NCBI RefSeq assembly: GCF_001029285.1
Contig: NZ_LDZY01000007.1
Location: forward strand, 62,001-126,000
Direction: 5' to 3'
Length of the DNA: 64,000 nt
Source: Desulfosporosinus acididurans
Lineage (GTDB): Bacteria; Bacillota; Desulfitobacteriia; Desulfitobacteriales; Desulfitobacteriaceae
Part shown: positions 1-64,000 of the stretch, in pieces
How the letters are laid out: every line of letters starts with the position of its first letter
Numbering within the stretch: the first letter of the stretch is position 1
The notes under the pieces: generated by a model
What the model was told of the DNA's origin: nothing
The model's database searches: none
Seen by the model: only the letters and a program-made list of their open reading frames with translations
Position numbers and translations under genes: made by a program

Positions 1-828
1 AAGGGCTGCCCTCTCAATTGTCTTTGGTGTCATAATCCGGAAAGTCAAAAGTATGACCAAGAGCTGTTCTATTGGCCGGATCGCTGTATCGGCTGCGGTC
101 GGTGCCTGGAAAGTTGTTCCAGAGACGCAATTAGGCTGACGTCCGGTAAGCTGGAATATAAGCGCGCTCAGTGCAAGGTGTGCGGGGATTGCTGTAAAGT
201 CTGTCATGCCGGAGCGAGAGAACTGGTGGCAAAAACTATGTCTGTTGGCCAGGTTATGGCTGAGATTGAAAAAGATTTGGTCTTTTATGATGAATCGGGA
301 GGAGGGGCTACTTTTTCAGGAGGAGAAGCCTTGATGCAGCCTACCTTTCTAACAGAACTGCTTCAAGACTGTCAAAAGAAGGAGATAAACACAGCGGTAG
401 AGACTTGCGGCTATGTTAAGTCTGAAATCCTCCAAACGATCAGCCCCTATGTTAATCTCTTTTTATACGATTTAAAACTCATGGATTCCCAGAGACACCA
501 ATACTACACCGGGGTGCCTAATGAACTTATTCTGGACAATCTGCGCTGGCTGACAGAGCACCATCCTAAGGTTCTTGTTCGTGTACCGATCACTCCCGGC
601 TGTAATGATGATAAAGAAAACCTTCACCAACTTGGAGAATTCGTTGCCTCCTTGAAAAGAGTTCAAGAACTTCATTTGCTGCCCTATCACCGGGCTGGTG
701 TGGATAAATACAAACGGTTGGGCCTGGAATATCAGCTGCCGGATATCCAGGCTCCTGAGAGTGAGCAGATGGAGCGGATCAAGGGCGAGCTGGAACAGTA
801 TGGCTTAAAGGTTAAAATCGGTGGTTAG
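1..828 (+). CDS. hypE: Glycyl-radical enzyme activase, probably HypE, 5' end missing
   Basis: Radical-SAM activase that would install the glycyl radical on the dehydratase encoded next. The reading frame is open from base 1, so the true start lies before the window. The visible part begins with the radical-SAM cysteines (CPLNCLWC, CX3CX2C), followed by an inserted ferredoxin-like domain with two cysteine runs (CIGCGRCLESC and CKVCGDCCKVC), as in activases of the pyruvate formate-lyase group. The FSGGEALMQP stretch is the SAM-binding GGE motif. It ends 100 bp before hypD on the same strand, the usual activase-enzyme pairing. Assignment to HypE rather than another activase rests on that neighbour. 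An internal ATG at 178 exists but would cut off the catalytic cluster, so it is not the start. Confidence 0.88.
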   Translation, partial: KGCPLNCLWCHNPESQKYDQELFYWPDRCIGCGRCLESCSRDAIRLTSGKLEYKRAQCKVCGDCCKVCHAGARELVAKTMSVGQVMAEIEKDLVFYDESGGGATFSGGEALMQPTFLTELLQDCQKKEINTAVETCGYVKSEILQTISPYVNLFLYDLKLMDSQRHQYYTGVPNELILDNLRWLTEHHPKVLVRVPITPGCNDDKENLHQLGEFVASLKRVQELHLLPYHRAGVDKYKRLGLEYQLPDIQAPESEQMERIKGELEQYGLKVKIGG

Positions 829-928
829 TATTGCTGCTTATTCATCTAAAACATTATATTTAGTATTGATATATTGAGCATTAAATTAATAAAGTATCAA
901 GAAGTTTCCGAGGGGAGGAGAGGCCGAA

Positions 929-3286
929 ATGAATGAACGAGTAACCATGCTCAGGCAGCAGAGTTTAGAAACTGAAGCCTATATTTCTGCGGAAAGGGCG
1001 GAATTGATGACGGAATTTTATCGTCAAGCCGGCAATACCTCCGTGCCTGTCCGCAGAGCGTTGGCCTTTAAATACGTGCTGGAACGCAAAGAGATATGTC
1101 TCAATCCAGGAGAATTGATCGTAGGGGAGCGAGGACCTGCGCCTAAGGCGACTTATACGTATCCTGAACTTTGCTGTCACTCCCTTGAGGATTTGGATAT
1201 TCTTGACTCACGACCCAAGATTTCTTTTAAAGTAAGTCAGGTGGTTCGTGATGCTTACGAACAGGAAATTATTCCTTACTGGCAAGGAAATTCCATGCGC
1301 GATCTAATTTTTCAGGAGATGTCCGAGAAATGGAAAGCGGCTTATGATTCGGGTATTTTCACGGAGTTTATGGAGCAGAGGGCACCGGGCCATACCGTTC
1401 TTGATGATAAAATCTATCGCTTCGGCTTTTTGGATTTTATTCAGAAAATTGACGATCACTTGGCAAGGCTGGATTATTTAAACGATGCAGAAGCGTATCA
1501 GAAGCAGGAAGAACTAAAAGCCATGAGGATCTGCGCTGAAGCAATCATTACATTTGCTGAGCGGTATGCCCAAAAGGCTAAGGAAATCGCTCAAACTGAA
1601 AAAGACCCGCTGCGCAAGGCGGAACTGGAAATCATTTCCGAAGTATGCTCCCATGTTCCTGCCCATGCCCCGGAAAATTTCTGGGAGGCTCTGCAGGCTT
1701 ACTGGTTTGTGCATCTCGGTGTTATCCTGGAACTTAACACTTGGGATGCCTTTAATCCTGGAAGGCTGGATCAGCATTTATATCCTTTTTATAAGCAAGG
1801 GTTAGCTGATGGGACCTTGACCGAAGAAAAAGCTAAGGAACTTTTGCAGTGTTTTTGGGTTAAATTTAACAACCAGCCGGCACCGCCTAAAGTAGGGGTA
1901 ACTGCAGCGGAAAGCGGAACGTATACGGATTTTGCCAATATCAACAGTGGCGGACTAAAAGCGGATGGCTCGGATGGGGTTAATGACGTCACTTACCTCG
2001 TTTTAGATGTCATCGATGAAATGCGCCTTTTGCAGCCCAGCTCTAATATTCAGCTAAGCAAAAAGAATCCTGATCGTTTTATCAGGAGAGCGGCTCGCAT
2101 CATCCGCAAAGGCTGGGGTCAGCCTTCCGTCTTTAATGCCGACTCTGTGGTTGAAGAATTGCTGCGCCAGGGTAAATCCATTGAGGATGCCCGCCAGGGC
2201 GGTACCAGCGGCTGCGTTGAGACAGGAGCCTTTGGCAAAGAAAGTTATATCCTTACAGGCTATTTCAACTTGCCGAAAATTTTTGAACTGACTTTGAACA
2301 ACGGGATTGATCTGCGGACAGGTCGGCAATTAGGTCTGGAAACCGGCGATCCAAATAACTTTAGCTCCTATGAAGAACTTTTTGAGGCCTTTAAAAAGCA
2401 GCTTCATTATTTTATTGACATTAAGGTTAAGGGAAGTAATATCATCGAGCGTCTTTATGCCGCCTACATGCCCTCGCCTTTTCTGTCTATACTCATCGAC
2501 GATTGCATTCTTAAAGGCAAGGATTACAACGACGGTGGTGCTCGCTATAATACGAACTATATTCAGGGCGTTGGTCTGGGCAGCCTTACTGATACCTTGT
2601 CAGGCATTCGTTATCATGTTTATGAGCAAAAGGACTTGACCATGGAACAACTGCTGAAGGCTTTAGAGCAAAATTTTACGGGATACGAAGGAGTTCGTCA
2701 GCTGCTGCTGAACAAAACTCCCCATTTTGGCAATGACGATGACTATGCCGATGAAATAATGGTTGACATTTTCAACGCCTATTATAATGAAGTCAATGGG
2801 CGGCCAACGACGAAAGGCGGGGTTTATCGCATTAACATGCTGCCGACCACCTGTCACGTGTATTTCGGCTCGGTCATTGGTGCGACGGCTGATGGCCGCA
2901 GGGCTTGGGAACCGCTTTCTGAAGGGATTTCGCCCGTTCAAGGGTCTGATCGTTTAGGACCGACGGCGGTTATCAAATCCGCTTCGAAAATGGATCATGC
3001 CCGCACAGGAGGTACTTTGCTGAATCTGAAGTTTACTCCCCAGGTTGTCGAGGGGGATGAAGGACTTGAAAAATTAGTCCAGCTCGTTCGCTCCTACTTC
3101 AAATTAAGCGGTCACCACATTCAGTTTAATGTTGTCAGCGCTAAAACCCTGCGGGCAGCTCAGAAGGAACCGGAAAAGTACCGTGATCTCATCGTCCGTG
3201 TTGCCGGATACAGCGATTATTTCTGCGATCTCAGCGAAGCTCTGCAGGAGGAAATTATTGCCCGAACAGAGCATACAGCCTTATAA
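929..3286 (+). CDS. hypD: trans-4-hydroxy-L-proline dehydratase (glycyl radical enzyme)
   Basis: Glycyl-radical dehydratase that removes water from trans-4-hydroxy-L-proline to give (S)-1-pyrroline-5-carboxylate (P5C). The 785-residue protein has the catalytic thiyl motif GGTSGCVETG (Cys429, Glu431) and the C-terminal radical loop RVAGYSDYF (Gly760). Stretches such as EFMEQRAPGHTV, FNNQPAPPKVG and TYTDFANIN match my recollection of the Clostridioides difficile HypD sequence closely, and the length is the same class. The ATG at 929 follows a strong GGGGAGGAG site. The activase lies upstream and a P5C dehydrogenase downstream, so product and next enzyme fit. It is followed by a strong terminator. 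Other glycyl-radical enzymes (PFL, glycerol or propanediol dehydratase, CutC) are less likely because of these HypD-like segments. Confidence 0.93.
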   Translation: MNERVTMLRQQSLETEAYISAERAELMTEFYRQAGNTSVPVRRALAFKYVLERKEICLNPGELIVGERGPAPKATYTYPELCCHSLEDLDILDSRPKISFKVSQVVRDAYEQEIIPYWQGNSMRDLIFQEMSEKWKAAYDSGIFTEFMEQRAPGHTVLDDKIYRFGFLDFIQKIDDHLARLDYLNDAEAYQKQEELKAMRICAEAIITFAERYAQKAKEIAQTEKDPLRKAELEIISEVCSHVPAHAPENFWEALQAYWFVHLGVILELNTWDAFNPGRLDQHLYPFYKQGLADGTLTEEKAKELLQCFWVKFNNQPAPPKVGVTAAESGTYTDFANINSGGLKADGSDGVNDVTYLVLDVIDEMRLLQPSSNIQLSKKNPDRFIRRAARIIRKGWGQPSVFNADSVVEELLRQGKSIEDARQGGTSGCVETGAFGKESYILTGYFNLPKIFELTLNNGIDLRTGRQLGLETGDPNNFSSYEELFEAFKKQLHYFIDIKVKGSNIIERLYAAYMPSPFLSILIDDCILKGKDYNDGGARYNTNYIQGVGLGSLTDTLSGIRYHVYEQKDLTMEQLLKALEQNFTGYEGVRQLLLNKTPHFGNDDDYADEIMVDIFNAYYNEVNGRPTTKGGVYRINMLPTTCHVYFGSVIGATADGRRAWEPLSEGISPVQGSDRLGPTAVIKSASKMDHARTGGTLLNLKFTPQVVEGDEGLEKLVQLVRSYFKLSGHHIQFNVVSAKTLRAAQKEPEKYRDLIVRVAGYSDYFCDLSEALQEEIIARTEHTAL

Positions 3287-3296
3287 GATAAAAGGA

Positions 3297-3352
3297 AAAA
3301 AGCCCTTCCATTGATTCGATGAACTGAATCGAATTAATGGTAAGGGCTTTTG
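3297..3352 (+). terminator. Rho-independent terminator after hypD
   Basis: Arms AAAAGCCCTT and AAGGGCTTTT enclose a second paired block (GATTCGAT with ATCGAATT) around a seven-base loop. The hairpin starts about 10 bp after the hypD stop and ends in a short T run. Confidence 0.85.
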
Positions 3353-3504
3353 TTATCAACCACCGTTCTCTGCTTCGGTGGAGGGGAAGTTCATCCTTCA
3401 GCGCGATAGTATTTGTTAGGGGCTAGGCGCTTTCGGCGAAAGTGTCCACAGGACACTCTCGTCACCGAAGCCTTGATGTTCAGCTAAAGCTGGAACGAGT
3501 TTGC
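3353..3504 (+). repeat. Dispersed structured element, copy D (degenerate, IS200/IS605-like ends)
   Basis: Shares with the copies at 8243, 37240 and 42900 a terminal hairpin (TTCAGC-TAAA-GCTGGAA) followed by CGAGTTTGC, preceded by CGAAGCCTTGATG, and an internal hairpin (GAGTGTCC/GGACACTC). The left end has a CCACCG/CGGTGG hairpin. It lies on the plus strand and its last base is the terminal base of the chemoreceptor stop codon. It is more diverged than the other full copies. Confidence 0.6.
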
Positions 3505-4361
3505 TATTTTTGAGCTAATTCTTCTTCAAACGTTGAAATCTGTGTAATCTGGGCAAGCCGCTTTGTAGTTGTGACTATCTCATCAGAGGTGGCTGCTATT
3601 TCCTCTGTTGCAGAAGCCTGGTTTTCAGCGGTAAGGCTTGTTTTACTGATTTGTTTGGCAATGGTGTCAATAGCGTTCTTTATTTCTTGGAGTGATCTTG
3701 ATACCAATTCTGTGGATTCTTTACTTAGACCTGATAAAACTCCCATTTCTTTCGCTACCACGCTAAAACCTTTTCCTGCCTCACCTGCTCTGGCGGCCTC
3801 TATTGAGGCATTCAAGGCCAATAAATTAGATTGTGACGAGATAGTTTTGATTTTTTGGGTAATCCCATCTATTTCTGAAATTTTTTGCTGAGTTTTTTCG
3901 CTGAACTCCATGGTTTCCTTGATAAAAACAGCAAGTTCTTGAGATCCCGATGCAACTTCTCCCACACCCACATTTAGTTGTTCGAAAGATTCTAAGAGAA
4001 AGGTAACAATCTCCTCGATTTGGGTTTCAATTTCCATACTCTTGGAAACGGAGACTACGGCAACAACGTTTCCCTTTTCATCAAAAACTGGTGTGAGACA
4101 TCCTTTGGCCGGAACCCCGAAATAACCTTTTGGCACTATTGAACGAACTTGTCTTTTGCTTTCTTTAAGATATTTGAAAGAGCCCCGGCTATCATTAAAT
4201 GAATCTCCCGCCTTTAAGTTTGTTTTAAGGTTCTTGCCTTCTAAAACTGCTTTGAAAGTCATGGTTTCTAAATCATATACTAAAATTGTCATGTCATCTT
4301 GCATTACATCTAATAAGCTAGGCAAGGTTTCGATAAATGAATTAAGATCTTTTACATTCAT
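3504..4361 (-). CDS. Soluble methyl-accepting chemotaxis-type signalling protein
   Basis: Cytoplasmic chemoreceptor. About 145 N-terminal residues form a sensor-like domain with no membrane segment; the rest is a shortened MCP signalling helix pair with the tip motif [15 protein letters not shown]. It would contact CheA/CheW. At about 285 residues it is much shorter than transmembrane receptors. I place the start at the ATG at 4361 because AGGGAG lies 9 bases before it; a TTG at 4382 would add seven residues. It sits between hypD and the proline dehydrogenase-like operon, transcribed against both, so it may report on imino-acid metabolism, but the ligand cannot be told from sequence. Confidence 0.85.
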
Positions 4362-4674
4362 GCTTAAAGACTCCCTATTCAATCTAGTATCGGATTCTCC
4401 TATAAATGAAATATAAAGCCTTAAGAATTACATTATTGATAGCGTGGGACTGTTGGTTGCTATTTCTCAGATTTCTCCTTTTCTAAATATCCCGAATTTT
4501 AAGTACAAATATATAATAGCATTATAAGATATCACATATTAGTTTACAATAACAAAATTTATTAGCTTTTTCGACTTTTTCTTGTCTTTATTTTGCGATG
4601 GCCAATTTTTTTCTTTCGTTTTCCAATGACGGTAAAGGCAAAGACAACTTTAACGAAACGGAACGATTATTAAA

Positions 4675-4714
4675 CAATAGTGTTCAAGGTGTTTAAACAT
4701 TTTGAACACTATTG
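4675..4714. promoter_or_regulatory. Perfect 13-bp inverted repeat, candidate enhancer for a sigma-54 activator
   Basis: Arms CAATAGTGTTCAA and TTGAACACTATTG are perfectly complementary around a 14-base spacer that itself contains TGTTTAAACA. It lies about 120 bp upstream of the sigma-54 promoter at 4834, the usual position of an upstream activator site. The remaining part of the 4383-4898 gap is AT-rich and I see no gene in it. Confidence 0.7.
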
Positions 4715-4833
4715 AACAGAATATAAGATACGCGGAGTGTTATACATCAAATATAGGGGGCTTAGAACTAACTCTTTAGTTTAATTTCCATTCCAATCGA
4801 GACCGGTTTTTCCAAGATATACAGGTTCAACAT

Positions 4834-4850
4834 TTGGCACAGAAATTGCA
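4834..4850 (+). promoter_or_regulatory. Sigma-54 (-24/-12) promoter of the imino-acid dehydrogenase operon
   Basis: TTGGCACAGAAATTGCA carries GG at 4836-4837 and GC at 4848-4849, separated by exactly 10 bases, and matches the consensus TGGCAC-N5-TTGCA. It is 58 bp before the first gene of the operon and has a palindromic activator site upstream. Confidence 0.88.
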
Positions 4851-4907
4851 ATTTAAAAACAAGTTCGATTTAAGTTCGTCAATTAGGAACTGAGGAGAGT
4901 GACGTCT

Positions 4908-5213
4908 GTGCGAATTAATGAGCATCCAATTTTGGATTTCCAGCGAGGAGATGAGATAACCTTTTTCTTCGACGGCCAGGAAATTAAAAGTTATGAAGGA
5001 GAAACCATAGCCGCTGCCCTCCATGCTGCAGGGGTTAGGGTCTTAGGTCATAGTCCGGAAAAGCATAGGCCAAGGGGCCTTTTCTGTGCCATCGGCAATT
5101 GTTCATCCTGCCTTATGATCGTTGATGGGGAACCGAATGTCAGGATTTGTGTAGAAAAGGTTAAACCGGGCATGCAGGTGGAGACGCAGCAAGGAAAGGG
5201 GTGCCTGCGTTGA
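4908..5213 (+). CDS. Small [2Fe-2S] subunit of an HcnABC/proline-dehydrogenase-type complex
   Basis: Plant-type [2Fe-2S] ferredoxin-like subunit (about 101 residues) resembling HcnA and the small subunit of heteromeric amino-acid dehydrogenases. The cluster-binding cysteines lie in FCAIGNCSSCLMIVDG, with a further cysteine in VRICVEKV. It would pass electrons between flavoprotein subunits. GTG at 4908 is preferred, ten bases after GAGGAG; GTG at 4899 is too close to that site. First gene of a tightly overlapping five-gene set; its stop overlaps the next start. Confidence 0.85.
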   Translation: MRINEHPILDFQRGDEITFFFDGQEIKSYEGETIAAALHAAGVRVLGHSPEKHRPRGLFCAIGNCSSCLMIVDGEPNVRICVEKVKPGMQVETQQGKGCLR

Positions 5214-6304
5214 AAGAGATAGAAGTTCTCATTATTGGCGGCGGACCGGCCGGTTTATGTGCTGCTGCAGCGGCTGCTGATTTAGGGGCAGGAATTCTGA
5301 TTATTGAAAGAGACGACAAACTTGGCGGCCAATTAGTTAAACAGACCCATAAGTTCTTTGGCTCCCGCAAACAGTATGCCGGTGAGCGGGGCTATCAGAT
5401 CGGAAATTTGCTGATTGAGCAGTGTTCCACTAAGGCAAAGGTTGAAGTTTGGTCAGGAACCACGGCTTTAGGAATTTATGAAGATGGTGTGGTTACCGCC
5501 GAAAAAGACGGTCAACACCTAAAAATAAAGCCGCAAAAGATTATCATTGCGACAGGCGCTTCGGAGAAAATGATAACCTTCCCCAATAACGATATGCCGG
5601 GAATTTACGGAGCCGGGGCGGTTCAAACGCTTATGAATGTCCATGGCATTGTCCCGGGGCAACGTGTACTTATGATCGGTGCCGGAAATATCGGACTTAT
5701 TGTTTCTTATCAATTGCTGCAAGCTGGTGTCGATGTTGCCGCCATTATCGAGGCTGCACCAACGATTGGCGGATACTTAGTTCATGCTGCGAAGATCCGG
5801 CGCGCCGGTGTTCCGATTCTGACATCTCATACGATAAAAGAAGCCTACGGAGAAGAAAGTGTTGAGGGTGCAATCATCTGTCGATTGGATGAGAATTGGC
5901 GGCCTATTTCAGGGAGCGAACAAGACTTAAAAGTTGATGTAATATGTCTGGCGGTCGGTTTGAGCCCCTTAACCGAACTCTGTTTCCAAGCAGACTGTCA
6001 GATGCACTATGTTGCGGAACTTTCCGGACACGTGCCCTTAAGAAATGAATATTTGGAAACGACCCGTCCCGGTCTCTATGTAGCTGGGGATGTCAGCGGA
6101 GTCGAAGAAGCCAGCTCTGCTATGGTGGAAGGACGCTTGGCAGGAATAAGTGCTGCCTATAGCTTAGGTTACGGCAAAGATGCGGCTCTGAAACTTCAAG
6201 CTGAGGCATTGGTAGAGTTAAGTGAACTGCGGGCGGGACCGGCAGGCCAAAAGACGATGCAAGGACTTAAAAAACTGATGGGAAAGGGGGGAGCAGGGTG
6301 TTAA
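5210..6304 (+). CDS. FAD/NAD(P)-dependent oxidoreductase subunit (HcnB / PDH-alpha type)
   Basis: Flavoprotein with an N-terminal dinucleotide fold (LIIGGGPAGLC) and a second one in the middle (MIGAGNIGLIVSYQLL), plus a C-terminal FAD motif ending GLYVAGDVSG. Related to HcnB of cyanide synthase, opine oxidase subunit A and the alpha subunit of archaeal dye-linked L-proline dehydrogenase. About 364 residues. TTG at 5210 is chosen because it overlaps the upstream TGA (TTGA) and AAAGGGG lies 6 bases before; a GTG at 5201 is the alternative. It probably links the catalytic subunit to an electron acceptor such as NAD(P) or ferredoxin; the acceptor is inference. Confidence 0.85.
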   Translation: MKEIEVLIIGGGPAGLCAAAAAADLGAGILIIERDDKLGGQLVKQTHKFFGSRKQYAGERGYQIGNLLIEQCSTKAKVEVWSGTTALGIYEDGVVTAEKDGQHLKIKPQKIIIATGASEKMITFPNNDMPGIYGAGAVQTLMNVHGIVPGQRVLMIGAGNIGLIVSYQLLQAGVDVAAIIEAAPTIGGYLVHAAKIRRAGVPILTSHTIKEAYGEESVEGAIICRLDENWRPISGSEQDLKVDVICLAVGLSPLTELCFQADCQMHYVAELSGHVPLRNEYLETTRPGLYVAGDVSGVEEASSAMVEGRLAGISAAYSLGYGKDAALKLQAEALVELSELRAGPAGQKTMQGLKKLMGKGGAGC

Positions 6305-6801
6305 ACAAAACTGGAATTCCCTCAACTGAAGATGTGAAGACTGTCACTCCATCTCAGGAGCGCTTGAAGAAAGGGCCGGTCGCCATTATCGAATGCTTTC
6401 AAAAGATTCCCTGCAATCCCTGTGCAGAAGCCTGTAAGCAGGGTGCCATCCTGCCGCTGCAGGATATTAACGACTTACCGAAGATGGACTTCGACAAATG
6501 CAACGGCTGTGGAGTCTGCCTCAGCCGTTGTCCGGGATTAGCCATTTTTGTAGTTGATGGTTCCTATAGTGCGGAGGAAGCTGTGGTGAGAATTCCCTAT
6601 GAATATCTCCCGCTCCCTCAGGAAGAGGAGGAAGTCGTTGGGGTTGACCGGGCCGGAAAAGAACTGGGTACCTTTAAGGTGAAAAAGATTCAGTCCGGCG
6701 GCTCGAAAAATAAAACCTACACAGTGTGGCTGGCCGTGCCCCAAGAACTGGCCATGGAAGTGCGCGGTATTCGCAGGGGAGGGATTAGACATGCTGGATA
6801 A
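6298..6801 (+). CDS. 4Fe-4S ferredoxin-type electron-transfer subunit
   Basis: Protein of 167 residues with cysteines in CFQKIPCNPCAEACKQGA and CNGCGVCLSRCPG, enough for two [4Fe-4S] clusters. The C-terminal third has no motif I recognise. GTG at 6298 overlaps the end of the preceding gene by seven bases and follows GGGGGGAG. Comparable ferredoxin-like proteins accompany HcnABC-type dehydrogenases in Clostridia and archaeal proline dehydrogenases, so it is likely the module that exports electrons. Confidence 0.82.
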   Translation: MLNKTGIPSTEDVKTVTPSQERLKKGPVAIIECFQKIPCNPCAEACKQGAILPLQDINDLPKMDFDKCNGCGVCLSRCPGLAIFVVDGSYSAEEAVVRIPYEYLPLPQEEEEVVGVDRAGKELGTFKVKKIQSGGSKNKTYTVWLAVPQELAMEVRGIRRGGIRHAG

Positions 6802-7078
6802 AGAGACCATCGTCTGTCGCTGTGAAGATATTACTTTAGAGGAAATACAAGCCTTGATTAAGCAAGGTTACCGGACTATTGATGAAATAAAGCGGGTCCT
6901 CCGTGCCGGAATGGGACCTTGTCAAGGACGGACTTGCCGGATGTTAATTGCTCAAGAACTGTCTAAGGCCTATGGAATTCCTGTTGCAGAAGTTCTGATG
7001 CCAACCTTTCGGCCGACTGTAAAACCTGTAAAACTGGGAACCTTTGCGGGGGGTGAATCACTTGCAGAAAACAGCTAA
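6791..7078 (+). CDS. BFD-like [2Fe-2S] subunit
   Basis: A 95-residue protein with the bacterioferritin-associated-ferredoxin-like pattern CRCEDIT...GPCQGRTC, four cysteines typical of the BFD [2Fe-2S] domain. Such a domain is often fused to the HcnB subunit; here it is a separate gene between the ferredoxin and the catalytic flavoprotein. The ATG has AGGGGAGGG eight bases upstream. The end of the gene overlaps the next one, implying translational coupling. Confidence 0.84.
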   Translation: MLDKETIVCRCEDITLEEIQALIKQGYRTIDEIKRVLRAGMGPCQGRTCRMLIAQELSKAYGIPVAEVLMPTFRPTVKPVKLGTFAGGESLAENS

Positions 7079-8210
7079 CGTTGTCATTATCGGCGGCGGA
7101 ATTACAGGCTGCGCCTTAGCTTATGAAATGGCCCTGCGGGGTGTCCAAGACATTGTCGTTATTGAAAAACAATACCTTGCTTCGGGAGCAACAGGACGCT
7201 GCGGTGCCGGAGTGCGGCAGCAATGGGGGACAGAAACCAATGCTATTCTTGCCCGGGACAGCGTAAAACGTTTCGAATCCATGAATGAAGAACTTGATTA
7301 TGACATGGATATTGAATTTAAACAGGGCGGCTATCTAATGGTTGCCTATACTGAAAGTGAATGGGAACAGTATAAAAAAAATGTGGCTGTCCAGCATAGT
7401 CTGGGGATTTCCACTAAAATGATTACGCCTCAAGAAGCTCAGGAAATTGTACCTCATTTGAATATCAACAGTTTGGTCGGTGCGACCTTCTGTCAATCAG
7501 ACGGTCATGCTAATCCTTTTCATGTGGTTGATGCCTATTATAAAGCAGGGCGGCGGCTCGGGGTCAACTATGAAACCTATACGACGGTTACTGGCATCAA
7601 ACGGGAGAAGGGTAAAGTCACCGCCGTTCAGACGACGAAAGGGGAAATTAACACTTCCATCGTCATTAACGCCTGCGGATTTGCCGCCGGTACAATTTGT
7701 AAGATGGTCGGCTTTGATCTCCCGCTTTATCCGCAGCGGCACCAAGCACTGGTAACTGAGGCTGTCGAACCCTGCCAAGGTCCTATGGTCATTTCCTTAC
7801 ACCATCGTCTGTACTGTCAGCAGACGCCTCACGGCAGTTTTATTATGGGGGTGGGCGATCCCAACGAACCGAAAGATTTTAATATTCATTCCAGTTGGGA
7901 GTTCCTTGAGGACGTTGCCCGTCAAGCTATCACTGTTTTGCCTCTTTTAAAGAATCTCCGTGTCGTCCGGCAATGGTCGGGGCTTTATGATATGAGTCCG
8001 GATGCCAATCCGATTTTCGCTGAAATTCCTGACGCCCAAGGAATGTGGGTAGCCGCAGGATTCAGCGGCCATGGCTTCATGGTCGGTCCCCAGACAGCCG
8101 TTCTTTTGGCGCAGAAAATTCTCGGTCAAGAATGTTTTATGCCCATTGAAAAATTTGGTCTAGACCGTTTCCGCCGGGGAGAGTTATTGCTTGAGCCAGC
8201 CGTCGTCTAA
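7062..8210 (+). CDS. DAO-family FAD oxidoreductase, likely L-proline (imino acid) dehydrogenase subunit
   Basis: D-amino-acid-oxidase-fold flavoenzyme (NVVIIGGGITGCALAYE at the N-terminus, ATGRCGAGVRQQWG flavin region), close to HcnC, sarcosine oxidase beta and the beta subunit of dye-linked proline dehydrogenase. It should be the catalytic subunit that oxidises a secondary amine or amino acid; adjacency to HypD and P5C dehydrogenase points to L-proline giving P5C, although a hydroxyproline isomer or sarcosine is possible. TTG at 7062 is chosen because GGGGGG lies about 7 bases before it. Last gene before repeat A. Confidence 0.83.
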   Translation: MQKTANVVIIGGGITGCALAYEMALRGVQDIVVIEKQYLASGATGRCGAGVRQQWGTETNAILARDSVKRFESMNEELDYDMDIEFKQGGYLMVAYTESEWEQYKKNVAVQHSLGISTKMITPQEAQEIVPHLNINSLVGATFCQSDGHANPFHVVDAYYKAGRRLGVNYETYTTVTGIKREKGKVTAVQTTKGEINTSIVINACGFAAGTICKMVGFDLPLYPQRHQALVTEAVEPCQGPMVISLHHRLYCQQTPHGSFIMGVGDPNEPKDFNIHSSWEFLEDVARQAITVLPLLKNLRVVRQWSGLYDMSPDANPIFAEIPDAQGMWVAAGFSGHGFMVGPQTAVLLAQKILGQECFMPIEKFGLDRFRRGELLLEPAVV

Positions 8211-8242
8211 AGTGGCCAGGATATAGTGCGATCCTCAAACAA

Positions 8243-8323
8243 GTGAAATCGTTCAGCTAAAGCCGAATATTGGGGCTTCAGATACCCACCCCCACTTATA
8301 GAAAAGGGGGTCTTAAAAACCGG
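8243..8323 (-). repeat. Dispersed structured element, copy A (short form)
   Basis: Read on the minus strand it starts after ATTTAT, has a CCCCC...GGGGG hairpin, then CTGAAGCCCC, then the terminal hairpin CGGCTTTAGCTG and ends GATTTCAC. At 81 bp it is the shortest complete copy; it lacks the inner variable arm of copies B and C. It fills most of the gap between the dehydrogenase operon and pruA. Confidence 0.65.
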
Positions 8324-8368
8324 ATAAATTTATGACTTAAATGATTAATAACGAGGAGGAAAATCCAA

Positions 8369-10000
8369 ATGAATAATGCTTATTTTGAACTCAAATTTCC
8401 TGAAAATGAACCTGTAAAAGGGTATATGCCGGGGTCCCCGGAACGTGCCGCTATCAAGGCAGAGCTTGAGCGGCAATTGGCAAACCCTGTTGAAGTGCCG
8501 ATAATTATTGGCGGCAAGGAAATACGGACTGGAAATAAAGCCCCAATGATCTGCCCTCATGATCACCAAAAGGTCCTCGGTGAGTACCATGTTGCCGGAG
8601 AAAAAGAATTGCTCCTGGCTATTGAAGCTGCTGAGGCTGCGAGAGAAGAATGGGAAAATATGCCCTGGGAGCACAGAGCAACGATATTCTTAAAAGCTGC
8701 GGATCTGTTAACAGGAAAATATCGAGCTAAAGTGGCTGCTTCTTGCATGCTTGGCCAAAGCAAAAACCCCTTCCAAGCTGAAATTGATGCGATTTGCGAA
8801 CTGGCAGATTTCCTGCGTTTTAATACCTACTACGCTCAAGAAATCTACAAGCAGCAGCCAATGAATACACCCGGTGTCTGGAATCGCGTTGAATATCGCG
8901 CTCTGGACGGCTTTGTAGCAGCAATTACTCCGTTTAATTTCACCTCAATTGGCGGCAATCTCTCGACTGCACCGACGATTGTTGGCAACACTGTTTTGTG
9001 GAAACCGTCATCAACGGCGGTTCTTTCCAACTATTACTTTATGCAAATCTTGATGGAAGCCGGTCTGCCTGCCGGGGTTATCAATTTTGTGCCTTGCAGG
9101 GGCACCGACTTTGGCAGGGTGGTGGTAAGTCATCCTAAGATGGCGGGCTTTCACTTTACCGGCTCTACCGCAGTATTCAACGGGATCTGGAACCAAGTTG
9201 GCAGTAATATCGCCAAGTATGTTTCTTATCCTCGTCTTGTTGGTGAAACGGGCGGCAAGGACTTTATCTTTGCGCATGAATCGGCGGATATCGAAGCTCT
9301 CACCTGTGCCATGGTTCTTGGGGCTTATGAATATCAAGGGCAGAAGTGCTCGGCAGCCTCTCGCGCTTACATTCCGGAGAGCCTTTGGAGCCAATTAAAA
9401 GGGCGACTTGAAGAGGAAATCGGCAAGATTAAGATGGGCGATGTCCGGGACTTTACCAATCTCATGAATGCGGTCATTGATCGTAGTTCCTTCTTGAATA
9501 TTAAAAACTATCTTGATTATGCCAGAGAATCTCAGGATGCAGAGATCATCTTTGGCGGCGGCTGTGATGACAGCGTTGGTTACTTTGTTGAGCCGACGGT
9601 CATTTTAGCCAAGACTCCCAACTTTAAGACTATGGTGGAAGAAATCTTTGGACCGGTTATGACCGTTTATGTCTATCCCAATGACAAATTGGAAGAAACC
9701 CTGAAAGCCTGCGATACGGCAACGATCTATGGCTTGACGGGCGCTGTATTTGCTCAGGACAGAGCTGCGGTTATCAAGATTGCTAAAGCTTTGGACCATG
9801 CGGCCGGAAATTTCTATATTAATGACAAGCCGACTGGTGCTGTTGTCGGGCAGCAGCCCTTTGGCGGAAGCCGCGCCTCAGGCACGAATGATAAGGCGGG
9901 CAGCGCTATTAACTTATATCGCTGGATAAGCCAACGGGCTATCAAAGAGGCGATGGTTCCCCGTACCGTTGTTAATTATCCATATATGATGGAGGAATAA
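8369..10000 (+). CDS. pruA: L-glutamate gamma-semialdehyde (P5C) dehydrogenase
   Basis: NAD-dependent aldehyde dehydrogenase that oxidises glutamate semialdehyde, the open form of P5C, to glutamate. At 543 residues it has the length and N-terminal character (GYMPGSPER) of the ALDH4 group. Visible motifs are the coenzyme-side FHFTGSTAVF, the general-base LVGETGGKDF (Glu293) and the nucleophile GQKCSAASRAY (Cys327). ATG at 8369 follows AACGAGGAGG. It completes the pathway from hydroxyproline (HypD) and proline (the dehydrogenase complex) to glutamate. It is separated from the operon by repeat A, so it may be read through or have its own promoter, which I could not identify. Confidence 0.92.
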   Translation: MNNAYFELKFPENEPVKGYMPGSPERAAIKAELERQLANPVEVPIIIGGKEIRTGNKAPMICPHDHQKVLGEYHVAGEKELLLAIEAAEAAREEWENMPWEHRATIFLKAADLLTGKYRAKVAASCMLGQSKNPFQAEIDAICELADFLRFNTYYAQEIYKQQPMNTPGVWNRVEYRALDGFVAAITPFNFTSIGGNLSTAPTIVGNTVLWKPSSTAVLSNYYFMQILMEAGLPAGVINFVPCRGTDFGRVVVSHPKMAGFHFTGSTAVFNGIWNQVGSNIAKYVSYPRLVGETGGKDFIFAHESADIEALTCAMVLGAYEYQGQKCSAASRAYIPESLWSQLKGRLEEEIGKIKMGDVRDFTNLMNAVIDRSSFLNIKNYLDYARESQDAEIIFGGGCDDSVGYFVEPTVILAKTPNFKTMVEEIFGPVMTVYVYPNDKLEETLKACDTATIYGLTGAVFAQDRAAVIKIAKALDHAAGNFYINDKPTGAVVGQQPFGGSRASGTNDKAGSAINLYRWISQRAIKEAMVPRTVVNYPYMMEE

Positions 10001-10171
10001 GATATTGTTCTTAGGCCTAATCTGACCATTCCTGAAGTTTTCGACGCTCACTCTCGAAGAGGAATGGGCTTTACGTATAACTAGCAAGATAGTAGTGTAG
10101 GGCTGGTAATGTGAGCAATGATGCTGACAGGAGTATAATAATACCTTTACTGATTTACGTGTAAGTATAAA

Positions 10172-10194
10172 AGACCCCGGCAAAGCCGGGGTCT
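10172..10194 (-). terminator. Terminator of the CGGC-domain gene
   Basis: Perfect hairpin AGACCCCGGC-AAA-GCCGGGGTCT, followed on the minus strand by TTTTAT. It sits directly after the minus-strand stop at 10200 and may also stop plus-strand transcripts from pruA. Confidence 0.85.
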
Positions 10195-10199
10195 AAGTA

Positions 10200-10553
10200 T
10201 TAATAATTATGAGTGCCTAAGACGACAGGTTTACCAAATTTTGCTTCTAGTTTTGCTTTAATTCCGTCAAGATCGATTGGACAGCCGGCAGTAGTCTTTG
10301 CTTTTACAACACAGGTAGCAATATGAATGGCATCAATTTCGCGATCTAAATAATCTGACATTTCCATGACTAAACCAACTTTAGGCATCACTAGGCCGGG
10401 ACAATCGCCGCAGCTGCTGTTGCCCACGATCTGAACCGAGTCATACTTGGCAAATTCACCCTCTTTTAGCTGAGCAGCTTTAAAACATTTTAAACAAGCT
10501 ACACAACTAATATCACGAATTTTTGCACATGAAACAATTAAGATATTAGCCAT
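10200..10553 (-). CDS. CGGC-domain metal-binding-like protein
   Basis: A 117-residue cysteine-rich protein (MANILIVSCAKIRD start; CVACLKCFKAA, CGDCPGL and a late AGCPID) of the CGGC family, whose function is unknown and which is thought to bind metal. ATG at 10553 follows AAAGGAGGAATT; an in-frame upstream start has no ribosome site. It converges with pruA and shares the intergenic terminator, with no clear operon partner. Identification rests on the cysteine pattern and overall length. Confidence 0.7.
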   Translation of the reverse strand: MANILIVSCAKIRDISCVACLKCFKAAQLKEGEFAKYDSVQIVGNSSCGDCPGLVMPKVGLVMEMSDYLDREIDAIHIATCVVKAKTTAGCPIDLDGIKAKLEAKFGKPVVLGTHNY

Positions 10554-10650
10554 TGATCTAATTCCTCCTTTCAAATAATGAGTAAGTATTCGGCAATAGG
10601 CCAAGTTATCCTTTATTTCCTCAAAATGTAATTTGCAATGTTTACCATAA

Positions 10651-10860
10651 CTAAAGCGAAGGTTAAAGGCTACACCGGGGCTAATTCGTTGCTCTGGGAG
10701 CTTGGAGGACTACGGTCGTGGATTAGATAAGTTTTGGGCAGATCAGTTTTCGCAAGATAAAGAGGGCTTTGATAATGAAAAGAACAGTAAGAGCTGGTAT
10801 AATAATTTGAAGTTAATAAAATTGCTTTATCAAAAATTCATCTATAAGTTCTTCGCTTAA
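10651..10860 (+). pseudogene. Possible 3' remnant of an unidentified gene
   Basis: The 381-bp gap 10554-10934 contains one open frame of 69 codons with no good start, ending TAA at 10858. Its translation (for example DYGRGLDKFWADQFSQDKEG) has protein-like composition, but I recognise no family. It may be the tail of a deleted gene or chance. Nothing else is evident in the gap except an AGGAGAGATATAGGGAG stretch serving polC. Confidence 0.2.
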
Positions 10861-10934
10861 CTTTTTTAAAGAATATCTATGACCCATGTCATCTATTTCT
10901 TATTTTAAAACGTAGGAGAGATATAGGGAGTAGC

Positions 10935-13900
10935 ATGAAAAGAATTAATGAAATTTTTAGCGATTATGAAGCAGAAGGCAACATAACTACTGCAGTTGTT
11001 GAAGCTGTTGTTTTAAACAAAAACTCAAAAATCCTGGAAATGAAACTCTGCTCCGATAAATATATCGACATTCGAGAGATTGAAGGAATTAATAAGTTTA
11101 TCAAGAACAGATTGGCTTTAAATGATTCCATCATCACCATCGAGTATACGGAGGGAGCTGACAGAAAGCCCTTAGAAGAGGAGCTTAAAAATATTGTCTT
11201 GTCGTTGGCGGGCAAAAATCCGGTCTTAAAATCGGCTCTCAATAATAGCGATTATGAAATAACCCAAAACACGATCAATTTTAAGTTTAAAATTGGAATA
11301 TCTTACTTATTAAAAGCCAAAGGTTACGATAAATTAATTCAGGACGCCGTAAAAAGCCTTTACGGCACTTCCTATCAAATAAATTTCCTTGATGACGTAA
11401 GCCTTGATGAATCAATGAGAGTGCAAGAAGATGCTTATGTTGAGGAAATGCTGCTGCTGCAGAAGGAAACTATGGCTGCGCCAAGCAATAATGCTCCGGT
11501 ACCCCCTAAGGAAGGTCAAGGAAACAAGCGGGAAATAAAAACTGAGAGCGATGGAAAAAAAGAAAATTCTTCTTTGATATTAGGAAGAAACGCTAATATC
11601 AAGGAGTCGGTTATTAAAATCACTGATATTACACCTGATGAGGGAAAGATCGCTTTGGAGGGCGAACTGTCCAATATAGAGGCCAAGGAGTTAAGAAGCG
11701 GAAAAACTTTAATTTCTTTTGATTTGTATGACGGCTCAAGTTCCATGACCTGTAAAACCTTTCTTAAACCCGGCGAAGACGGCGAGGTATTATCCAGGCT
11801 TAAAAAGTCTAAGGGTGTCCGCTTATCCGGAAATGCCGGTTACAGCAAGTTTTCCGGGGAAGTCGAGCTTATTGCCAATACCATTGTTGAAACAGCGGGC
11901 AGGAAAAAGGCTAAGCGGCAGGACATGGCTGAGGTAAAGCGGGTCGAACTGCATATGCATACTCAGATGAGTCAAATGGATGCGATGACCAGTGCCACGG
12001 ATTTAATTAAGCGAGCGATGAGCTGGGGCATGAAGTCCATCGCCATAACGGATCATGGAGTAGTTCAGTCTTTTCCTGAAGCGTATAAGCTCGTAGGCAG
12101 AGATAATCCTGATATGAAGATTATCTACGGAGTGGAGGCTTATCTGGCACCGGACAAAAGGCCTTCTGTCACTAATCCAAGGGGACAAAGCATTGATACA
12201 ACGTATTGCGTGCTGGATCTGGAAACAACGGGTTTTTCGCCTGTGACGGAAAAAATTACCGAATTGGGGATTATGAAACTTCAGGCGGGAAAGGTTATCG
12301 ATCAATTCAGCTGTTTTGTCAATCCTCAAAAGCCTATTCCGGCAAGAGTTGTCGAGGTTACCAACATAACCGATGATATGGTAAGGAATGCGGAAACTAT
12401 TGAACAGGTTTTCCCCAAAATGTTGGAGTTTATTAAGGACAGCGTTTTGGTTGCTCATAATGCGGAATTTGATCTTGGCTTCTTAAAGCACAATGCGAAC
12501 ATTTTGGGCTATGAGTTCGATTACACCTATTTGGACACTTTGTCCTTGGCCAAAGAGGTTTTCCCTGATTTCAAAACGTATAAACTAGGGAGAATAGCTA
12601 AAAATCTGGGTATTAAGGTAGAGGTCGCTCATAGAGCCTTAGATGATGTAGATACTACTGTTAAGGTCTTTATGGTCATGCTGGAAAAGCTTAAGCAAAG
12701 GGGAGCGGAAACCCTAGAAGATATAGACCGGTATAGTCACGATGAAACAGCTGCCAAGGAAGCCTATAAGAAGCTTAAAACGTATCATGCCATAATCTTG
12801 GCTAAAGACTATGTTGGCCTAAAGAATTTATATAAGCTGGTCTCTTATTCGCATTTGGATTATTTTTACAAAAAACCCCGCATCCTCAAGAGCCTTTATA
12901 AACAATACTCCGAAGGTTTAATCCTTGGCAGTGCCTGCAGTGAAGGGGAGCTTTACCAGGCCATTTTGCTGGGGAAATCCGACGAAGAAATTGAAGCTAT
13001 TGCTGAAGAGTACGATTATTTAGAGATTCAGCCTCTGGGCAATAATGATTATCTCGTCAGAACAGAACAGGTGCCGGACAAAGACTATTTAAAGGATATT
13101 AACAGAAGAATTGTGGCTTTGGGTGAAAAATTAAACAAGCCCGTCGTTGCGACAGGTGATGTTCACTTCATGGACCCCGAAGATGAGATATACCGGCGCA
13201 TCTTGGAAGCAGGACAGGGCTTTAAGGATGCAGATAATCAGGCACCCTTATATTTAAAAACGACTGAGGAGATGCTTGAGGAATTTTCCTATTTAGGAAC
13301 TGAAAAGGCCTATGAAGTGGTGGTTACCAACACCAATCTGATTTCTGAGATGTGTCAGCCCATCAGTCCGATTTCAGCGGAAAAATGCCCGCCGCATATT
13401 GAAGGCTGCGAGCAGACAATTAAGGATATTGCCTTTAGTAAGGCTCATGAGCTTTATGGCGATCCTTTGCCGGAGCTCGTCCAGATGCGGCTTGACAGGG
13501 AACTGGATTCTATTATCAAAAACGGGTTCTCAGTGATGTATATCATCGCGCAAAAGCTGGTGTGGAAATCAAATGAAGACGGCTATCTGGTTGGTTCCAG
13601 GGGTTCTGTTGGTTCGTCTGTGGTAGCCTATATGACCGGTATAACCGAGGTCAATGCCCTGCCGGCTCATTACAGGTGCCCTAAGTGCAAGTACTCGGAC
13701 TTTTCCGATTATGGCTGCAAAATTGGTTTTGACTTGCCGGACAAGGTTTGTCCCAATTGCGGAGAGCCCTTGGCAAAGGATGGCATCGATATTCCCTTTG
13801 AAACCTTTTTGGGTTTTAATGGCGATAAGGAGCCGGATATTGATTTGAACTTCTCCGGAGAATATCAAGCCAAAGCTCACAAATATACGGAGGTTATTTT

Positions 13901-15278
13901 TGGTAAGGGTACAACATTTAAGGCCGGAACAATAGGTACGATTGCCGATAAGACGGCTTTTGGCTATGTGAAAAAATATTATGAGGAAAAGAGCCGCACT
14001 GTCAATAAAGCTGAAATTATCAGAATCTCCAAAGGATGTACGGGGATAAAAAGAACTACCGGACAGCACCCGGGCGGAATTATCGTTGTCCCCAAGGGGA
14101 GAGAAATTTTTGAGTTTTGCCCGGTACAGCATCCTGCAGACGATTCGAATTCGGACATCATCACAACCCATTTTGATTACCATTCTATTGACCAGAACCT
14201 GCTTAAGCTTGATATTTTGGGCCATGATGATCCGACGGTCATAAGAATGCTTCAAGACATCACCGGTGTCGATCCTCAAAGGATTCCTATGGATGATAAA
14301 GAAACCATGTCTATATACTCATCAACGGACGTTTTAGGGGTCACTCCGGAGCAGATCAATTCTAAGGTAGGAACCTTTGGGATCCCTGAATTTGGTACGA
14401 AGTTTGTAAGGGGAATGCTTTTAGATACAAGGCCAACTACCTTTGCGGATTTAATCTGTATATCAGGACTTTCCCATGGCACCGATGTCTGGCTGGGCAA
14501 TGCCAAAGACTTAATTGATGCAGGAACGGTTACCTTAAGTGAAGCAGTGTGTACCAGAGATGATATTATGACTTACCTCATTAAGAAGGGGCTCCCGCCT
14601 AATACAGCCTTTAAAATCATGGAGCTGGTTCGAAAAGGTAAGGCACTCAAGGATCCTGAAAAATGGGCTGAATATGAAGCGTTGATGAGGGAACACGAAG
14701 TGCCGGAATGGTATATTGATTCCTGCCGCAAAATCAAATATATGTTTCCGAAAGCTCATGCTGCGGCTTATGTTATGATGGCCTTTAGGATTGCCTGGTT
14801 CAAAGTGCACATACCCAAGGCTTATTATGCAGCTTACTTTACCATTAGGGCAAAGGCCTTTGACGCTGAATTTATGATCTTTGGCAAAGAAAAGGTTAAG
14901 GCAAAGATGAAGGAAATTGAGATGCTGGGCAATCAGGCGACTCCTAAAGACAAAGATATGTACGATGATCTGGAACTGGTTTTGGAAATGTACGAAAGAG
15001 GTTTTAATTTCCTGCCTATTGATTTATATAAATCCCATGCTACGAAATTTCTGGTCGAGGAAGAGGGCTTAAGACCGCCCCTTAACAGTATATCCGGTAT
15101 GGGAACTGTGGCGGCCGAAGGTATTTGTAACGCTGTTCAAGAAAAAGTTCTCAACTCTGTTGAGGACCTGAAAAAACGTGCTAAGATCGGGAATGCCGCT
15201 ATTGATTTGCTCAGAGGATTTGGCTGTTTGCAAGGCCTTCCGGAAAGTGACCAATTAAGTCTTTTTGATGTCATCTGA
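10935..15278 (+). CDS. polC: DNA polymerase III alpha subunit, PolC type
   Basis: Gram-positive replicative polymerase with built-in proofreading, 1447 residues, the usual size. Order of parts: N-terminal region; OB fold about 225-325; PHP domain beginning HMHTQMSQMDAM near 337; inserted DEDDh exonuclease (DLETTGFSP near 425, HNAEFDLGFL, HRALDDVDTT); rest of PHP; a zinc-binding stretch CPKCKYSDF...CPNCGEPL; and the polymerase core with the PDIDLNFSGEYQ acidic motif near 965. It ends LSLFDVI. The ATG has GGGAG six bases upstream. It stands alone between catabolic genes and ends in a strong terminator, so it is probably monocistronic here, whereas in many Firmicutes it follows proS or rseP. Confidence 0.97.
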   Translation: MKRINEIFSDYEAEGNITTAVVEAVVLNKNSKILEMKLCSDKYIDIREIEGINKFIKNRLALNDSIITIEYTEGADRKPLEEELKNIVLSLAGKNPVLKSALNNSDYEITQNTINFKFKIGISYLLKAKGYDKLIQDAVKSLYGTSYQINFLDDVSLDESMRVQEDAYVEEMLLLQKETMAAPSNNAPVPPKEGQGNKREIKTESDGKKENSSLILGRNANIKESVIKITDITPDEGKIALEGELSNIEAKELRSGKTLISFDLYDGSSSMTCKTFLKPGEDGEVLSRLKKSKGVRLSGNAGYSKFSGEVELIANTIVETAGRKKAKRQDMAEVKRVELHMHTQMSQMDAMTSATDLIKRAMSWGMKSIAITDHGVVQSFPEAYKLVGRDNPDMKIIYGVEAYLAPDKRPSVTNPRGQSIDTTYCVLDLETTGFSPVTEKITELGIMKLQAGKVIDQFSCFVNPQKPIPARVVEVTNITDDMVRNAETIEQVFPKMLEFIKDSVLVAHNAEFDLGFLKHNANILGYEFDYTYLDTLSLAKEVFPDFKTYKLGRIAKNLGIKVEVAHRALDDVDTTVKVFMVMLEKLKQRGAETLEDIDRYSHDETAAKEAYKKLKTYHAIILAKDYVGLKNLYKLVSYSHLDYFYKKPRILKSLYKQYSEGLILGSACSEGELYQAILLGKSDEEIEAIAEEYDYLEIQPLGNNDYLVRTEQVPDKDYLKDINRRIVALGEKLNKPVVATGDVHFMDPEDEIYRRILEAGQGFKDADNQAPLYLKTTEEMLEEFSYLGTEKAYEVVVTNTNLISEMCQPISPISAEKCPPHIEGCEQTIKDIAFSKAHELYGDPLPELVQMRLDRELDSIIKNGFSVMYIIAQKLVWKSNEDGYLVGSRGSVGSSVVAYMTGITEVNALPAHYRCPKCKYSDFSDYGCKIGFDLPDKVCPNCGEPLAKDGIDIPFETFLGFNGDKEPDIDLNFSGEYQAKAHKYTEVIFGKGTTFKAGTIGTIADKTAFGYVKKYYEEKSRTVNKAEIIRISKGCTGIKRTTGQHPGGIIVVPKGREIFEFCPVQHPADDSNSDIITTHFDYHSIDQNLLKLDILGHDDPTVIRMLQDITGVDPQRIPMDDKETMSIYSSTDVLGVTPEQINSKVGTFGIPEFGTKFVRGMLLDTRPTTFADLICISGLSHGTDVWLGNAKDLIDAGTVTLSEAVCTRDDIMTYLIKKGLPPNTAFKIMELVRKGKALKDPEKWAEYEALMREHEVPEWYIDSCRKIKYMFPKAHAAAYVMMAFRIAWFKVHIPKAYYAAYFTIRAKAFDAEFMIFGKEKVKAKMKEIEMLGNQATPKDKDMYDDLELVLEMYERGFNFLPIDLYKSHATKFLVEEEGLRPPLNSISGMGTVAAEGICNAVQEKVLNSVEDLKKRAKIGNAAIDLLRGFGCLQGLPESDQLSLFDVI

Positions 15279-15279
15279 T

Positions 15280-15322
15280 AAAAACAGCCGATTTTTAGCA
15301 TTGTAAAAATCGGCTGTTTTTA
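15280..15322 (+). terminator. Terminator after polC
   Basis: Arms AAAACAGCCGATTTTTA and TAAAAATCGGCTGTTTT around a six-base loop, ending in a T run, right after the polC stop. Confidence 0.9.
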
Positions 15323-15449
15323 AAATTTCGTGGTTTGGAATGCTACCAATAATTTTAAGTTATGGGAACTGACTCTGAATTAGTAGAAGGCGTAAAAGTC
15401 TGACAATATTCTCGTCAGCATGAGAAAGCAAAGGGGATTTGGGAATTCA

Positions 15450-17177
15450 TTACCCCAAATTGTACTGTTTTAGTTTATAATAAAGAGTTCCGCGAGAAAT
15501 GCCGAGAAGTTTTGCCGCGGCTGTTTTGTTGCCACGGGTTCTCTCAAGCATGCTGCAGATAGTTTCTATTTCCTTAGCTCCATTATCTTGTTTATAATTG
15601 CTGAAGCTGATTGGAGAACGTATTGAGCCTGAGCCTATTGAGCCGGACAAGTGAAGGGGCTCAAGTTGAGACCGTTTAAGGGCCAAAGGCAAGTATTTTG
15701 TTTCAATGATGCCTTCATCAGCTAAAACTGCTAAGCGCTCGGCGACATTGTGAAGTTCTCGAACGTTGCCGGGCCAGTGATAGTTGAGAAAGGCGACGAT
15801 GACGGCGGGATCGAGGGATGGCATCGGTCGGTTGTATTTGAGAGCGGATTCGTGCAGAAAGGTTTGAGCCAATTCAGGAATATCTTCAGTACGTTCTCTG
15901 AGGGGCGGCACTTCCAAGGTAATAACATTCAAACGATAATATAGGTCTTCGCGAAATTCACCCATTTGCATCATTTTTTCTAAATTACGGTTTGTGGCAG
16001 CAATAATGCGAGTATTGACAGTGATGGGCTCCGTTCCTCCTAAGCGATAAAAACAGCGATCCTGGAGAACACGCAGGAGTTTAACTTGGAGTCCCAGAGG
16101 CAATTCCCCAACTTCATCAAGAAAAAGAGTCCCTCCGTGAGCCAGCTCCAATTTGCCGGGTTTTCCTTTTCTTTCCGCTCCTGTAAAAGCTCCGCCGTGG
16201 TAGCCGAAAAGCTCGCTTTCGAAGAGTGCTGCGGGTATAGCACCACAATTAAGGGTTATTAAAGGTTTTTTAGAGCGGGGGCTGGACATATGAATTGCCT
16301 GGGCGAAAAGTTCTTTGCCGACACCGCTTTCCCCAGTGATCAGAACAGTTGCCTCACTTGAGGATATTTTGCGGGCAACAGATATTGTATGATGAATGGA
16401 CCGCCCCTTGCCAATGATCCTGCTAAAAGGATCTTCAGGAGAGGGGATTTTTTTCTGAAGATCCCGCAGTTCGGAGCTTGTATTCGACAGTTTTTCGTTC
16501 AGCCGGACGATTTGAGTAACGTCCTGCTCGCATGATATGGCGCCAAGGATTGTTCCGTTATAGATGACAGGAGAAGCATTGATGAGCACATGGGTTCCCG
16601 GACGGGGACTATGGTAAGATTGGCGGACGGGGCGGCCCTCGTCTAAGATTTTTAAGGTTGCCAAGGTTTCTAGTTCGAAGAAGTCAGTAATATGTTTTCC
16701 CAGGATGTTTTCCTGGGGGATTGAATAGGTGTCTTGAGCCACTGAGTTCCAATGGCTTACGGTGCCCTCTTTGGTAACAACGGTGACCGCTTCATTGACA
16801 GTATCGAGCAGCGTTTCAAAAAATGAGTTTGTAATTTCACAATGTTTCAAAAGATTATGTATTAACTGGGCAGCTGAAATGACCCCTATAACACTTCCTG
16901 AGGGACCAAGCGTAACCACCGGACGCAAATCTTCAAGATGTTCGTCAAAGAAGGGAAGTGCTTTAGTTTCTAAGGCAGCAATGAGAGGCTTTTTCCAAGA
17001 AGAAGCATCTATATTGAGAGATCTTGAATCTCTAACAAGGACTTCAAAGGGTTGGCCGTTTTGTAGCAGAACAAGATGATGGGAATTAAGCAATTCGGAG
17101 GCCTGAGCAAGGGTTGGTTTAGAGTTGAGTATCTTAACATTTCGATCCATTAAGTCGGCAAGGAATAATGAGTTCAA
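15450..17177 (-). CDS. Sigma-54-dependent activator (CBS-PAS-AAA-Fis), PrdR-like
   Basis: Enhancer-binding protein for RNA polymerase with sigma-54. Domains in order: CBS-like pair about residues 10-115, PAS about 120-230, AAA+ about 255-480 with Walker A GESGVGKE, the sigma-54-contact motif GAFTGA and Walker B TLFLDEVGELP, then a Fis-type helix-turn-helix at the end (NKTAAAKLLGISRGTLYYKL). TTG at 17177 is preferred because AGGGAG lies seven bases before it; a GTG at 17186 would add three residues. It lies 5 kb from an imino-acid operon that has a sigma-54 promoter and palindromic site, so it is the best candidate regulator, comparable in role to PrdR of proline-fermenting Clostridia. The ligand of the PAS/CBS part is unknown. 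Confidence 0.9.
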   Translation of the reverse strand: MNSLFLADLMDRNVKILNSKPTLAQASELLNSHHLVLLQNGQPFEVLVRDSRSLNIDASSWKKPLIAALETKALPFFDEHLEDLRPVVTLGPSGSVIGVISAAQLIHNLLKHCEITNSFFETLLDTVNEAVTVVTKEGTVSHWNSVAQDTYSIPQENILGKHITDFFELETLATLKILDEGRPVRQSYHSPRPGTHVLINASPVIYNGTILGAISCEQDVTQIVRLNEKLSNTSSELRDLQKKIPSPEDPFSRIIGKGRSIHHTISVARKISSSEATVLITGESGVGKELFAQAIHMSSPRSKKPLITLNCGAIPAALFESELFGYHGGAFTGAERKGKPGKLELAHGGTLFLDEVGELPLGLQVKLLRVLQDRCFYRLGGTEPITVNTRIIAATNRNLEKMMQMGEFREDLYYRLNVITLEVPPLRERTEDIPELAQTFLHESALKYNRPMPSLDPAVIVAFLNYHWPGNVRELHNVAERLAVLADEGIIETKYLPLALKRSQLEPLHLSGSIGSGSIRSPISFSNYKQDNGAKEIETICSMLERTRGNKTAAAKLLGISRGTLYYKLKQYNLG

Positions 17178-17264
17178 ATGTATCACTCCCTTGCTCTTAA
17201 ACTATCATATAGAAAAGCCGTTGTCACTAAGGAGTATTTTCGTGTCAAACCATACGGAAAGTTT

Positions 17265-17399
17265 ATGGGACAAAGAAAGGAAATTTTCCGTCAATTAAGA
17301 ATAGGTATAGGTAACCAAAGTTTGAATAGAGAAATCAACGCTGAAACAGCCGCACTTGTTTTAAACGAGAAAATTAATCCTTTGCTAAAAAATGATTAA
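17265..17399 (+). CDS. Doubtful 44-residue open frame
   Basis: Short frame starting MGQRKEIFRQLRIG, divergent from the sigma-54 activator and 38 bp before the DUF2157 gene. The ribosome site is weak (CGGAAAG) and I recognise no family. Listed only because it is open, charged and in the leader of the next operon; it may not be translated. Confidence 0.25.
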   Translation: MGQRKEIFRQLRIGIGNQSLNREINAETAALVLNEKINPLLKND

Positions 17400-17436
17400 C
17401 TTATTTTAAGAAGTAAGGGGGCTGAAAACGGTAACT

Positions 17437-18507
17437 ATGAAGAGAGCGATTAATAAAACCAAGTTCTCCTTAATCAGCACTGAGTTAGACTATTATGGAA
17501 AGAACGGGTTGATCAGTGATCAGCAAAAGAAAGACATCCTGGAACTTTATGAAATTAAAGAAGGGCTTAATTTGATACGGACTGTAGTAACCATTGGCGC
17601 AATTCTGGTGGGACTAGGAATTTTAAGTTTCATTGCCAGTAACTGGGATGGACTCAATAACATAGCAAAGCTCAGTATTATATTCGGAACCTATTGCGCA
17701 GCAAATGCTGCGGGATATGCTGTAACAGATCATTATCCCAAGACAGGACGGAGTTTAATTTATCTGGGTACATTAGTCTACGGTGCCGGAATTTTCCTTA
17801 TCGGTCAAATGTATAACTTTGGGGGGGATTTCTCCGGGGCCTTTCTCCTTTGGGCCGTAGGAGTTGTTCCCATGGCATTTCAGCTTAAGGATAAGTATTT
17901 AATGCTGTTTGCTAATCTGCTCTTCGGAATTTACTTAGCAGGGACGATTCAGCAGGGCGTTCCCTATATAGCCGTGATTGGTGTTCCTCTCTTGTATTTT
18001 GCCTTCAACTACCTTGGCAGATCAAAACTTCTTGTATTCTTTGCCAATGCAGTCACCTTGGAACTGATTTTGGTTCTTTCCTTGAGATTTAAACTGGAAG
18101 GGCTTTATATTGTTGCGATCTTCTTTGTGCTTGGCCTTTTAATGTATGGAGTTAACCATAGGCTGGAGCGGGGAATATTTAAAATGCAGGGCAATATTTT
18201 GCTGGGGATAAGCGGTGTTTGCTTGACAATTCCGGAGTTTTGGCGAGCTCTGATCCCTATGCAGTCAACCCGATTAGTAAGTATCATTTTTGCTCTGGCT
18301 TTTCTCGCCTTGCTCTTTGCGCAAATAAGAAAAGGCAGTTTAATAAGTTTGATTTTTGTCTGCGTTACAATTTTTAGGTATTACATCGATACCTTCGCTT
18401 ATTTACCGAAATCCTTGTTTTTTATTGTCGGCGGTTTATTGCTTCTGGGGTTCGGCTATTACTTTGAACGAATGATGAAACGATCACAAGGGGGTATATT
18501 AGTATGA
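17437..18507 (+). CDS. DUF2157 integral membrane protein
   Basis: Protein of 356 residues with a soluble N-terminus of about 45 residues (SDQQKKDILELYE) and then about ten hydrophobic segments, the pattern of the DUF2157 family. The segment FIASNWDGL after the first membrane helix is characteristic. It overlaps the following GDYXXLXY gene by four bases; the two families are commonly neighbours, so they probably act together at the membrane, but no function is established. The ribosome site is GGGGGC, rather far (about 16 bases) from the ATG. Confidence 0.85.
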   Translation: MKRAINKTKFSLISTELDYYGKNGLISDQQKKDILELYEIKEGLNLIRTVVTIGAILVGLGILSFIASNWDGLNNIAKLSIIFGTYCAANAAGYAVTDHYPKTGRSLIYLGTLVYGAGIFLIGQMYNFGGDFSGAFLLWAVGVVPMAFQLKDKYLMLFANLLFGIYLAGTIQQGVPYIAVIGVPLLYFAFNYLGRSKLLVFFANAVTLELILVLSLRFKLEGLYIVAIFFVLGLLMYGVNHRLERGIFKMQGNILLGISGVCLTIPEFWRALIPMQSTRLVSIIFALAFLALLFAQIRKGSLISLIFVCVTIFRYYIDTFAYLPKSLFFIVGGLLLLGFGYYFERMMKRSQGGILV

Positions 18508-19010
18508 CTAAAAAAAGAACCTTTCTTTTAGCAGCAGCAATCCCTCTCTTGATCCTTGCAGCAATGACGATAAGGCCAGAGGCAACGGTAGTTTTGGGAA
18601 AGGAAATTTTACTGCAAACTAAAGCAGTTGATCCGACGGATTTATTCCGAGGGGATTACGTCTCGATAAACTTGGCAATTTCAGAAATTCCAGAGTCCAT
18701 GGCTCCCCACGCCTTGATGAACCTCAGAAAAAAGACCCTATATGTGAGCCTGAAGCCTGCAGGCAAGTTCTATGAAGTTGAGCGAGTCAGCGAAACAAAG
18801 CCTAAAGAAGGACTTTATCTGGCAGGAAAAATTAGAAATGATGTCTATACGCCCTCGGGTACATTTTATGTAGACTATTCTTTGGACAAGTATTTTGTGG
18901 AGCAAGGCAGCGGTAAAGATCTTCAGCAACGCTCCTATCAGGGAGGTTTAATAGGAAGGGTTAAGGTCTTCGGAGGATACGGAGTCTTGGTTGGACTGAC
19001 TCCAAGTTAG
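18504..19010 (+). CDS. GDYXXLXY-domain protein
   Basis: 168-residue protein with one N-terminal membrane segment (FLLAAAIPLLILAAMTI) that anchors or exports the rest. The name motif appears as FRGDYVSINLAI, followed by a beta-rich domain. It overlaps the DUF2157 gene by ATGA, showing translational coupling. Function unknown; in other genomes this domain is found fused or adjacent to DUF2157. Confidence 0.82.
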   Translation: MTKKRTFLLAAAIPLLILAAMTIRPEATVVLGKEILLQTKAVDPTDLFRGDYVSINLAISEIPESMAPHALMNLRKKTLYVSLKPAGKFYEVERVSETKPKEGLYLAGKIRNDVYTPSGTFYVDYSLDKYFVEQGSGKDLQQRSYQGGLIGRVKVFGGYGVLVGLTPS

Positions 19011-19163
19011 CAGATTATCCCGCTGTATAGTTTTTTGATTAATCATGACTAACTTCCCTCCGATTTGCTCAAATTAACTATAGTTTGCTCAGAAGGAATT
19101 AATTTAATTTGCAGGTTATGGAATAAAAGAAAGGATGTTCAGATTTTGCTGAACAAGTTCACT

Positions 19164-19210
19164 AGAAAAAAGCCGTTGCTTTAGAAACTTCAGTTCATAA
19201 AGCAACGGCT
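19164..19210 (-). terminator. Terminator of the ABC-F gene
   Basis: Arms AGCCGTTGCTTTA and TAAAGCAACGGCT around a 14-base loop; on the minus strand it is followed by six Ts. It lies 13 bp past the ABC-F stop. Confidence 0.88.
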
Positions 19211-19222
19211 CTCTTGATTATT

Positions 19223-20836
19223 TTAGTGATACATTGTTTCTAAAAGGGCTCGAACATCTTCATTTTCTAAATACTCATCAAAGGTCATTCTGCGATCGAC
19301 AATTCCTTTGGGAGTTATTTCTATGATACGATTGGCTATCGTTTGCACAAACTGATGGTCTTGGGAGACAAAAAGAATGTTTCCGTCCAGATTTGTAAGG
19401 GAATTATTTAGAGCTGTTATCGATTCCATATCCAGGTGATTGGTCGGTTCGTCAAAGAGAAGAACGTTAGCGCCGCTAAGCATCATCTTGGCGAACATAC
19501 AGCGGACCTTTTCTCCCCCGGAAAGAACCCGGGCTGATTTCAAAGACTCATCACCGGAGAAAAGCATTCTCCCTAAAAACCCGCGCACAAAGGATTCATC
19601 CTGATCGCGGGAAAATTGACGAAGCCAATCAACCAAATTAAGATCTGTATCAAAGTAAGCAGAGTTATCCTGAGGGAAATAGGCTTGAGTGGTTGTAATT
19701 CCCCAACTGAATTCACCGTTATCGGGAATTATTTCTCCCATTAACACCCTAAATAAGGCTGTTTTAGCTTGGCTGTTAGGGCCAACCAAAGCAATTTTAT
19801 CGCCCTTGTTTATGATAAAAGAGAGGTTGTTAAGGACCTTTTCCCCGTCAATACTGACAGTTAAGTTATTCACGGACAAGATGTTGTTCCCTGCTTCGCG
19901 GTCAGGCGTAAAAGCAATGTAAGGATATTTGCGGGAGGAGGGTCTGATGTCTTCGAGAGTCAGTTTTTCAAGTTGCTTTTTACGCGAGGTGGCTTGTTTG
20001 GCTTTAGAGGCATTGGAACTAAAGCGTTGGATAAACTTTTGCAGTTCCTCAATCTTATCTTCTTTCTTTTTATTGGCCTCTTTCATTAACCGTAATGCTA
20101 ATTGACTTGACTCGTACCAAAAATCATAATTCCCGACATAGAGCTGGATTTTCCCAAAATCAATGTCGGCAATATGAGTACAAACTTTGTTTAAGAAATG
20201 GCGGTCGTGGGAGACAACAATAACGGTATTTTCATAGTTATATAAGAAGTTTTCCAGCCAAGAAATTGACTGAAGATCTAAATGGTTTGTGGGCTCATCC
20301 AATAAGAGAATATTAGGATTGCCAAAGAGGGCTTGAGCGAGTAGAACGCGAACTTTTTCATTACCGCTCAGATCCTTCATTTTTTTGCTTTGCAGGTCTT
20401 TGGGAATTCCCAATCCCATCAGGAGTTCAGAAGCTTCAGACTCTGCCTGCCAGCCGTTAAGCTCAGCAAATTCCCCTTCTAAAACAGAAGCCCTTAATCC
20501 ATCTTCTTCAGAAAAATCGGGTTTGGCATAGAGGGTATCTTTTTCTTCCATAATTTCGTAAAGTTTGGCATGTCCCATGATTACTGTCTTCAGCACGTCA
20601 TACTCTTCGAATTGAAAGTGGTCCTGTTTTAAAACTCCAATTCGCTCGCCTGGGGTTAGGATAACTTCACCGCTCGAAGAGTCAAGTTCCCCGGAAAGTA
20701 TTTTTAAAAAGGTAGATTTACCGGCTCCGTTGGCTCCGATCAAGCCGTAACAGTTTCCTGGCAAGAATTTAACATTCACATCTTCGAATAAGGCGCGTTT
20801 TCCGAATCTCAGGGTAATTCCGCTGGTACTAATCAT
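19223..20836 (-). CDS. ABC-F family ATPase (YkpA/YbiT type)
   Basis: Soluble protein of 537 residues with two ATP-binding cassettes and no membrane segment. First cassette: Walker A GANGAGKST, signature LSGNEKVRVLLAQA, Walker B ILLLDEPTNHLDL. Second: altered Walker A GPNSQAKTA, signature LSGGEKVRCMFAKM, LLFDEPTNHLDM. The linker about 245-300 is rich in Lys and Glu, as in translation-factor ABC-F proteins that bind the ribosomal E site. Length and start fit Bacillus YkpA. The second Walker A departs from GxxxxGK[ST] (QAKT), a known feature in some of this subgroup. Role in translation is inferred from family. Confidence 0.9.
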   Translation of the reverse strand: MISTSGITLRFGKRALFEDVNVKFLPGNCYGLIGANGAGKSTFLKILSGELDSSSGEVILTPGERIGVLKQDHFQFEEYDVLKTVIMGHAKLYEIMEEKDTLYAKPDFSEEDGLRASVLEGEFAELNGWQAESEASELLMGLGIPKDLQSKKMKDLSGNEKVRVLLAQALFGNPNILLLDEPTNHLDLQSISWLENFLYNYENTVIVVSHDRHFLNKVCTHIADIDFGKIQLYVGNYDFWYESSQLALRLMKEANKKKEDKIEELQKFIQRFSSNASKAKQATSRKKQLEKLTLEDIRPSSRKYPYIAFTPDREAGNNILSVNNLTVSIDGEKVLNNLSFIINKGDKIALVGPNSQAKTALFRVLMGEIIPDNGEFSWGITTTQAYFPQDNSAYFDTDLNLVDWLRQFSRDQDESFVRGFLGRMLFSGDESLKSARVLSGGEKVRCMFAKMMLSGANVLLFDEPTNHLDMESITALNNSLTNLDGNILFVSQDHQFVQTIANRIIEITPKGIVDRRMTFDEYLENEDVRALLETMYH

Positions 20837-20888
20837 TAAAAAATCGTTCCTTTATAAAGAATTTTGCTTAAAAACATATTATAACATG

Positions 20889-21158
20889 CTATTTTAATAA
20901 AATATAGCTAATAGCAATCTCCTTTAAGCCTAGGAATTTTGTTTTCAGCCGCAAGGGGATTGGGGAAAGCCCAGTTTCCTCCAATATTTTTCTTAAAATG
21001 AGAACGCCGGTCATCGTTTTGGGAAATCCGGCAGGATATTGACATCCTGTGGATACGGCGTTTCTTATTAATTGGCAGGCTTTATAAAATCCTCGCTGCT
21101 GTGTAAAATAACTTAAATTGGGGGTGGTATCAGCAAAGTTATTAAAATAGTCATCCAT
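20889..21158 (-). CDS. Hypothetical protein, 89 residues
   Basis: Starts MDDYFNNFADTTPN after AAAGGAG nine bases upstream, which makes translation likely. No domain recognised; no signal peptide or membrane helix. It lies between the DUF815 ATPase and the ABC-F gene on the same strand and may be cotranscribed with them. Confidence 0.55.
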   Translation of the reverse strand: MDDYFNNFADTTPNLSYFTQQRGFYKACQLIRNAVSTGCQYPAGFPKTMTGVLILRKILEETGLSPIPLRLKTKFLGLKEIAISYILLK

Positions 21159-21232
21159 AAGTGACAGCTCCTTTATCGATTTATTACATTGTTTGTCACA
21201 GTACGAATGACTATGCATATATCGACATCGAC

Positions 21233-22618
21233 TTAATGGCCGGCAAGTTCTCCTTCAATCCAGTCGACAAACTGTCTTGCGGTGCGCGCTGAACGTCCGT
21301 TATACCAAAGAGCCCATTGCAGAGCTTCTTTGTGTAATGTTGTCTGATCAATGGCCAAGTTTCGGTGGGAGGCAATTCCCTCGACAATCTTGAGGTATTG
21401 CTTTTGGTCCGGAGATGAGAACACAACATTGATGCCAAATCGATCAGCAAGGGATAACTTTTCCTGCATACTATCACCGGCGTGAACTTCTTCCTCACGA
21501 TTACTGGATTGTAAGCCAGCTCTTTCGCTGAAATATTCTTTCACTAGATGGCGGCGGTTGGACGTTGCATAGATGAGGATATTGGAGGTTTTGCTTTCTA
21601 AGCCTCCTTCGAGAACAGCTTTGAGAGAGGTATAGTTTTCTTCGTTGTCTCCAAAAACCAGATCATCGACGAAAAGAATGAATTTTTGCGATCGGTTATG
21701 CAGAAGTCGAAGAATTTGGGGGAAATCAGCCAAAAAGGCTTTGGGGATTTCAATCATGCGCAGTCCCAGAGGATGATATTCATTGAGGATTGCTTTGACT
21801 GTTGAGGATTTGCCGGTTCCCCGGTCTCCATAGAGAAGCACGTTGTTGGCTGGATAGCCTTTAAGAAATTGCCTCGTGTTTTCCAGAACCCGGGAACGTT
21901 CATCATGGTAATCGACTAAGTCACGCAGGGTAATGGGGTCGGGTCTTTCAACGCATTTAAGGCTGCCGCGGCCTTCAGTTCTCTCCCAAATAAAGGCGAT
22001 ACTGCGGGCAAAGATACCGCACCCATACTGACGATGAAACTCTTTGAGGTCTTGCAGGCAATCGCCCCAGCAGGTGCTTGTAAGAAATTTTTCTTTTAAG
22101 GTACGTAAATGTTCGGGTTCGCGATTGACTAATAGGGTCGGAGAAAACTCCCAATCAGGCAGGATTTGCAGGAGCGATTCCGGGAAAGTGCCTGCGTCGT
22201 CTGGATAATTTCCTGTGTTGTTATTTTTATAGAGTTTTGCTATTTCGGCTTTTAAGGTTGTTGAATCAAGCTTGGCTATGGTTTCAAGGTTTTTCAAGTC
22301 ACTGACAACTGCTTGATCAAGGGTATTTTCCGGCATTGACGGGTGCATCGCCTGGGCATTAAAGGAAAAAGAGTTTTCTGCAAAAATGAGTTGGTTAAGG
22401 ATATGGTGAGAGAGGGAAAGCCCAGGGCACTTAGCAAGCTCGAAGTAAAAATCATTGTAATAATTAATAATGTCCCGTAATTGAAGATCCATCTTCTCCA
22501 AACCTGCAAGTAACTCTCTGAGTTTTCCAAGTACGGAGTCTTCCAAAAGGTTACGGTAAACGGAAAGGGAATCAAGGGCTAATAAAAATAAATTAGTGCT
22601 GCTGCAGCTTCTATTCAT
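21233..22618 (-). CDS. DUF815 AAA ATPase
   Basis: P-loop ATPase of 461 residues. The C-terminal half is the DUF815 domain: Walker A LLYGDRGTGKSS, Walker B FILFVDDLVFGDNE, sensor IYATSNRRHLV and a late arginine-rich RSARTARQF. The N-terminal half is helical and without known motifs. ATG at 22618 follows GGAGGAG; an upstream in-frame start lacks a site. Function unknown. Divergent from the MutS-like gene across about 240 bp. Confidence 0.85.
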   Translation of the reverse strand: MNRSCSSTNLFLLALDSLSVYRNLLEDSVLGKLRELLAGLEKMDLQLRDIINYYNDFYFELAKCPGLSLSHHILNQLIFAENSFSFNAQAMHPSMPENTLDQAVVSDLKNLETIAKLDSTTLKAEIAKLYKNNNTGNYPDDAGTFPESLLQILPDWEFSPTLLVNREPEHLRTLKEKFLTSTCWGDCLQDLKEFHRQYGCGIFARSIAFIWERTEGRGSLKCVERPDPITLRDLVDYHDERSRVLENTRQFLKGYPANNVLLYGDRGTGKSSTVKAILNEYHPLGLRMIEIPKAFLADFPQILRLLHNRSQKFILFVDDLVFGDNEENYTSLKAVLEGGLESKTSNILIYATSNRRHLVKEYFSERAGLQSSNREEEVHAGDSMQEKLSLADRFGINVVFSSPDQKQYLKIVEGIASHRNLAIDQTTLHKEALQWALWYNGRSARTARQFVDWIEGELAGH

Positions 22619-22857
22619 TGATGACTCCTCCAATAATGGCACCCTTAATCAATTACCCCCTTAGCCCGGGCAGGGATAAGGGGGCGAAGGGCAAATAATC
22701 ACATTTAGTATAGCACTCCCCAAAAGAGAAAGAAAGAATGAGTGGATGAAGCAAAAGACAATCCTTCTTCCCAAAATGTGGTTATAAAGGGTGCAGTAGT
22801 GTATAATGCACTTAAATTGTTTCTGTAAATGGATAACGTAGTATGGGGGATTGCATT

Positions 22858-24678
22858 TTGAAAGAGGTCAAAAATCGATTAACTCCCGAAGTTAAGTATC
22901 AAAAACGAATAGCCTTTTATGGTCAAAGGCTGGAAATAATAACTCAACACGTCAATCGCCTCAGCAATTTTCGCCTTTTTACCTTTTTAGCCGGAGTGGT
23001 TTTAGCTCTAATCTTGTACCTCAATCAAAAACCGTTCTGGGCAAAGGGCATTGTTTTTATTACCTTAGCATGCTTCATAGCCTTGGTCATTTGGCATCAA
23101 TCCTGGAAAAGGAAACAAAGGTATCTTCAAGTACTCCGCGAAAATTATGATCAAGCTTTAAAACGTATAACGGGGGAATGGAAATCGTTTACTGACCAAG
23201 GGCAAGACTTTGAAGATCCTGAGCACCCTTATGCCGATGATTTGGATATCTTTGGGACCAGCTCGCTGTATCAATGGATTTCAACAGCCAAGACTTACAG
23301 AGGCAGGGAAAAACTTAAGCTGGCTTTGACAGAGCTTCCGGAAAGCTGCGCGGCAATTCGCCAAAAGCAGGCTGCTATCCTGGAACTGGCTGGAACGATG
23401 GCTTGGAGACAGAGGTTTACGGCTGAAGCAATGTTGGCGAAGCGTCCGTTGACTTCACCTGGAACAATTATTAATTGGGCTAAAACCTATGATTCGACCT
23501 ATCTTCGCCGGGAGATTCTCCTGGCAGCTCGGGCCCTCCCCTTAATAACCCTGACGTTTTTAATGTTATATTTCTGGAAGCAGACGGTATCCTTTTGGTA
23601 CCCATTAATAGGGCTTATGTTTCAAGCAGGTATTCTTCTGCTGGGTAAGCAACGGGGAAAATCTCTGAATGCGGTTTATACCTTTAAAGAGGGCATTCGG
23701 ATTTATGAGAAAATGTTAGAACGGTTTGAGAAGAGGTCCTTTAAGGCGGATTATCTGCAAAACCTGAAGAAGAGCTTACTTGATCGGGATGGACGGGCAG
23801 CTTTTGAACAGATCAGAGAACTTTCGCGTTTAGCTGATTTGATCGCCAATCGCGGAAATGCTATGTTCTTAGTCGTTAATGTTCTTACCCTCTGGGATCT
23901 GCAGTGTATGATTTCCTTGGAAGCATGGAAGGAAAAGTCAGGCCGTTCTTTTGAGGTATGGGTGGACACAATTGGAGAATTGGAAGCCCTCTGCAGCCTG
24001 GCTATAGCTGCCGCTGACCATCCGGAGTGGTGTTTGCCGGTATTAACTTCCGAAAAAACAGGCGTCAGGGCCTTAAAGATAGGTCACCCGCTTTTGGAGA
24101 ATCCTGTCTGCAATGATTTGAGCATTAGCAATGAATCCGGGATTTTACTCATAACCGGCTCAAATATGTCGGGAAAAAGCACGTTGCTTAGAACGATAGG
24201 TATTAACTTGGTTATGGCTTATGCCGGAGTTCCCGTCTGTGCTCAGGAATTTGGCTGTTCTCTTTTTAGGCTGTTCAGTTGTATGCGAGTCCGTGACAAT
24301 TTAGGGGAGAATGTCTCTTCTTTTTATGCGGAGTTGTTAAGAATAAAACAAATTGTTGAGGCCTCAAAACAGGATGCAGAAGTTTTCTTCCTCTTAGATG
24401 AGATCTTTAAAGGTACAAACTCTGAAGACCGTCACGCCGGGGCTAAAATCCTGATTCGGCAGCTAAGCAAAGCCGGGGCTATGGGGTTGGTATCTACTCA
24501 TGATTTGGAATTGGGTGATTTAGAGCGTGAAAACCACCGAAAAATCCGCAATTATCATTTCCGGGAGTATTATAAAGATAATCAAATCCTTTTTGACTAT
24601 AAGCTTCGGCCCGGAGTTTCAACGACCCGCAATGCCATGTATTTAATCAAAATGGCGGGAATTGATGGGGATGAATAA
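22858..24678 (+). CDS. MutS-like ATPase with membrane segments
   Basis: The C-terminal third is a MutS-type ABC ATPase: Walker A ITGSNMSGKSTLLRT, Walker B VFFLLDEIFKGTN and STHDLELGDL. It lacks the MutS mismatch-recognition domain I and the connector. Two hydrophobic pairs, near residues 40-80 and 215-260, look membrane-inserted, so it is probably not a mismatch-repair protein. TTG at 22858 is chosen since GGGGGA lies seven bases before; ATG at 22843 has no site. TATAAT at 22802-22807 is a plausible -10 box. This family occurs across Firmicutes without known function. Confidence 0.85.
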   Translation: MKEVKNRLTPEVKYQKRIAFYGQRLEIITQHVNRLSNFRLFTFLAGVVLALILYLNQKPFWAKGIVFITLACFIALVIWHQSWKRKQRYLQVLRENYDQALKRITGEWKSFTDQGQDFEDPEHPYADDLDIFGTSSLYQWISTAKTYRGREKLKLALTELPESCAAIRQKQAAILELAGTMAWRQRFTAEAMLAKRPLTSPGTIINWAKTYDSTYLRREILLAARALPLITLTFLMLYFWKQTVSFWYPLIGLMFQAGILLLGKQRGKSLNAVYTFKEGIRIYEKMLERFEKRSFKADYLQNLKKSLLDRDGRAAFEQIRELSRLADLIANRGNAMFLVVNVLTLWDLQCMISLEAWKEKSGRSFEVWVDTIGELEALCSLAIAAADHPEWCLPVLTSEKTGVRALKIGHPLLENPVCNDLSISNESGILLITGSNMSGKSTLLRTIGINLVMAYAGVPVCAQEFGCSLFRLFSCMRVRDNLGENVSSFYAELLRIKQIVEASKQDAEVFFLLDEIFKGTNSEDRHAGAKILIRQLSKAGAMGLVSTHDLELGDLERENHRKIRNYHFREYYKDNQILFDYKLRPGVSTTRNAMYLIKMAGIDGDE

Positions 24679-24683
24679 ATCAT

Positions 24684-24734
24684 AAATGAAATCCAGATGA
24701 CATTTTTTATGTCATCTGGATTTCATTTATTTTA
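24684..24734 (+). terminator. Terminator after the MutS-like gene
   Basis: Perfect 19-bp arms beginning AAATGAAATCCAGATG around a short T-rich loop, ending in TTATTTTA. Confidence 0.9.
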
Positions 24735-24849
24735 GCGAAAATATAGTAAAATTGTTCGACAATATCTGCGTTTATTTACATTAAAAATGCTTCTCCATCG
24801 CTAAACAACTCGAAACGATTATCTTTGAATTACAGGAGGAGGTTTATAA

Positions 24850-26907
24850 GTGGACATCATGAGCGAAAAAAGTGTTCAAAATGAGAAAAGAAAAGTAAGA
24901 TTTCAACCTTCGATGTCAATCAAAACACGTGTAACTCTTTTAATAGGTGTCGTTATTGTTTTTGTTGTGGTCGTATTATCCGCGGCGAGTCTTTGGAACG
25001 CAGAGAAGATGCTTAATACGAGTGAGCTGCAAACAGAGAAACTGGCGGAACAGGGAATCCAGGAAGAATTCAGCAATCGCCTGGACCGCGCTAAATCCTC
25101 AGTGTTGTCACTGACTATGAACCCGGACGTAGCTAAGGCCTTGGCCGAGCGAGACAGGACTGCCCTCGCACAGTTGGTTCAGCCTGTTTTTCAAGAGGTG
25201 AAGAAGGAGGGTTTTAGTCAGCTTCAATTTCATCTTGCTCCGGCCATTTCCTTCTATCGAGCGCATTCTCCTAATAAATTCGGTGATGACCTTTCGAAAA
25301 TTCGGCCGACAGTTGTGGCCGCCAATACAGATCATAAGCTTGTCGAAGGCCTGGAAGAAGGTGTTGAAGGCTACGGCTTTCGGGTAGTAGTTCCTGTAAA
25401 GTACCAGGATCAATGGGTGGGCAGTGCGGAATATGGCATGGATTTTGGCGATGATTTTTTAAAAACCCTGCAGACGAAGAACCCCGGAGAGTATTTCATT
25501 TACCTGCTTGATCCCTCGGCATCGTTAGTCAAAAGTGTGAAAACAAATGGAGGATTGCTGGCGGGTATTGGTAAAGACAATTACCCAGTCCCTGAGGATC
25601 GAGTCAAACAACTTGTTAATGGGCAATCTCAATTTGTGGTGAGTGAGGATGGACAGTCTAATATCCTGCTCATTCCGTTTAAGGATTATCAAGGTCAGGT
25701 GAAAGGATACATTAAAGCTGTTCTCTCGCGGGGAGCGGTGCTTCAACAATTAAAGGCTTTAATCCAGTGGGCTGTCTTCATCGGATTGCTGGTTCTTATC
25801 TTAGGCTTGGTTTCAGGTTACATATTTTCACGAAGTTTCACACGTCCGCTGATTGAATTAGCTCAAAATGCGGAAACCTTAGCGACCGGTGATTTAAGAA
25901 CTGTTATTAAAGACGACTGGTTCGGAGAGTTAGGGACTCTGGCTCAGGCTATGAAAAAAATGGTTGGAAACACGAAGGATACGTGTCTTTCAATCAATAA
26001 AGCCTTAAGCCGTGTTGAAGAGTCGACTAAAGAAATTTCAGCGGCAACAGATCAAACATCTTCCGGAGTGGAACAAGTGGCCGAGAGTATCAATCAGGTT
26101 GCTGTTGGAGCTCAAAAGATTGCCCAAAGTACAAGCGAAATAGGAGAACAAAGTTTAGGAATTAATCAAAGTGTCGGATCATTGGCCGAACATATGGAGC
26201 GTATCTCACGCAGTAATGGTGTTGTAACAGAGCGTACACAGCGGGGAGAGGTAATGATGAAGGACTTAGCTGCAAAGATGAGTGTTTCAGCCTCTAAAGT
26301 GGAAGAAATTCAAACTGTAAGTCATAGTCTCAAAGATCAGACAGGGCAAATTCGCGGAATTACACAAATTATCTCCGGAATTTCTGATCAAACCAATCTC
26401 CTTGCTCTCAACGCTGCGATTGAGGCCGCTCGTGCCGGGGAAGCCGGGCGGGGATTCGCCGTTGTGGCTGAGGAGGTCCGAAAACTGGCAGAAGGATCAC
26501 GGCAAAGTGCTGCCCAGATTGCAGAATTAATCGATCAAGTGACTGGAAACGTTGAGGTTTCAGCCCTCTCAACAGAAGAAGCATTCTCCCTGATCCAGGA
26601 ACAAGTCGGTATTGGTAATCAGGCCTTACAACAGTTCATGGATATCTTTCAGGGGATGCGAGATGTTTCCGGCTTATTAGAGATCATGTCACAAGAGGTT
26701 CAGCAGGTTGTTCGAATGGGTGAAACAATAACACGCTCGATACAAGTGATTAGTGACATGTCTCAAGAAGATGCCGGAGCAGCAGAGGAAATTGCAGCTT
26801 CAACTGAAGAAATGAGTGCAACGGTTACTTCAATTCGTGATAGTGTTGAACAGTTGATTCGATTGATGGAAGACCTGAAAACTCAAAGCATGAGATTTGT
26901 TTATTAA
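24850..26907 (+). CDS. Transmembrane methyl-accepting chemotaxis protein
   Basis: Receptor of 685 residues: cytoplasmic N-terminus, membrane helix about 27-50, extracellular sensor about 51-302 of double-Cache-like size, second helix about 303-327 ([15 protein letters not shown]), HAMP about 328-385, and a long signalling domain with tip [22 protein letters not shown] at 24850 follows AGGAGGAGG eight bases upstream; an ATG at 24859 is possible. Monocistronic between two terminator/promoter regions. Ligand unknown. Confidence 0.93.
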
Positions 26908-26927
26908 CGGTAATCCTATACGGCCAT

Positions 26928-26956
26928 TTGAAGTTGGAATATCAATAAGGTATAAT
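26928..26956 (+). promoter_or_regulatory. Vegetative promoter of asnS
   Basis: TTGAAG and TATAAT separated by 17 bases, 51 bp before the asnS start. No T-box leader fits in the short leader. Confidence 0.75.
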
Positions 26957-27007
26957 TGAGACTTAGGAAATTCGTAACTCTCACTGGGATTTTTGAGGAG
27001 GAAGACT

Positions 27008-28399
27008 ATGCAAGCCGTTACCGTCAAACAAATTTTTCGAGAGACAGAAACGTTTCTCAATCAAAAGCTAGAGATCTCCGGATGGGTTCGAACAATTCGC
27101 ACCTCCAAGGCATTCGGGTTCATTGAAATTAATGATGGTAGTTTTTTTGAAAATATTCAAGTTGTCTTTGACGAGAGCTTAGACAACTTTTTGGAAATTG
27201 GTAAGCAAACGATTAGTTCAGCGCTTCGTGTCCAGGGGACACTCGTTCCATCGCCGGGAGCAAAACAGCCTTTTGAATTAAAAGCCGAACATGTAGAGAT
27301 TCTGGCTCTTGCGGGAGGGGATTATCCCTTACAAAAGAAGCGTCATTCTTTCGAATACTTGCGGACAATTGCTCACTTGCGTCCTAGAACAAATACTTTT
27401 GCTGCAGTTTTTCGAGTTCGTTCTGTGGTAGCTTATGCAATTCATAAGTTCTTTCAGGAGAAGGGCTTTGTTTATGTGCATACCCCTATCATTACGGGGA
27501 GCGATGCCGAAGGTGCCGGAGAAATGTTCAAGGTCACGGTTTTAGATCCGGCGAACCCTCCAAGGAATGACGCGGGAACTGTTAACTATGGTGAGGACTT
27601 TTTTGGGAAGGAAACGAGCTTAACAGTCAGCGGCCAGCTCAATGTGGAGACCTATTGTATGGCTTTTCGCAACGTCTATACTTTTGGCCCTACGTTTCGT
27701 GCTGAAAACTCTAATACGGCCAGACATGCCGCAGAGTTCTGGATGATTGAACCGGAGATTGCCTTTGCGGAACTCGCTGATAATATGAAACTGGCTGAAG
27801 AGATGATGAAATATATTATCCGCTATGCCTTAGATAATGCTCCTGAGGAAATGGCCTTTTTTAACAAATTTGTGGACAAAACACTCTTTGAACGTTTGGA
27901 AAATATCTTGAACTCCGATTTCGGCCATATTACCTATACTGAAGCTGTCAAACTCCTGGAAAAGGTAAATACTGAGTTTGAATATCCGGTGCACTGGGGA
28001 ATAGACCTGCAAACAGAGCACGAACGTTACCTGACAGAAAAGATCTTCAAAAAACCTGTTTTTGTCTCTGATTATCCTAAGGACATTAAAGCGTTCTACA
28101 TGCGTCTCAATGATGATAATAAGACTGTTGCGGCTATGGATCTCCTTGTTCCTGGAGTTGGAGAGATTATTGGCGGAAGCCAGCGGGAAGAGCGCCTCGA
28201 GGTTTTGGAAAACAGAATGAAAGAGTTTGGTTTAAAGGAAGAGGATTATTACTGGTACCTTGATCTGCGCAGGTATGGCGGTGTCAAACATGCGGGTTAT
28301 GGTCTGGGTTTTGAACGGGTTATTATGTATTTATCGGGAATGTCAAATATTCGCGATGTCATTTCGTTCCCAAGAACTGCCAACATGTGTGAGTTTTAA
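27008..28399 (+). CDS. asnS: Asparaginyl-tRNA synthetase
   Basis: Class IIb synthetase charging tRNA-Asn. OB-fold anticodon domain about 1-110 ([18 protein letters not shown]), then catalytic core with motif 2 [25 protein letters not shown] and motif 3 [14 protein letters not shown]; ends [12 protein letters not shown], the AsnRS-type tail. 463 residues. ATG at 27008 follows GAGGAGGA. Because GatCAB is also present in the window, the amidotransferase may chiefly serve Gln-tRNA synthesis here. Confidence 0.96.
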
Positions 28400-28434
28400 G
28401 CCTTTTCGACGCTGCTAAATAGAGCAGCCGGCTA

Positions 28435-28462
28435 GGGTGAAGGAGGTTTCCTTCACCCTTTT
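28435..28462 (+). terminator. Terminator after asnS
   Basis: GGGTGAAGGA-GGTT-TCCTTCACCC followed by TTTT. Confidence 0.9.
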
Positions 28463-28469
28463 ATGATGA

Positions 28470-28498
28470 TTGACACCCATATTTTAGCATGTTAAACT
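28470..28498 (+). promoter_or_regulatory. Probable promoter of the corrinoid operon
   Basis: TTGACA at 28470-28475 and TAAACT at 28493-28498 with a 17-base spacer, 43 bp before the GntR gene and directly behind the asnS terminator. Confidence 0.65.
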
Positions 28499-28541
28499 TA
28501 AAAAAATTCGCAATATAGCAGACAATTATAAGCAGGAATAG

Positions 28542-29309
28542 GTGTTTTGGGTGAGTCAAGAAGAAACAGTCATCGATAAAAATTCAGTTATCCCCATATA
28601 CTACCAGCTTTTTAAGCTGCTTGAGGGACAGATTCGCCGAGGAGATTTAAAACCGGGAGAGTCATTACCGACAGAAAACGATATCGCTATGCGCTACGAA
28701 ATAAGTCGAATGACAGTACGGAGGGCAATTTCTGAGCTGGTGGCAGCGGGCATGGTTTATGCTCAGCAGGGAAAAGGTACGTTTGTAGCGACTCCCAAAC
28801 TGGATAATATCGTTTTTGAATTAAATGATTTTAGTCAAGAAGTGAAAAAAAGAGGCCTTAATTATAAAACAACTCTCTTGGAAGCTAAAATTGTCAGGGC
28901 AGACGAAACCCTTAAGGCAAGGTTTGAGATTCAGGGGGATGATAAAAGGTTTTTGTTTTTTCGGACGGTCCTTGCTGCTGAAAATGAACGGCTGTCTTAT
29001 GAGGTAAAATACACAATCTATAGTAAAAGTAAACCGATCCTTGAATCAGAACTGAAAGACCCCAGTTTGCCGGGCCTAATAGCAGCGCATACGGAATATG
29101 TACCGATGAGTTCGAAGAAGGTTTTACAGGTTGCGTCTTGTACCCAAGAAGAAGCCTTAATTCTTGGAATCCCTCCTCAGGCCCCGGTTTTTCTGATTGA
29201 GCAGACAATTTATAATTCAGACCTTAAACCAGTGGGGTGGAGTAAAGCTGTTTACAGAGGAGATCGCTATAAACTAACCAGCTATGATGGCTGGTACAAA
29301 AAAGACTAG
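28542..29309 (+). CDS. GntR-family regulator with UTRA domain
   Basis: Transcription regulator, 255 residues: winged helix-turn-helix about 15-80 (YEISRMTVRRAISELVAAG, then QQGKGTFV) and a C-terminal UTRA ligand domain of HutC type. GTG at 28542 is five bases after GCAGGAAT; a GTG at 28551 is the alternative. First gene of the methyl-transfer operon and so the likely local sensor of the methyl donor or a related metabolite. The inducer is not deducible. Confidence 0.88.
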   Translation: MFWVSQEETVIDKNSVIPIYYQLFKLLEGQIRRGDLKPGESLPTENDIAMRYEISRMTVRRAISELVAAGMVYAQQGKGTFVATPKLDNIVFELNDFSQEVKKRGLNYKTTLLEAKIVRADETLKARFEIQGDDKRFLFFRTVLAAENERLSYEVKYTIYSKSKPILESELKDPSLPGLIAAHTEYVPMSSKKVLQVASCTQEEALILGIPPQAPVFLIEQTIYNSDLKPVGWSKAVYRGDRYKLTSYDGWYKKD

Positions 29310-29328
29310 CTAATTGGGGGTCCATAAG

Positions 29329-29982
29329 GTGGAAGACGAACTACAAATAGCGATGGCAAATCTTGATGAAGAAAAGACGTTAAGGTTGGTAAACGAAAGA
29401 ATTCAGGCCGGCTGCAGCGCTGTTGATATCATTGAGAGCTGCCGGCAGGGTGTGGAAATAGTCGGGGAAAAGTACAGTGACAGCGATTACTTTTTATCGG
29501 ATCTTATCATGTCCGAAGAGATTCTTAAAGAAGTTATGAGAATTTTGGAACCGCATATCCCCGCCAAGGGCTCCAATAAGGGATTGCAACCGATCGTCAT
29601 GGGTACCATTGAAGGCGATATTCATGATTTGGGTAAGAATATAATTATTTATCTTTTGCGTTCTTCCGGTTATGAAGTGACCGACTTGGGTGTTGATGTG
29701 ACGCCCGAGAGATTTGTTCAGGCAGTGAGCGAAACAAAGGCCGCTATCTTAGGAATCAGTGTTTTGCTATCCTTTTGCGTAGGATCGATCAAAAAAGTTG
29801 TGGATCTGCTCATTGATGCAGGACTCAGAGATCAAGTGAAAGTTGTGGTCGGTGGATATCCGGTTAATCAGCAGGTCAAAGAATACACGGGGGCAGATTT
29901 TTACGCTAACGATGTAACAGAAGCCTTAAAGATCTACCGTAATGTTTTAGGAGTCGAAAAGGGTTCGGCCTCGCAATCATGA
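29329..29982 (+). CDS. Corrinoid protein (methyl carrier)
   Basis: Cobalamin-binding shuttle of about 217 residues: N-terminal four-helix cap (Met-synthase B12-binding-2 type) about 1-85, then a Rossmann B12 domain with the base-off ligand motif EGDIHDLGKNI and GISVLLSF...VVVGGYPVN. It accepts a methyl group from a substrate-specific methyltransferase and gives it to tetrahydrofolate or a similar acceptor. GTG at 29329 lies eight bases after GGGGG. Followed by a terminator-like hairpin overlapping its stop. Confidence 0.92.
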   Translation: MEDELQIAMANLDEEKTLRLVNERIQAGCSAVDIIESCRQGVEIVGEKYSDSDYFLSDLIMSEEILKEVMRILEPHIPAKGSNKGLQPIVMGTIEGDIHDLGKNIIIYLLRSSGYEVTDLGVDVTPERFVQAVSETKAAILGISVLLSFCVGSIKKVVDLLIDAGLRDQVKVVVGGYPVNQQVKEYTGADFYANDVTEALKIYRNVLGVEKGSASQS

Positions 29983-29999
29983 GACCGACCCCTTTTCTG
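29957..29999 (+). terminator. Terminator-like hairpin overlapping the corrinoid gene stop
   Basis: AAAAGGG...CGGCCTC pairs imperfectly with GAGACCG...CCCCTTTT around the stop codon, ending in TTTTCTGT. It may attenuate read-through to the methyltransferase gene. Confidence 0.6.
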
Positions 30000-30150
30000 T
30001 GTAATTCTTCCAAACGCTTAGTTGACCCTGTGAATGAGTTGTGATAATATTTCAACAAACTAACTGTTCTATACATTCCGAACAAAAATGATTACTCTGA
30101 AAATTGCCGAAAGGGTTAACTATAGGAGTATGTTATGAAACCATTAATAT

Positions 30151-30189
30151 CCCTACTACAATGGTGCCAATACCGTTTTGTATGTAGGG
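30151..30189 (+). other. Inverted repeat in the 358-bp leader of the methyltransferase gene
   Basis: CCCTACTACAA pairs with TTGTATGTAGGG (one bulged base) around a 16-base loop. The leader 29983-30340 holds no gene I can support and no riboswitch class I recognise; the hairpin may be an operator or RNA structure. Confidence 0.35.
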
Positions 30190-30340
30190 TTAATCTATTT
30201 TGAACTAAATTTTGTATCTTCAACGGCAAAGCAGTCTTAAGGTCAATCGAGCGATTGGTGTTCAGCCGCTATTTCTTAAAGTATTTTAGGGCTTCTGATA
30301 TGGACTCGGCTGTTTTTAAGAGGAAGGGGGATAAGAGACG

Positions 30341-31513
30341 ATGAACGATAAGGGAACCCTTTATCAACAACGCTTAGATCGTTACATTACTGCTATGGAT
30401 TGCGGACAACCGGATATGGTTCCCGTTGCCTTCGGTGTCGGGGAGTGGGTTGTCAAATATAAAGGAACGACCTTCGAGGAAATTTATTATGATCTTGATA
30501 AAAGTAACTCAATCGTCTCGGAAATGCTGCCGGGCTTAGATTTTGACATTTTTAAGGGCGGGCCATGTTTGTGGTGGCCGCCGATGTTTGATGCTATGGG
30601 TTCGAAATTGTATAAATTCCCTGGTATCGGTGTCGATGAAAACTCAACCTTTCAATACAATGAAGAAGAATATATGAAGGCCGATGATTATGATGAATTT
30701 ACCGCCAGCCCGACGGAATGGCTGGTTAATCATTTTTTGCCTAACATAAGTACTGAACTAGCCAATCCGGGATCATATCGCTCAACGATCGCTCTCATCA
30801 AAGGGGCAGCCGCTTTTGCGATGTCCGGAAGCATAACGGCAGCTGCTTACGAAAAATGGACCAAAGAACAGGGAATCGTTGGGCAGGGAACCGGATTTAC
30901 GAAAGCCCCTTTCGATACTCTGGGGGATGCTCTGAGAGGTATGAAAGGAATTCTTTTGGACCTGCACCGCCGTCCGGAGAAGGTATTAGCCGCTTGTGAG
31001 GCCATAATTCCCCATAACGTTAATTGTGGTTTGGCCGGTGCCGGAGCAGATACCCGGTTCCCCTGCTTTGCCCCTTTGCATCGCGGCGCATATCCTTTCC
31101 TTAATCCCCATCAATGGAAAACATTCTACTGGCCTTCCTTGAAGGCGACGATTGAAGGTTTGTGGGCCAAAGGCAAACGGATGTTATTTTATGCCGAAGG
31201 TGATTGGACTCCGTATCTAGAGAAAATTGCTGAATTACCTGAGCGAAGTATTATCTTTCAAATTGATACGACAGATGCCAAGAAAGCCAAAGAAATTTTG
31301 GGCGGCAGGTTCTGTCTGCAGGGTGGAGTCCCTACGACCCTGTTAACCTATGGAACTCCGGAAAAGGTTCGGGAGCAGGTAAAAAGATCTATGGACGAAT
31401 TAGGCTGTGACGGTGGGTTTATTTTAGATTCCGGCGGGATCATCATGGGAGATGCTAAACAGGAAAATCTCATCGCCATGATCGAAGCTGCCCGGGAATT
31501 CGGCGTTTATTAG
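30341..31513 (+). CDS. UroD-family corrinoid methyltransferase
   Basis: 390-residue protein of the uroporphyrinogen decarboxylase/MtaA-CmuA superfamily; conserved parts include GGRFCLQGGVPTTLL and CDGGFILDSGG. It is expected to move a methyl group to or from the neighbouring corrinoid protein. The zinc-type HxC motif of MtaA/MtbA thiol methyltransferases is not visible: the equivalent strand reads MLFYAEGDW. That favours a substrate-side enzyme, for instance an O-demethylase component, over an MtaA-type methyltransferase II. ATG at 30341 has AGGAAGGGGGAT upstream. Not a heme-pathway HemE judging from context. Confidence 0.85.
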   Translation: MNDKGTLYQQRLDRYITAMDCGQPDMVPVAFGVGEWVVKYKGTTFEEIYYDLDKSNSIVSEMLPGLDFDIFKGGPCLWWPPMFDAMGSKLYKFPGIGVDENSTFQYNEEEYMKADDYDEFTASPTEWLVNHFLPNISTELANPGSYRSTIALIKGAAAFAMSGSITAAAYEKWTKEQGIVGQGTGFTKAPFDTLGDALRGMKGILLDLHRRPEKVLAACEAIIPHNVNCGLAGAGADTRFPCFAPLHRGAYPFLNPHQWKTFYWPSLKATIEGLWAKGKRMLFYAEGDWTPYLEKIAELPERSIIFQIDTTDAKKAKEILGGRFCLQGGVPTTLLTYGTPEKVREQVKRSMDELGCDGGFILDSGGIIMGDAKQENLIAMIEAAREFGVY

Positions 31514-31531
31514 AAGATAGGAGGAAAATCC

Positions 31532-31701
31532 ATGATAAGGACAAAACACTTATTAACCCCAAGCCGGGCGTTTGTGTGCCTTGGGAATTAAAACTTGAAG
31601 AACTTGGAGATTTTCCTGGAAATGAGGAAATTGTAAAAAAAGAATGGGAGAAATTAGATGATTTTGCCTACAATTTTATTTGGTTTTGGGTCCAACGTTA
31701 A
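31532..31701 (+). pseudogene. Small protein gene broken by a one-base frameshift
   Basis: ATG at 31532 has an ideal AGGAGG eight bases upstream, but its frame stops after about 20 codons. One base later, GAT at 31534 opens a 55-codon frame to TAA at 31699 (KDKTLINPKPGVCVPWELKL...NFIWFWVQR) with strong protein character. A single missing G after ATG would restore a protein of about 56 residues. It lies between the UroD methyltransferase and RACo. I recognise no family. It may be a true lesion or a sequencing error. Confidence 0.5.
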
Positions 31702-31736
31702 TCTAGATAAAAATAGTTCCTGAAGGAGTGACAGAG

Positions 31737-33569
31737 ATGCTTGACATCAAGTTTTCGAACAAAGTTGTCCAAGTTGAGGCTGGAACAACCATTTTACAAG
31801 CAATTGGCTTAGCCGGGAGACAAGTTGAGAGCAACTGCGGAGGTAAAGGAACCTGCGGGAAATGTAAAGTTCAAGTCAAGACCGATACCCCTTATTCTCC
31901 CACGTTGGCTGAAAAGAAGTTTTTAACTGTTTCAGAATTGGAGGCCGGCTGGGTCCTGGCCTGCCAACATACTCTTACACAGAACGCAGTGCTTCATCTT
32001 GAAGAACAGAAAGACGTTTATCAGCGGAAGACGGATTTTGCCGAGCTGCAGCAAATTGCTTTGGGTCCCAGTATAACGAAGCATCCCCTTAAACTTTCGC
32101 GGCCGACGGTTGAGGATCAAATGTCCGATTGGGATCGCTTGGTTTCTTCTTTACCAGGAACGAAATCCATCTGTTTTAGCCGTTTCGCTGCGGCAACCTT
32201 GGCAAAAGTATTGCGCGATAGTGGCTTTCAGATTACCGCAGTGATGGATGGCAACAGACTGATAGCTGTAGAACCCCATGATACCTCAAGCCTAGGCTAT
32301 GGTATCGCTGTTGACATCGGCACCACGACGGTAGTCGTCTACCTTTTGGATATAATTCAGGGTGTTGTCGTGGACAGCGCTGCCATGACAAATCCGCAGC
32401 AGATTTACGGAGCCGATGTTATCTCGCGTATAACCTACGCGGCGGGTGGTACTGAGAAATTGCAAGAAGTTCAAAGGAAAGTGATGGACGGACTTAATAA
32501 AATCATTGCTAAGCTGTGTCAGGAAAACAAAATTCCCCCAGAAGAAATCTATCAGGCTGTGGTTGTTGGCAACACAACAATGGCCCATCTGTTTTTAGGT
32601 ATTGATCCCACCTATTTAGCTCCCGCCCCTTTTATCCCAGTTTTTCAGCAAATGGTTGATGTTGAAGCTCAAGAGCTAGGTCTTGATATCCTTGCTGCCG
32701 GGCGAGTCGTAGTCTTGCCGAATGTGGCTGGTTATGTGGGATCGGATACTGTGGGAGTTATGTTAGCGGCAGGAGCTGATCGTTTAGAGGGGGTCAGCCT
32801 CATTGTTGATATTGGAACAAGCGGCGAGATGGTCCTCAGCGGTAAGGGCAGGATTCTGACCTGTTCAACGGCAGCCGGGCCGGCCTTCGAAGGAGCGGAA
32901 ATCCGCTATGGAATGCGGGCTGCAGAAGGTGCGATCGAAGGTGTAAACATAACTGCGGATGTGGAATTAAAGATTATCGGGGAAGGAAAAGCTCGGGGTA
33001 TCTGCGGATCCGGTCTGATTGATGCCATCGCCGAAATGTTTAAGGCCGGGGTTATTACTTCTTCGGGACGTTATGCCAGTGAACCGGAAGAACTGGAACA
33101 ATTGCCTCCGCGGGTACGCGAGAGATTGCGAAAAGGTGAACGGACGAACGAGTTTGTACTTGCTTGGGGATGCGATACGGCCAGCGGTGAGGATATTGTT
33201 CTTTCCCAAAAGGATATTCGAGCACTGCAATTGGCTAAAGGGGCAATCAGCGCGGGGATCACGCTTCTTGTCAGAGAAATGGGAATTACTCCTTTAGAGA
33301 TTGACCGGGTGCTCCTGGCAGGGGCTTTTGGCAATTATATCAAGAAAGAAAGTGCTCTGGGAATCGGGTTATTGCCGCCATTGCCCTTGGAAAAAATTCA
33401 TGCTATTGGCAATGCTGCCGGCGATGGAGCCAAAATGGCCTTGCTTTCCCTTGAGGAGCGAATACGGGCTGAGACAATGGCTAAACAGGCAGAGCATATT
33501 GAGCTTTCCAATAAGAAGGAATTCCAGGACGAATTTTTGAAAGGTCTCGCTTTTGAGGGGATTTTTTGA
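31737..33569 (+). CDS. Reductive activator of corrinoid proteins (RACo, DUF4445)
   Basis: ASKHA-fold ATPase that re-reduces accidentally oxidised Co(II) corrinoid proteins to Co(I). N-terminal [2Fe-2S] domain with ESNCGGKGTCGKCKV and a later CQH; linker; then the actin-like domain with AVDIGTTTVVVYLLD, VGNTTMAHLFLG, LIVDIGTSGEMVL and VLLAGAFGNY. About 610 residues, normal for RACo. ATG at 31737 has AAGGAG eight bases upstream; the GTG at 31728 is too close to that site. Last gene of the operon, serving the corrinoid protein encoded upstream. Confidence 0.92.
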   Translation: MLDIKFSNKVVQVEAGTTILQAIGLAGRQVESNCGGKGTCGKCKVQVKTDTPYSPTLAEKKFLTVSELEAGWVLACQHTLTQNAVLHLEEQKDVYQRKTDFAELQQIALGPSITKHPLKLSRPTVEDQMSDWDRLVSSLPGTKSICFSRFAAATLAKVLRDSGFQITAVMDGNRLIAVEPHDTSSLGYGIAVDIGTTTVVVYLLDIIQGVVVDSAAMTNPQQIYGADVISRITYAAGGTEKLQEVQRKVMDGLNKIIAKLCQENKIPPEEIYQAVVVGNTTMAHLFLGIDPTYLAPAPFIPVFQQMVDVEAQELGLDILAAGRVVVLPNVAGYVGSDTVGVMLAAGADRLEGVSLIVDIGTSGEMVLSGKGRILTCSTAAGPAFEGAEIRYGMRAAEGAIEGVNITADVELKIIGEGKARGICGSGLIDAIAEMFKAGVITSSGRYASEPEELEQLPPRVRERLRKGERTNEFVLAWGCDTASGEDIVLSQKDIRALQLAKGAISAGITLLVREMGITPLEIDRVLLAGAFGNYIKKESALGIGLLPPLPLEKIHAIGNAAGDGAKMALLSLEERIRAETMAKQAEHIELSNKKEFQDEFLKGLAFEGIF

Positions 33570-33574
33570 TCGCA

Positions 33575-33665
33575 GCTTCAAAAGCTTGGTTCTTCTACAT
33601 GCGGGGGTGGTTCCCATACCTTGCTTCAGCTGGAGTGGAGTCCATCCTTCAGTCCGATCTATCTC
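33575..33665 (+). repeat. Dispersed structured element, copy E (left-half fragment)
   Basis: CTTCTACATGCGGGGGTGG, CCCATACCTTG, CTTCAGCTGG and AGTGGAGTCCATCCTTCAG align in order with the left half of copy C read on its minus strand and with copy D (TTCATCCTTCAGCGCGAT against TCCATCCTTCAGTCCGAT). The right terminal hairpin is absent, so this is a decayed fragment. The rest of the 33570-34005 gap holds a terminator and the pcrA promoter. Confidence 0.45.
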
Positions 33666-33686
33666 GAGAGAATCGAAAAAACTAGT

Positions 33687-33730
33687 AAGGTTAATGGAAC
33701 AAAGTATGTCTCCATTAACCTTATTTATGT
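33687..33730 (+). terminator. Probable terminator after the RACo operon
   Basis: Perfect arms AAGGTTAATGGA and TCCATTAACCTT around a 12-base loop; the following T run is weak (ATTTATGTT). Confidence 0.6.
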
Positions 33731-33968
33731 TACTTTGAGGGAATTTGCATGTAAGAATAGAGGGGATGAGCAATATATGGCTAAAAGACAGGAATATTCC
33801 AGTCAATTTTTCCAGCAAGGGACAATATGCTGCAAAATACTGGAATAAACGGTCCGCGATGAGGGTTTCATTATAACAATCATTACTGCTTGATATAGAA
33901 AAAAATTATAATGAGTCCTCTTAAGGAAACTGCCCTTTTGAAATCAAGCAACAGTCAGGAGAACAGTA

Positions 33969-33977
33969 TGTTATAAT
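33969..33977 (+). promoter_or_regulatory. Extended -10 promoter of pcrA
   Basis: TGTTATAAT (TGN plus TATAAT), 29 bp before the pcrA start; no clear -35 box. Confidence 0.5.
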
Positions 33978-34005
33978 ATGTACAAGAAGTGAGGTGGAGT
34001 GGTTA

Positions 34006-36267
34006 ATGTATCGGTTAGACGATTTGAATTCAGTACAAAGAGAAGCTGCTGAGCATCAGGAAGGGCCGCTTCTTATTCTGGCCGGTGCAGGATCAGGGAA
34101 GACTCGGGTGCTTACTTACCGAATTGCTCACTTAATTGCCCGGGGCATTGAACCGGGTGATATCTTAGCGATTACGTTTACGAATAAAGCAGCTAAAGAG
34201 ATGCGGGATCGAGTGACTGCCCTCGTGGGCAGTGAGGGTCGGGGACTTTGGGTCAGCACCTTCCACTCAGCTTGTGTACGCATTCTGCGGCGGGATATTG
34301 AGCATATGCCCGGCTATACCCGGAATTTTGTCATCTATGATGCGGGGGATCAATTGGCCTTGATCAAAGGATGCTTGAAGGAAAAGAATCTGGATGAAAA
34401 GAAATTTTCTCCGCGCAGTGTCGCTGCAGTGATCAGCGATGCCAAAAATAAACTCCTCGACCCTGAAGGATTTGCCAGCCAGGCCAGTGATTATTTCCAG
34501 AGTAAAGTCGTTGATCTGTACCGGGATTATCAGAAAAAACTGCGGACGAATAATGCCCTTGATTTTGATGATATTATTATGCTTACCGTTAAGCTGTTCC
34601 GAGAAAATGAGAGGGTTTTGGACTATTATCAGGAGAAATTCCGCTATATTATGGTTGATGAATATCAGGATACGAATCATGCCCAATATGTGCTGGTAAA
34701 GCTGCTGGCCAGTCGCTATCGCAATCTCTGTGTGGTAGGGGATGATGACCAGTCCGTTTACCGATGGCGCGGGGCTGATATTCAAAATATCCTTGATTTT
34801 GAGCGGGATTATCCCGAAGCTAAAGTCATTAAGCTCGAACAGAATTATCGGTCTACTCAAAAAATTCTTGATGCTGCTAATGCTGTTGTCAGGAATAATG
34901 AAGGACGTAAGGAAAAATCTCTCTGGACAGAGAATTCGGAAGGGCAGCCTATCGTTTGTTATGTCAGCAATGATGAACGGGATGAAGCAAGATATGTGGT
35001 GGAACGGATTCAGCGTTTGCATGAACTGGAAGGTCGTCCCTACAGTGATTTTACAATTCTTTACCGTACGAATGCTCAATCTCGGATCTTGGAAGAACAG
35101 CTGATGAAAGCGGCTTTGCCCTACCGGATTTTTTCAGGCTTGAAATTTTATCAGCGCTTAGAGATTAAAGATATGCTGGCCTATTTGAGGGTTATCTATA
35201 ACCCTTCAGACCAAGTCAGCTTTGCCCGGGTACTCAATGTTCCCAAAAGGGGCTTGGGAGAAAGTACCTTGGAGAAAATTTTGGAATATGCCACTGAGCA
35301 AGGGATGCCCATTCTTGATGCAATTCTGGAAGCAGATTATATTCCCGAATTAACGGCTCGGGCCAAGAAACCCTTACTGGCTTTTGCCCATTTAATGCAA
35401 GGGTTAGTTGAGTTTTCTAAAAATGCCACGGTGACTGACTTAGTTAAGGAAATTTTGAACAAGACTGGCTACCAAAGCATTCTTGAAGCAGATAATTCAC
35501 CGGAGGCCGAAGCTCGTTTGGAAAACTTGTTGGAGCTTCTGTCCGTTACGACGGAGTTTGATGCCTTGGCTGCTCAAGCTGAGGCCGACGGAGAAGCAGA
35601 GCAGAGCCTCGGCGGAGTCAGCGGCTTTTTAGAACAAGTGTCTTTGGTTGCGGATATTGATGAGCTGGATCCAACGGAAGAATCCATTGCCCTAATGACG
35701 ATGCACAGTGCCAAAGGTCTGGAATATCCTGTCGTTTTCGTCGTCGGTATGGAAGAGGGAATTTTTCCCAGCGGCCGGTCCTTTCTTGATCCCTCTGAAT
35801 TGGAGGAAGAGAGGAGACTCTGTTATGTAGCTATCACACGGGCACGTGAAAAACTTTACTTGTGTAATTCAGAGATGCGTATGCTTTATGGCAAAACCCA
35901 ATATAATCCACCTTCGCGGTTTTTAGAGGAGATTCCGTCAGAACTAATGACGGATATCGATCCACTCGATCCGCCTAAACTGCGTTCAAATACTTCACCC
36001 AAAGCATTTCAGAGACAGGAGGGCAAGCCGGATCGGAGAACCCCTTTGGGGTCTGGCACCTGGGAGAAGGATTTTGGCAGCCCGGTCGTCATTAAAGGAG
36101 GTGAGGCTCATCACGTAGGAGAAAAGGTTGAGCATGCAAAATTCGGACGAGGAATTATTGTCTCAATCAAGGGTGAAGGAAATCAAGCAGAATTGACAAT
36201 TGTATTTGACGGTGGAATTGGAATTAGAAAACTCCTGGCGGAATATGCCAAACTAACGAAGCTCTAA
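34006..36267 (+). CDS. pcrA: ATP-dependent DNA helicase PcrA/UvrD
   Basis: Superfamily 1A helicase of about 753 residues for repair and plasmid rolling-circle replication. Motifs in order: Q motif LNSVQREA; Walker A LAGAGSGKT; Ia ITFTNKAAKEM; Walker B VDEYQDTNHAQ; III GDDDQSVYRWRGAD; IV YRTNAQSR; V TMHSAKGLEYPVVF; VI EERRLCYVAITRARE. The C-terminus has a Tudor-like RNA-polymerase-interaction domain (HAKFGRGIIVSI). ATG at 34006 has GAGGTGGAG upstream. Confidence 0.96.
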   Translation: MYRLDDLNSVQREAAEHQEGPLLILAGAGSGKTRVLTYRIAHLIARGIEPGDILAITFTNKAAKEMRDRVTALVGSEGRGLWVSTFHSACVRILRRDIEHMPGYTRNFVIYDAGDQLALIKGCLKEKNLDEKKFSPRSVAAVISDAKNKLLDPEGFASQASDYFQSKVVDLYRDYQKKLRTNNALDFDDIIMLTVKLFRENERVLDYYQEKFRYIMVDEYQDTNHAQYVLVKLLASRYRNLCVVGDDDQSVYRWRGADIQNILDFERDYPEAKVIKLEQNYRSTQKILDAANAVVRNNEGRKEKSLWTENSEGQPIVCYVSNDERDEARYVVERIQRLHELEGRPYSDFTILYRTNAQSRILEEQLMKAALPYRIFSGLKFYQRLEIKDMLAYLRVIYNPSDQVSFARVLNVPKRGLGESTLEKILEYATEQGMPILDAILEADYIPELTARAKKPLLAFAHLMQGLVEFSKNATVTDLVKEILNKTGYQSILEADNSPEAEARLENLLELLSVTTEFDALAAQAEADGEAEQSLGGVSGFLEQVSLVADIDELDPTEESIALMTMHSAKGLEYPVVFVVGMEEGIFPSGRSFLDPSELEEERRLCYVAITRAREKLYLCNSEMRMLYGKTQYNPPSRFLEEIPSELMTDIDPLDPPKLRSNTSPKAFQRQEGKPDRRTPLGSGTWEKDFGSPVVIKGGEAHHVGEKVEHAKFGRGIIVSIKGEGNQAELTIVFDGGIGIRKLLAEYAKLTKL

Positions 36268-36307
36268 ATGCATTTGAAATTTTAATGAGAAAGGTTTAGG
36301 TGTTATA

Positions 36308-37240
36308 ATGGATAAGATTTATATTGTTGGTCATAAAAACCCAGATACAGATTCAGTTTGCTCCGCAATTGCTTTAGCTCGTTTAAATGAACTTACCGGC
36401 GCTGAAAATTGTGTTCCTGCTACAGCAGGCAAAATCAATAAAGAGACTGAGTTTGTTCTCAACTATTATGGAGTTGCAGTTCCTGAAGTTTTAGGGTCTG
36501 TTGAAGCTAAACAAAAACTTATCCTTGTAGACCACAATGAATATGGTCAAGCTGTTGCAGGTGCAGATCAAGCTCAGCTTGTACAAATCGTTGACCACCA
36601 CAAAGTTGGCGGATTCCAAACCGCTGAGCCTCTTTATGTACGGATCGAACCAGTTGGCTCTACCTGCTCCATTGTTGCTCAAGCCTACAAGGAAAAAGGT
36701 TTAGTGCCTGAAAAAGCTATCGCTGGTATCTTACTGTCTGCAATTCTTTCCGATACAGTTATTTTCAAATCCCCAACCTGCACTGAGTCGGATAAAGTTA
36801 TTGCTGCTGAACTGGCAGCTATTGCCGGCGTTGATCCCAAAACCTTTGGTGTTGAAATGTTCAAAGCCGGTTCCAATATCGCTGAGCGTACCCCGCAAAG
36901 CATGATTGAAGAAGACTTCAAAGCCTTCACCATGGGATCCAACAAGATTGGTGTCGGTCAAGTCAGCTTAATGGGCATGGATGGATTTGAAGACGTACGG
37001 GCAAACTTAAATAAAGGACTTGAAGACTATCGTGTTGCTCAAGGCCTGCGTTATATCTGCTTAATGGTTACCGATATTTTAAGTGACTATACCGAATTGA
37101 TCGTTAAAGGGGATAAGCCGGAAGAAGTTGCTAAAGCTTTCGGCAAAGAACTCGTAAATGGCAGCGTTGAGCTTCCAGGTGTTCTGTCCCGTAAAAAACA
37201 AGTTGTTCCGCCAATGACAACTTATTTTTCAGCGAACTAG
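36308..37240 (+). CDS. ppaC: Manganese-dependent inorganic pyrophosphatase
   Basis: Family II pyrophosphatase (DHH superfamily), 310 residues, hydrolysing PPi to drive biosynthesis. Motifs GHKNPDTDSV, LVDHNEYGQA and the DHH motif VDHHKVGGF; C-terminal DHHA2 domain with SRKKQVVPP. It lies 40 bp after pcrA and is followed at once by repeat B, whose first base is the last base of the stop codon. Confidence 0.96.
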   Translation: MDKIYIVGHKNPDTDSVCSAIALARLNELTGAENCVPATAGKINKETEFVLNYYGVAVPEVLGSVEAKQKLILVDHNEYGQAVAGADQAQLVQIVDHHKVGGFQTAEPLYVRIEPVGSTCSIVAQAYKEKGLVPEKAIAGILLSAILSDTVIFKSPTCTESDKVIAAELAAIAGVDPKTFGVEMFKAGSNIAERTPQSMIEEDFKAFTMGSNKIGVGQVSLMGMDGFEDVRANLNKGLEDYRVAQGLRYICLMVTDILSDYTELIVKGDKPEEVAKAFGKELVNGSVELPGVLSRKKQVVPPMTTYFSAN

Positions 37241-37352
37241 TGAACTCGTTCAGCTAAAGCTGAACTTCGGGGCTTCAGATGGGGATTCTACCCCACCTGA
37301 AGTTTACGAAGGACCTACCCCCACTTATAGAAGTGGGGGCCTTAAAAATAGG
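37240..37352 (-). repeat. Dispersed structured element, copy B
   Basis: On the minus strand: preceded by ATTTAT, hairpin CCCCCACTTCTATAAGTGGG, stem AACTTCAGG/CCCTGAAG-like pairing with an inner TGGGG/CCCCA arm, then CTGAAGCCCCGA, terminal hairpin GTTCAGC-TTTA-GCTGAAC, and end GAGTTCAC. 113 bp, and starts exactly at the ppaC stop codon. Confidence 0.7.
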
Positions 37353-37362
37353 ATAAATATAA

Positions 37363-39384
<2,022 letters not shown>

Positions 39385-39414
39385 GGGATAAAAACGTTGA
39401 AGAAGAATGGAAAA

Positions 39415-39470
39415 GGAACCAGGGACGGTTCTTTGGGGCATCCTGGTGGGATGTCCCAAAGAACCGTCCT
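39415..39470. repeat. REP-like long hairpin
   Basis: Arms GGACGGTTCTTTGGG and CCCAAAGAACCGTCC with a partly paired loop. The same kind of sequence is widespread in Clostridia and resembles REP elements linked to transposases of the REP-associated family. No T run follows, so it is not a standard terminator. Confidence 0.6.
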
Positions 39471-39559
39471 ATTTGCATGTTTTGCATATGTTGCCCCAAT
39501 CTTCCAGATTTGCTATTATAAATAGATAGCGAAAAAATAGTCAAAGGAAGGTGAATTTG

Positions 39560-39850
39560 ATGGCAATTTCACGTGAAGACGTTATATATGTCGCCGGATT
39601 GGCACGTTTAGAGTTAAACGAACAAGAGATTCAAGACTATACCCAGCAGCTGAACTCAATTTTAGATTATGCTGCAATGCTGGAACACTTGGACACCGAA
39701 GGTGTTGTCCCTACGGCTCACGCTGTTCCTCTGCATAATGTGCTGCGGGAGGACGAAGTAAAACCTTCAATCAGCCACGATAAAACCTTAAGAAATGCCC
39801 CGGATGCCGAAGAAGGATTTTTTAGAGTTCCCAGAATTAGTCTCACATAG
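39560..39850 (+). CDS. gatC: Asp/Glu-tRNA amidotransferase subunit C
   Basis: 96-residue GatC, which stabilises the GatA-GatB interface in the complex that converts Glu-tRNA(Gln) and/or Asp-tRNA(Asn). Typical [14 protein letters not shown] start and late FFRVPRIS end. ATG at 39560 follows AAGGAAGG; the GTG at 39551 is less likely. First of the gatCAB operon. Confidence 0.95.
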
Positions 39851-39869
39851 AAAGGAGGGGCTGGCATTC

Positions 39870-41348
39870 ATGATATTTGAGAAATCCATAAGTGAGCTCC
39901 ATGAGCTTCTTGCTCATAAAGAAGTTAGCGCTGCTGAATTAACGAACGCTTACCTAGAGCGAATTCGGGACTTAGATCAAGATTTGCAGGCGTATTTAAC
40001 CGTCTTGGAAGAAGACGCTCAAAAGCTAGCCTCAGAGATTGACCAAAAGATCGCTCGGGGAGAAGAACTGGGGGCTTTAGAAGGAATCCCCATGGCTATG
40101 AAAGACAATATGTGTACGGAAGGCGTACGTACAACTTGTGCTTCCCAAATACTCCGAGAATTTTATCCGCCCTATGATGCTACGGTAACAACGCGCTTAA
40201 GGGATGCTGGAAGCATTCTTTTAGGTAAATTAAATATGGATGAGTTTGCCATGGGTTCTTCGACCGAGAATTCAGCCTATATGAAAACGCGCAATCCCTG
40301 GAATTTAGACTGCGTTCCTGGAGGTTCTTCCGGCGGCGCAGCGGTTTCCGTAGCAGCTGACTTAGCTGCCTTTTCCCTGGGGTCCGATACCGGGGGATCG
40401 ATCCGTCAACCGGCAGCTTTTTGCGGCGTCGTTGGCTTGAAGCCAACCTACGGAGCCGTCTCCCGCTTTGGACTTATCGCCTATGCTTCCTCCCTTGATC
40501 AGATAGGACCTTTAACCAAAACCGTTCGGGATAATGCTTTGGTAATGAATGCGATTGCCGGGTATGATGCCATGGATTCCACGTCAGTTCGCTATGATAA
40601 GCCTGATTATACGAAATTCCTGATCAATGATATTAAAGGCCTGAAAATCGGCCTTCCCCGTGAATATTTCGGGGAAGGAATTGACCCGGAGGTCGCTAAA
40701 GGGATCCAAAAATGCGTCGAAACCCTGCGCGGTTTAGGGGCTGAAGTGAGCGAATGTTCTTTGCCCCACACAGAATATGCTATCCCGGCCTATTATTTGA
40801 TCGCAACTGCCGAGGCCAGTTCCAACCTTGCCCGTTATGATGGAGTTCGCTATGGTTATCGGGCTGAAGCCAGTGATGTTTTAGGTATGTTCCGGAAGAC
40901 TCGGGCGGAAGGATTCGGGCAGGAGGTTAAGCGCAGAATTATGCTGGGAACCTATGCCTTGAGTTCGGGTTATTATGATGCTTATTATCTCAAAGCCCAA
41001 AAAGTCCGGACCTTAATCAAACAAGACTTTGATCAGGCCTTTGAAAAATTTGATGTTTTGCTGGGCCCTGCGGCACCGACACCGGCCTTTAAATTTGGCG
41101 AAAAGTCCAATCCTTTAACTATGTATCTTTCGGACATTACAACGGTTCCAATTAATCTGGCAGGGATTCCGGCCATCTCAATTCCCGCAGGCTTCGTTAA
41201 TGGCTTGCCGATCGGCATGCAATTGATGGGCAAACCCTTTAATGAAGGAACACTGTATCGTGTGGCTTATACTTTCGAGCAAACTACAAATTATCACACG
41301 TTAAAACCGAATCTTTCCGGGGAGGTGCTTGCGCGTGGTAGTCGCTGA
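39870..41348 (+). CDS. gatA: Asp/Glu-tRNA amidotransferase subunit A
   Basis: Amidase-signature subunit, 492 residues, releasing ammonia from glutamine. Catalytic Lys in IPMAMKDNM and the Ser pair in [17 protein letters not shown] with [15 protein letters not shown] at 39870 follows AAAGGAGGGG; a longer in-frame start would overlap gatC and lacks a site. Overlaps gatB by 14 bases. Confidence 0.96.
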
Positions 41349-42786
41349 TCGCTATGAAATGGTATGTGGCTTAGAAGTTCACGTGGAACTTCAAACAAAA
41401 ACGAAAATATTCTGCGGTTGTACAACGGAGTTTGGGGGAGAACAAAATACCCATGTCTGCCCTGTTTGTTTAGGGATGCCGGGGACGCTTCCGGTCTTAA
41501 ACCGAGAAGTTGTCAATTATGCTATTCGAGCAGGCTTAGCTTTAAACTGTGAGATTGCCGATTTTTCCAAGTTTGACCGCAAGAATTACTATTATCCGGA
41601 TTTGACAAAAAACTACCAGACATCCCAATTTGATCTGCCGATTTGTAAAAATGGCGGTTTGGAAATTGAAGTTGACGGAGTGAAAAAGTGGATAGGAATT
41701 ACCCGCGCTCATATGGAAGAAGACGCCGGGAAACTTGTCCACAGCGGGGAAACCATCACAACTTCAGATGCCTCTTCCGTCGATTATAACCGTGCAGGAG
41801 TTCCTCTTTTGGAGATCGTTTCTGAACCTGACTTGCGCTCTATTCCGGAAGTTTTGGCCTATCTGGAACAATTGGTTCAGATTCTGGAGTACACAGGCGT
41901 TTCCGACTGCCGTATGGAACAAGGTTCGATCCGTTTCGATGTCAATGTTTCCTTAAGGCCCATTGGTTCAGAGGCCTTTGGAACCAGAACTGAGACTAAA
42001 AACCTTAATTCTTTCAGTTCCGTTCGACGCTGTATGGAATATGAAGTCGCTCGTCAGGCACGTGCCCTTGATGATGGAGAAGAAGTGATTCAGGAAACTC
42101 GGACTTGGGACGAAGGACGGGGAATTACCTTAGCTCTGCGTTCCAAAGAAGAGGCTCATGATTACCGCTATTTCCCCGAGCCTGATCTCGTGCCTATAGT
42201 CATAGACCGGCAATGGGTGGAAGAGATTCGCAAAACTTTGCCGGAACTCCCGCGGGAACGTCGGAACCGCTTGCAAGAGTTAGGGTTATCAGCTTATGAT
42301 GCGGCAGTAGTCACTCAAACTAAAGCCATGGCCGATTATTTTGACCAGGGTTTAGCCCAAGGTGCAGAGGCCAAGAGCTTAGCGAATTGGGTTATGGGGG
42401 ATTTGACACGATTGCTGAACAGCAATCAATGCCAAATTGTGGATTCGCCTGTTTCGGCCCAACAGTTGGTGGAATTGATTAAGCTCATTGATAAGGGAAC
42501 CCTGAGCGGCAAAATTGCTAAATCCGTCTTAGAAGAAATGTATGCTTCCGGGAAGGATGCCGAACAGATCGTTAAGGAGAAAGGGCTTGCCCAAATTAGC
42601 GATGAAGGCGCGCTGCAGGGAATTATCGACGGGGTAATCGCTGCTAATCCCCAATCCGTCGAAGATTATCATGCAGGAAAAGAGCGGGCTATTGGTTTTT
42701 TAGTCGGTCAGATTATGAAAGCGACAAAAGGACAAGCGAATCCGGGCCTTGTCAATCAGCTGCTTAAAAAGAAACTGTCAGATTAA
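41335..42786 (+). CDS. gatB: Asp/Glu-tRNA amidotransferase subunit B
   Basis: Kinase/transamidase subunit, about 483 residues: [16 protein letters not shown] near the start, [18 protein letters not shown] in the middle, helical YqeY-type tail about 330-480 ending [19 protein letters not shown] at 41335 lies nine bases after GGGGAGG within gatA; TTG at 41329 is an alternative. End of the gatCAB operon, followed by a terminator. Confidence 0.96.
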
Positions 42787-42840
42787 TATGCATTAAAATA
42801 ATATATTGATATCGGTTTATTGTGTTCTGCATACGATATC

Positions 42841-42886
42841 AAAAGGAGTTGGCCTATCATAATTTATAGTAGGTCAACTCCTTTTA
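42841..42886 (+). terminator. Terminator after gatB
   Basis: AAAAGGAGTTGGCCTA pairs with TAGGTCAACTCCTTTT (one mismatch) around a 12-base loop. Confidence 0.82.
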
Positions 42887-42899
42887 ACTTAACGATGAA

Positions 42900-43077
42900 G
42901 TGAACTCGTTCAGCTAAAGCTGAACATCGGGGCTTCAGATACAATAATGTCCAGTGGACATTATTGCCGAGCCGCCTTTCCCAATAGGAATACTTAGCGG
43001 CGAAGGAGGACTCTACCTCACCTGAAGTTAACAAGGGACCCACCTCCACTCATAGAAGTGGGGGTTTTAAAAACTGG
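42900..43077 (-). repeat. Dispersed structured element, copy C (long form)
   Basis: Same ends as copies A and B: ATTTAT on the minus-strand left, CCCCCACTTCTATGAGTGGA hairpin, right end CTGAAGCCCCGATG, GTTCAGC-TTTA-GCTGAAC, GAGTTCAC. The middle carries an extra perfect palindrome (CAATAATGTCCA and TGGACATTATTG around one base) and a GCCGCC/GGCGGC-type arm. 178 bp. Confidence 0.7.
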
Positions 43078-43342
43078 ATAAATCTTAAAAATTAAATCTC
43101 AAAAATTATGTCATATTTTATCTTAGATAAGATAATGATAAGGAAATAAGAAAAATAGGTAATTAAAAATAAAAAATATTGCAAAAAGTTAAATCTAAAT
43201 TCTCTATCAATTAATTTGTAAAGTATACAATATACGCATTTTCTTCTTCTTCAAAGTTAAGAGGTATTATGCTAGTATAGAGAATAAATATTGATTACGT
43301 AATATAGCATATTTATAAGTTGAAGAAGAGGAGTGTGTCCAA
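43078..43342 (+). other. AT-rich leader before the NifV-like gene
   Basis: Strongly AT-rich, no gene. Contains a short palindrome ATTACGTAAT near 43294 and several TATA-like boxes; no single promoter can be chosen with confidence. Confidence 0.35.
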
Positions 43343-44473
43343 TTGAGACATTTAACGATTGTAGATACAACGTTACGGGATGGGGAGCAAACGGCGGGAG
43401 TCGTTTTTTCCAATCAAGAGAAATTGCGCATTGCTCGTTTACTCGATGAGGTTGGTGTGCATCAGATCGAAGCAGGGGTCGCTGTCATGGGAGGGGATGA
43501 AAAAAAAGCTATCAGTGAGATAACCAAACTTGGCTTGAAAGCAAGTATTATGGGTTGGAATCGAGCGGTGATCTCAGATATTGAAGCATCTCTTGCCTGC
43601 GGTGTTGATGCAGTGGCCATTTCAATTTCTACTTCGGATATTCACATTGAACATAAACTTAAGACGACTCGCGAAGATGTTCTCGAGCGTATGATTAAGG
43701 CGACAGAATTTGCCAAACGAGAAGGGGTGTATATTTCTGTCAATGCTGAAGATGCTTCTCGTTCCAGTATGGATTTCCTTGTCCAATTTGCTAAAGAAGC
43801 TAAAAAAGCGGGTGCAGATCGCCTGCGTTATTGCGATACTGTCGGAATCCTTGATCCCTTCACTACCTACGATAATATAAAAACGTTAATCGAAAAAACA
43901 GGAATCAATGTCGAAATGCATACTCACGATGATTTCGGTATGGCTACAGCCAATGCTTTAGCAGGCGTTAAGGCTGGCGCTTCTCATGTTGGAGTAACTG
44001 TCAACGGTTTAGGTGAACGAGCCGGTAATGCGGCTTTAGAGGAAGTGGTTATGGCACTTAAGTTCTTGCTGGACACCGATTTAAGCTTTGTTACCGAACG
44101 ATTTGTTGAACTTTCTGAATATGTTGCCCGTGCTTCAGGCCGCATGCTTCCTCCTTGGAAATCTATCGTGGGAAGCAACATGTTTGCCCATGAATCAGGA
44201 ATCCACGCTGATGGTGCCTTAAAGAATCCTAGAACTTACGAAGCGTTCAGTCCGGAAGATGTCGGTCTGGAACGTCAAATTGTTATTGGCAAACACTCCG
44301 GAACTGCTTCGATTAAAGCTAAATTTAAAGAATATGGCAAAGAAATTACTGAAGAAGAAGCCGTCGTAATGCTTGAAAAAGTACGTGCACTGGCAGTTGA
44401 TATGAAACGTTCCTTGTTCGACAAAGAGCTGGTTTATATTTATGGGGATATGTTAAAACAAACAAAACAATAA
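43343..44473 (+). CDS. Homocitrate synthase (NifV-like), possibly Re-citrate synthase type
   Basis: DRE-TIM acyl-CoA condensing enzyme, 376 residues. Motifs IVDTTLRDGEQTAGV, MHTHDDFGMATANALAG and VNGLGERAGNAALEE, then SGIHADG and IGKHSG. Length matches NifV (no LeuA-type regulatory tail). TTG at 43343 has GAGGAG nine bases upstream. No nif genes lie nearby; the next gene is an NAD-type isocitrate/homoisocitrate dehydrogenase. The pair could make homocitrate, or citrate to 2-oxoglutarate, as anaerobes with Re-citrate synthase use a related family member. Substrate unproven. Confidence 0.8.
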   Translation: MRHLTIVDTTLRDGEQTAGVVFSNQEKLRIARLLDEVGVHQIEAGVAVMGGDEKKAISEITKLGLKASIMGWNRAVISDIEASLACGVDAVAISISTSDIHIEHKLKTTREDVLERMIKATEFAKREGVYISVNAEDASRSSMDFLVQFAKEAKKAGADRLRYCDTVGILDPFTTYDNIKTLIEKTGINVEMHTHDDFGMATANALAGVKAGASHVGVTVNGLGERAGNAALEEVVMALKFLLDTDLSFVTERFVELSEYVARASGRMLPPWKSIVGSNMFAHESGIHADGALKNPRTYEAFSPEDVGLERQIVIGKHSGTASIKAKFKEYGKEITEEEAVVMLEKVRALAVDMKRSLFDKELVYIYGDMLKQTKQ

Positions 44474-44490
44474 TCCTTAGACCAAGTTCA

Positions 44491-44516
44491 AAAGGCGGCA
44501 AGTAAGCCGCCTCTTT
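44491..44516 (+). terminator. Weak hairpin between the synthase and dehydrogenase genes
   Basis: GGCGGC-AAGTAA-GCCGCC followed by TCTTT. Could terminate or attenuate the first transcript. Confidence 0.6.
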
Positions 44517-44555
44517 AGACGCTGGTTTTTCTTCAACAGAAGGGAGTATTATTCA

Positions 44556-45560
44556 ATGACAGTTAAGGTAACATTGATTCCTGGTGATGGGATAGGACCT
44601 GAGGTTAGTGCGGCTACCCAGAAAGTTATTACGGCGAGTCAGGCACCCTTGGAATGGGAAGTCGTTGAAGCAGGAGAGGCTTGTATTGCCAAATATGGCA
44701 CCCCTTTGCCGGAGCAAGTATTGGAGACAATTCGCCGCAATAAAGTTGCCATCAAGGGACCGATCACTACTCCCGTTGGCAAGGGATTTCGCAGTGTCAA
44801 TGTATCCCTGCGGCAGCAGTTACAGCTTTTTGCCAATGTACGCCATTTGCGCAATCTGCCGAATGTAGCCTCAAAGTATCAAGATGTTGATATCGTAGTT
44901 GTCCGTGAAAATACTGAGGACCTCTATGCCGGAATTGAACATAAAGTTGGCAATCATGCCGCAGAGTCAATCAAAGTAATCACCCGCGAAGCATCTGAAC
45001 GAATTGGCAGGTATGCCTTTGAACTTGCCCGGCGGGAAGGACGAAAACGGGTGACAATTGTCCATAAAGCCAATATCATGAAGTTAAGTGATGGACTTTT
45101 CCTGGAAAGTGTCCGGAATGTGGCTCGGGATTTTCCTGACATTGAATGTGAAGATCGGATTGTTGATGCTTTGTGCATGAACTTGGTACAAGTTCCTGAA
45201 CAGTTCGATGTGCTGGTCCTGCCGAATTTGTACGGTGATATTGTATCTGACCTCGTCGCAGGCTTGGTTGGAGGTTTAGGAGTTGCTCCGGGAGCAAACA
45301 TTGGAGAAATGGGAGCTGTTTTTGAAGCTGTTCATGGCAGTGCTCCTCAGATTGCCGGGCAAAATATTGCGAACCCTCTGGCGATGATTCTCTCAGGGGT
45401 TGAAATGCTCAAGTATCTGGGATTTGTTAAGGAAGCTCAGAGAGTTGAGAAAGGCATATACAATGTTTTAACCCATCGAGAGTATATTACTCCTGATTTA
45501 GGAGGAATGTCTGGAACTCAAGAAATGGCTCTGGCAATTGTTGAGAGTATGGAAGCATAA
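44556..45560 (+). CDS. NAD-type isocitrate (or homoisocitrate) dehydrogenase
   Basis: Beta-decarboxylating dehydrogenase, 334 residues. Start LIPGDGIGPEV; substrate region TPVGKGFRSVNVSLRQQL with the Ser/Asn pattern of NAD-isocitrate dehydrogenases; RENTEDLYAGIEH; catalytic KANIMKLSDGLF; Mg-binding DALCMNLV...NLYGDIVSD; NAD site EAVHGSAPQIAGQNIANP. Lacks the isopropylmalate-type REL signature. ATG follows AAGGGAG. With the upstream synthase it fits a citrate/2-oxoglutarate or homocitrate branch. Confidence 0.85.
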   Translation: MTVKVTLIPGDGIGPEVSAATQKVITASQAPLEWEVVEAGEACIAKYGTPLPEQVLETIRRNKVAIKGPITTPVGKGFRSVNVSLRQQLQLFANVRHLRNLPNVASKYQDVDIVVVRENTEDLYAGIEHKVGNHAAESIKVITREASERIGRYAFELARREGRKRVTIVHKANIMKLSDGLFLESVRNVARDFPDIECEDRIVDALCMNLVQVPEQFDVLVLPNLYGDIVSDLVAGLVGGLGVAPGANIGEMGAVFEAVHGSAPQIAGQNIANPLAMILSGVEMLKYLGFVKEAQRVEKGIYNVLTHREYITPDLGGMSGTQEMALAIVESMEA

Positions 45561-45654
45561 AAAGTATAATTATATGTCTGAATTTCTAAAATAGCGACCT
45601 AAAACGCCTTAATTTTAATATATAGTCTAAAGCATGACAAAATTCAACTTATTT

Positions 45655-45694
45655 AAAAGCAGGTTAAGCATTAAAAACTTTAACCTGCTTTTTA
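45655..45694 (+). terminator. Terminator after the dehydrogenase
   Basis: AAAAGCAGGTTAA and TTAACCTGCTTTTT around a 12-base loop, about 95 bp past the stop. Confidence 0.88.
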
Positions 45695-45786
45695 AATGAA
45701 TGTCAATATTTCTACACATGTATCTATACGTAGACATTGCGTAAAAATGAAAGCTAGGTCGGCCTACAACAAGATATTAAAATATT

Positions 45787-45810
45787 TGCTGTCCACGAAA
45801 GTGGACAGCA
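45787..45810. promoter_or_regulatory. Perfect palindrome upstream of a sigma-54 promoter
   Basis: TGCTGTCCAC and GTGGACAGCA around GAAA. No T run follows. It lies 95 bp before the -24 box at 45905, a typical enhancer distance; a stable RNA hairpin is the alternative. Confidence 0.6.
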
Positions 45811-45902
45811 TTATCTGATAAATCGGAACTTTCAACTTGATATTTCCTGTTTAAAGGCTTGTTGTATACTAAACAAAAGATTCGGAATCCATTGAATAGT
45901 CA

Positions 45903-45919
45903 TTGGCATGGAAATTGCA
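45903..45919 (+). promoter_or_regulatory. Sigma-54 promoter of the CoA-transferase gene
   Basis: TTGGCATGGAAATTGCA: GG at 45905-45906 and GC at 45917-45918, ten bases apart. About 115 bp before the start codon. Confidence 0.85.
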
Positions 45920-46032
45920 AAGATAATTCATTACTCTCCGAATTAACTAATTCTTGGACAGGTATATGCGGTACTTAGGGCTTTGTTCTGGGAGCGAGAG
46001 ATTCATGGAATTAAGTAAGGGGGATGCAGCAT

Positions 46033-47361
46033 TTGATTAGGGAAGAGTATCAGAAAAAATGTGTTTCAGCTGATGAAGCAGTAAAAGTGGTTCGAAGTGG
46101 AGATTGGGTGGAATTTGGGTGGGCTGCCAGCATGCCGACTCTGTTAGATGAAGCATTGGCACGACGCAAAGATGAACTTCATGACGTAAATATGCGTGGA
46201 GGTGTCATTTTAACTCCAATAGCTTGTGTTGAGAGTGACCCTACTGGAGAACATTTTACCTGGAATAGCTGGCATCTTGGCGGACGTGAACGAAAATGGG
46301 CTCAGAAAGGTTTAGCTTATTATATACCGCTTAAATATTCAGAAATGCCTCGCTGGATACGCGAAAACTTACAAACAGATGTTGTGGCTATTCAAGTAGC
46401 CCCGATGGATGAACATGGTTATTTCAGTTTTGGCGTGTCAATTTCACACTATGCTGCGGCGATTGAAAAAGCCCGTAATGTTATCGTTGAAGTAAACGAA
46501 GATATGCCTAAGGTTCATGGCGGTTATGATCACATGGTACATATTTCTAAAGTGGATTATGTTGTTGAAGGCGGCCACAGAGGTCTTCCGATCCTGCCCT
46601 CAGCTCCTGCCTCGGATATTGACCGACAGATCGCTTCTTATGTCCTGCCAGAAATTCATGATGGTGCATGCATCCAACTTGGTATTGGCGGAATGCCGAA
46701 TGCTTTAGGCCAAATGATTGCCGAGTCAGATCTAAAGGATCTGGGGATTCACACGGAAATGCTGGTTGACGGTTTTGTAGATATGGTGAATGCGGGTAAG
46801 GTCACGGGAAAGTGTAAAAACTTAGACCGCGGCAGAATTGTTTATTCCTTTGCTGCGGGTACTCAGAAACTCTATGACTTCATGCGGGATAACCCGTCTT
46901 TAGCGGGCTACCCGGTTGACTATTCCAACATGCCTTTTATAGCCTCTCAGATCGATCGATTTGTTTCAATCAACAGTGCTTTGGAAATCGATCTTACTGG
47001 TCAAGTTTGTTCTGAATCCGCCGGATCAAGTATGATCAGCGGAGCTGGCGGACAGCTGGATTTTGTGGAAGCAGCTTACCATTCTAAAGGTGGCAAAAGC
47101 TTCATTTGCTTGCCTTCTACCTACAAAGATAAAGAAGGTAACATTCACTCCAGAATCAAAGGTACTATGACTTTGGGTTCTGTAATCACGGATACGAGAC
47201 CAACGGTCCAATACGTCGTTACTGAGTATGGAAAGGTTAACTTGAAAGGACTATCTACTTGGCAGCGGGCAGAAGCACTGATTTCAATTGCACATCCTGA
47301 TTTCAGAGAGGAACTTATAGAAGAGGCCAAGAAACTTAAAATTTGGCGAAAAAAAGCTTAG
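46033..47361 (+). CDS. Butyryl-CoA:acetate CoA-transferase homologue
   Basis: Family I-type acyl-CoA transferase/acetyl-CoA hydrolase, about 442 residues. Segments EHFTWNSWHLGG, IQVAPMDEHGYFSFG, LGIGGMPNALGQMIAESDL, the glutamate-bearing CSESAGSSMISGAGGQLDFV and YGKVNLKGLSTWQRAEAL strongly resemble butyryl-CoA:acetate CoA-transferases of colonic butyrate producers. It would exchange CoA between acyl-CoA and acetate. TTG at 46033 is eight bases after GGGGG; ATG at 46024 touches that site. Single gene under a sigma-54 promoter, ended by a terminator. The true acyl substrate could differ (4-hydroxybutyrate or propionate). Confidence 0.86.
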   Translation: MIREEYQKKCVSADEAVKVVRSGDWVEFGWAASMPTLLDEALARRKDELHDVNMRGGVILTPIACVESDPTGEHFTWNSWHLGGRERKWAQKGLAYYIPLKYSEMPRWIRENLQTDVVAIQVAPMDEHGYFSFGVSISHYAAAIEKARNVIVEVNEDMPKVHGGYDHMVHISKVDYVVEGGHRGLPILPSAPASDIDRQIASYVLPEIHDGACIQLGIGGMPNALGQMIAESDLKDLGIHTEMLVDGFVDMVNAGKVTGKCKNLDRGRIVYSFAAGTQKLYDFMRDNPSLAGYPVDYSNMPFIASQIDRFVSINSALEIDLTGQVCSESAGSSMISGAGGQLDFVEAAYHSKGGKSFICLPSTYKDKEGNIHSRIKGTMTLGSVITDTRPTVQYVVTEYGKVNLKGLSTWQRAEALISIAHPDFREELIEEAKKLKIWRKKA

Positions 47362-47437
47362 AATCACTAAGTGACCACTTATACTTTTAACCTTTGATTT
47401 ACTTAAGGTTTACTATACAGAAACAGTACTGAAACAT

Positions 47438-47475
47438 AAGAAGGGGGAGTTTCCTAATTTAGGACCCCTTCTTTT
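47438..47475 (+). terminator. Terminator after the CoA-transferase
   Basis: AAGAAGGGG and CCCCTTCTT with an inner TCCT/AGGA pair, followed by TTTC. Confidence 0.8.
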
Positions 47476-47511
47476 CTCATCTCTGGACATTAGAGCTGGG
47501 AACCCTTAGAA

Positions 47512-48276
47512 TTGAAAAAGGTAGGGTTCAAGTATCATGAGATTGAGGTTGACAGCACTATGGCTAATAAAGTTAAAAAGAAAGACTCTCGAATACCTCC
47601 AAGACACCCAGTCTGGAACATCTGGCAAGGATTATTTTTGATAGCTCTAGTCACGCTTCTTGAATTTCCTCTTGGCTGGCTGGAGACCCCTAAGGATCTC
47701 GTTTCGCTACCTGGAGTGTTAAGATTCCTGGGAGTTGGCTTAGGAGATGTCTTTTTATACGTTACTGTTATTTTGGTCTTTATGCGCCTCATTCGTCGCC
47801 CCATTTCAGATTTGGGTTTTGTGAGAGCCAAGAAACGTTTTTTGCTTTTAGGATTAGGGGCGGGATTCTTTTTGTTTATCAGTATTGGTTTGTTGGGGAA
47901 CGAATTGACCAAAATTTTAGGTATTCCTGCCCCACAGAGTTTTGCCATTGCTGTTAAGGGGGCGAGCCATCCTTGGGAATTCGCTCTCCTCATCTTATTG
48001 GGAGGAGTCATAGCACCAATTAAAGAAGAAATGCTCTTTCGTGGTTTAATTTTCCCGCCGCTGCGGGAAGCTCATGGTAAGGGCAGAGGAATAGTTCTCA
48101 CAGGAATATTTTTTGCGATGTTACATTTTGACTTAATTCGGTTTTTACCTTTATTTCTTGGCGGGATTGTTCTTACATGGCTTTATGAACGCTCCTCTAG
48201 TATATGGCCATCTGTTGTAGCTCACGGGACATGGAATATTCTGATGGCTCTTGCCCTCTGGATTCAGCGTTATTAG
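47512..48276 (+). CDS. CPBP-family intramembrane glutamic protease
   Basis: Multi-pass membrane protein, 254 residues, of the CAAX-processing/bacteriocin-immunity (Abi, CPBP) family. Catalytic motifs KEEMLFRGLIF (EExxxR), AMLHFD and HGTWN. About six membrane helices. Start uncertain: TTG at 47512 with GGGAA ten bases upstream, or ATG at 47560 with GAGG eleven bases upstream. No substrate suggested by neighbours. Confidence 0.86.
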   Translation: MKKVGFKYHEIEVDSTMANKVKKKDSRIPPRHPVWNIWQGLFLIALVTLLEFPLGWLETPKDLVSLPGVLRFLGVGLGDVFLYVTVILVFMRLIRRPISDLGFVRAKKRFLLLGLGAGFFLFISIGLLGNELTKILGIPAPQSFAIAVKGASHPWEFALLILLGGVIAPIKEEMLFRGLIFPPLREAHGKGRGIVLTGIFFAMLHFDLIRFLPLFLGGIVLTWLYERSSSIWPSVVAHGTWNILMALALWIQRY

Positions 48277-48365
48277 CGATCATTCATTTTTGGGGATTAA
48301 TTCCTTGGACAAATGTATAATACTAACTAGGGAGTTTTAGGCTTTTAAGAAGGAGAGCTGTAATT

Positions 48366-49139
48366 GTGGAATCTGTTTTAATTAAGACTCATGGATTGAC
48401 GAAACGCTATGGGTCGGTATCTGTGGTAAAGGGGCTTGATTTAGAAGTTAAGAGCGGTGAAATATTCGGTTTCTTGGGGCCAAATGGGGCTGGGAAAACC
48501 ACGACAATTAAAATGTTAACCGGTTTGCTGGATCCTAGTGAAGGAGAGGCCTTGATCTGTAACTATGATATTAGCAAACAGCCTGCTCAAGCTAAGTCAT
48601 TAATGGCCTATGTGCCTGATCAGCCCAAATTATATGGTAAGCTTTCAGCGCGAGAATTCTTGCACCTCATTTCTGCCCTTTACAGAGTACCAAAGGATGT
48701 CGTGAAAGAGAGAGCAGAACAGCTGCTGAATTTGTTCGGACTTCAAGAACGAGCGGATGAGTTGCTGGAAGGTTATTCTCATAGCATGCGCCAAAAGGTG
48801 GTCTTGGCGTCAGCTCTTATCCATCAGCCAAAGGTAATTCTTCTCGATGAGCCTACTGTTGGTCTTGATCCGGGAAGTGCTCGTTTGCTCAAAGATGTTT
48901 TGCAGGAAATGGCTCGACAAGGAGCTGCTGTCTTTGTATCCACACATATACTGGAGATTGCCGAAAGAATGTGCCATCGCGTAGGCATTCTTAAAGATGG
49001 CTTACTGATTGCTCAGGGCAGCCCTGAAGAGCTGCGGCAGAAAGTAGGACGTGAAGGAGAAAGCCTGGAAGATATCTTCTTAGAGCTTACAGGCAGTCAT
49101 GAAAATGCTGAATTGATTAAGAGTCTGGAGGAGGGCTAA
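48366..49139 (+). CDS. ABC transporter ATP-binding protein
   Basis: 257 residues: Walker A GPNGAGKTTTIKML, signature SHSMRQKVVLASALIHQP (SxSxRQ variant), Walker B VILLDEPTVGLDP, H-loop STHILE. DrrA/CcmA-like exporter ATPase. GTG follows AAGGAGAG. Four bases separate it from the permease gene, its evident partner. Confidence 0.92.
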   Translation: MESVLIKTHGLTKRYGSVSVVKGLDLEVKSGEIFGFLGPNGAGKTTTIKMLTGLLDPSEGEALICNYDISKQPAQAKSLMAYVPDQPKLYGKLSAREFLHLISALYRVPKDVVKERAEQLLNLFGLQERADELLEGYSHSMRQKVVLASALIHQPKVILLDEPTVGLDPGSARLLKDVLQEMARQGAAVFVSTHILEIAERMCHRVGILKDGLLIAQGSPEELRQKVGREGESLEDIFLELTGSHENAELIKSLEEG

Positions 49140-49143
49140 AACA

Positions 49144-50991
49144 ATGAAAATCCTATTGCCTCCGCCTTTGGAGAGTCCGCCGCAGGAACAATCATTTTGG
49201 CAAAATTTTATACTGCTGCTTAGAAATCAACTGCAAGTTAGTTGGAATAAACTGCGTCATAGGCCGGCAAGAGCCCTTATCGGCATGGGAGGGCTTTTAA
49301 TAGGGGTAATTGCGATTGTCGTTTCCCTGGGAATTTACGCTTATGGGTCTTTAAGAACTCTGTCACCCGATACGGTCCAGGGTTTCCTCTCGATGTTATT
49401 TATGGTCGGCTTAGGGGGACAGATCTTTTTTGGTATTACAGGAGCCTTTGTTGCCCTTTATATGTCAGACGATCTTGAGCTTTTGTTTATGGCACCGGTA
49501 CCTATCAAAGCTGTGTTTGCTGTTAAATCGGTAGTGATTATTGGCAGCAATTTTTTAACAGCTGTTTTGTTTGCCTTCTTACCCGGACTGTTTTACGGTT
49601 TGCTTTTTCAAGCAGGAGCCTCATTTTATATTCTGGTTTTGTTGGTCGGACTTGGTTTATGGGCAATGGGAACGGCGATCGCCGAATTGATTAATCTGTT
49701 GGTTATGCGTGTTATTCCGCCCCATCGCAGTAAGGAAGCAATCGGCTTCATAGGGGCTTTGGGAGGAATTATCATTGCCCTTAGTTTTCAGCTCCCCAAT
49801 ATGCTAATGAACAGTCGAAACAAATTCGATCTTGGCTCTTGGTTGGAACAGCAAAAACAAATGCTTAGTGTCATGAAATTTTTCCCCTGGGGTTGGGGTT
49901 CGTCGGCACTGGTTGCGGGTGTATCACAAAATTTCCTAGGAGGCTTAGGCTGGAGTCTGTTAATACTGTTGGTCGGAGTATTACTCTTCTTAATTGCCTT
50001 TAATCTCGTTGAGAAAGGATTCCGCAGAGGATTCATTTCCCTAAGTCAAGGGGAAAGGGGAAAACGGCGCAAGGCTCAGACAGAAGAGAGGGGGGTAAAA
50101 CTGCAGAAGGCCCCTTCCCTTGCTATGCTTAAGCAAGACGTTGCAGCTCCAGCATCTCCCTGGTTAGGAATGTGGGCCGTAGCCAAAAAGGATCTGCTCT
50201 CTATGAAGCGTGATACCCGGGAGTGGTTCGGCTACTTAGTTCCTTTGATTATTATGCTTTTCTTTATTGGACAGTTTTTATTTTCGTCCGTCAAGACTTC
50301 ACACAGCACATTAATGACCGTGCTAATCATGTATACCATTATGTTCAGTGGAAATATGGCGTTACAATCGTTTGGCCGTGAGGGAGAATCAGACTGGCTC
50401 TTAAACAGTGTACCTCTTGCCGGATGGCCGGTCGTATGGGGCAAGTTACTGGCTGCCATTTTACCTACTTTGGTGTTAATGGAAGTACTGTTAGTTGGGA
50501 CTGCACTGGCTATAGGGGTTTCTAAGACCCTCATTGTTGCTTTGGCCGTGGGAGCGGTATTCCTCTCTTTAGGATCAAGTTCTATTGGGCTGTTTTATTC
50601 AATTAATAACTGCCGTTACAATCCCGATACCCCTCAACAAAGGATCGCCCCAGGCGCTTCCTTGTTTATGTACCTGATAAACTTATTCTTCATACTTTTA
50701 TTAGCTGTGGGTTTAACCTATCTTTTTTTGCCGAGTGAGTTGGTTTCTGCTCTTAGAGACCTTCCGGCTGTAACCTATAAAGGAGGTTTACTGTCAGGGC
50801 TGATTTATGGGATCTATCTTCTTAGCCGCCCCCTCTTGTGGTCAACCGCTTGGCGGGTTTTTCTGGGAGTTATCGTTACGGGCGGAATATGGGCGGCCAT
50901 GTTTTTTGGATTTATGGCGGCGACCGTTCGGCAGAGCCGGAAAGGTTTTCGAGTGGAAATTATTGCAGGCAGAAAGAAAAGAAGTCGATAG
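49144..50991 (+). CDS. ABC-2-like exporter permease
   Basis: 615 residues with two bundles of about six membrane helices each (about 45-290 and 365-605) joined by a basic cytoplasmic linker (GERGKRRKAQ). Fits the large putative ABC exporter permeases that pair with a single CcmA-like ATPase. Substrate unknown. ATG follows GGAGGAGG at the end of the ATPase gene. Confidence 0.85.
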   Translation: MKILLPPPLESPPQEQSFWQNFILLLRNQLQVSWNKLRHRPARALIGMGGLLIGVIAIVVSLGIYAYGSLRTLSPDTVQGFLSMLFMVGLGGQIFFGITGAFVALYMSDDLELLFMAPVPIKAVFAVKSVVIIGSNFLTAVLFAFLPGLFYGLLFQAGASFYILVLLVGLGLWAMGTAIAELINLLVMRVIPPHRSKEAIGFIGALGGIIIALSFQLPNMLMNSRNKFDLGSWLEQQKQMLSVMKFFPWGWGSSALVAGVSQNFLGGLGWSLLILLVGVLLFLIAFNLVEKGFRRGFISLSQGERGKRRKAQTEERGVKLQKAPSLAMLKQDVAAPASPWLGMWAVAKKDLLSMKRDTREWFGYLVPLIIMLFFIGQFLFSSVKTSHSTLMTVLIMYTIMFSGNMALQSFGREGESDWLLNSVPLAGWPVVWGKLLAAILPTLVLMEVLLVGTALAIGVSKTLIVALAVGAVFLSLGSSSIGLFYSINNCRYNPDTPQQRIAPGASLFMYLINLFFILLLAVGLTYLFLPSELVSALRDLPAVTYKGGLLSGLIYGIYLLSRPLLWSTAWRVFLGVIVTGGIWAAMFFGFMAATVRQSRKGFRVEIIAGRKKRSR

Positions 50992-51011
50992 GATGAAGCA
51001 ACCATCCATAG

Positions 51012-51179
51012 ATGAATTCGCTCTTGCGGGCGAATCAACCTCCCTCTGGAATACCAACTCCAGTTTATGATTATGCGAAAGAGGAACGAGATATAGTTTT
51101 TGCAGAGAAAAGGTTATTGGACAGAATGGATACCTGGATTTACAATGAGCTGGAATACATTGGGGAGGAAGAAAGGTGA
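51012..51179 (+). CDS. Small 55-residue protein coupled to rlmD
   Basis: Continuous frame MNSLLRANQPPSGIPTPV...WIYNELEYIGEEER whose TGA overlaps the rlmD GTG (GTGA). The acidic, amphipathic composition looks real, but the ATG lacks a close ribosome site. A second ATG at 50993, with TAGG before it, opens another frame (MKQPSIDEFALAGEST) that stops after 25 codons, so a frameshift within an originally longer gene is possible. No family recognised. Confidence 0.4.
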   Translation: MNSLLRANQPPSGIPTPVYDYAKEERDIVFAEKRLLDRMDTWIYNELEYIGEEER

Positions 51180-52558
51180 AATCAAAGTATCCGGTTAATG
51201 GGAAAGCCAATGCCATCGGTGTAATTGAATTGGAATGCCTTCGTCTTTCCTCGGACGGAATGGCTGTGGGATATTATGAGGGCAAAACTACCTTTGTGCC
51301 TGGCCTGCTGCCCGGGGAAATAGGCCAGGTTCAGATTGCGGAAGCAAAGAAAAACTGGCAGCGTGGAAAATTGCTAAAGATTTTAAAGAAATCTGTAGAC
51401 CGGGTCAACCCTCCTTGCAGTGTTTACTCTGTTTGCGGCGGCTGCCAAGTGCAGCACCTTAAGTATGAGCAAACTTTAGTCTGGAAGAGACAGTGGGTGG
51501 CCGATGCTCTTGCCAGAATCGGTAAAATACAACTGGATAATGCTAAGATTCATCCTACTATTGGGATGGATTATCCCTGGCGCTATCGCAACAAAGCCCG
51601 GCTCCATTGGGGAGAACCGGGCATCATTGGTTATTATCAGGGAAAAAGTAAAGCGACGGTTCGGTTTAGTGACTGCCTTTTGATCAGTGAAAAAATGAAT
51701 CGCTGGGTAGAGGAAGTGGAAAGGCTTCTGAGCAAACAGAACGAGAAATCCCTTTCCCGGCTGACCTCGCTTACCTTCAGGGAAAATTCTCAAGGAGAAG
51801 GAATGCTGATTTTGGATTCCATGGAAAATGTTTCTCTGAGGGAAAGGGATGATTTTTTATCAGATGCACAGAAGTCTGGGGTATCGTCCGAGCCCGACGA
51901 AGAAAGGAAAGGGACAGTACATAATGAAATTGGCTTAGGACTCCGCTGGATCTGGAGCATCAACAGTTCAGGAGAACCGGTGCGCATCGCAGGTCGGGGG
52001 AATTTCACCGAGAGCGTGTTGGAAGCTGAGTTCAAGATCTCTCCCTTGGCCTTCCTGCAAATCAATCCTGCTCAGACCCGCAGACTTTATCAAACGGTGT
52101 TGGATTGGGCAGAGCTTTCAGTTGAGAAAGTAGTCTGGGATCTTTACTGCGGAATCGGGACTATCACCTTGGCTTTAGCTGCAAAAGCCAAAAAGGTCTG
52201 GGGAATTGAAGAAAACCCCTACGCTGTGAAAGATGCCAAGGAAAATGCTAAGCATAACCGAATTGATAATGTAGAGTTCATTGCTGGAAAAGTGGAGGAT
52301 ACCTTCCGTCAAATCATCGACCAACCGGATATTGTAGTTCTCGATCCTCCCCGGGCCGGAGCCCACAAGAGCGTGTTAGAACGATTGTTGGAATTGAAGC
52401 CGGAGCAGATCATCTATGTCTCCTGTGATCCAGGGACATTGGCGCGGGATCTTGGGATATTGCAGAACGGGGGATACCAGGTGGCTGAGGTGCAACCAGT
52501 GGATATGTTTCCGTGGACGGTGCACGTTGAGAGCATCGTTCGCCTCTTGCTTTTTTGA
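51176..52558 (+). CDS. rlmD: 23S rRNA (uracil-C5)-methyltransferase, RlmD/RumA type
   Basis: TrmA-family RNA methyltransferase, 460 residues. TRAM domain about 12-70; iron-sulfur cysteines CSVYSVCGGC; SAM motif WDLYCGIGTITLALA; catalytic cysteine VSCDPGTLARD. GTG overlaps the preceding small gene. The extreme C-terminus is unusual: HVESIVRL is followed by only LLF and stop, while a copy of the same 21 bases at 53651 continues in frame with ERKHND and stop. That suggests the original 3' end was displaced by an insertion. RlmD or a paralogue such as RlmCD cannot be separated by sequence alone. Confidence 0.92.
   Translation: MKSKYPVNGKANAIGVIELECLRLSSDGMAVGYYEGKTTFVPGLLPGEIGQVQIAEAKKNWQRGKLLKILKKSVDRVNPPCSVYSVCGGCQVQHLKYEQTLVWKRQWVADALARIGKIQLDNAKIHPTIGMDYPWRYRNKARLHWGEPGIIGYYQGKSKATVRFSDCLLISEKMNRWVEEVERLLSKQNEKSLSRLTSLTFRENSQGEGMLILDSMENVSLRERDDFLSDAQKSGVSSEPDEERKGTVHNEIGLGLRWIWSINSSGEPVRIAGRGNFTESVLEAEFKISPLAFLQINPAQTRRLYQTVLDWAELSVEKVVWDLYCGIGTITLALAAKAKKVWGIEENPYAVKDAKENAKHNRIDNVEFIAGKVEDTFRQIIDQPDIVVLDPPRAGAHKSVLERLLELKPEQIIYVSCDPGTLARDLGILQNGGYQVAEVQPVDMFPWTVHVESIVRLLLF
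52526..52546 (+). repeat. 21-bp direct repeat within the rlmD 3' end, candidate att core (left)
   Basis: Encodes VESIVRL. An exact copy lies at 53651-53671. In streptococci the rum/rlmD 3' end is a known target of serine-recombinase elements. Confidence 0.6.
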
Positions 52559-52578
52559 GAAGAAAGTTGGTAAGCTAA

Positions 52579-53484
52579 TTGGCACAAAGTGTGGATAACA
52601 AGAAAAGCAAAACAATAGCTGATAGAGTATTTGTGGTAACAGAGTGCAGCGGTTTATTGGATTTTTTAACACTTAAGTTAACTAATCAATCAAGAAATAA
52701 CATAAAGTCTTTGCTCACACACAGACAGGTTAATGTGGATGGGCGTGTCGTTACGCAGCACGACTTTCCTCTGAAAGAGGAACAGACGGTACGGATAGTC
52801 CGTTCGGTAATTCGGGGGCAAAAAGAGAAAGATGTGCTGCAAATTTTATATGAGGATGCTGATTTGATCGTAATCAATAAGCCGGCTGGCTTGTTGGCTA
52901 TAACTGATAATAAAAATGGGGTTTCCGCTTATCATTTGCTGACGGATTATGTGCGCCGGGCTAACCCGAAAGCCCGTATCTTTATTGTTCATCGTCTGGA
53001 CCGGGATACCTCCGGGGTGCTGATGTTTGCCAAAAATGAAAAGTTGAAACTAGCGTTGCAAGATAATTGGGGCGGCCTTGTAACGCAACGGGGTTATGTG
53101 GCGATTGTGGAGGGACGACTAAAAGAAAAAAGCGGTAGAATTCGCTCCTGGCTTAAGGAAACAAAGACGCTGCTTGTGTATTCCAGCCCAAAGGTGGGGG
53201 ACGGTTTGGAGGCCATTACGAATTATCAAGTGATCAATGAAACCCAAGACTATTCGCTGTTGAATATTCAACTGGAAACAGGTCGCAAGAATCAAATTCG
53301 AGTGCATATGAAAGAATTAGGGCATTCTGTCGTGGGCGATACCAAATATGGTGCTAGAACTAATCCTTTAAAGCGATTAGGGTTGCATGCGCACAAACTG
53401 GAATTTAGGCATCCTTTTGCTAATCAGTTGTTGTGCTTTGAAACAGAAGTACCGGAGAATTTTAAAGCGTTAATAAAGCTCTGA
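52579..53484 (+). CDS. RluA-family RNA pseudouridine synthase
   Basis: 301 residues: N-terminal S4 domain about 25-85 (RNNIKSLLTHRQVNVDG), catalytic domain with FIVHRLDRDTSGVLMFAKN (catalytic Asp) and RKNQIRVHMKELGHSVVGD. Modifies uridines in RNA; the site is unknown. TTG at 52579 is assumed, with a poor ribosome site; GTG at 52591 is possible. It lies entirely between the two 21-bp repeats that flank the rlmD end, so it may be passenger DNA of an inserted element. Confidence 0.88.
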   Translation: MAQSVDNKKSKTIADRVFVVTECSGLLDFLTLKLTNQSRNNIKSLLTHRQVNVDGRVVTQHDFPLKEEQTVRIVRSVIRGQKEKDVLQILYEDADLIVINKPAGLLAITDNKNGVSAYHLLTDYVRRANPKARIFIVHRLDRDTSGVLMFAKNEKLKLALQDNWGGLVTQRGYVAIVEGRLKEKSGRIRSWLKETKTLLVYSSPKVGDGLEAITNYQVINETQDYSLLNIQLETGRKNQIRVHMKELGHSVVGDTKYGARTNPLKRLGLHAHKLEFRHPFANQLLCFETEVPENFKALIKL

Positions 53485-53491
53485 CGAAATT

Positions 53492-53692
53492 GTGGCAGCA
53501 TGCCAAGAATTACATACTGCCTTGGATAGATATCAAGGAATACTTACGAGGATAAAAGAGGAAAAATGATTAGATAAAATGGCCTCGGGTATTGTGCTGT
53601 AGGCTAAGAGAAACAAATTTTTCGAACATGTACCCGCGAACACACACCATGTTGAGAGCATCGTTCGCCTCGAAAGAAAACACAACGACTAA
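53492..53692 (+). repeat. Remnant block 1: att-like copy of the rlmD 3' end with flank
   Basis: Holds GCAGCATGCCAAGAATTACA, GAACATGTACCCGCGAACAC and the 21-bp core at 53651-53671, then codons for ERKHND and TAA at 53690. The upstream part also occurs at 55310-55412. The rest of the gap to 53919 shows no gene. Confidence 0.55.
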
Positions 53693-53919
53693 ATATGGAA
53701 AAAGTCCAGTGGTGTAACCACTATATATAGCGGTTTTGGTAAAAAATTATGTGTTTCTCTGTACTGCAAGAGTAGTGTGGGGAAACATTTTTTTACAGTT
53801 TTGCGTCAGAATTATGAAACTCCGTTACTTTGAACCTTAGGAGTATGTCGGAAAATGCGAATTGAATTAAGAAATTATTTGGATAATAGATTAGAAGAAC
53901 AATGGTAAAAGGAGGTTTG

Positions 53920-54117
53920 ATGTTAATGAGTATATTTACAGAGCTAATAATCAGAGGGGTCCTCGTTATTGCGTTAAATGATAGTATTATACTTTACGTG
54001 GTTAAAAAGCGTTCTTCTCCAATAACTATTCCTTTAATTTTAGAAATAACTATAGTAACTAGTGTCGCATTAGTAATTAACATTTGGTATTGTCTTAAAA
54101 AGAATGGAATAATTTGA
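53920..54117 (+). CDS. Small hydrophobic protein, two membrane helices
   Basis: 65 residues; helices about 4-25 and 40-58. The ribosome site AAAGGAGG is strong, four bases before ATG 53920 and ten before ATG 53926. No family recognised. It lies in the scarred region between the two repeat blocks, possibly a passenger gene. Confidence 0.5.
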   Translation: MLMSIFTELIIRGVLVIALNDSIILYVVKKRSSPITIPLILEITIVTSVALVINIWYCLKKNGII

Positions 54118-54261
54118 AATAAAACATTTAGAAATCATGGCAAGGCGCATTCTTCTGATAAACGTAACAAGTTGAGTTCCACTTGCCACATTTGTTACCA
54201 GTAGTTCCCATGCAATGAACTCCATAAAATCCAGTTAAGTAGTGTTAAGGAGGAGCTTGTT

Positions 54262-55146
54262 ATGCAAAAAATTGTTCCGCATTTATGGTACGACACGGAG
54301 GCCAAAGAAGCGGCCCTGTTTTATACCAGTTTATTTGACCAATCGAAACTATTGGATGTAACAGTTATAGAAAACACCCCATCAGGTGACGCAGAAAGTG
54401 TAAGTTTTGAGTTAGCCGGACAGCAATTTAAGGCGATCAGTGCTGGCCCTTTCTTCAAATTCAACCCTTCTATTTCCTTGATGGTCGCTTGCTACTCAAT
54501 AGAAGAGGTGAATACCAAGTGGAGAGCATTATCTGAAGGGGGAACGGAATTAATGCCATTGGGTGAATACCCCTTTAGTAAGCGGTATAGCTGGGTCCAG
54601 GACCGGTACGGTTTATCCTGGCAGTTGATGCTTACCGACCATGGCCAAAGTGTTCAAAAGATTACCTCCAACTTGCTTTTCTCAGATGAATCATGCGGGA
54701 AAGCTGAAGAAGCTGTAAGGTACTACACTGGGGTCTTTGGAAAATCGGAAATAGGGACAATCAGCAGATATAAAGAAGGAGAAGCAGAGTTACCAAAGGC
54801 AAAAATAAACTATGCTGCATTCAAACTGAACGGTATCGCTTTTTCTGCGATGGACAACGGCTTTGATGTGGATTATGGTTTTAATGAAGCATTTTCACTC
54901 ATGATAAATTGTGAGGACCAGAAGGAGATTGATTACTTCTGGGACAAGCTCTCTGCCGTACCTGAAGCTGAACAATGCGGTTGGGTCAAGGACAAGTTTG
55001 GAGTATCGTGGCAAATTGTACCTGCGATAATGGATGAAATGATGAAATCTGGTGACAGAAAACGATTACAGCGGGTGACAGAGGCGTTCCTGAAAATGAA
55101 GAAATTTGATGTGGACGCTTTGCAAAAAGCTTATGAAGGGATTTAA
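54262..55146 (+). CDS. Tandem VOC-superfamily (PhnB-like) protein
   Basis: 294 residues with two glyoxalase/bleomycin-fold halves: PHLWYDTEAKEAALFYTSLF...WVQDRYGLSWQL and LLFSDESCGKAEEAVRYYTGVF...WVKDKFGVSWQI. This double form is often annotated PhnB or 3-demethylubiquinone methyltransferase-like, but its substrate is unknown. ATG follows AAGGAGGAG. Flanked on both sides by similar remnant blocks, so it may have arrived by transfer. Confidence 0.85.
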   Translation: MQKIVPHLWYDTEAKEAALFYTSLFDQSKLLDVTVIENTPSGDAESVSFELAGQQFKAISAGPFFKFNPSISLMVACYSIEEVNTKWRALSEGGTELMPLGEYPFSKRYSWVQDRYGLSWQLMLTDHGQSVQKITSNLLFSDESCGKAEEAVRYYTGVFGKSEIGTISRYKEGEAELPKAKINYAAFKLNGIAFSAMDNGFDVDYGFNEAFSLMINCEDQKEIDYFWDKLSAVPEAEQCGWVKDKFGVSWQIVPAIMDEMMKSGDRKRLQRVTEAFLKMKKFDVDALQKAYEGI

Positions 55147-55309
55147 GGTGTAACACTAAGACAACAGTTAGAATACCGGTTGACGTGTAAAATCAAAGGA
55201 TTAACAATCGATAAGGAAAATGCAACTGGCCAATAGGTCAGTTGCAATTTAGTTTAGTAGAGATGTTCATTTTTGATTCAATCGTCTCTTTTCTAACTGA
55301 TCCTAAACT

Positions 55310-55412
55310 GTAGCAGCATCCACGAATTACATACCGCCTTAGAACAAGGCCTCCGAAATTGTGGTTGGGTCTAGAAAACAGCATTTTTGGAACATGTACC
55401 CATGAACACACC
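55310..55412 (+). repeat. Remnant block 2, similar to block 1
   Basis: GCAGCATCCACGAATTACAT, then GGCCTC..AATTGTG and GAACATGTACCCATGAACAC match block 1 with indels. After ACACACCA the copies diverge: block 1 enters the rlmD core, block 2 enters the recombinase fragment. Confidence 0.55.
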
Positions 55413-56551
55413 AAGAAGAAAGTTCGAACTTGTCACAGATCACTAAGATGGGAATAAGTTACAGGTTTCAAGAGGGTAAGGTATTAGTTAACCACAATAA
55501 ATTCCTCGGCTATACCAAGGATGATCAGGGTCAGTTAGTTATTGTGCCGGAAGAAGCTGAAGTGGTACGCCGGATATATCGAGAGTTTTTGAATGGTAAA
55601 AGCCCTTATAAAATTGCTGCAGATTTACAAAGGGATGGGATAATCACAGGGTCAGGTGGTTCGCGTTGGTATGATAGTACTGTGATTGGTATCCTTAAAA
55701 ACGAAAAATATCAAGGCGATGCTCTACTTCAAAAAACCTATACGGTTGACTTTTTAAGTAAAAAGCGTGTAAATAACAATGGCCATGCTGCCCAATATTA
55801 TGTTGAAGAGAGCCATCCGGCGATCATTTCCAAAGAAGAATTCGCTGCAGCGCAAGCAGAATTTCAAAGACGTTCAAATATGCGCGGGTACTCAAGAACA
55901 GGGAAAAGTGCTTATACCAGTGAGTATGCCTTTTCAGGGAAACTTTATTGCCAAAAGTGTGGCTCTAAGTTTAGAAGATCAGCCTGGGGCACGGGGAAAA
56001 ATAAAAAGTACGTTTGGATATGCATAAACCATCAGATAAACGGAAACTCTGCATGTGATCAAAAGTCGGTCAAGGAGAAAGATTTGGAGAAGGCGTTTGT
56101 TAGAGCGATGAACTGGGTTATTAATAGAAAAGAAATCTATTTGGAAGAACTTTCAAGAGACATATACCATGGTCTTGAGCCGATAGCTGAAGAATATACA
56201 ATGGAAGAGCTTTACGCCCGCCTGGAGAACTTGCAAGAGAAAATGAAGGGATTGGTAAAGCGGAGTATAAAGGCTGGAAATGTTGATGAGAATGGACATT
56301 CAGTTCTTGGCGCAGAAATAGAAAAAGTGCAAAACAGGATGAAAAAGCTTAAAGAACAAATAACTGAACGGTCAATGCGGCAAAAAAGGGTGGAAGAGTT
56401 CAGGGAATTTCTAGTGTTGCAGGAGGGTGGAATTGATAGGTTCGACGATGTATTATTTCGGAGGTTCGTTGATAGTGTGGAAGTGCAATCTATGGTTGAG
56501 GTAGCGTTTTTGTTTAAGGTTGGCGTTGAAGTGAGGGAGGTCCTTGGATAA
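55406..56551 (+). pseudogene. Large serine recombinase lacking its catalytic domain
   Basis: The frame begins at a junction with repeat block 2 and reads SNLSQITKMGISYRFQEGK..., which is where the recombinase domain starts in full-length large serine recombinases; the roughly 130-residue resolvase domain with the catalytic serine is missing. Present: recombinase domain (FLGYTKDDQG; GILKNEKYQGDALLQKTYTV), zinc ribbon with CQKCGSKF and later cysteines (CINH, CDQ), and a C-terminal coiled coil. A TTG at 55430 could start translation of a non-catalytic protein. Most likely a relic of the element that used the rlmD end. Confidence 0.85.
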
Positions 56552-56711
56552 ATGAAAATACAGATCGAGTTATAGTAATTTTGATTAGCTTGCTTATTGG
56601 ATATTAGTATTATAACAGATGAATAAATACTCATTAATCAAGTTAAATATTGAATAGTCCTTTTCTAATAGGAGTACGGTTAAATTTAATTGTATTCCTA
56701 TAAAAAAATGC

Positions 56712-56742
56712 TTGACCTGGTGTTAACTCCAGATGATAGACT
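56712..56742 (+). promoter_or_regulatory. MerR-type promoter 1 (19-bp spacer)
   Basis: TTGACC and TAGACT with a 19-base spacer holding the dyad ACCTGG...CCAGAT. A 19-bp spacer is the hallmark of MerR-activated promoters. The gap 56552-56894 contains these two sites and no gene. Confidence 0.7.
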
Positions 56743-56838
56743 ATGACACGTAGTCAATCTCTGTTTGACGTAACACCCCAGTTTCCCACTAGATAGGAAA
56801 AATAAATATAAGGTGAAAATGACTATGAGAATAATTGC

Positions 56839-56869
56839 TCGACCTGGTGTTAAATTCAGGTGATATGGT
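56839..56869 (+). promoter_or_regulatory. MerR-type promoter 2 (19-bp spacer)
   Basis: TCGACC and TATGGT with a 19-base spacer and dyad ACCTG...CAGGT; shares ACCTGGTGTTAA with promoter 1. It is 26 bp before the merR gene, implying autoregulation. Confidence 0.68.
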
Positions 56870-56894
56870 TGTAAAAACGAGGAGGTAGTCTCAT

Positions 56895-57281
56895 ATGACA
56901 ATTACAGAAGTTAGTGAAAAATTCGATCTTACGCAGGATACACTTCGCTATTATGAACGCATCGGATTGATTCCTCATGTTAATCGAAACAAAAGCGGAA
57001 TCAGAGATTATACGGAAGAAGATTGCAAGTGGGTCGAATTTATCAAATGTATGAGAAATGCCGGCCTTCCGATAGAAGCATTAATTGAGTATGTTGCGCT
57101 GTTTCAACAGGGAGATGAAACGATTGGGAGCAGAAAGGAACTTTTAACTGAACAGCGTAAGCAGCTAATTCGACGAATGGAGGATATGCAGAAAACACTG
57201 GAACGCTTGAATTACAAAATCGAGAGCTATGAACAGTCAGTGGTTAAAAAGGAAAAAGAGCTAAAAAGAGCGGAGGATTAG
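56895..57281 (+). CDS. MerR-family regulator (AdhR-like)
   Basis: 128 residues: MerR helix-turn-helix at the N-terminus (FDLTQDTLRYYERIGLIPHVNR) and a coiled coil 80-125. No cysteine pair typical of metal sensors is present; the shape resembles AdhR-type aldehyde/electrophile responders. ATG follows GAGGAGG. First gene of the redox cassette, with two matching operators upstream. Confidence 0.9.
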   Translation: MTITEVSEKFDLTQDTLRYYERIGLIPHVNRNKSGIRDYTEEDCKWVEFIKCMRNAGLPIEALIEYVALFQQGDETIGSRKELLTEQRKQLIRRMEDMQKTLERLNYKIESYEQSVVKKEKELKRAED

Positions 57282-57285
57282 TTTA

Positions 57286-57822
57286 ATGGCTAAAAAAGTA
57301 TTGGTGCTTTCTGCCAGCCCGAGAAAAGGTGGAAATTCTGATCTGCTATGTGACCAGTTTATACTCGGTGCAAATGAAGCAGGACATCAGACAGAAAAGA
57401 TTTTCTTGCGAGATAAAAAGATTGGTTACTGTACCGGCTGCGAGTCATGCTATGCCAGCCATAAGTGTATTCAGAATGATGACATGGCGGAAATTTTGGA
57501 CAAAATGATTGACGCTGAAGTGATTGTGATGGCCACACCGGTTTACTTCTATACAATGAACGCTCAGATGAAAACTTTGATTGATAGAACGGTCCCTAAA
57601 TATCAAGAAATTACTGGGAAGGAGTTCTATTTCATTGTAGCGGCCGCAGACAACAGTAAGCAGGCCATGGAACGGACGATTGATGGTTTTCGCGGGTTTA
57701 CATTCTGTCTGAACGACGCTCAAGAAAAGGGTGTTATCTTCGGCATCGGAGCATGGCACAAGGGGGACATTAAGGGCAGCGAAGCTATGAAGCAGGCCTT
57801 TGAGATGGGAAAGAATGTATAA
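57286..57822 (+). CDS. Flavodoxin-fold NAD(P)H/FMN reductase-like protein
   Basis: 178 residues: phosphate loop LSASPRKGGNSD, cysteine segment CTGCESCYASHKC as in iron-sulfur flavoproteins, and TPVYFYTMNAQMKTLIDR. Likely an FMN-binding electron carrier or reductase. Four bases after merR, so cotranscribed. Confidence 0.85.
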   Translation: MAKKVLVLSASPRKGGNSDLLCDQFILGANEAGHQTEKIFLRDKKIGYCTGCESCYASHKCIQNDDMAEILDKMIDAEVIVMATPVYFYTMNAQMKTLIDRTVPKYQEITGKEFYFIVAAADNSKQAMERTIDGFRGFTFCLNDAQEKGVIFGIGAWHKGDIKGSEAMKQAFEMGKNV

Positions 57823-57847
57823 AATTCAAAACACAACGGAGGTAAAT

Positions 57848-58480
57848 ATGAAAGTATTATTAGTGAATGGAAGTCCCCATGAAAAAGGGTGTACCTTTAC
57901 TGCCTTGGAAGAAGTGGCTAAGACGTTAAATGTAGAAGGGATTGAAACTGAAATTTTTCAGATCGGAACTAAGCCAATATCTGGATGTATTGCTTGTAAA
58001 ACATGCGGGAAAACGGGGCATTGCGTATTTTCTGACAGAGTCAATGAGTTTCTCGCTATTGCGGGAGACGCCGACGGGTTTGTATTCGGTTCACCAGTAC
58101 ATTACGCCTCTGCAGGTGGTGCAATTACTTCATTTTTGGACCGTGCTTTTTATACTGATTTGCAATCTGGGAAACAAATTTTTTACCTGAAACCGGCAGC
58201 TGCTGTTGTTTCAGCCAGAAGGGCTGGGACGACCGCGACATTTGACCAGCTCAATAAATATTTCACTCTATCAGAAATGCCTGTAGTGTCATCAAGGTAT
58301 TGGAACATGGTACATGGGCATACACCAGAGGACGTCAAAAAAGATTTAGAAGGCTTACAGATCATGCGCATATTAGGAAGGAATATGGCCTGGTTCTTAA
58401 AATGCAAAGAGGCGGGCATCAAAGCAGGTGTTCCGTTCCCCGAACGTGAAGAAAGGATCGCCACTAACTTTATTCGTTAA
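57848..58480 (+). CDS. Second flavodoxin-fold reductase-like protein
   Basis: 210 residues: VNGSPHEKGCTF, CIACKTCGKTGHCVF and SPVHYASAGGAITSFLDR. The same superfamily as its upstream neighbour, with a longer C-terminal part. ATG at 57848 follows GGAGG; an earlier in-frame start would overlap the preceding gene. Confidence 0.85.
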   Translation: MKVLLVNGSPHEKGCTFTALEEVAKTLNVEGIETEIFQIGTKPISGCIACKTCGKTGHCVFSDRVNEFLAIAGDADGFVFGSPVHYASAGGAITSFLDRAFYTDLQSGKQIFYLKPAAAVVSARRAGTTATFDQLNKYFTLSEMPVVSSRYWNMVHGHTPEDVKKDLEGLQIMRILGRNMAWFLKCKEAGIKAGVPFPEREERIATNFIR

Positions 58481-58546
58481 TACACACTCCCTTATGAAAT
58501 CCATTCGTTGAATTGTTAGAAAAGTAAGAGAGGGGAAGTGCGTTGT

Positions 58547-59296
58547 ATGTCAATCACTGAAAAGGCAAATAAATATCACGAAAAAATGTTTCCCAGTTAT
58601 GTGTCCAAATTTCTGGAGACCGACCCTGAATTCATTGAACGCTTCGACAACTTCGCTTTCGACGAGGTGGTAAACAACGACGATCTGGATGACCGTGCCC
58701 GGATGATGGCGATTCTAGCAACGCTTATGGGCTGCCAGGGAATTGACGAATACCAGACTATGCTGCCCGCAGCGCTGAATTTTGGTGTTACTCCCGTCGA
58801 AGCAAAAGAAATTGTCTATCAGGCAGTAGCCTACCTGGGAATTGGAAGGGTATTTCCTTTCCTGCACGCAACGAACGATGTGCTGACGGCGCGCGGTGTG
58901 GAGCTGCCGTTGCCGGGCCAAGCCACTACGACGGCAGAGAACCGTCTCGAAGCAGGGGTACAGGCCCAAGTGGACATCTTTGGCGAAGGTATGAAGGAAT
59001 TTTGGAAGTCCGGTCCGGAAGAAAGCCGACATATCAATTATTGGCTGGCTGATAACTGTTTTGGCGACTATTACACACGCGGCGGCTTGAATTATCAGCA
59101 ACGTGAAATGATTACCTTCTGTTTCCTCGCAGCGCAGGGTGGCTGTGAGCCGCAGCTTGTCAGCCATGCCGCCGCCAACATGAGGATTGGCAATAATAAG
59201 GCATTTCTCATCAAGGTTATTTCTCAATGTTTGCCGTATATCGGCTATCCCCGAAGCTTAAATGCACTAAGGTGTGTCAATGACGCCTGTAAATAA
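58547..59296 (+). CDS. Carboxymuconolactone decarboxylase-family protein (two domains)
   Basis: About 249 residues with two CMD/AhpD-like helical repeats: one about 45-115 (ARMMAILATLMGCQGIDEY) and one about 160-240 (QREMITFCFLAAQGGCEPQL). No CxxC pair of true AhpD is seen. Often found with cupins and reductases; function unclear. ATG at 58547 preferred over GTG at 58538. Confidence 0.82.
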   Translation: MSITEKANKYHEKMFPSYVSKFLETDPEFIERFDNFAFDEVVNNDDLDDRARMMAILATLMGCQGIDEYQTMLPAALNFGVTPVEAKEIVYQAVAYLGIGRVFPFLHATNDVLTARGVELPLPGQATTTAENRLEAGVQAQVDIFGEGMKEFWKSGPEESRHINYWLADNCFGDYYTRGGLNYQQREMITFCFLAAQGGCEPQLVSHAAANMRIGNNKAFLIKVISQCLPYIGYPRSLNALRCVNDACK

Positions 59297-59310
59297 AGGA
59301 GGATCTTGCA

Positions 59311-59712
59311 ATGAACAACGAAAGAAATGAGCTATTTAAGACGGGCGCTCCGCTGCCCGAAAGGTTTTCTAAATACTTTATCGGTCAGGCATATTTACAG
59401 CCGCTGACCGAAAAGGGCGGCCCTATTGCTAATGTGACCTTCGAGCCGGGCTGCCGTAATAACTGGCATATTCACCATAAAGGCGGACAGATTTTGCTCT
59501 GCACTGAGGGGCGAGGCTGGTATCAGGCATGGGGAGAAGAACCACAAGAACTGCATCCCGGCGACGTGGTTAACATCCCACCCGAGATCAAGCACTGGCA
59601 CGGTGCGGCTAAAAACAGCTGGTTTGCCCATCTTGCTGTCGAAGTTCCGGCAGAGGGAGCTTCCAACGAATGGCTCGAAGCTGTATCTGATGAAGAATAC
59701 AACAAACTTTAA
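59311..59712 (+). CDS. Cupin-domain protein
   Basis: 133 residues, one cupin barrel with motif 1 NWHIHHKGGQILLCTEGRGW and motif 2 PGDVVNIPPEIKHWHGA; the histidines and glutamate should bind a metal. Follows the CMD gene by 14 bp; CMD and cupin proteins often travel together. Confidence 0.87.
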   Translation: MNNERNELFKTGAPLPERFSKYFIGQAYLQPLTEKGGPIANVTFEPGCRNNWHIHHKGGQILLCTEGRGWYQAWGEEPQELHPGDVVNIPPEIKHWHGAAKNSWFAHLAVEVPAEGASNEWLEAVSDEEYNKL

Positions 59713-59772
59713 TGACTGATAAGAGAAACCTTTATTATCTTTGAAGAGTGCATTTAAAGGAGAATAAGTCGA

Positions 59773-60627
59773 ATGAAAGAGGTTATGATTTGGACCGGTG
59801 CCGGTCAGATTGGTATGACTATTGCCCGAAGAATGGGCTTTGGTAAAAAGCTTGTTGTTGGCGATAAGAAGCTGGAGAATGCGCAAACTATTGCTAAAAT
59901 TATGATCGATGCGGGATTTGACGTGGTTCCGATGGAGATGGATCTCTCATCCAGAGATTCCATTCGAAGCTTGATTGCGGAAGCACAGAAATATGGTGAA
60001 ATCTCCATGTTAGTTAATGCTGCTGGTGTTTCCCCTAGCCAGGCACCGATTGAAGCGATTTTGAAGGTGGATTTGTACGGCACTGCTGTTCTGCTGGAGG
60101 AAGTAGGGAGGGTTATTAAAGACGGTGGTACTGGTGTAACGATTTCCAGCCAGTCCGGTCATAGGATGCCTGCACTTAGTGCGGAAATTGATGAACAACT
60201 GGCTTGCACTCCGACGGAAGATCTTCTGAAACTGGAAATACTTCAGCCGGAGAATATCAAAGATACCTTGCACGCCTATCAGATGGCGAAACGCTGCAAC
60301 GAAAAGAGGGTTATGGCGGAATCTATTAAGTGGGGAGCCAGAGGTGCGCGAATCAATTCCATCTCTCCGGGGATCATCGTTACCCCGCTGGCCATTGATG
60401 AGTTTAATGGTCCCAGAGGTGATTTCTATAAAAATATGTTTGCAAAATGCCCGGCAGGCCGTCCGGGAACAGCGGATGAGGTAGCTAATGTGGCAGAACT
60501 ACTGATGAGTCCCCAGGGAGCATTTATAACTGGGGCGGACTTCTTAATTGATGGCGGTGCAACAGCCTCCTATTTCTATGGCCCCTTAAAGCCACAAGCA
60601 TCACAGACAAATGAGAGTCACATATGA
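59773..60627 (+). CDS. Short-chain dehydrogenase/reductase
   Basis: 284 residues: unusual glycine motif TGAGQIGMTIARR, NAAG segment VNAAGVSP, Ser region ISSQSG, active site YQMAKRC (YxxxK), and ISPGIIVTPL. NAD(P)-dependent oxidoreductase of unknown substrate; last gene of the MerR cassette. Confidence 0.87.
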   Translation: MKEVMIWTGAGQIGMTIARRMGFGKKLVVGDKKLENAQTIAKIMIDAGFDVVPMEMDLSSRDSIRSLIAEAQKYGEISMLVNAAGVSPSQAPIEAILKVDLYGTAVLLEEVGRVIKDGGTGVTISSQSGHRMPALSAEIDEQLACTPTEDLLKLEILQPENIKDTLHAYQMAKRCNEKRVMAESIKWGARGARINSISPGIIVTPLAIDEFNGPRGDFYKNMFAKCPAGRPGTADEVANVAELLMSPQGAFITGADFLIDGGATASYFYGPLKPQASQTNESHI

Positions 60628-60752
60628 GTGAAAATATCCCATCTCGCTGCTGATGTACCGGAGAAGGACCATCCGATGAGTGATTGGAAACAGCAAACGA
60701 TGAAGATTTATTAAAATTTGAAAATATGAATCTATGTGAGAGGAGATAAAAA

Positions 60753-61856
60753 ATGGCTAACAAAGTATATTTTGTAAATCTGAGGGCAAGATCCGACAAG
60801 GAAAATAAAATTAGCAAAATTAGAACTTTATTTGATCGTGCGGGTTTTAATGAGCTCATTCAAAAGAATGACCTTACAGCTATTAAATTGCATTTTGGTG
60901 AACGTGGTAGTGATGGCTTTATTAGTCCTCTTTTTGTGCGTCAAGTGGCGGATAAAATTAAGGAGAAGGGTGCAAAACCCTTTCTAACGGATACTAATAC
61001 TCTCTACGGCGGAAGCCGACATAATTCGGTTGATCATTTAATGACTGCTCTGGAACATGGTTTTGATTATACGGTTACAGGTGCCCCAATTATTATAGCG
61101 GATGGACTACGCAGTGATAGCATTACCGAAGTAGAGATTAATAAAAAACATTTTAAGACAGTGAAGCTAGCTAAAGATATTGTTAATGCCGACAGCGTAA
61201 TTGTATTAACTCACTTTAAGGGTCATGAAATGGGCGGCTATGGAGGAGCTATTAAAAATCTTGCCATGGGTGGTGCACCAGCGGTTGGTAAAAAGGAGCA
61301 GCATGGTACTAAGATTATAGTCGATGAAGATAAATGTATCGGCTGTGGTGAATGCAGTGAAGTTTGTCCTGAGCATGCAATTACTGTGAGTGAAAAAGCA
61401 CAAGTCGACTGGGATAAATGCATCGGCTGCGGTGAGTGTCTAACTGTTTGTCCAGTAAAGGCCAACGGAATCGATTGGCAGACAGACTTAGAAGCTTTTC
61501 TTGAACGGATGGCTGAATACGGATATGGCCTTGCTAAAACACATGAAAACCGTATTGGTTATATAAACTTTCTCATTAATATCACTCCTGATTGTGATTG
61601 CGCATCCTGGAGTGACGCACCTATTGTACCCGATATCGGTTTTTTGGCCTCTACTGATCCTGTAGCTCTTGACCAGGCCAGCTATGATCTGGTTAATAAA
61701 CAGCTTGGATTCTCTGACTCTCACCTTTCCTGCAATCATGAATCCGGTGCGGATAAGTTCAAAGGTTTGCGCTCCTATATAGATGGTACTATTCAAATGC
61801 GTCATGGTGAAGAAATCGGTATGGGCAGCCGAGATTATGAATTAATCGTCCTGTAG
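60753..61856 (+). CDS. DUF362 protein with two 4Fe-4S clusters
   Basis: 367 residues: DUF362 domain (AIKLHFGERGSDGFI; LTHFKGHEMGGYGGAIKN) with an inserted double ferredoxin CIGCGECSEVCPEHA and CIGCGECLTVCPVKA at about 195-235. Function unknown, probably redox. ATG follows AGAGGAGA. Confidence 0.88.
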   Translation: MANKVYFVNLRARSDKENKISKIRTLFDRAGFNELIQKNDLTAIKLHFGERGSDGFISPLFVRQVADKIKEKGAKPFLTDTNTLYGGSRHNSVDHLMTALEHGFDYTVTGAPIIIADGLRSDSITEVEINKKHFKTVKLAKDIVNADSVIVLTHFKGHEMGGYGGAIKNLAMGGAPAVGKKEQHGTKIIVDEDKCIGCGECSEVCPEHAITVSEKAQVDWDKCIGCGECLTVCPVKANGIDWQTDLEAFLERMAEYGYGLAKTHENRIGYINFLINITPDCDCASWSDAPIVPDIGFLASTDPVALDQASYDLVNKQLGFSDSHLSCNHESGADKFKGLRSYIDGTIQMRHGEEIGMGSRDYELIVL

Positions 61857-61983
61857 TTTGTTCTCAATCTAAGCAATCCCAAGGGCTCCTGCCGTAGAAT
61901 TGTGGGAATAGGGTAGTCTCAAAAGTCATTATCCACAAAGTGTAAGGATTTAAAGATTCTCAAAGAACTGTTTAAATAAACAC

Positions 61984-62025
61984 AAAAAAAACAGACATAT
62001 TAGGGTGATATTCTAATATGTCTGT
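61984..62025. other. Hairpin before larC
   Basis: ACAGACATATTAG and CTAATATGTCTGT. The adjoining run of eight As would be a T run on the minus strand only, so as a terminator it would serve minus-strand transcripts, yet no minus-strand gene is near. Confidence 0.5.
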
Positions 62026-62106
62026 GGCTATTAAATAGATAAGAATTAGTCGTTATAGCCTAAAACTAAATGTTTAAGAGAATGAAAACTAGAACAGGAG
62101 AAGTAG

Positions 62107-63369
62107 ATGAAAAAGGTATTATATTATGATTGTTTTTGTGGAATTAGTGGAGATATGAATTTAGGTGCCTTGCTGGATTTGGGAGTGAAGGAAGATTACT
62201 TAAGACACGAGTTATCTAAACTAAATTTGGATGATGAATACGAGCTGCAGGTGAAAAATGATAATAAAAAAGGGATAGCTGGAACTAGAGTGGATGTTGT
62301 ATTGAAAAATGCTGCACATATTCAAAAAAATGAGCACCATCATCATAGCCATCAACATCAAGAAGCACCTACCTCCCATGAGTCTGACAATTACCATACT
62401 CATCATGCCCATAGAAATCTAAAGGATATTGAAAATATAATCATAAACAGCAGTCTGAATAATAGGGTAAAAGAGTTAAGCTTGGCCATCTTTATGAAGG
62501 TTGCAGAGGCTGAGGCAAAGGTTCACGGAAAGTCTTTACATGAAGTGCATTTCCATGAGGTTGGGGCTGTTGACTCTATTATTGATATTGTTGGAGCTGC
62601 AGTGTGTTTAGATTACCTGAACGTTGATAAAATTATAGCCTCGTCAGTTCAAGTAGGTGGAGGTTTTGTCAAATGTGCTCATGGAATTATTCCTGTTCCT
62701 GCTCCGGCAACTGTTGAGATTTTAAAGGATATTCCTGTGAAATCTGGCATAGTTCCTTTTGAAACAACGACGCCGACCGGGGCAGCTATACTGGCGGCAA
62801 ATGTGGCTGCGTTTACAGATCATATGGACTTTTCAATAGAAAAGACCGGTTACGGGATAGGCCATAGTGAACTTGAGATTCCAAATGTTTTAAGGATATA
62901 TCTCGGCTACGAAGATAAAGACGTAAAGCGAGTAGATCAATATATATTGGAAACCAATATTGATGATATGAACCCGGAACTCTATGGTTATATTGAAGAA
63001 AAACTTTTTGCACAAGGGGCTTTAGATGTATTTAAGACTGCAATTACCATGAAAAAGGGCAGGGCCGCCACAAAACTCAGTGTATTGGTTAATGAGGAGA
63101 AAGAGAAAAACGTTCTCGACATAATTTTTCGGGAAACCACTTCTATTGGTGTGAGAAAATATAAGGTCGAAAAAATTATGCTACCAAGGGATTTCGAAAA
63201 GGTCAGCACGCAGTACGGAAATGTAACTGTAAAAAATGCTTATTATCAAGGGGAAAAGGTTAAATATAAGCCAGAGTATGAGGACTGCAAAAGAATAGCA
63301 ATTGAAAAAAATATACCCATTACCAGGGTATATCGAGAAGTATCTAAAATGATGGAAGATAATAATTAA
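62107..63369 (+). CDS. larC: Nickel-pincer cofactor biosynthesis protein LarC
   Basis: Inserts nickel into the pincer nucleotide of lactate racemase and related LarA enzymes. 420 residues in one frame (Lactobacillus plantarum needs a frameshift between larC1 and larC2). Start YYDCFCGISGDMNLGALLDLG; HFHEVGAVDSIIDIVGA; TTPTGAAILA; TNIDDMNPELYGYI. A histidine-rich loop at about 76-102 (HHHHSHQHQ) could bind nickel. ATG follows AGGAGAAG. Upstream of larB. Confidence 0.95.
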   Translation: MKKVLYYDCFCGISGDMNLGALLDLGVKEDYLRHELSKLNLDDEYELQVKNDNKKGIAGTRVDVVLKNAAHIQKNEHHHHSHQHQEAPTSHESDNYHTHHAHRNLKDIENIIINSSLNNRVKELSLAIFMKVAEAEAKVHGKSLHEVHFHEVGAVDSIIDIVGAAVCLDYLNVDKIIASSVQVGGGFVKCAHGIIPVPAPATVEILKDIPVKSGIVPFETTTPTGAAILAANVAAFTDHMDFSIEKTGYGIGHSELEIPNVLRIYLGYEDKDVKRVDQYILETNIDDMNPELYGYIEEKLFAQGALDVFKTAITMKKGRAATKLSVLVNEEKEKNVLDIIFRETTSIGVRKYKVEKIMLPRDFEKVSTQYGNVTVKNAYYQGEKVKYKPEYEDCKRIAIEKNIPITRVYREVSKMMEDNN

Positions 63370-63413
63370 GATAAATAATTAAATTGTCTCTCTAATATTT
63401 TAAGGAGGAAATG

Positions 63414-64000
63414 ATGAATAAGGCCGATATAAGAAAACTTCTGCAAGAAGTGAAGAACAATGAAATAGAAGTCGAAGCAGCCTTGGAAAAAATTGAAGAT
63501 TTACCTTATAAGGAATTGGGGTTTGCTAAGATCGATAATCATAGGGAAATAAGGGTCGGATATCCGGAAGTCATCTATTGTGAAGGAAAAACAGTTGAAC
63601 AAGTAAAAAATATCATCGAATTTATGCTTACTAAGGAAAATAATATATTAGCGACTCGGGCTAATGAAAAGATGTACGAAGCTGTAAAAAATGTCTGTCC
63701 AGAGGCTAGATATAACCCTCTCGGAAGGACAATCACCATCAGGAAGAGAGAAGAACAGCTCACCGACAGTTATATTGCCATTGTTGCGGCAGGAACTTCT
63801 GATATGCCCGTAGTGGAGGAAGCAGCAGAAACAGCAATCCTTCTGGGCAATCGCGTGGAAAAAATAATGGATGTAGGAGTTGCTGGCATTCATAGACTTT
63901 TCTCTAAAATAGACATCATTCGGGGTGCAAAGGTCGTTATTGTAGTTGCAGGCATGGAAGGAGCTCTTGCCAGCGTTATCGGAGGACTTGTAGATAAACC
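63414..64000 (+). CDS. larB: LarB, nicotinate adenine dinucleotide carboxylase/hydrolase, 3' end beyond window
   Basis: First enzyme of nickel-pincer synthesis: carboxylates NaAD and cleaves it. Visible 195 residues include FAKIDNHREIRVGYPEVIYCEGK, then the PurE-like domain with IVAAGTSDMPVVEEAAETA and VVAGMEGALASVIGGL. Start: AAGGAGG at 63402 fits ATG 63414 better than the adjacent ATG 63411. The frame is open to the window edge. Confidence 0.93.
   Translation, partial: MNKADIRKLLQEVKNNEIEVEAALEKIEDLPYKELGFAKIDNHREIRVGYPEVIYCEGKTVEQVKNIIEFMLTKENNILATRANEKMYEAVKNVCPEARYNPLGRTITIRKREEQLTDSYIAIVAAGTSDMPVVEEAAETAILLGNRVEKIMDVGVAGIHRLFSKIDIIRGAKVVIVVAGMEGALASVIGGLVDK

Follow-up and report, generated by a model that had tools for sequence, protein, structure and literature searches.

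The window analysed here is a 64,000-nucleotide stretch of the genome of Desulfosporosinus acididurans, in which rlmD is followed on the same strand by a gene for an RluA-family pseudouridine synthase, a gene for a PhnB/glyoxalase-like protein and part of a gene for a large serine recombinase (Table 1). The closest named relatives of the encoded RlmD were those of Desulfosporosinus sp. FKB (85%), D. hippei (75%) and strain HMP52 (74%). The 21-nt sequence GTTGAGAGCATCGTTCGCCTC was identical at 52526-52546, at the end of rlmD, and at 53651-53671, exactly as an earlier note on this DNA had claimed, and extension to the left (52523-52546 against 53648-53671) gave 23 equal bases of 24, with CAC and CAT differing at the third base. 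The starts of the two copies are 1,125 bp apart, and when all 64 kb were scanned for direct repeats (minimum length 20 nt, exact seed of 18), two families emerged, this being one. Copy 1 is translated as H-V-E-S-I-V-R-L-L-L-F-stop at the end of the open 460-aa RlmD, and copy 2 (53648-53692) as H-V-E-S-I-V-R-L-E-R-K-H-N-D-stop, so that the second copy does run into ERKHND and a stop as previously read. Residues H450, V451 and E452 are motif residues of the window RlmD. E452 aligned with E424 of RumA (1uwv); in the E. coli enzyme we take E424 to be the catalytic base, and a literature search gave no paper on this residue. A second rlmD was considered as the source of the copy and rejected, the genome having one full rlmD and another match that is distant (23%).

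The DNA between the copies, hereafter the RluA module, contains a single ORF of at least 100 aa. The earlier note saw only an RluA-family gene there; the gene itself stood (52579-53484), but the interval also holds a remnant of a Spo0E-like gene and a right arm shared with other modules. The right end of the module was 80% identical over 171 bp to a module end at locus L137 (genome G017), where an open Spo0E-like relative of 63 aa gave a weak match to PF09388 (E 0.004, 17.6 bits, cut-off 23). No piece of a recombinase was found within 52523-53648, and no relaxase, conjugation or mobilisation genes in the module. A homologue of the RluA protein at 45–49% was present in 21 of 28 other genomes of the genus, not beside rlmD as far as both could be placed, and none of the 28 held a closer one. 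The left end of the module ends short, after CGCCTC (24 bp), and the scan listed no terminator on the + strand between 52558 and 52747. Because the left end has lost its terminator, the RluA gene may be co-transcribed with rlmD and readable from the rlmD promoter. PF07508 was matched 12 times in the window's own genome, eight of these in open frames of more than 500 aa, and recombinases able to act in trans are therefore possibly present.

The second module begins at copy 2. The hairpin behind the displaced tail has a helix of 15 pairs (consensus of eight copies), one pair being changed on both sides. Besides the PhnB-like gene the module carries a 71-aa ORF without a Pfam match, and it is followed by the recombinase fragment, from which the resolvase domain is missing. 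The PhnB module recurs at L136 (94%) and L137 (90%) between neighbours that differ from those in the window; both copies have an extra ORF at window position 53906/53907, which in L136 is DUF4256. The match in L136 stops at window position 55196, before the right end, which was found in the window and L137 only.

Table 1. Features at the 3' end of rlmD and downstream (positions in the window)
Positions	Strand	Feature	Evidence
51176..52558	+	rlmD, 460 aa, open, ending HVE-SIVRLLLF-stop	TIGR00479, E 2.8e-113
52499..52522	+	Putative target half-site within rlmD, GTGGATATGTTTCCGTGGACGGTG	Same stretch in rlmD genes of relatives; conservation partly imposed, as the locating pattern covers these bases
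52523..52524	+	Putative crossover at CA (bases 1 and 2 of codon 450, His), where the RluA module is bounded on the left	Type A dyad centre, left ends, right ends
52523..52546	+	Repeat copy 1, then the tail LLF-stop, probably module-supplied, to 52558	Repeat comparison
52579..53484	+	RluA-family pseudouridine synthase, 301 aa, TTG start as called; cargo	PF00849, E 7.9e-30; TIGR00005, E 1.1e-58
53483..53569	+	Remnant of Spo0E-like gene, last 28 codons and stop	DNA 80% identical to right end in L137
53624..53647	+	Type S right arm of the RluA module, GAACATGTACCCGCGAACACACAC, resembling the rlmD half-site	Shared with other modules
53648..53692	+	Repeat copy 2, putative displaced older RlmD tail, HVESIVRLERKHND and stop	Boundary between the RluA module and the one to its right
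53751..53788	+	Intrinsic-terminator-like hairpin and T-run 3' of the displaced tail	Terminator scan; kept in relatives
53902..54117	+	71-aa ORF, membrane-like by eye; part of second module	Same ORF in L136 and L137
54262..55146	+	PhnB/glyoxalase-like protein; cargo of second module	PF06983, E 1.7e-72
55296..55411	+	Right end of second module: decayed 3' part of a Spo0E-like gene, with type S arm	Comparison with other type S ends
55412..56551	+	Large serine recombinase, C-terminal part, starting at codons QEES on the module boundary	PF07508, E 2.3e-25; PF13408; match begins there

RlmD tails in related genomes

The C-termini of RlmD from relatives were compared on the basis of 26 rlmD genes of the genus, of which 23 were usable (L037 was cut off, and L039 and L041 lay outside the pattern); among these 23 Desulfosporosinus genes there were 21 different tails. 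The relatives had been collected by six peptide patterns, one of which, QPVDMFPW, lies just before the site, a choice that favours a conserved upstream end and leaves the tails untouched. Before the CA of the His codon the majority-base fraction was 0.69 (-60 to -31) and 0.91 (-30 to -1), the latter partly imposed just 5' of CA by the pattern locating rlmD ends, which covers bases -24 to +2; after CA it fell from 0.85 (+2 to +8) to 0.55 (+9 to +29) and 0.43 (+30 to +59). Pairs of genomes showed the same switch from both sides. D. lacus (L029) and D. nitroreducens (L031) were 97% identical in the upstream 300 nt and had unrelated tails, and Gracilibacter (L046) and Pelotomaculum (L103) were 62% identical upstream and 97% identical in 60 nt of tail DNA. 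Tail DNA was at least 75% identical in 66 of the 2,775 pairs tested, and in 49 of these 66 the upstream sequence was at most 70% identical.

Ends resembling ERKHND are native to other rlmD genes, namely TVVLLQRKHTT in L034/G024, where the DNA onward, including the terminator region, was 70% identical to the window copy over 152 bp, TVVCLNRKHS in L036 and TVVRLHRKHI in strain HMP52. The LLF tail occurred in none of the 22 other rlmD genes of the genus, so that the finding which would have refuted the earlier note, a native LLF end in relatives without the repeat, was not made. The 82 resident rlmD genes that were located among 88 loci, with a pattern lacking the Glu codon, all kept the conserved Glu; of the 66 internal sites, 58 did (Fisher p 0.0012). 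This is as expected if selection acts on the resident tail alone.

These comparisons support the reading that the rlmD 3' end harbours a module of 1,125 bp carrying an RluA-family gene, and that this module replaced the RlmD tail ERKHND by LLF.

Attachment sites and the point of exchange

Left ends of the ERKHND type (n=13) could be aligned from about CA rightward and had left flanks of several kinds. The dinucleotide was CA in 11 of the 13 copies; CG in L006_b and CC in L141_b count against CA. The ERKHND copy and the block downstream of it were also found away from rlmD, with several left flanks meeting at one point, and a block with different left flanks at one junction is what site-specific recombination leaves. 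Together with the tail comparison, this lent support to the earlier proposal that integration in the rlmD 3' end supplied a new terminus.

Two kinds of right end were distinguished. Type S (Spo0E type) right ends, to which the window's belong, were nearly constant to about GAACACACCA and divergent after it. Matches were confined to Desulfosporosinus (14 of 45 genomes of the family, one of nine genera) and consisted mostly of the Spo0E-gene part alone, the arm part being matched in G000, G017 and G016. The commoner type A right arm was found between modules behind rlmD in G032. A type A weight matrix gave 83 matches in 1.14 Mb of loci, some places being represented twice, and none in reversed sequence. 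Away from rlmD (34 loci), 31 of 43 type A arms ran directly into an RlmD-like tail and 12 were without one by the pattern used, a count that is partly circular for the seed genomes, the arm model having been trained on sites beside tails, and that retains six matches without CA at their start, among them cases of the reversed dyad. In family f3, which contributed no seeds, an RlmD-like tail followed 22 of 29 arms and was lacking after seven, against a background of 67 of 7,547 CA positions (0.9%, three loci; binomial 1.1e-39). Nine of 10 rlmD-like arms were also followed by a tail, which proves little since that pattern includes the codons CAYGTNGAR, and two of the arms are rlmD fragments. Among 73 genomes of the order, 37 had the 26-nt type A arm when up to three mismatches were allowed (reversed control pattern, 0); the arm occurred in none of nine further genomes of the class beyond the order, and at the same threshold not in the window's own genome.

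Centred on CA, the arm and the reversed tail of 33 type A sites had an identity of 0.403, compared with 0.252 (sd 0.015) for shuffled tails; over shifts of -4 to 4 the second best value was 0.364, at -3. The tails in this test had been chosen for H-x-E/K codons, and some of the compared bases were thus fixed beforehand. The type S site of the window showed no symmetry (0.25), and its arm resembles the rlmD half-site instead, so the rules derived from type A may not carry over to it. Conservation pointed to GA in the Glu codon as the place of exchange, a reading that was rejected: junctions at recombinase genes and type S right ends place the switch further left, near CA, and the best type A dyad centre is CA. 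Strand exchange thus probably occurs upstream of the conserved Glu codon. Judging from the type A dyad centre and the junctions at left and right ends, the exchange point is most likely CA, with which the His codon of the RlmD motif H-V-E begins. An exchange at CA of His450 would mean that the module supplies the conserved Glu as well as the tail.

Modules behind rlmD and their origin

Between successive sites on the same strand, 36 modules were counted, with a median of 3.4 kb and a range of 0.1–11 kb; they are a non-random sample, the loci having been collected for holding sites. Five site positions missed by the motif scans were entered by hand (53648 in the window, 6654 and 6769 in L006, and one each in L138 and L140). 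With a model built from five recombinases, no recombinase piece was detected in 31 of the 36, and one module contained a full-length recombinase of 419 aa. ORFs of at least 100 aa were co-oriented with the sites in 114 cases and opposed in 14. The array in G005 consists of seven modules over 31 kb behind rlmD. In G032 a 3.9-kb module carrying the 419-aa recombinase (locus L177, 4097-5356; PF00239, PF07508 and PF13408) lies directly 3' of rlmD, and the second module, of 10.8 kb, carries ABC-3C-type genes. Cargo in the counted modules included, among the matches listed, Hachiman HamA and HamB, GmrSD, RhuM, RelA_SpoT and KAP NTPase, and also PhnB-like proteins, WYL regulators, DJ-1/PfpI, GNAT and HipA. 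Outside the counted modules, but next to sites, L137 has genes for TIR and SIR2-STALD proteins, and L138 has a QueC-like gene.

In nine single-contig genomes in which the place of rlmD is known (G029 and G068, which also had matches, are outside this count), 25 of 29 arms pointed in the rlmD direction and 21 of 29 lay downstream within 250 kb. The eight arms not both co-oriented and downstream belong to G032 (two), G010 (two) and G028 (four). A RelA_SpoT stretch common to two genomes (96.7% over 1,150 bp) falls short of the sites on either side and says little, because the module limits differ between the two genomes.

Comparison thus showed the repeat, the swapping of tails, the module boundaries, the stacking and the scarcity of recombinase genes in modules; as far as sequences can tell, the data show that what was first described as an integration scar belongs to a wider system of apparently stackable modules. 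We consider it likely that a small, recombinase-less mobile module integrated into the rlmD 3' end by serine-type site-specific recombination, and that such modules stack. We infer that they are mobilised in trans by a large serine recombinase like the open one behind rlmD in G032. With exchange at CA, the incoming DNA would complete the His codon and bring the codons for Val and the conserved Glu together with a new tail, and some left ends would also bring a terminator behind the tail. Because a new tail is supplied, the rlmD frame would stay open and the gene would remain a target, so that modules would accumulate behind it, the newest nearest to rlmD. In the window, the older PhnB module would first have given RlmD the tail ERKHND and the terminator at 53751-53788; the RluA module would then have entered the same site, so that ERKHND moved 1,125 bp downstream and LLF became the end of RlmD.

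The end of rlmD/rumA is already a known site of serine integrases (PMC4701971; PMC11578063), and in Erysipelothrix and other Gram-positive bacteria the RlmD gene is described as flanking prophage DNA (PMC12785378). In Streptococcus, single serine integrases are reported to insert ICEs in rumA, exchanging the gene ends and changing the C-terminus; the target is the same gene end as here, and the C-terminus of RumA/RlmD is likewise altered in both length and sequence (PMC4701971). Unlike the modules, the ICEs are described as having conjugation genes and an integrase, with one att site in the integrase gene (PMC4701971). An integrase of the serine type of its own, a trait of ICEs and IMEs at rumA/rlmD, is missing in the RluA module and present in the G032 element, and the modules, small as they are, with recombinase pieces mostly undetected, stand in rows.

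Such elements suggest another origin, in which a larger, recombinase-encoding element (ICE, IME or phage) entered rlmD and was later reduced to the RluA gene and its ends, the modules being wrecks. The one difference from our preferred explanation is how the module came to be small. The reduction of the Spo0E-like gene to 28 codons, the left end that stops after 24 bp, the broken recombinases in and beside the arrays and the streptococcal rumA elements with their own integrase (PMC4701971) all speak for it. Against this, the PhnB module, itself without a recombinase, is present in two other genomes with differing flanks, which suggests movement after reduction, although its right end is limited to the window and L137; the lack of a detected recombinase piece in 31 of 36 modules also argues against deletion. 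We give this origin less than an even chance.

A cassette chromosome island of the SCC type that happens to use rlmD is very unlikely. SCC and ECC elements resemble the present case in that they combine a serine recombinase, the 3' end of an rRNA methyltransferase gene (rlmH), multiple att sites and inverted repeats at attR (PMC6222049). The target here is rlmD (TIGR00479), however, the tail differs between modules, and the recombinase fragment of the window scored at most 43.8 bits with the CcrA, CcrB and CcrC models, far below their cut-offs of 700–900. The modules are also much smaller, with a median of 3.4 kb against 21–78 kb for ECC (PMC6222049). The counterpart of the attR dyad would be the dyad of the 33 type A sites (0.403, with tails chosen by codons), and the type S site of the window has none (0.25). 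Least credible of all is that the rlmD 3' end was duplicated locally and the RluA gene inserted by illegitimate or homologous recombination, no site-specific system being involved: rlmD 3'-end fragments do occur elsewhere in some genomes (L149–L153), but boundaries fall at the same place across many loci, and a duplication of rlmD is rejected because the left flank of copy 2 is not rlmD and is a module right end known from another genome.

Our preferred explanation, recombinase-less modules integrating by serine-type recombination and stacking behind rlmD, also has a parallel in a nested island. Dehalobacter is a relative. Its rumA 3' end is reported to bound an island of 100–400 kb with recombinases, so that the same gene end is followed by a long variable region, and its inner elements reportedly could not be delimited or classified (PMC11578063). 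In the present case, element boundaries are marked by the site composed of arm, CA and tail. Among the matches listed in literature searches, the sources being represented in part, there was no description of rlmD-tail-bounded arrays of small recombinase-less modules. As far as these sources go, what is new here is that small modules lacking a recombinase stand in rows and that each brings an RlmD tail; the kind of element itself is known.

Rows of small, mostly co-oriented, recombinase-less cassettes behind one fixed point are also a feature of integrons. Integrons rely on a tyrosine recombinase and folded attC sites; unlike in these, the recombinase behind rlmD in G032 is of the serine type and not a tyrosine IntI, and the end of a translated gene serves as the site. 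More tentatively, the arrays may thus represent an integron-like capture by serine recombinases, a proposal that we hold less likely than not, in which the rlmD 3' end of Desulfosporosinus and related genera would be a permanent docking platform on which recombinase-less modules mobilised in trans stack, each encoding within its attachment half-site a working RlmD end including the Glu. If such a capture system exists, selection would remove modules with a poor tail, the host enzyme would act as a quality check on docking, and the cargo would be defence systems and single metabolic or regulatory genes.

The arrangement of a 26-nt arm ending in CA, the codons H-x-E, 4–30 residues and a stop provides a rule that marks module boundaries and is usable on genomes of the order, where it reveals rows that contain defence genes and further accessory genes. 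It also points to a housekeeping rRNA methyltransferase that apparently receives its last conserved active-site residue and its tail from mobile DNA.

Distal sites and possible reach of the island

The window's own genome (G000) has a pair of RlmD-tail sites at a distance of 122 kb downstream from rlmD and oriented like it; the 115 bp separating the two sites contain no gene. A further remnant was located on a different contig, and a comparable empty unit of 113 bp was present at locus L135. The island of this genome may extend at least 122 kb past rlmD. Long recombinase frames (525–564 aa) occur in close pairs on contig C7 of G000, between rlmD and the distal sites, and possibly represent larger integrated elements. 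The window also contains three copies of a 42-nt repeat (88–100%), which has no relation to the rlmD modules.

Coordinates of sites, recombinase breaks and repeats
Feature	Locus	Position	Strand
RlmD-tail site pair	L006 (G000:C7)	6654 and 6769 (236,653 and 236,762)	
Further remnant	L007	~6190	
Empty unit	L135	9566-9679	
Recombinase frame pairs	G000:C7	187-189 kb; 220-223 kb	
Recombinase break	Window	55412	
Recombinase break	L006	10473	
Recombinase break	L138	~10044	-
Recombinase break	L145	7981	
tmRNA	L145	7631-7982	
CACKTTGGYGTTACTTC left end	G005	22284 (oriented)	
CACKTTGGYGTTACTTC left end	L239	1757	-
CACKTTGGYGTTACTTC left end	L247	7218	
42-nt repeat	Window	8242-8283; 37239-37280; 42899-42940	

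Alternative left end and module cargo

Behind the same arm, an alternative left end, CACKTTGGYGTTACTTC, was found that lacks the Glu codon; all three examples are internal sites, and no resident rlmD gene among the 82 located shows it. As to cargo, modules of two genomes (loci L138 and L140) have in common a gene with a RelA_SpoT domain (96.7% identity over 1,150 bp); its settings and the limits of the modules differ between them. The PhnB module of the window lacks, at 53906/53907, an ORF of 178 aa (DUF4256 in L136) that is present there in both relatives, L136 and L137.

Broken recombinase genes and rlmD fragments

At four positions the gene for a large serine recombinase is broken, each time at codons QEES (at CA). 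In three of these the C-terminal sequence alone is left, adjoining the tmRNA 3' end in L145, and the fourth consists of the N-terminal part alone, reading directly into an RlmD-like tail. An attachment or target site may lie inside the large serine recombinase gene itself. Fragments of the rlmD 3' end (~50–150 codons) were also found away from rlmD at five loci, L149 to L153, in genomes G014, G002 and G008; several of them form the first site in a row of modules, and these fragments are perhaps portable target sites.
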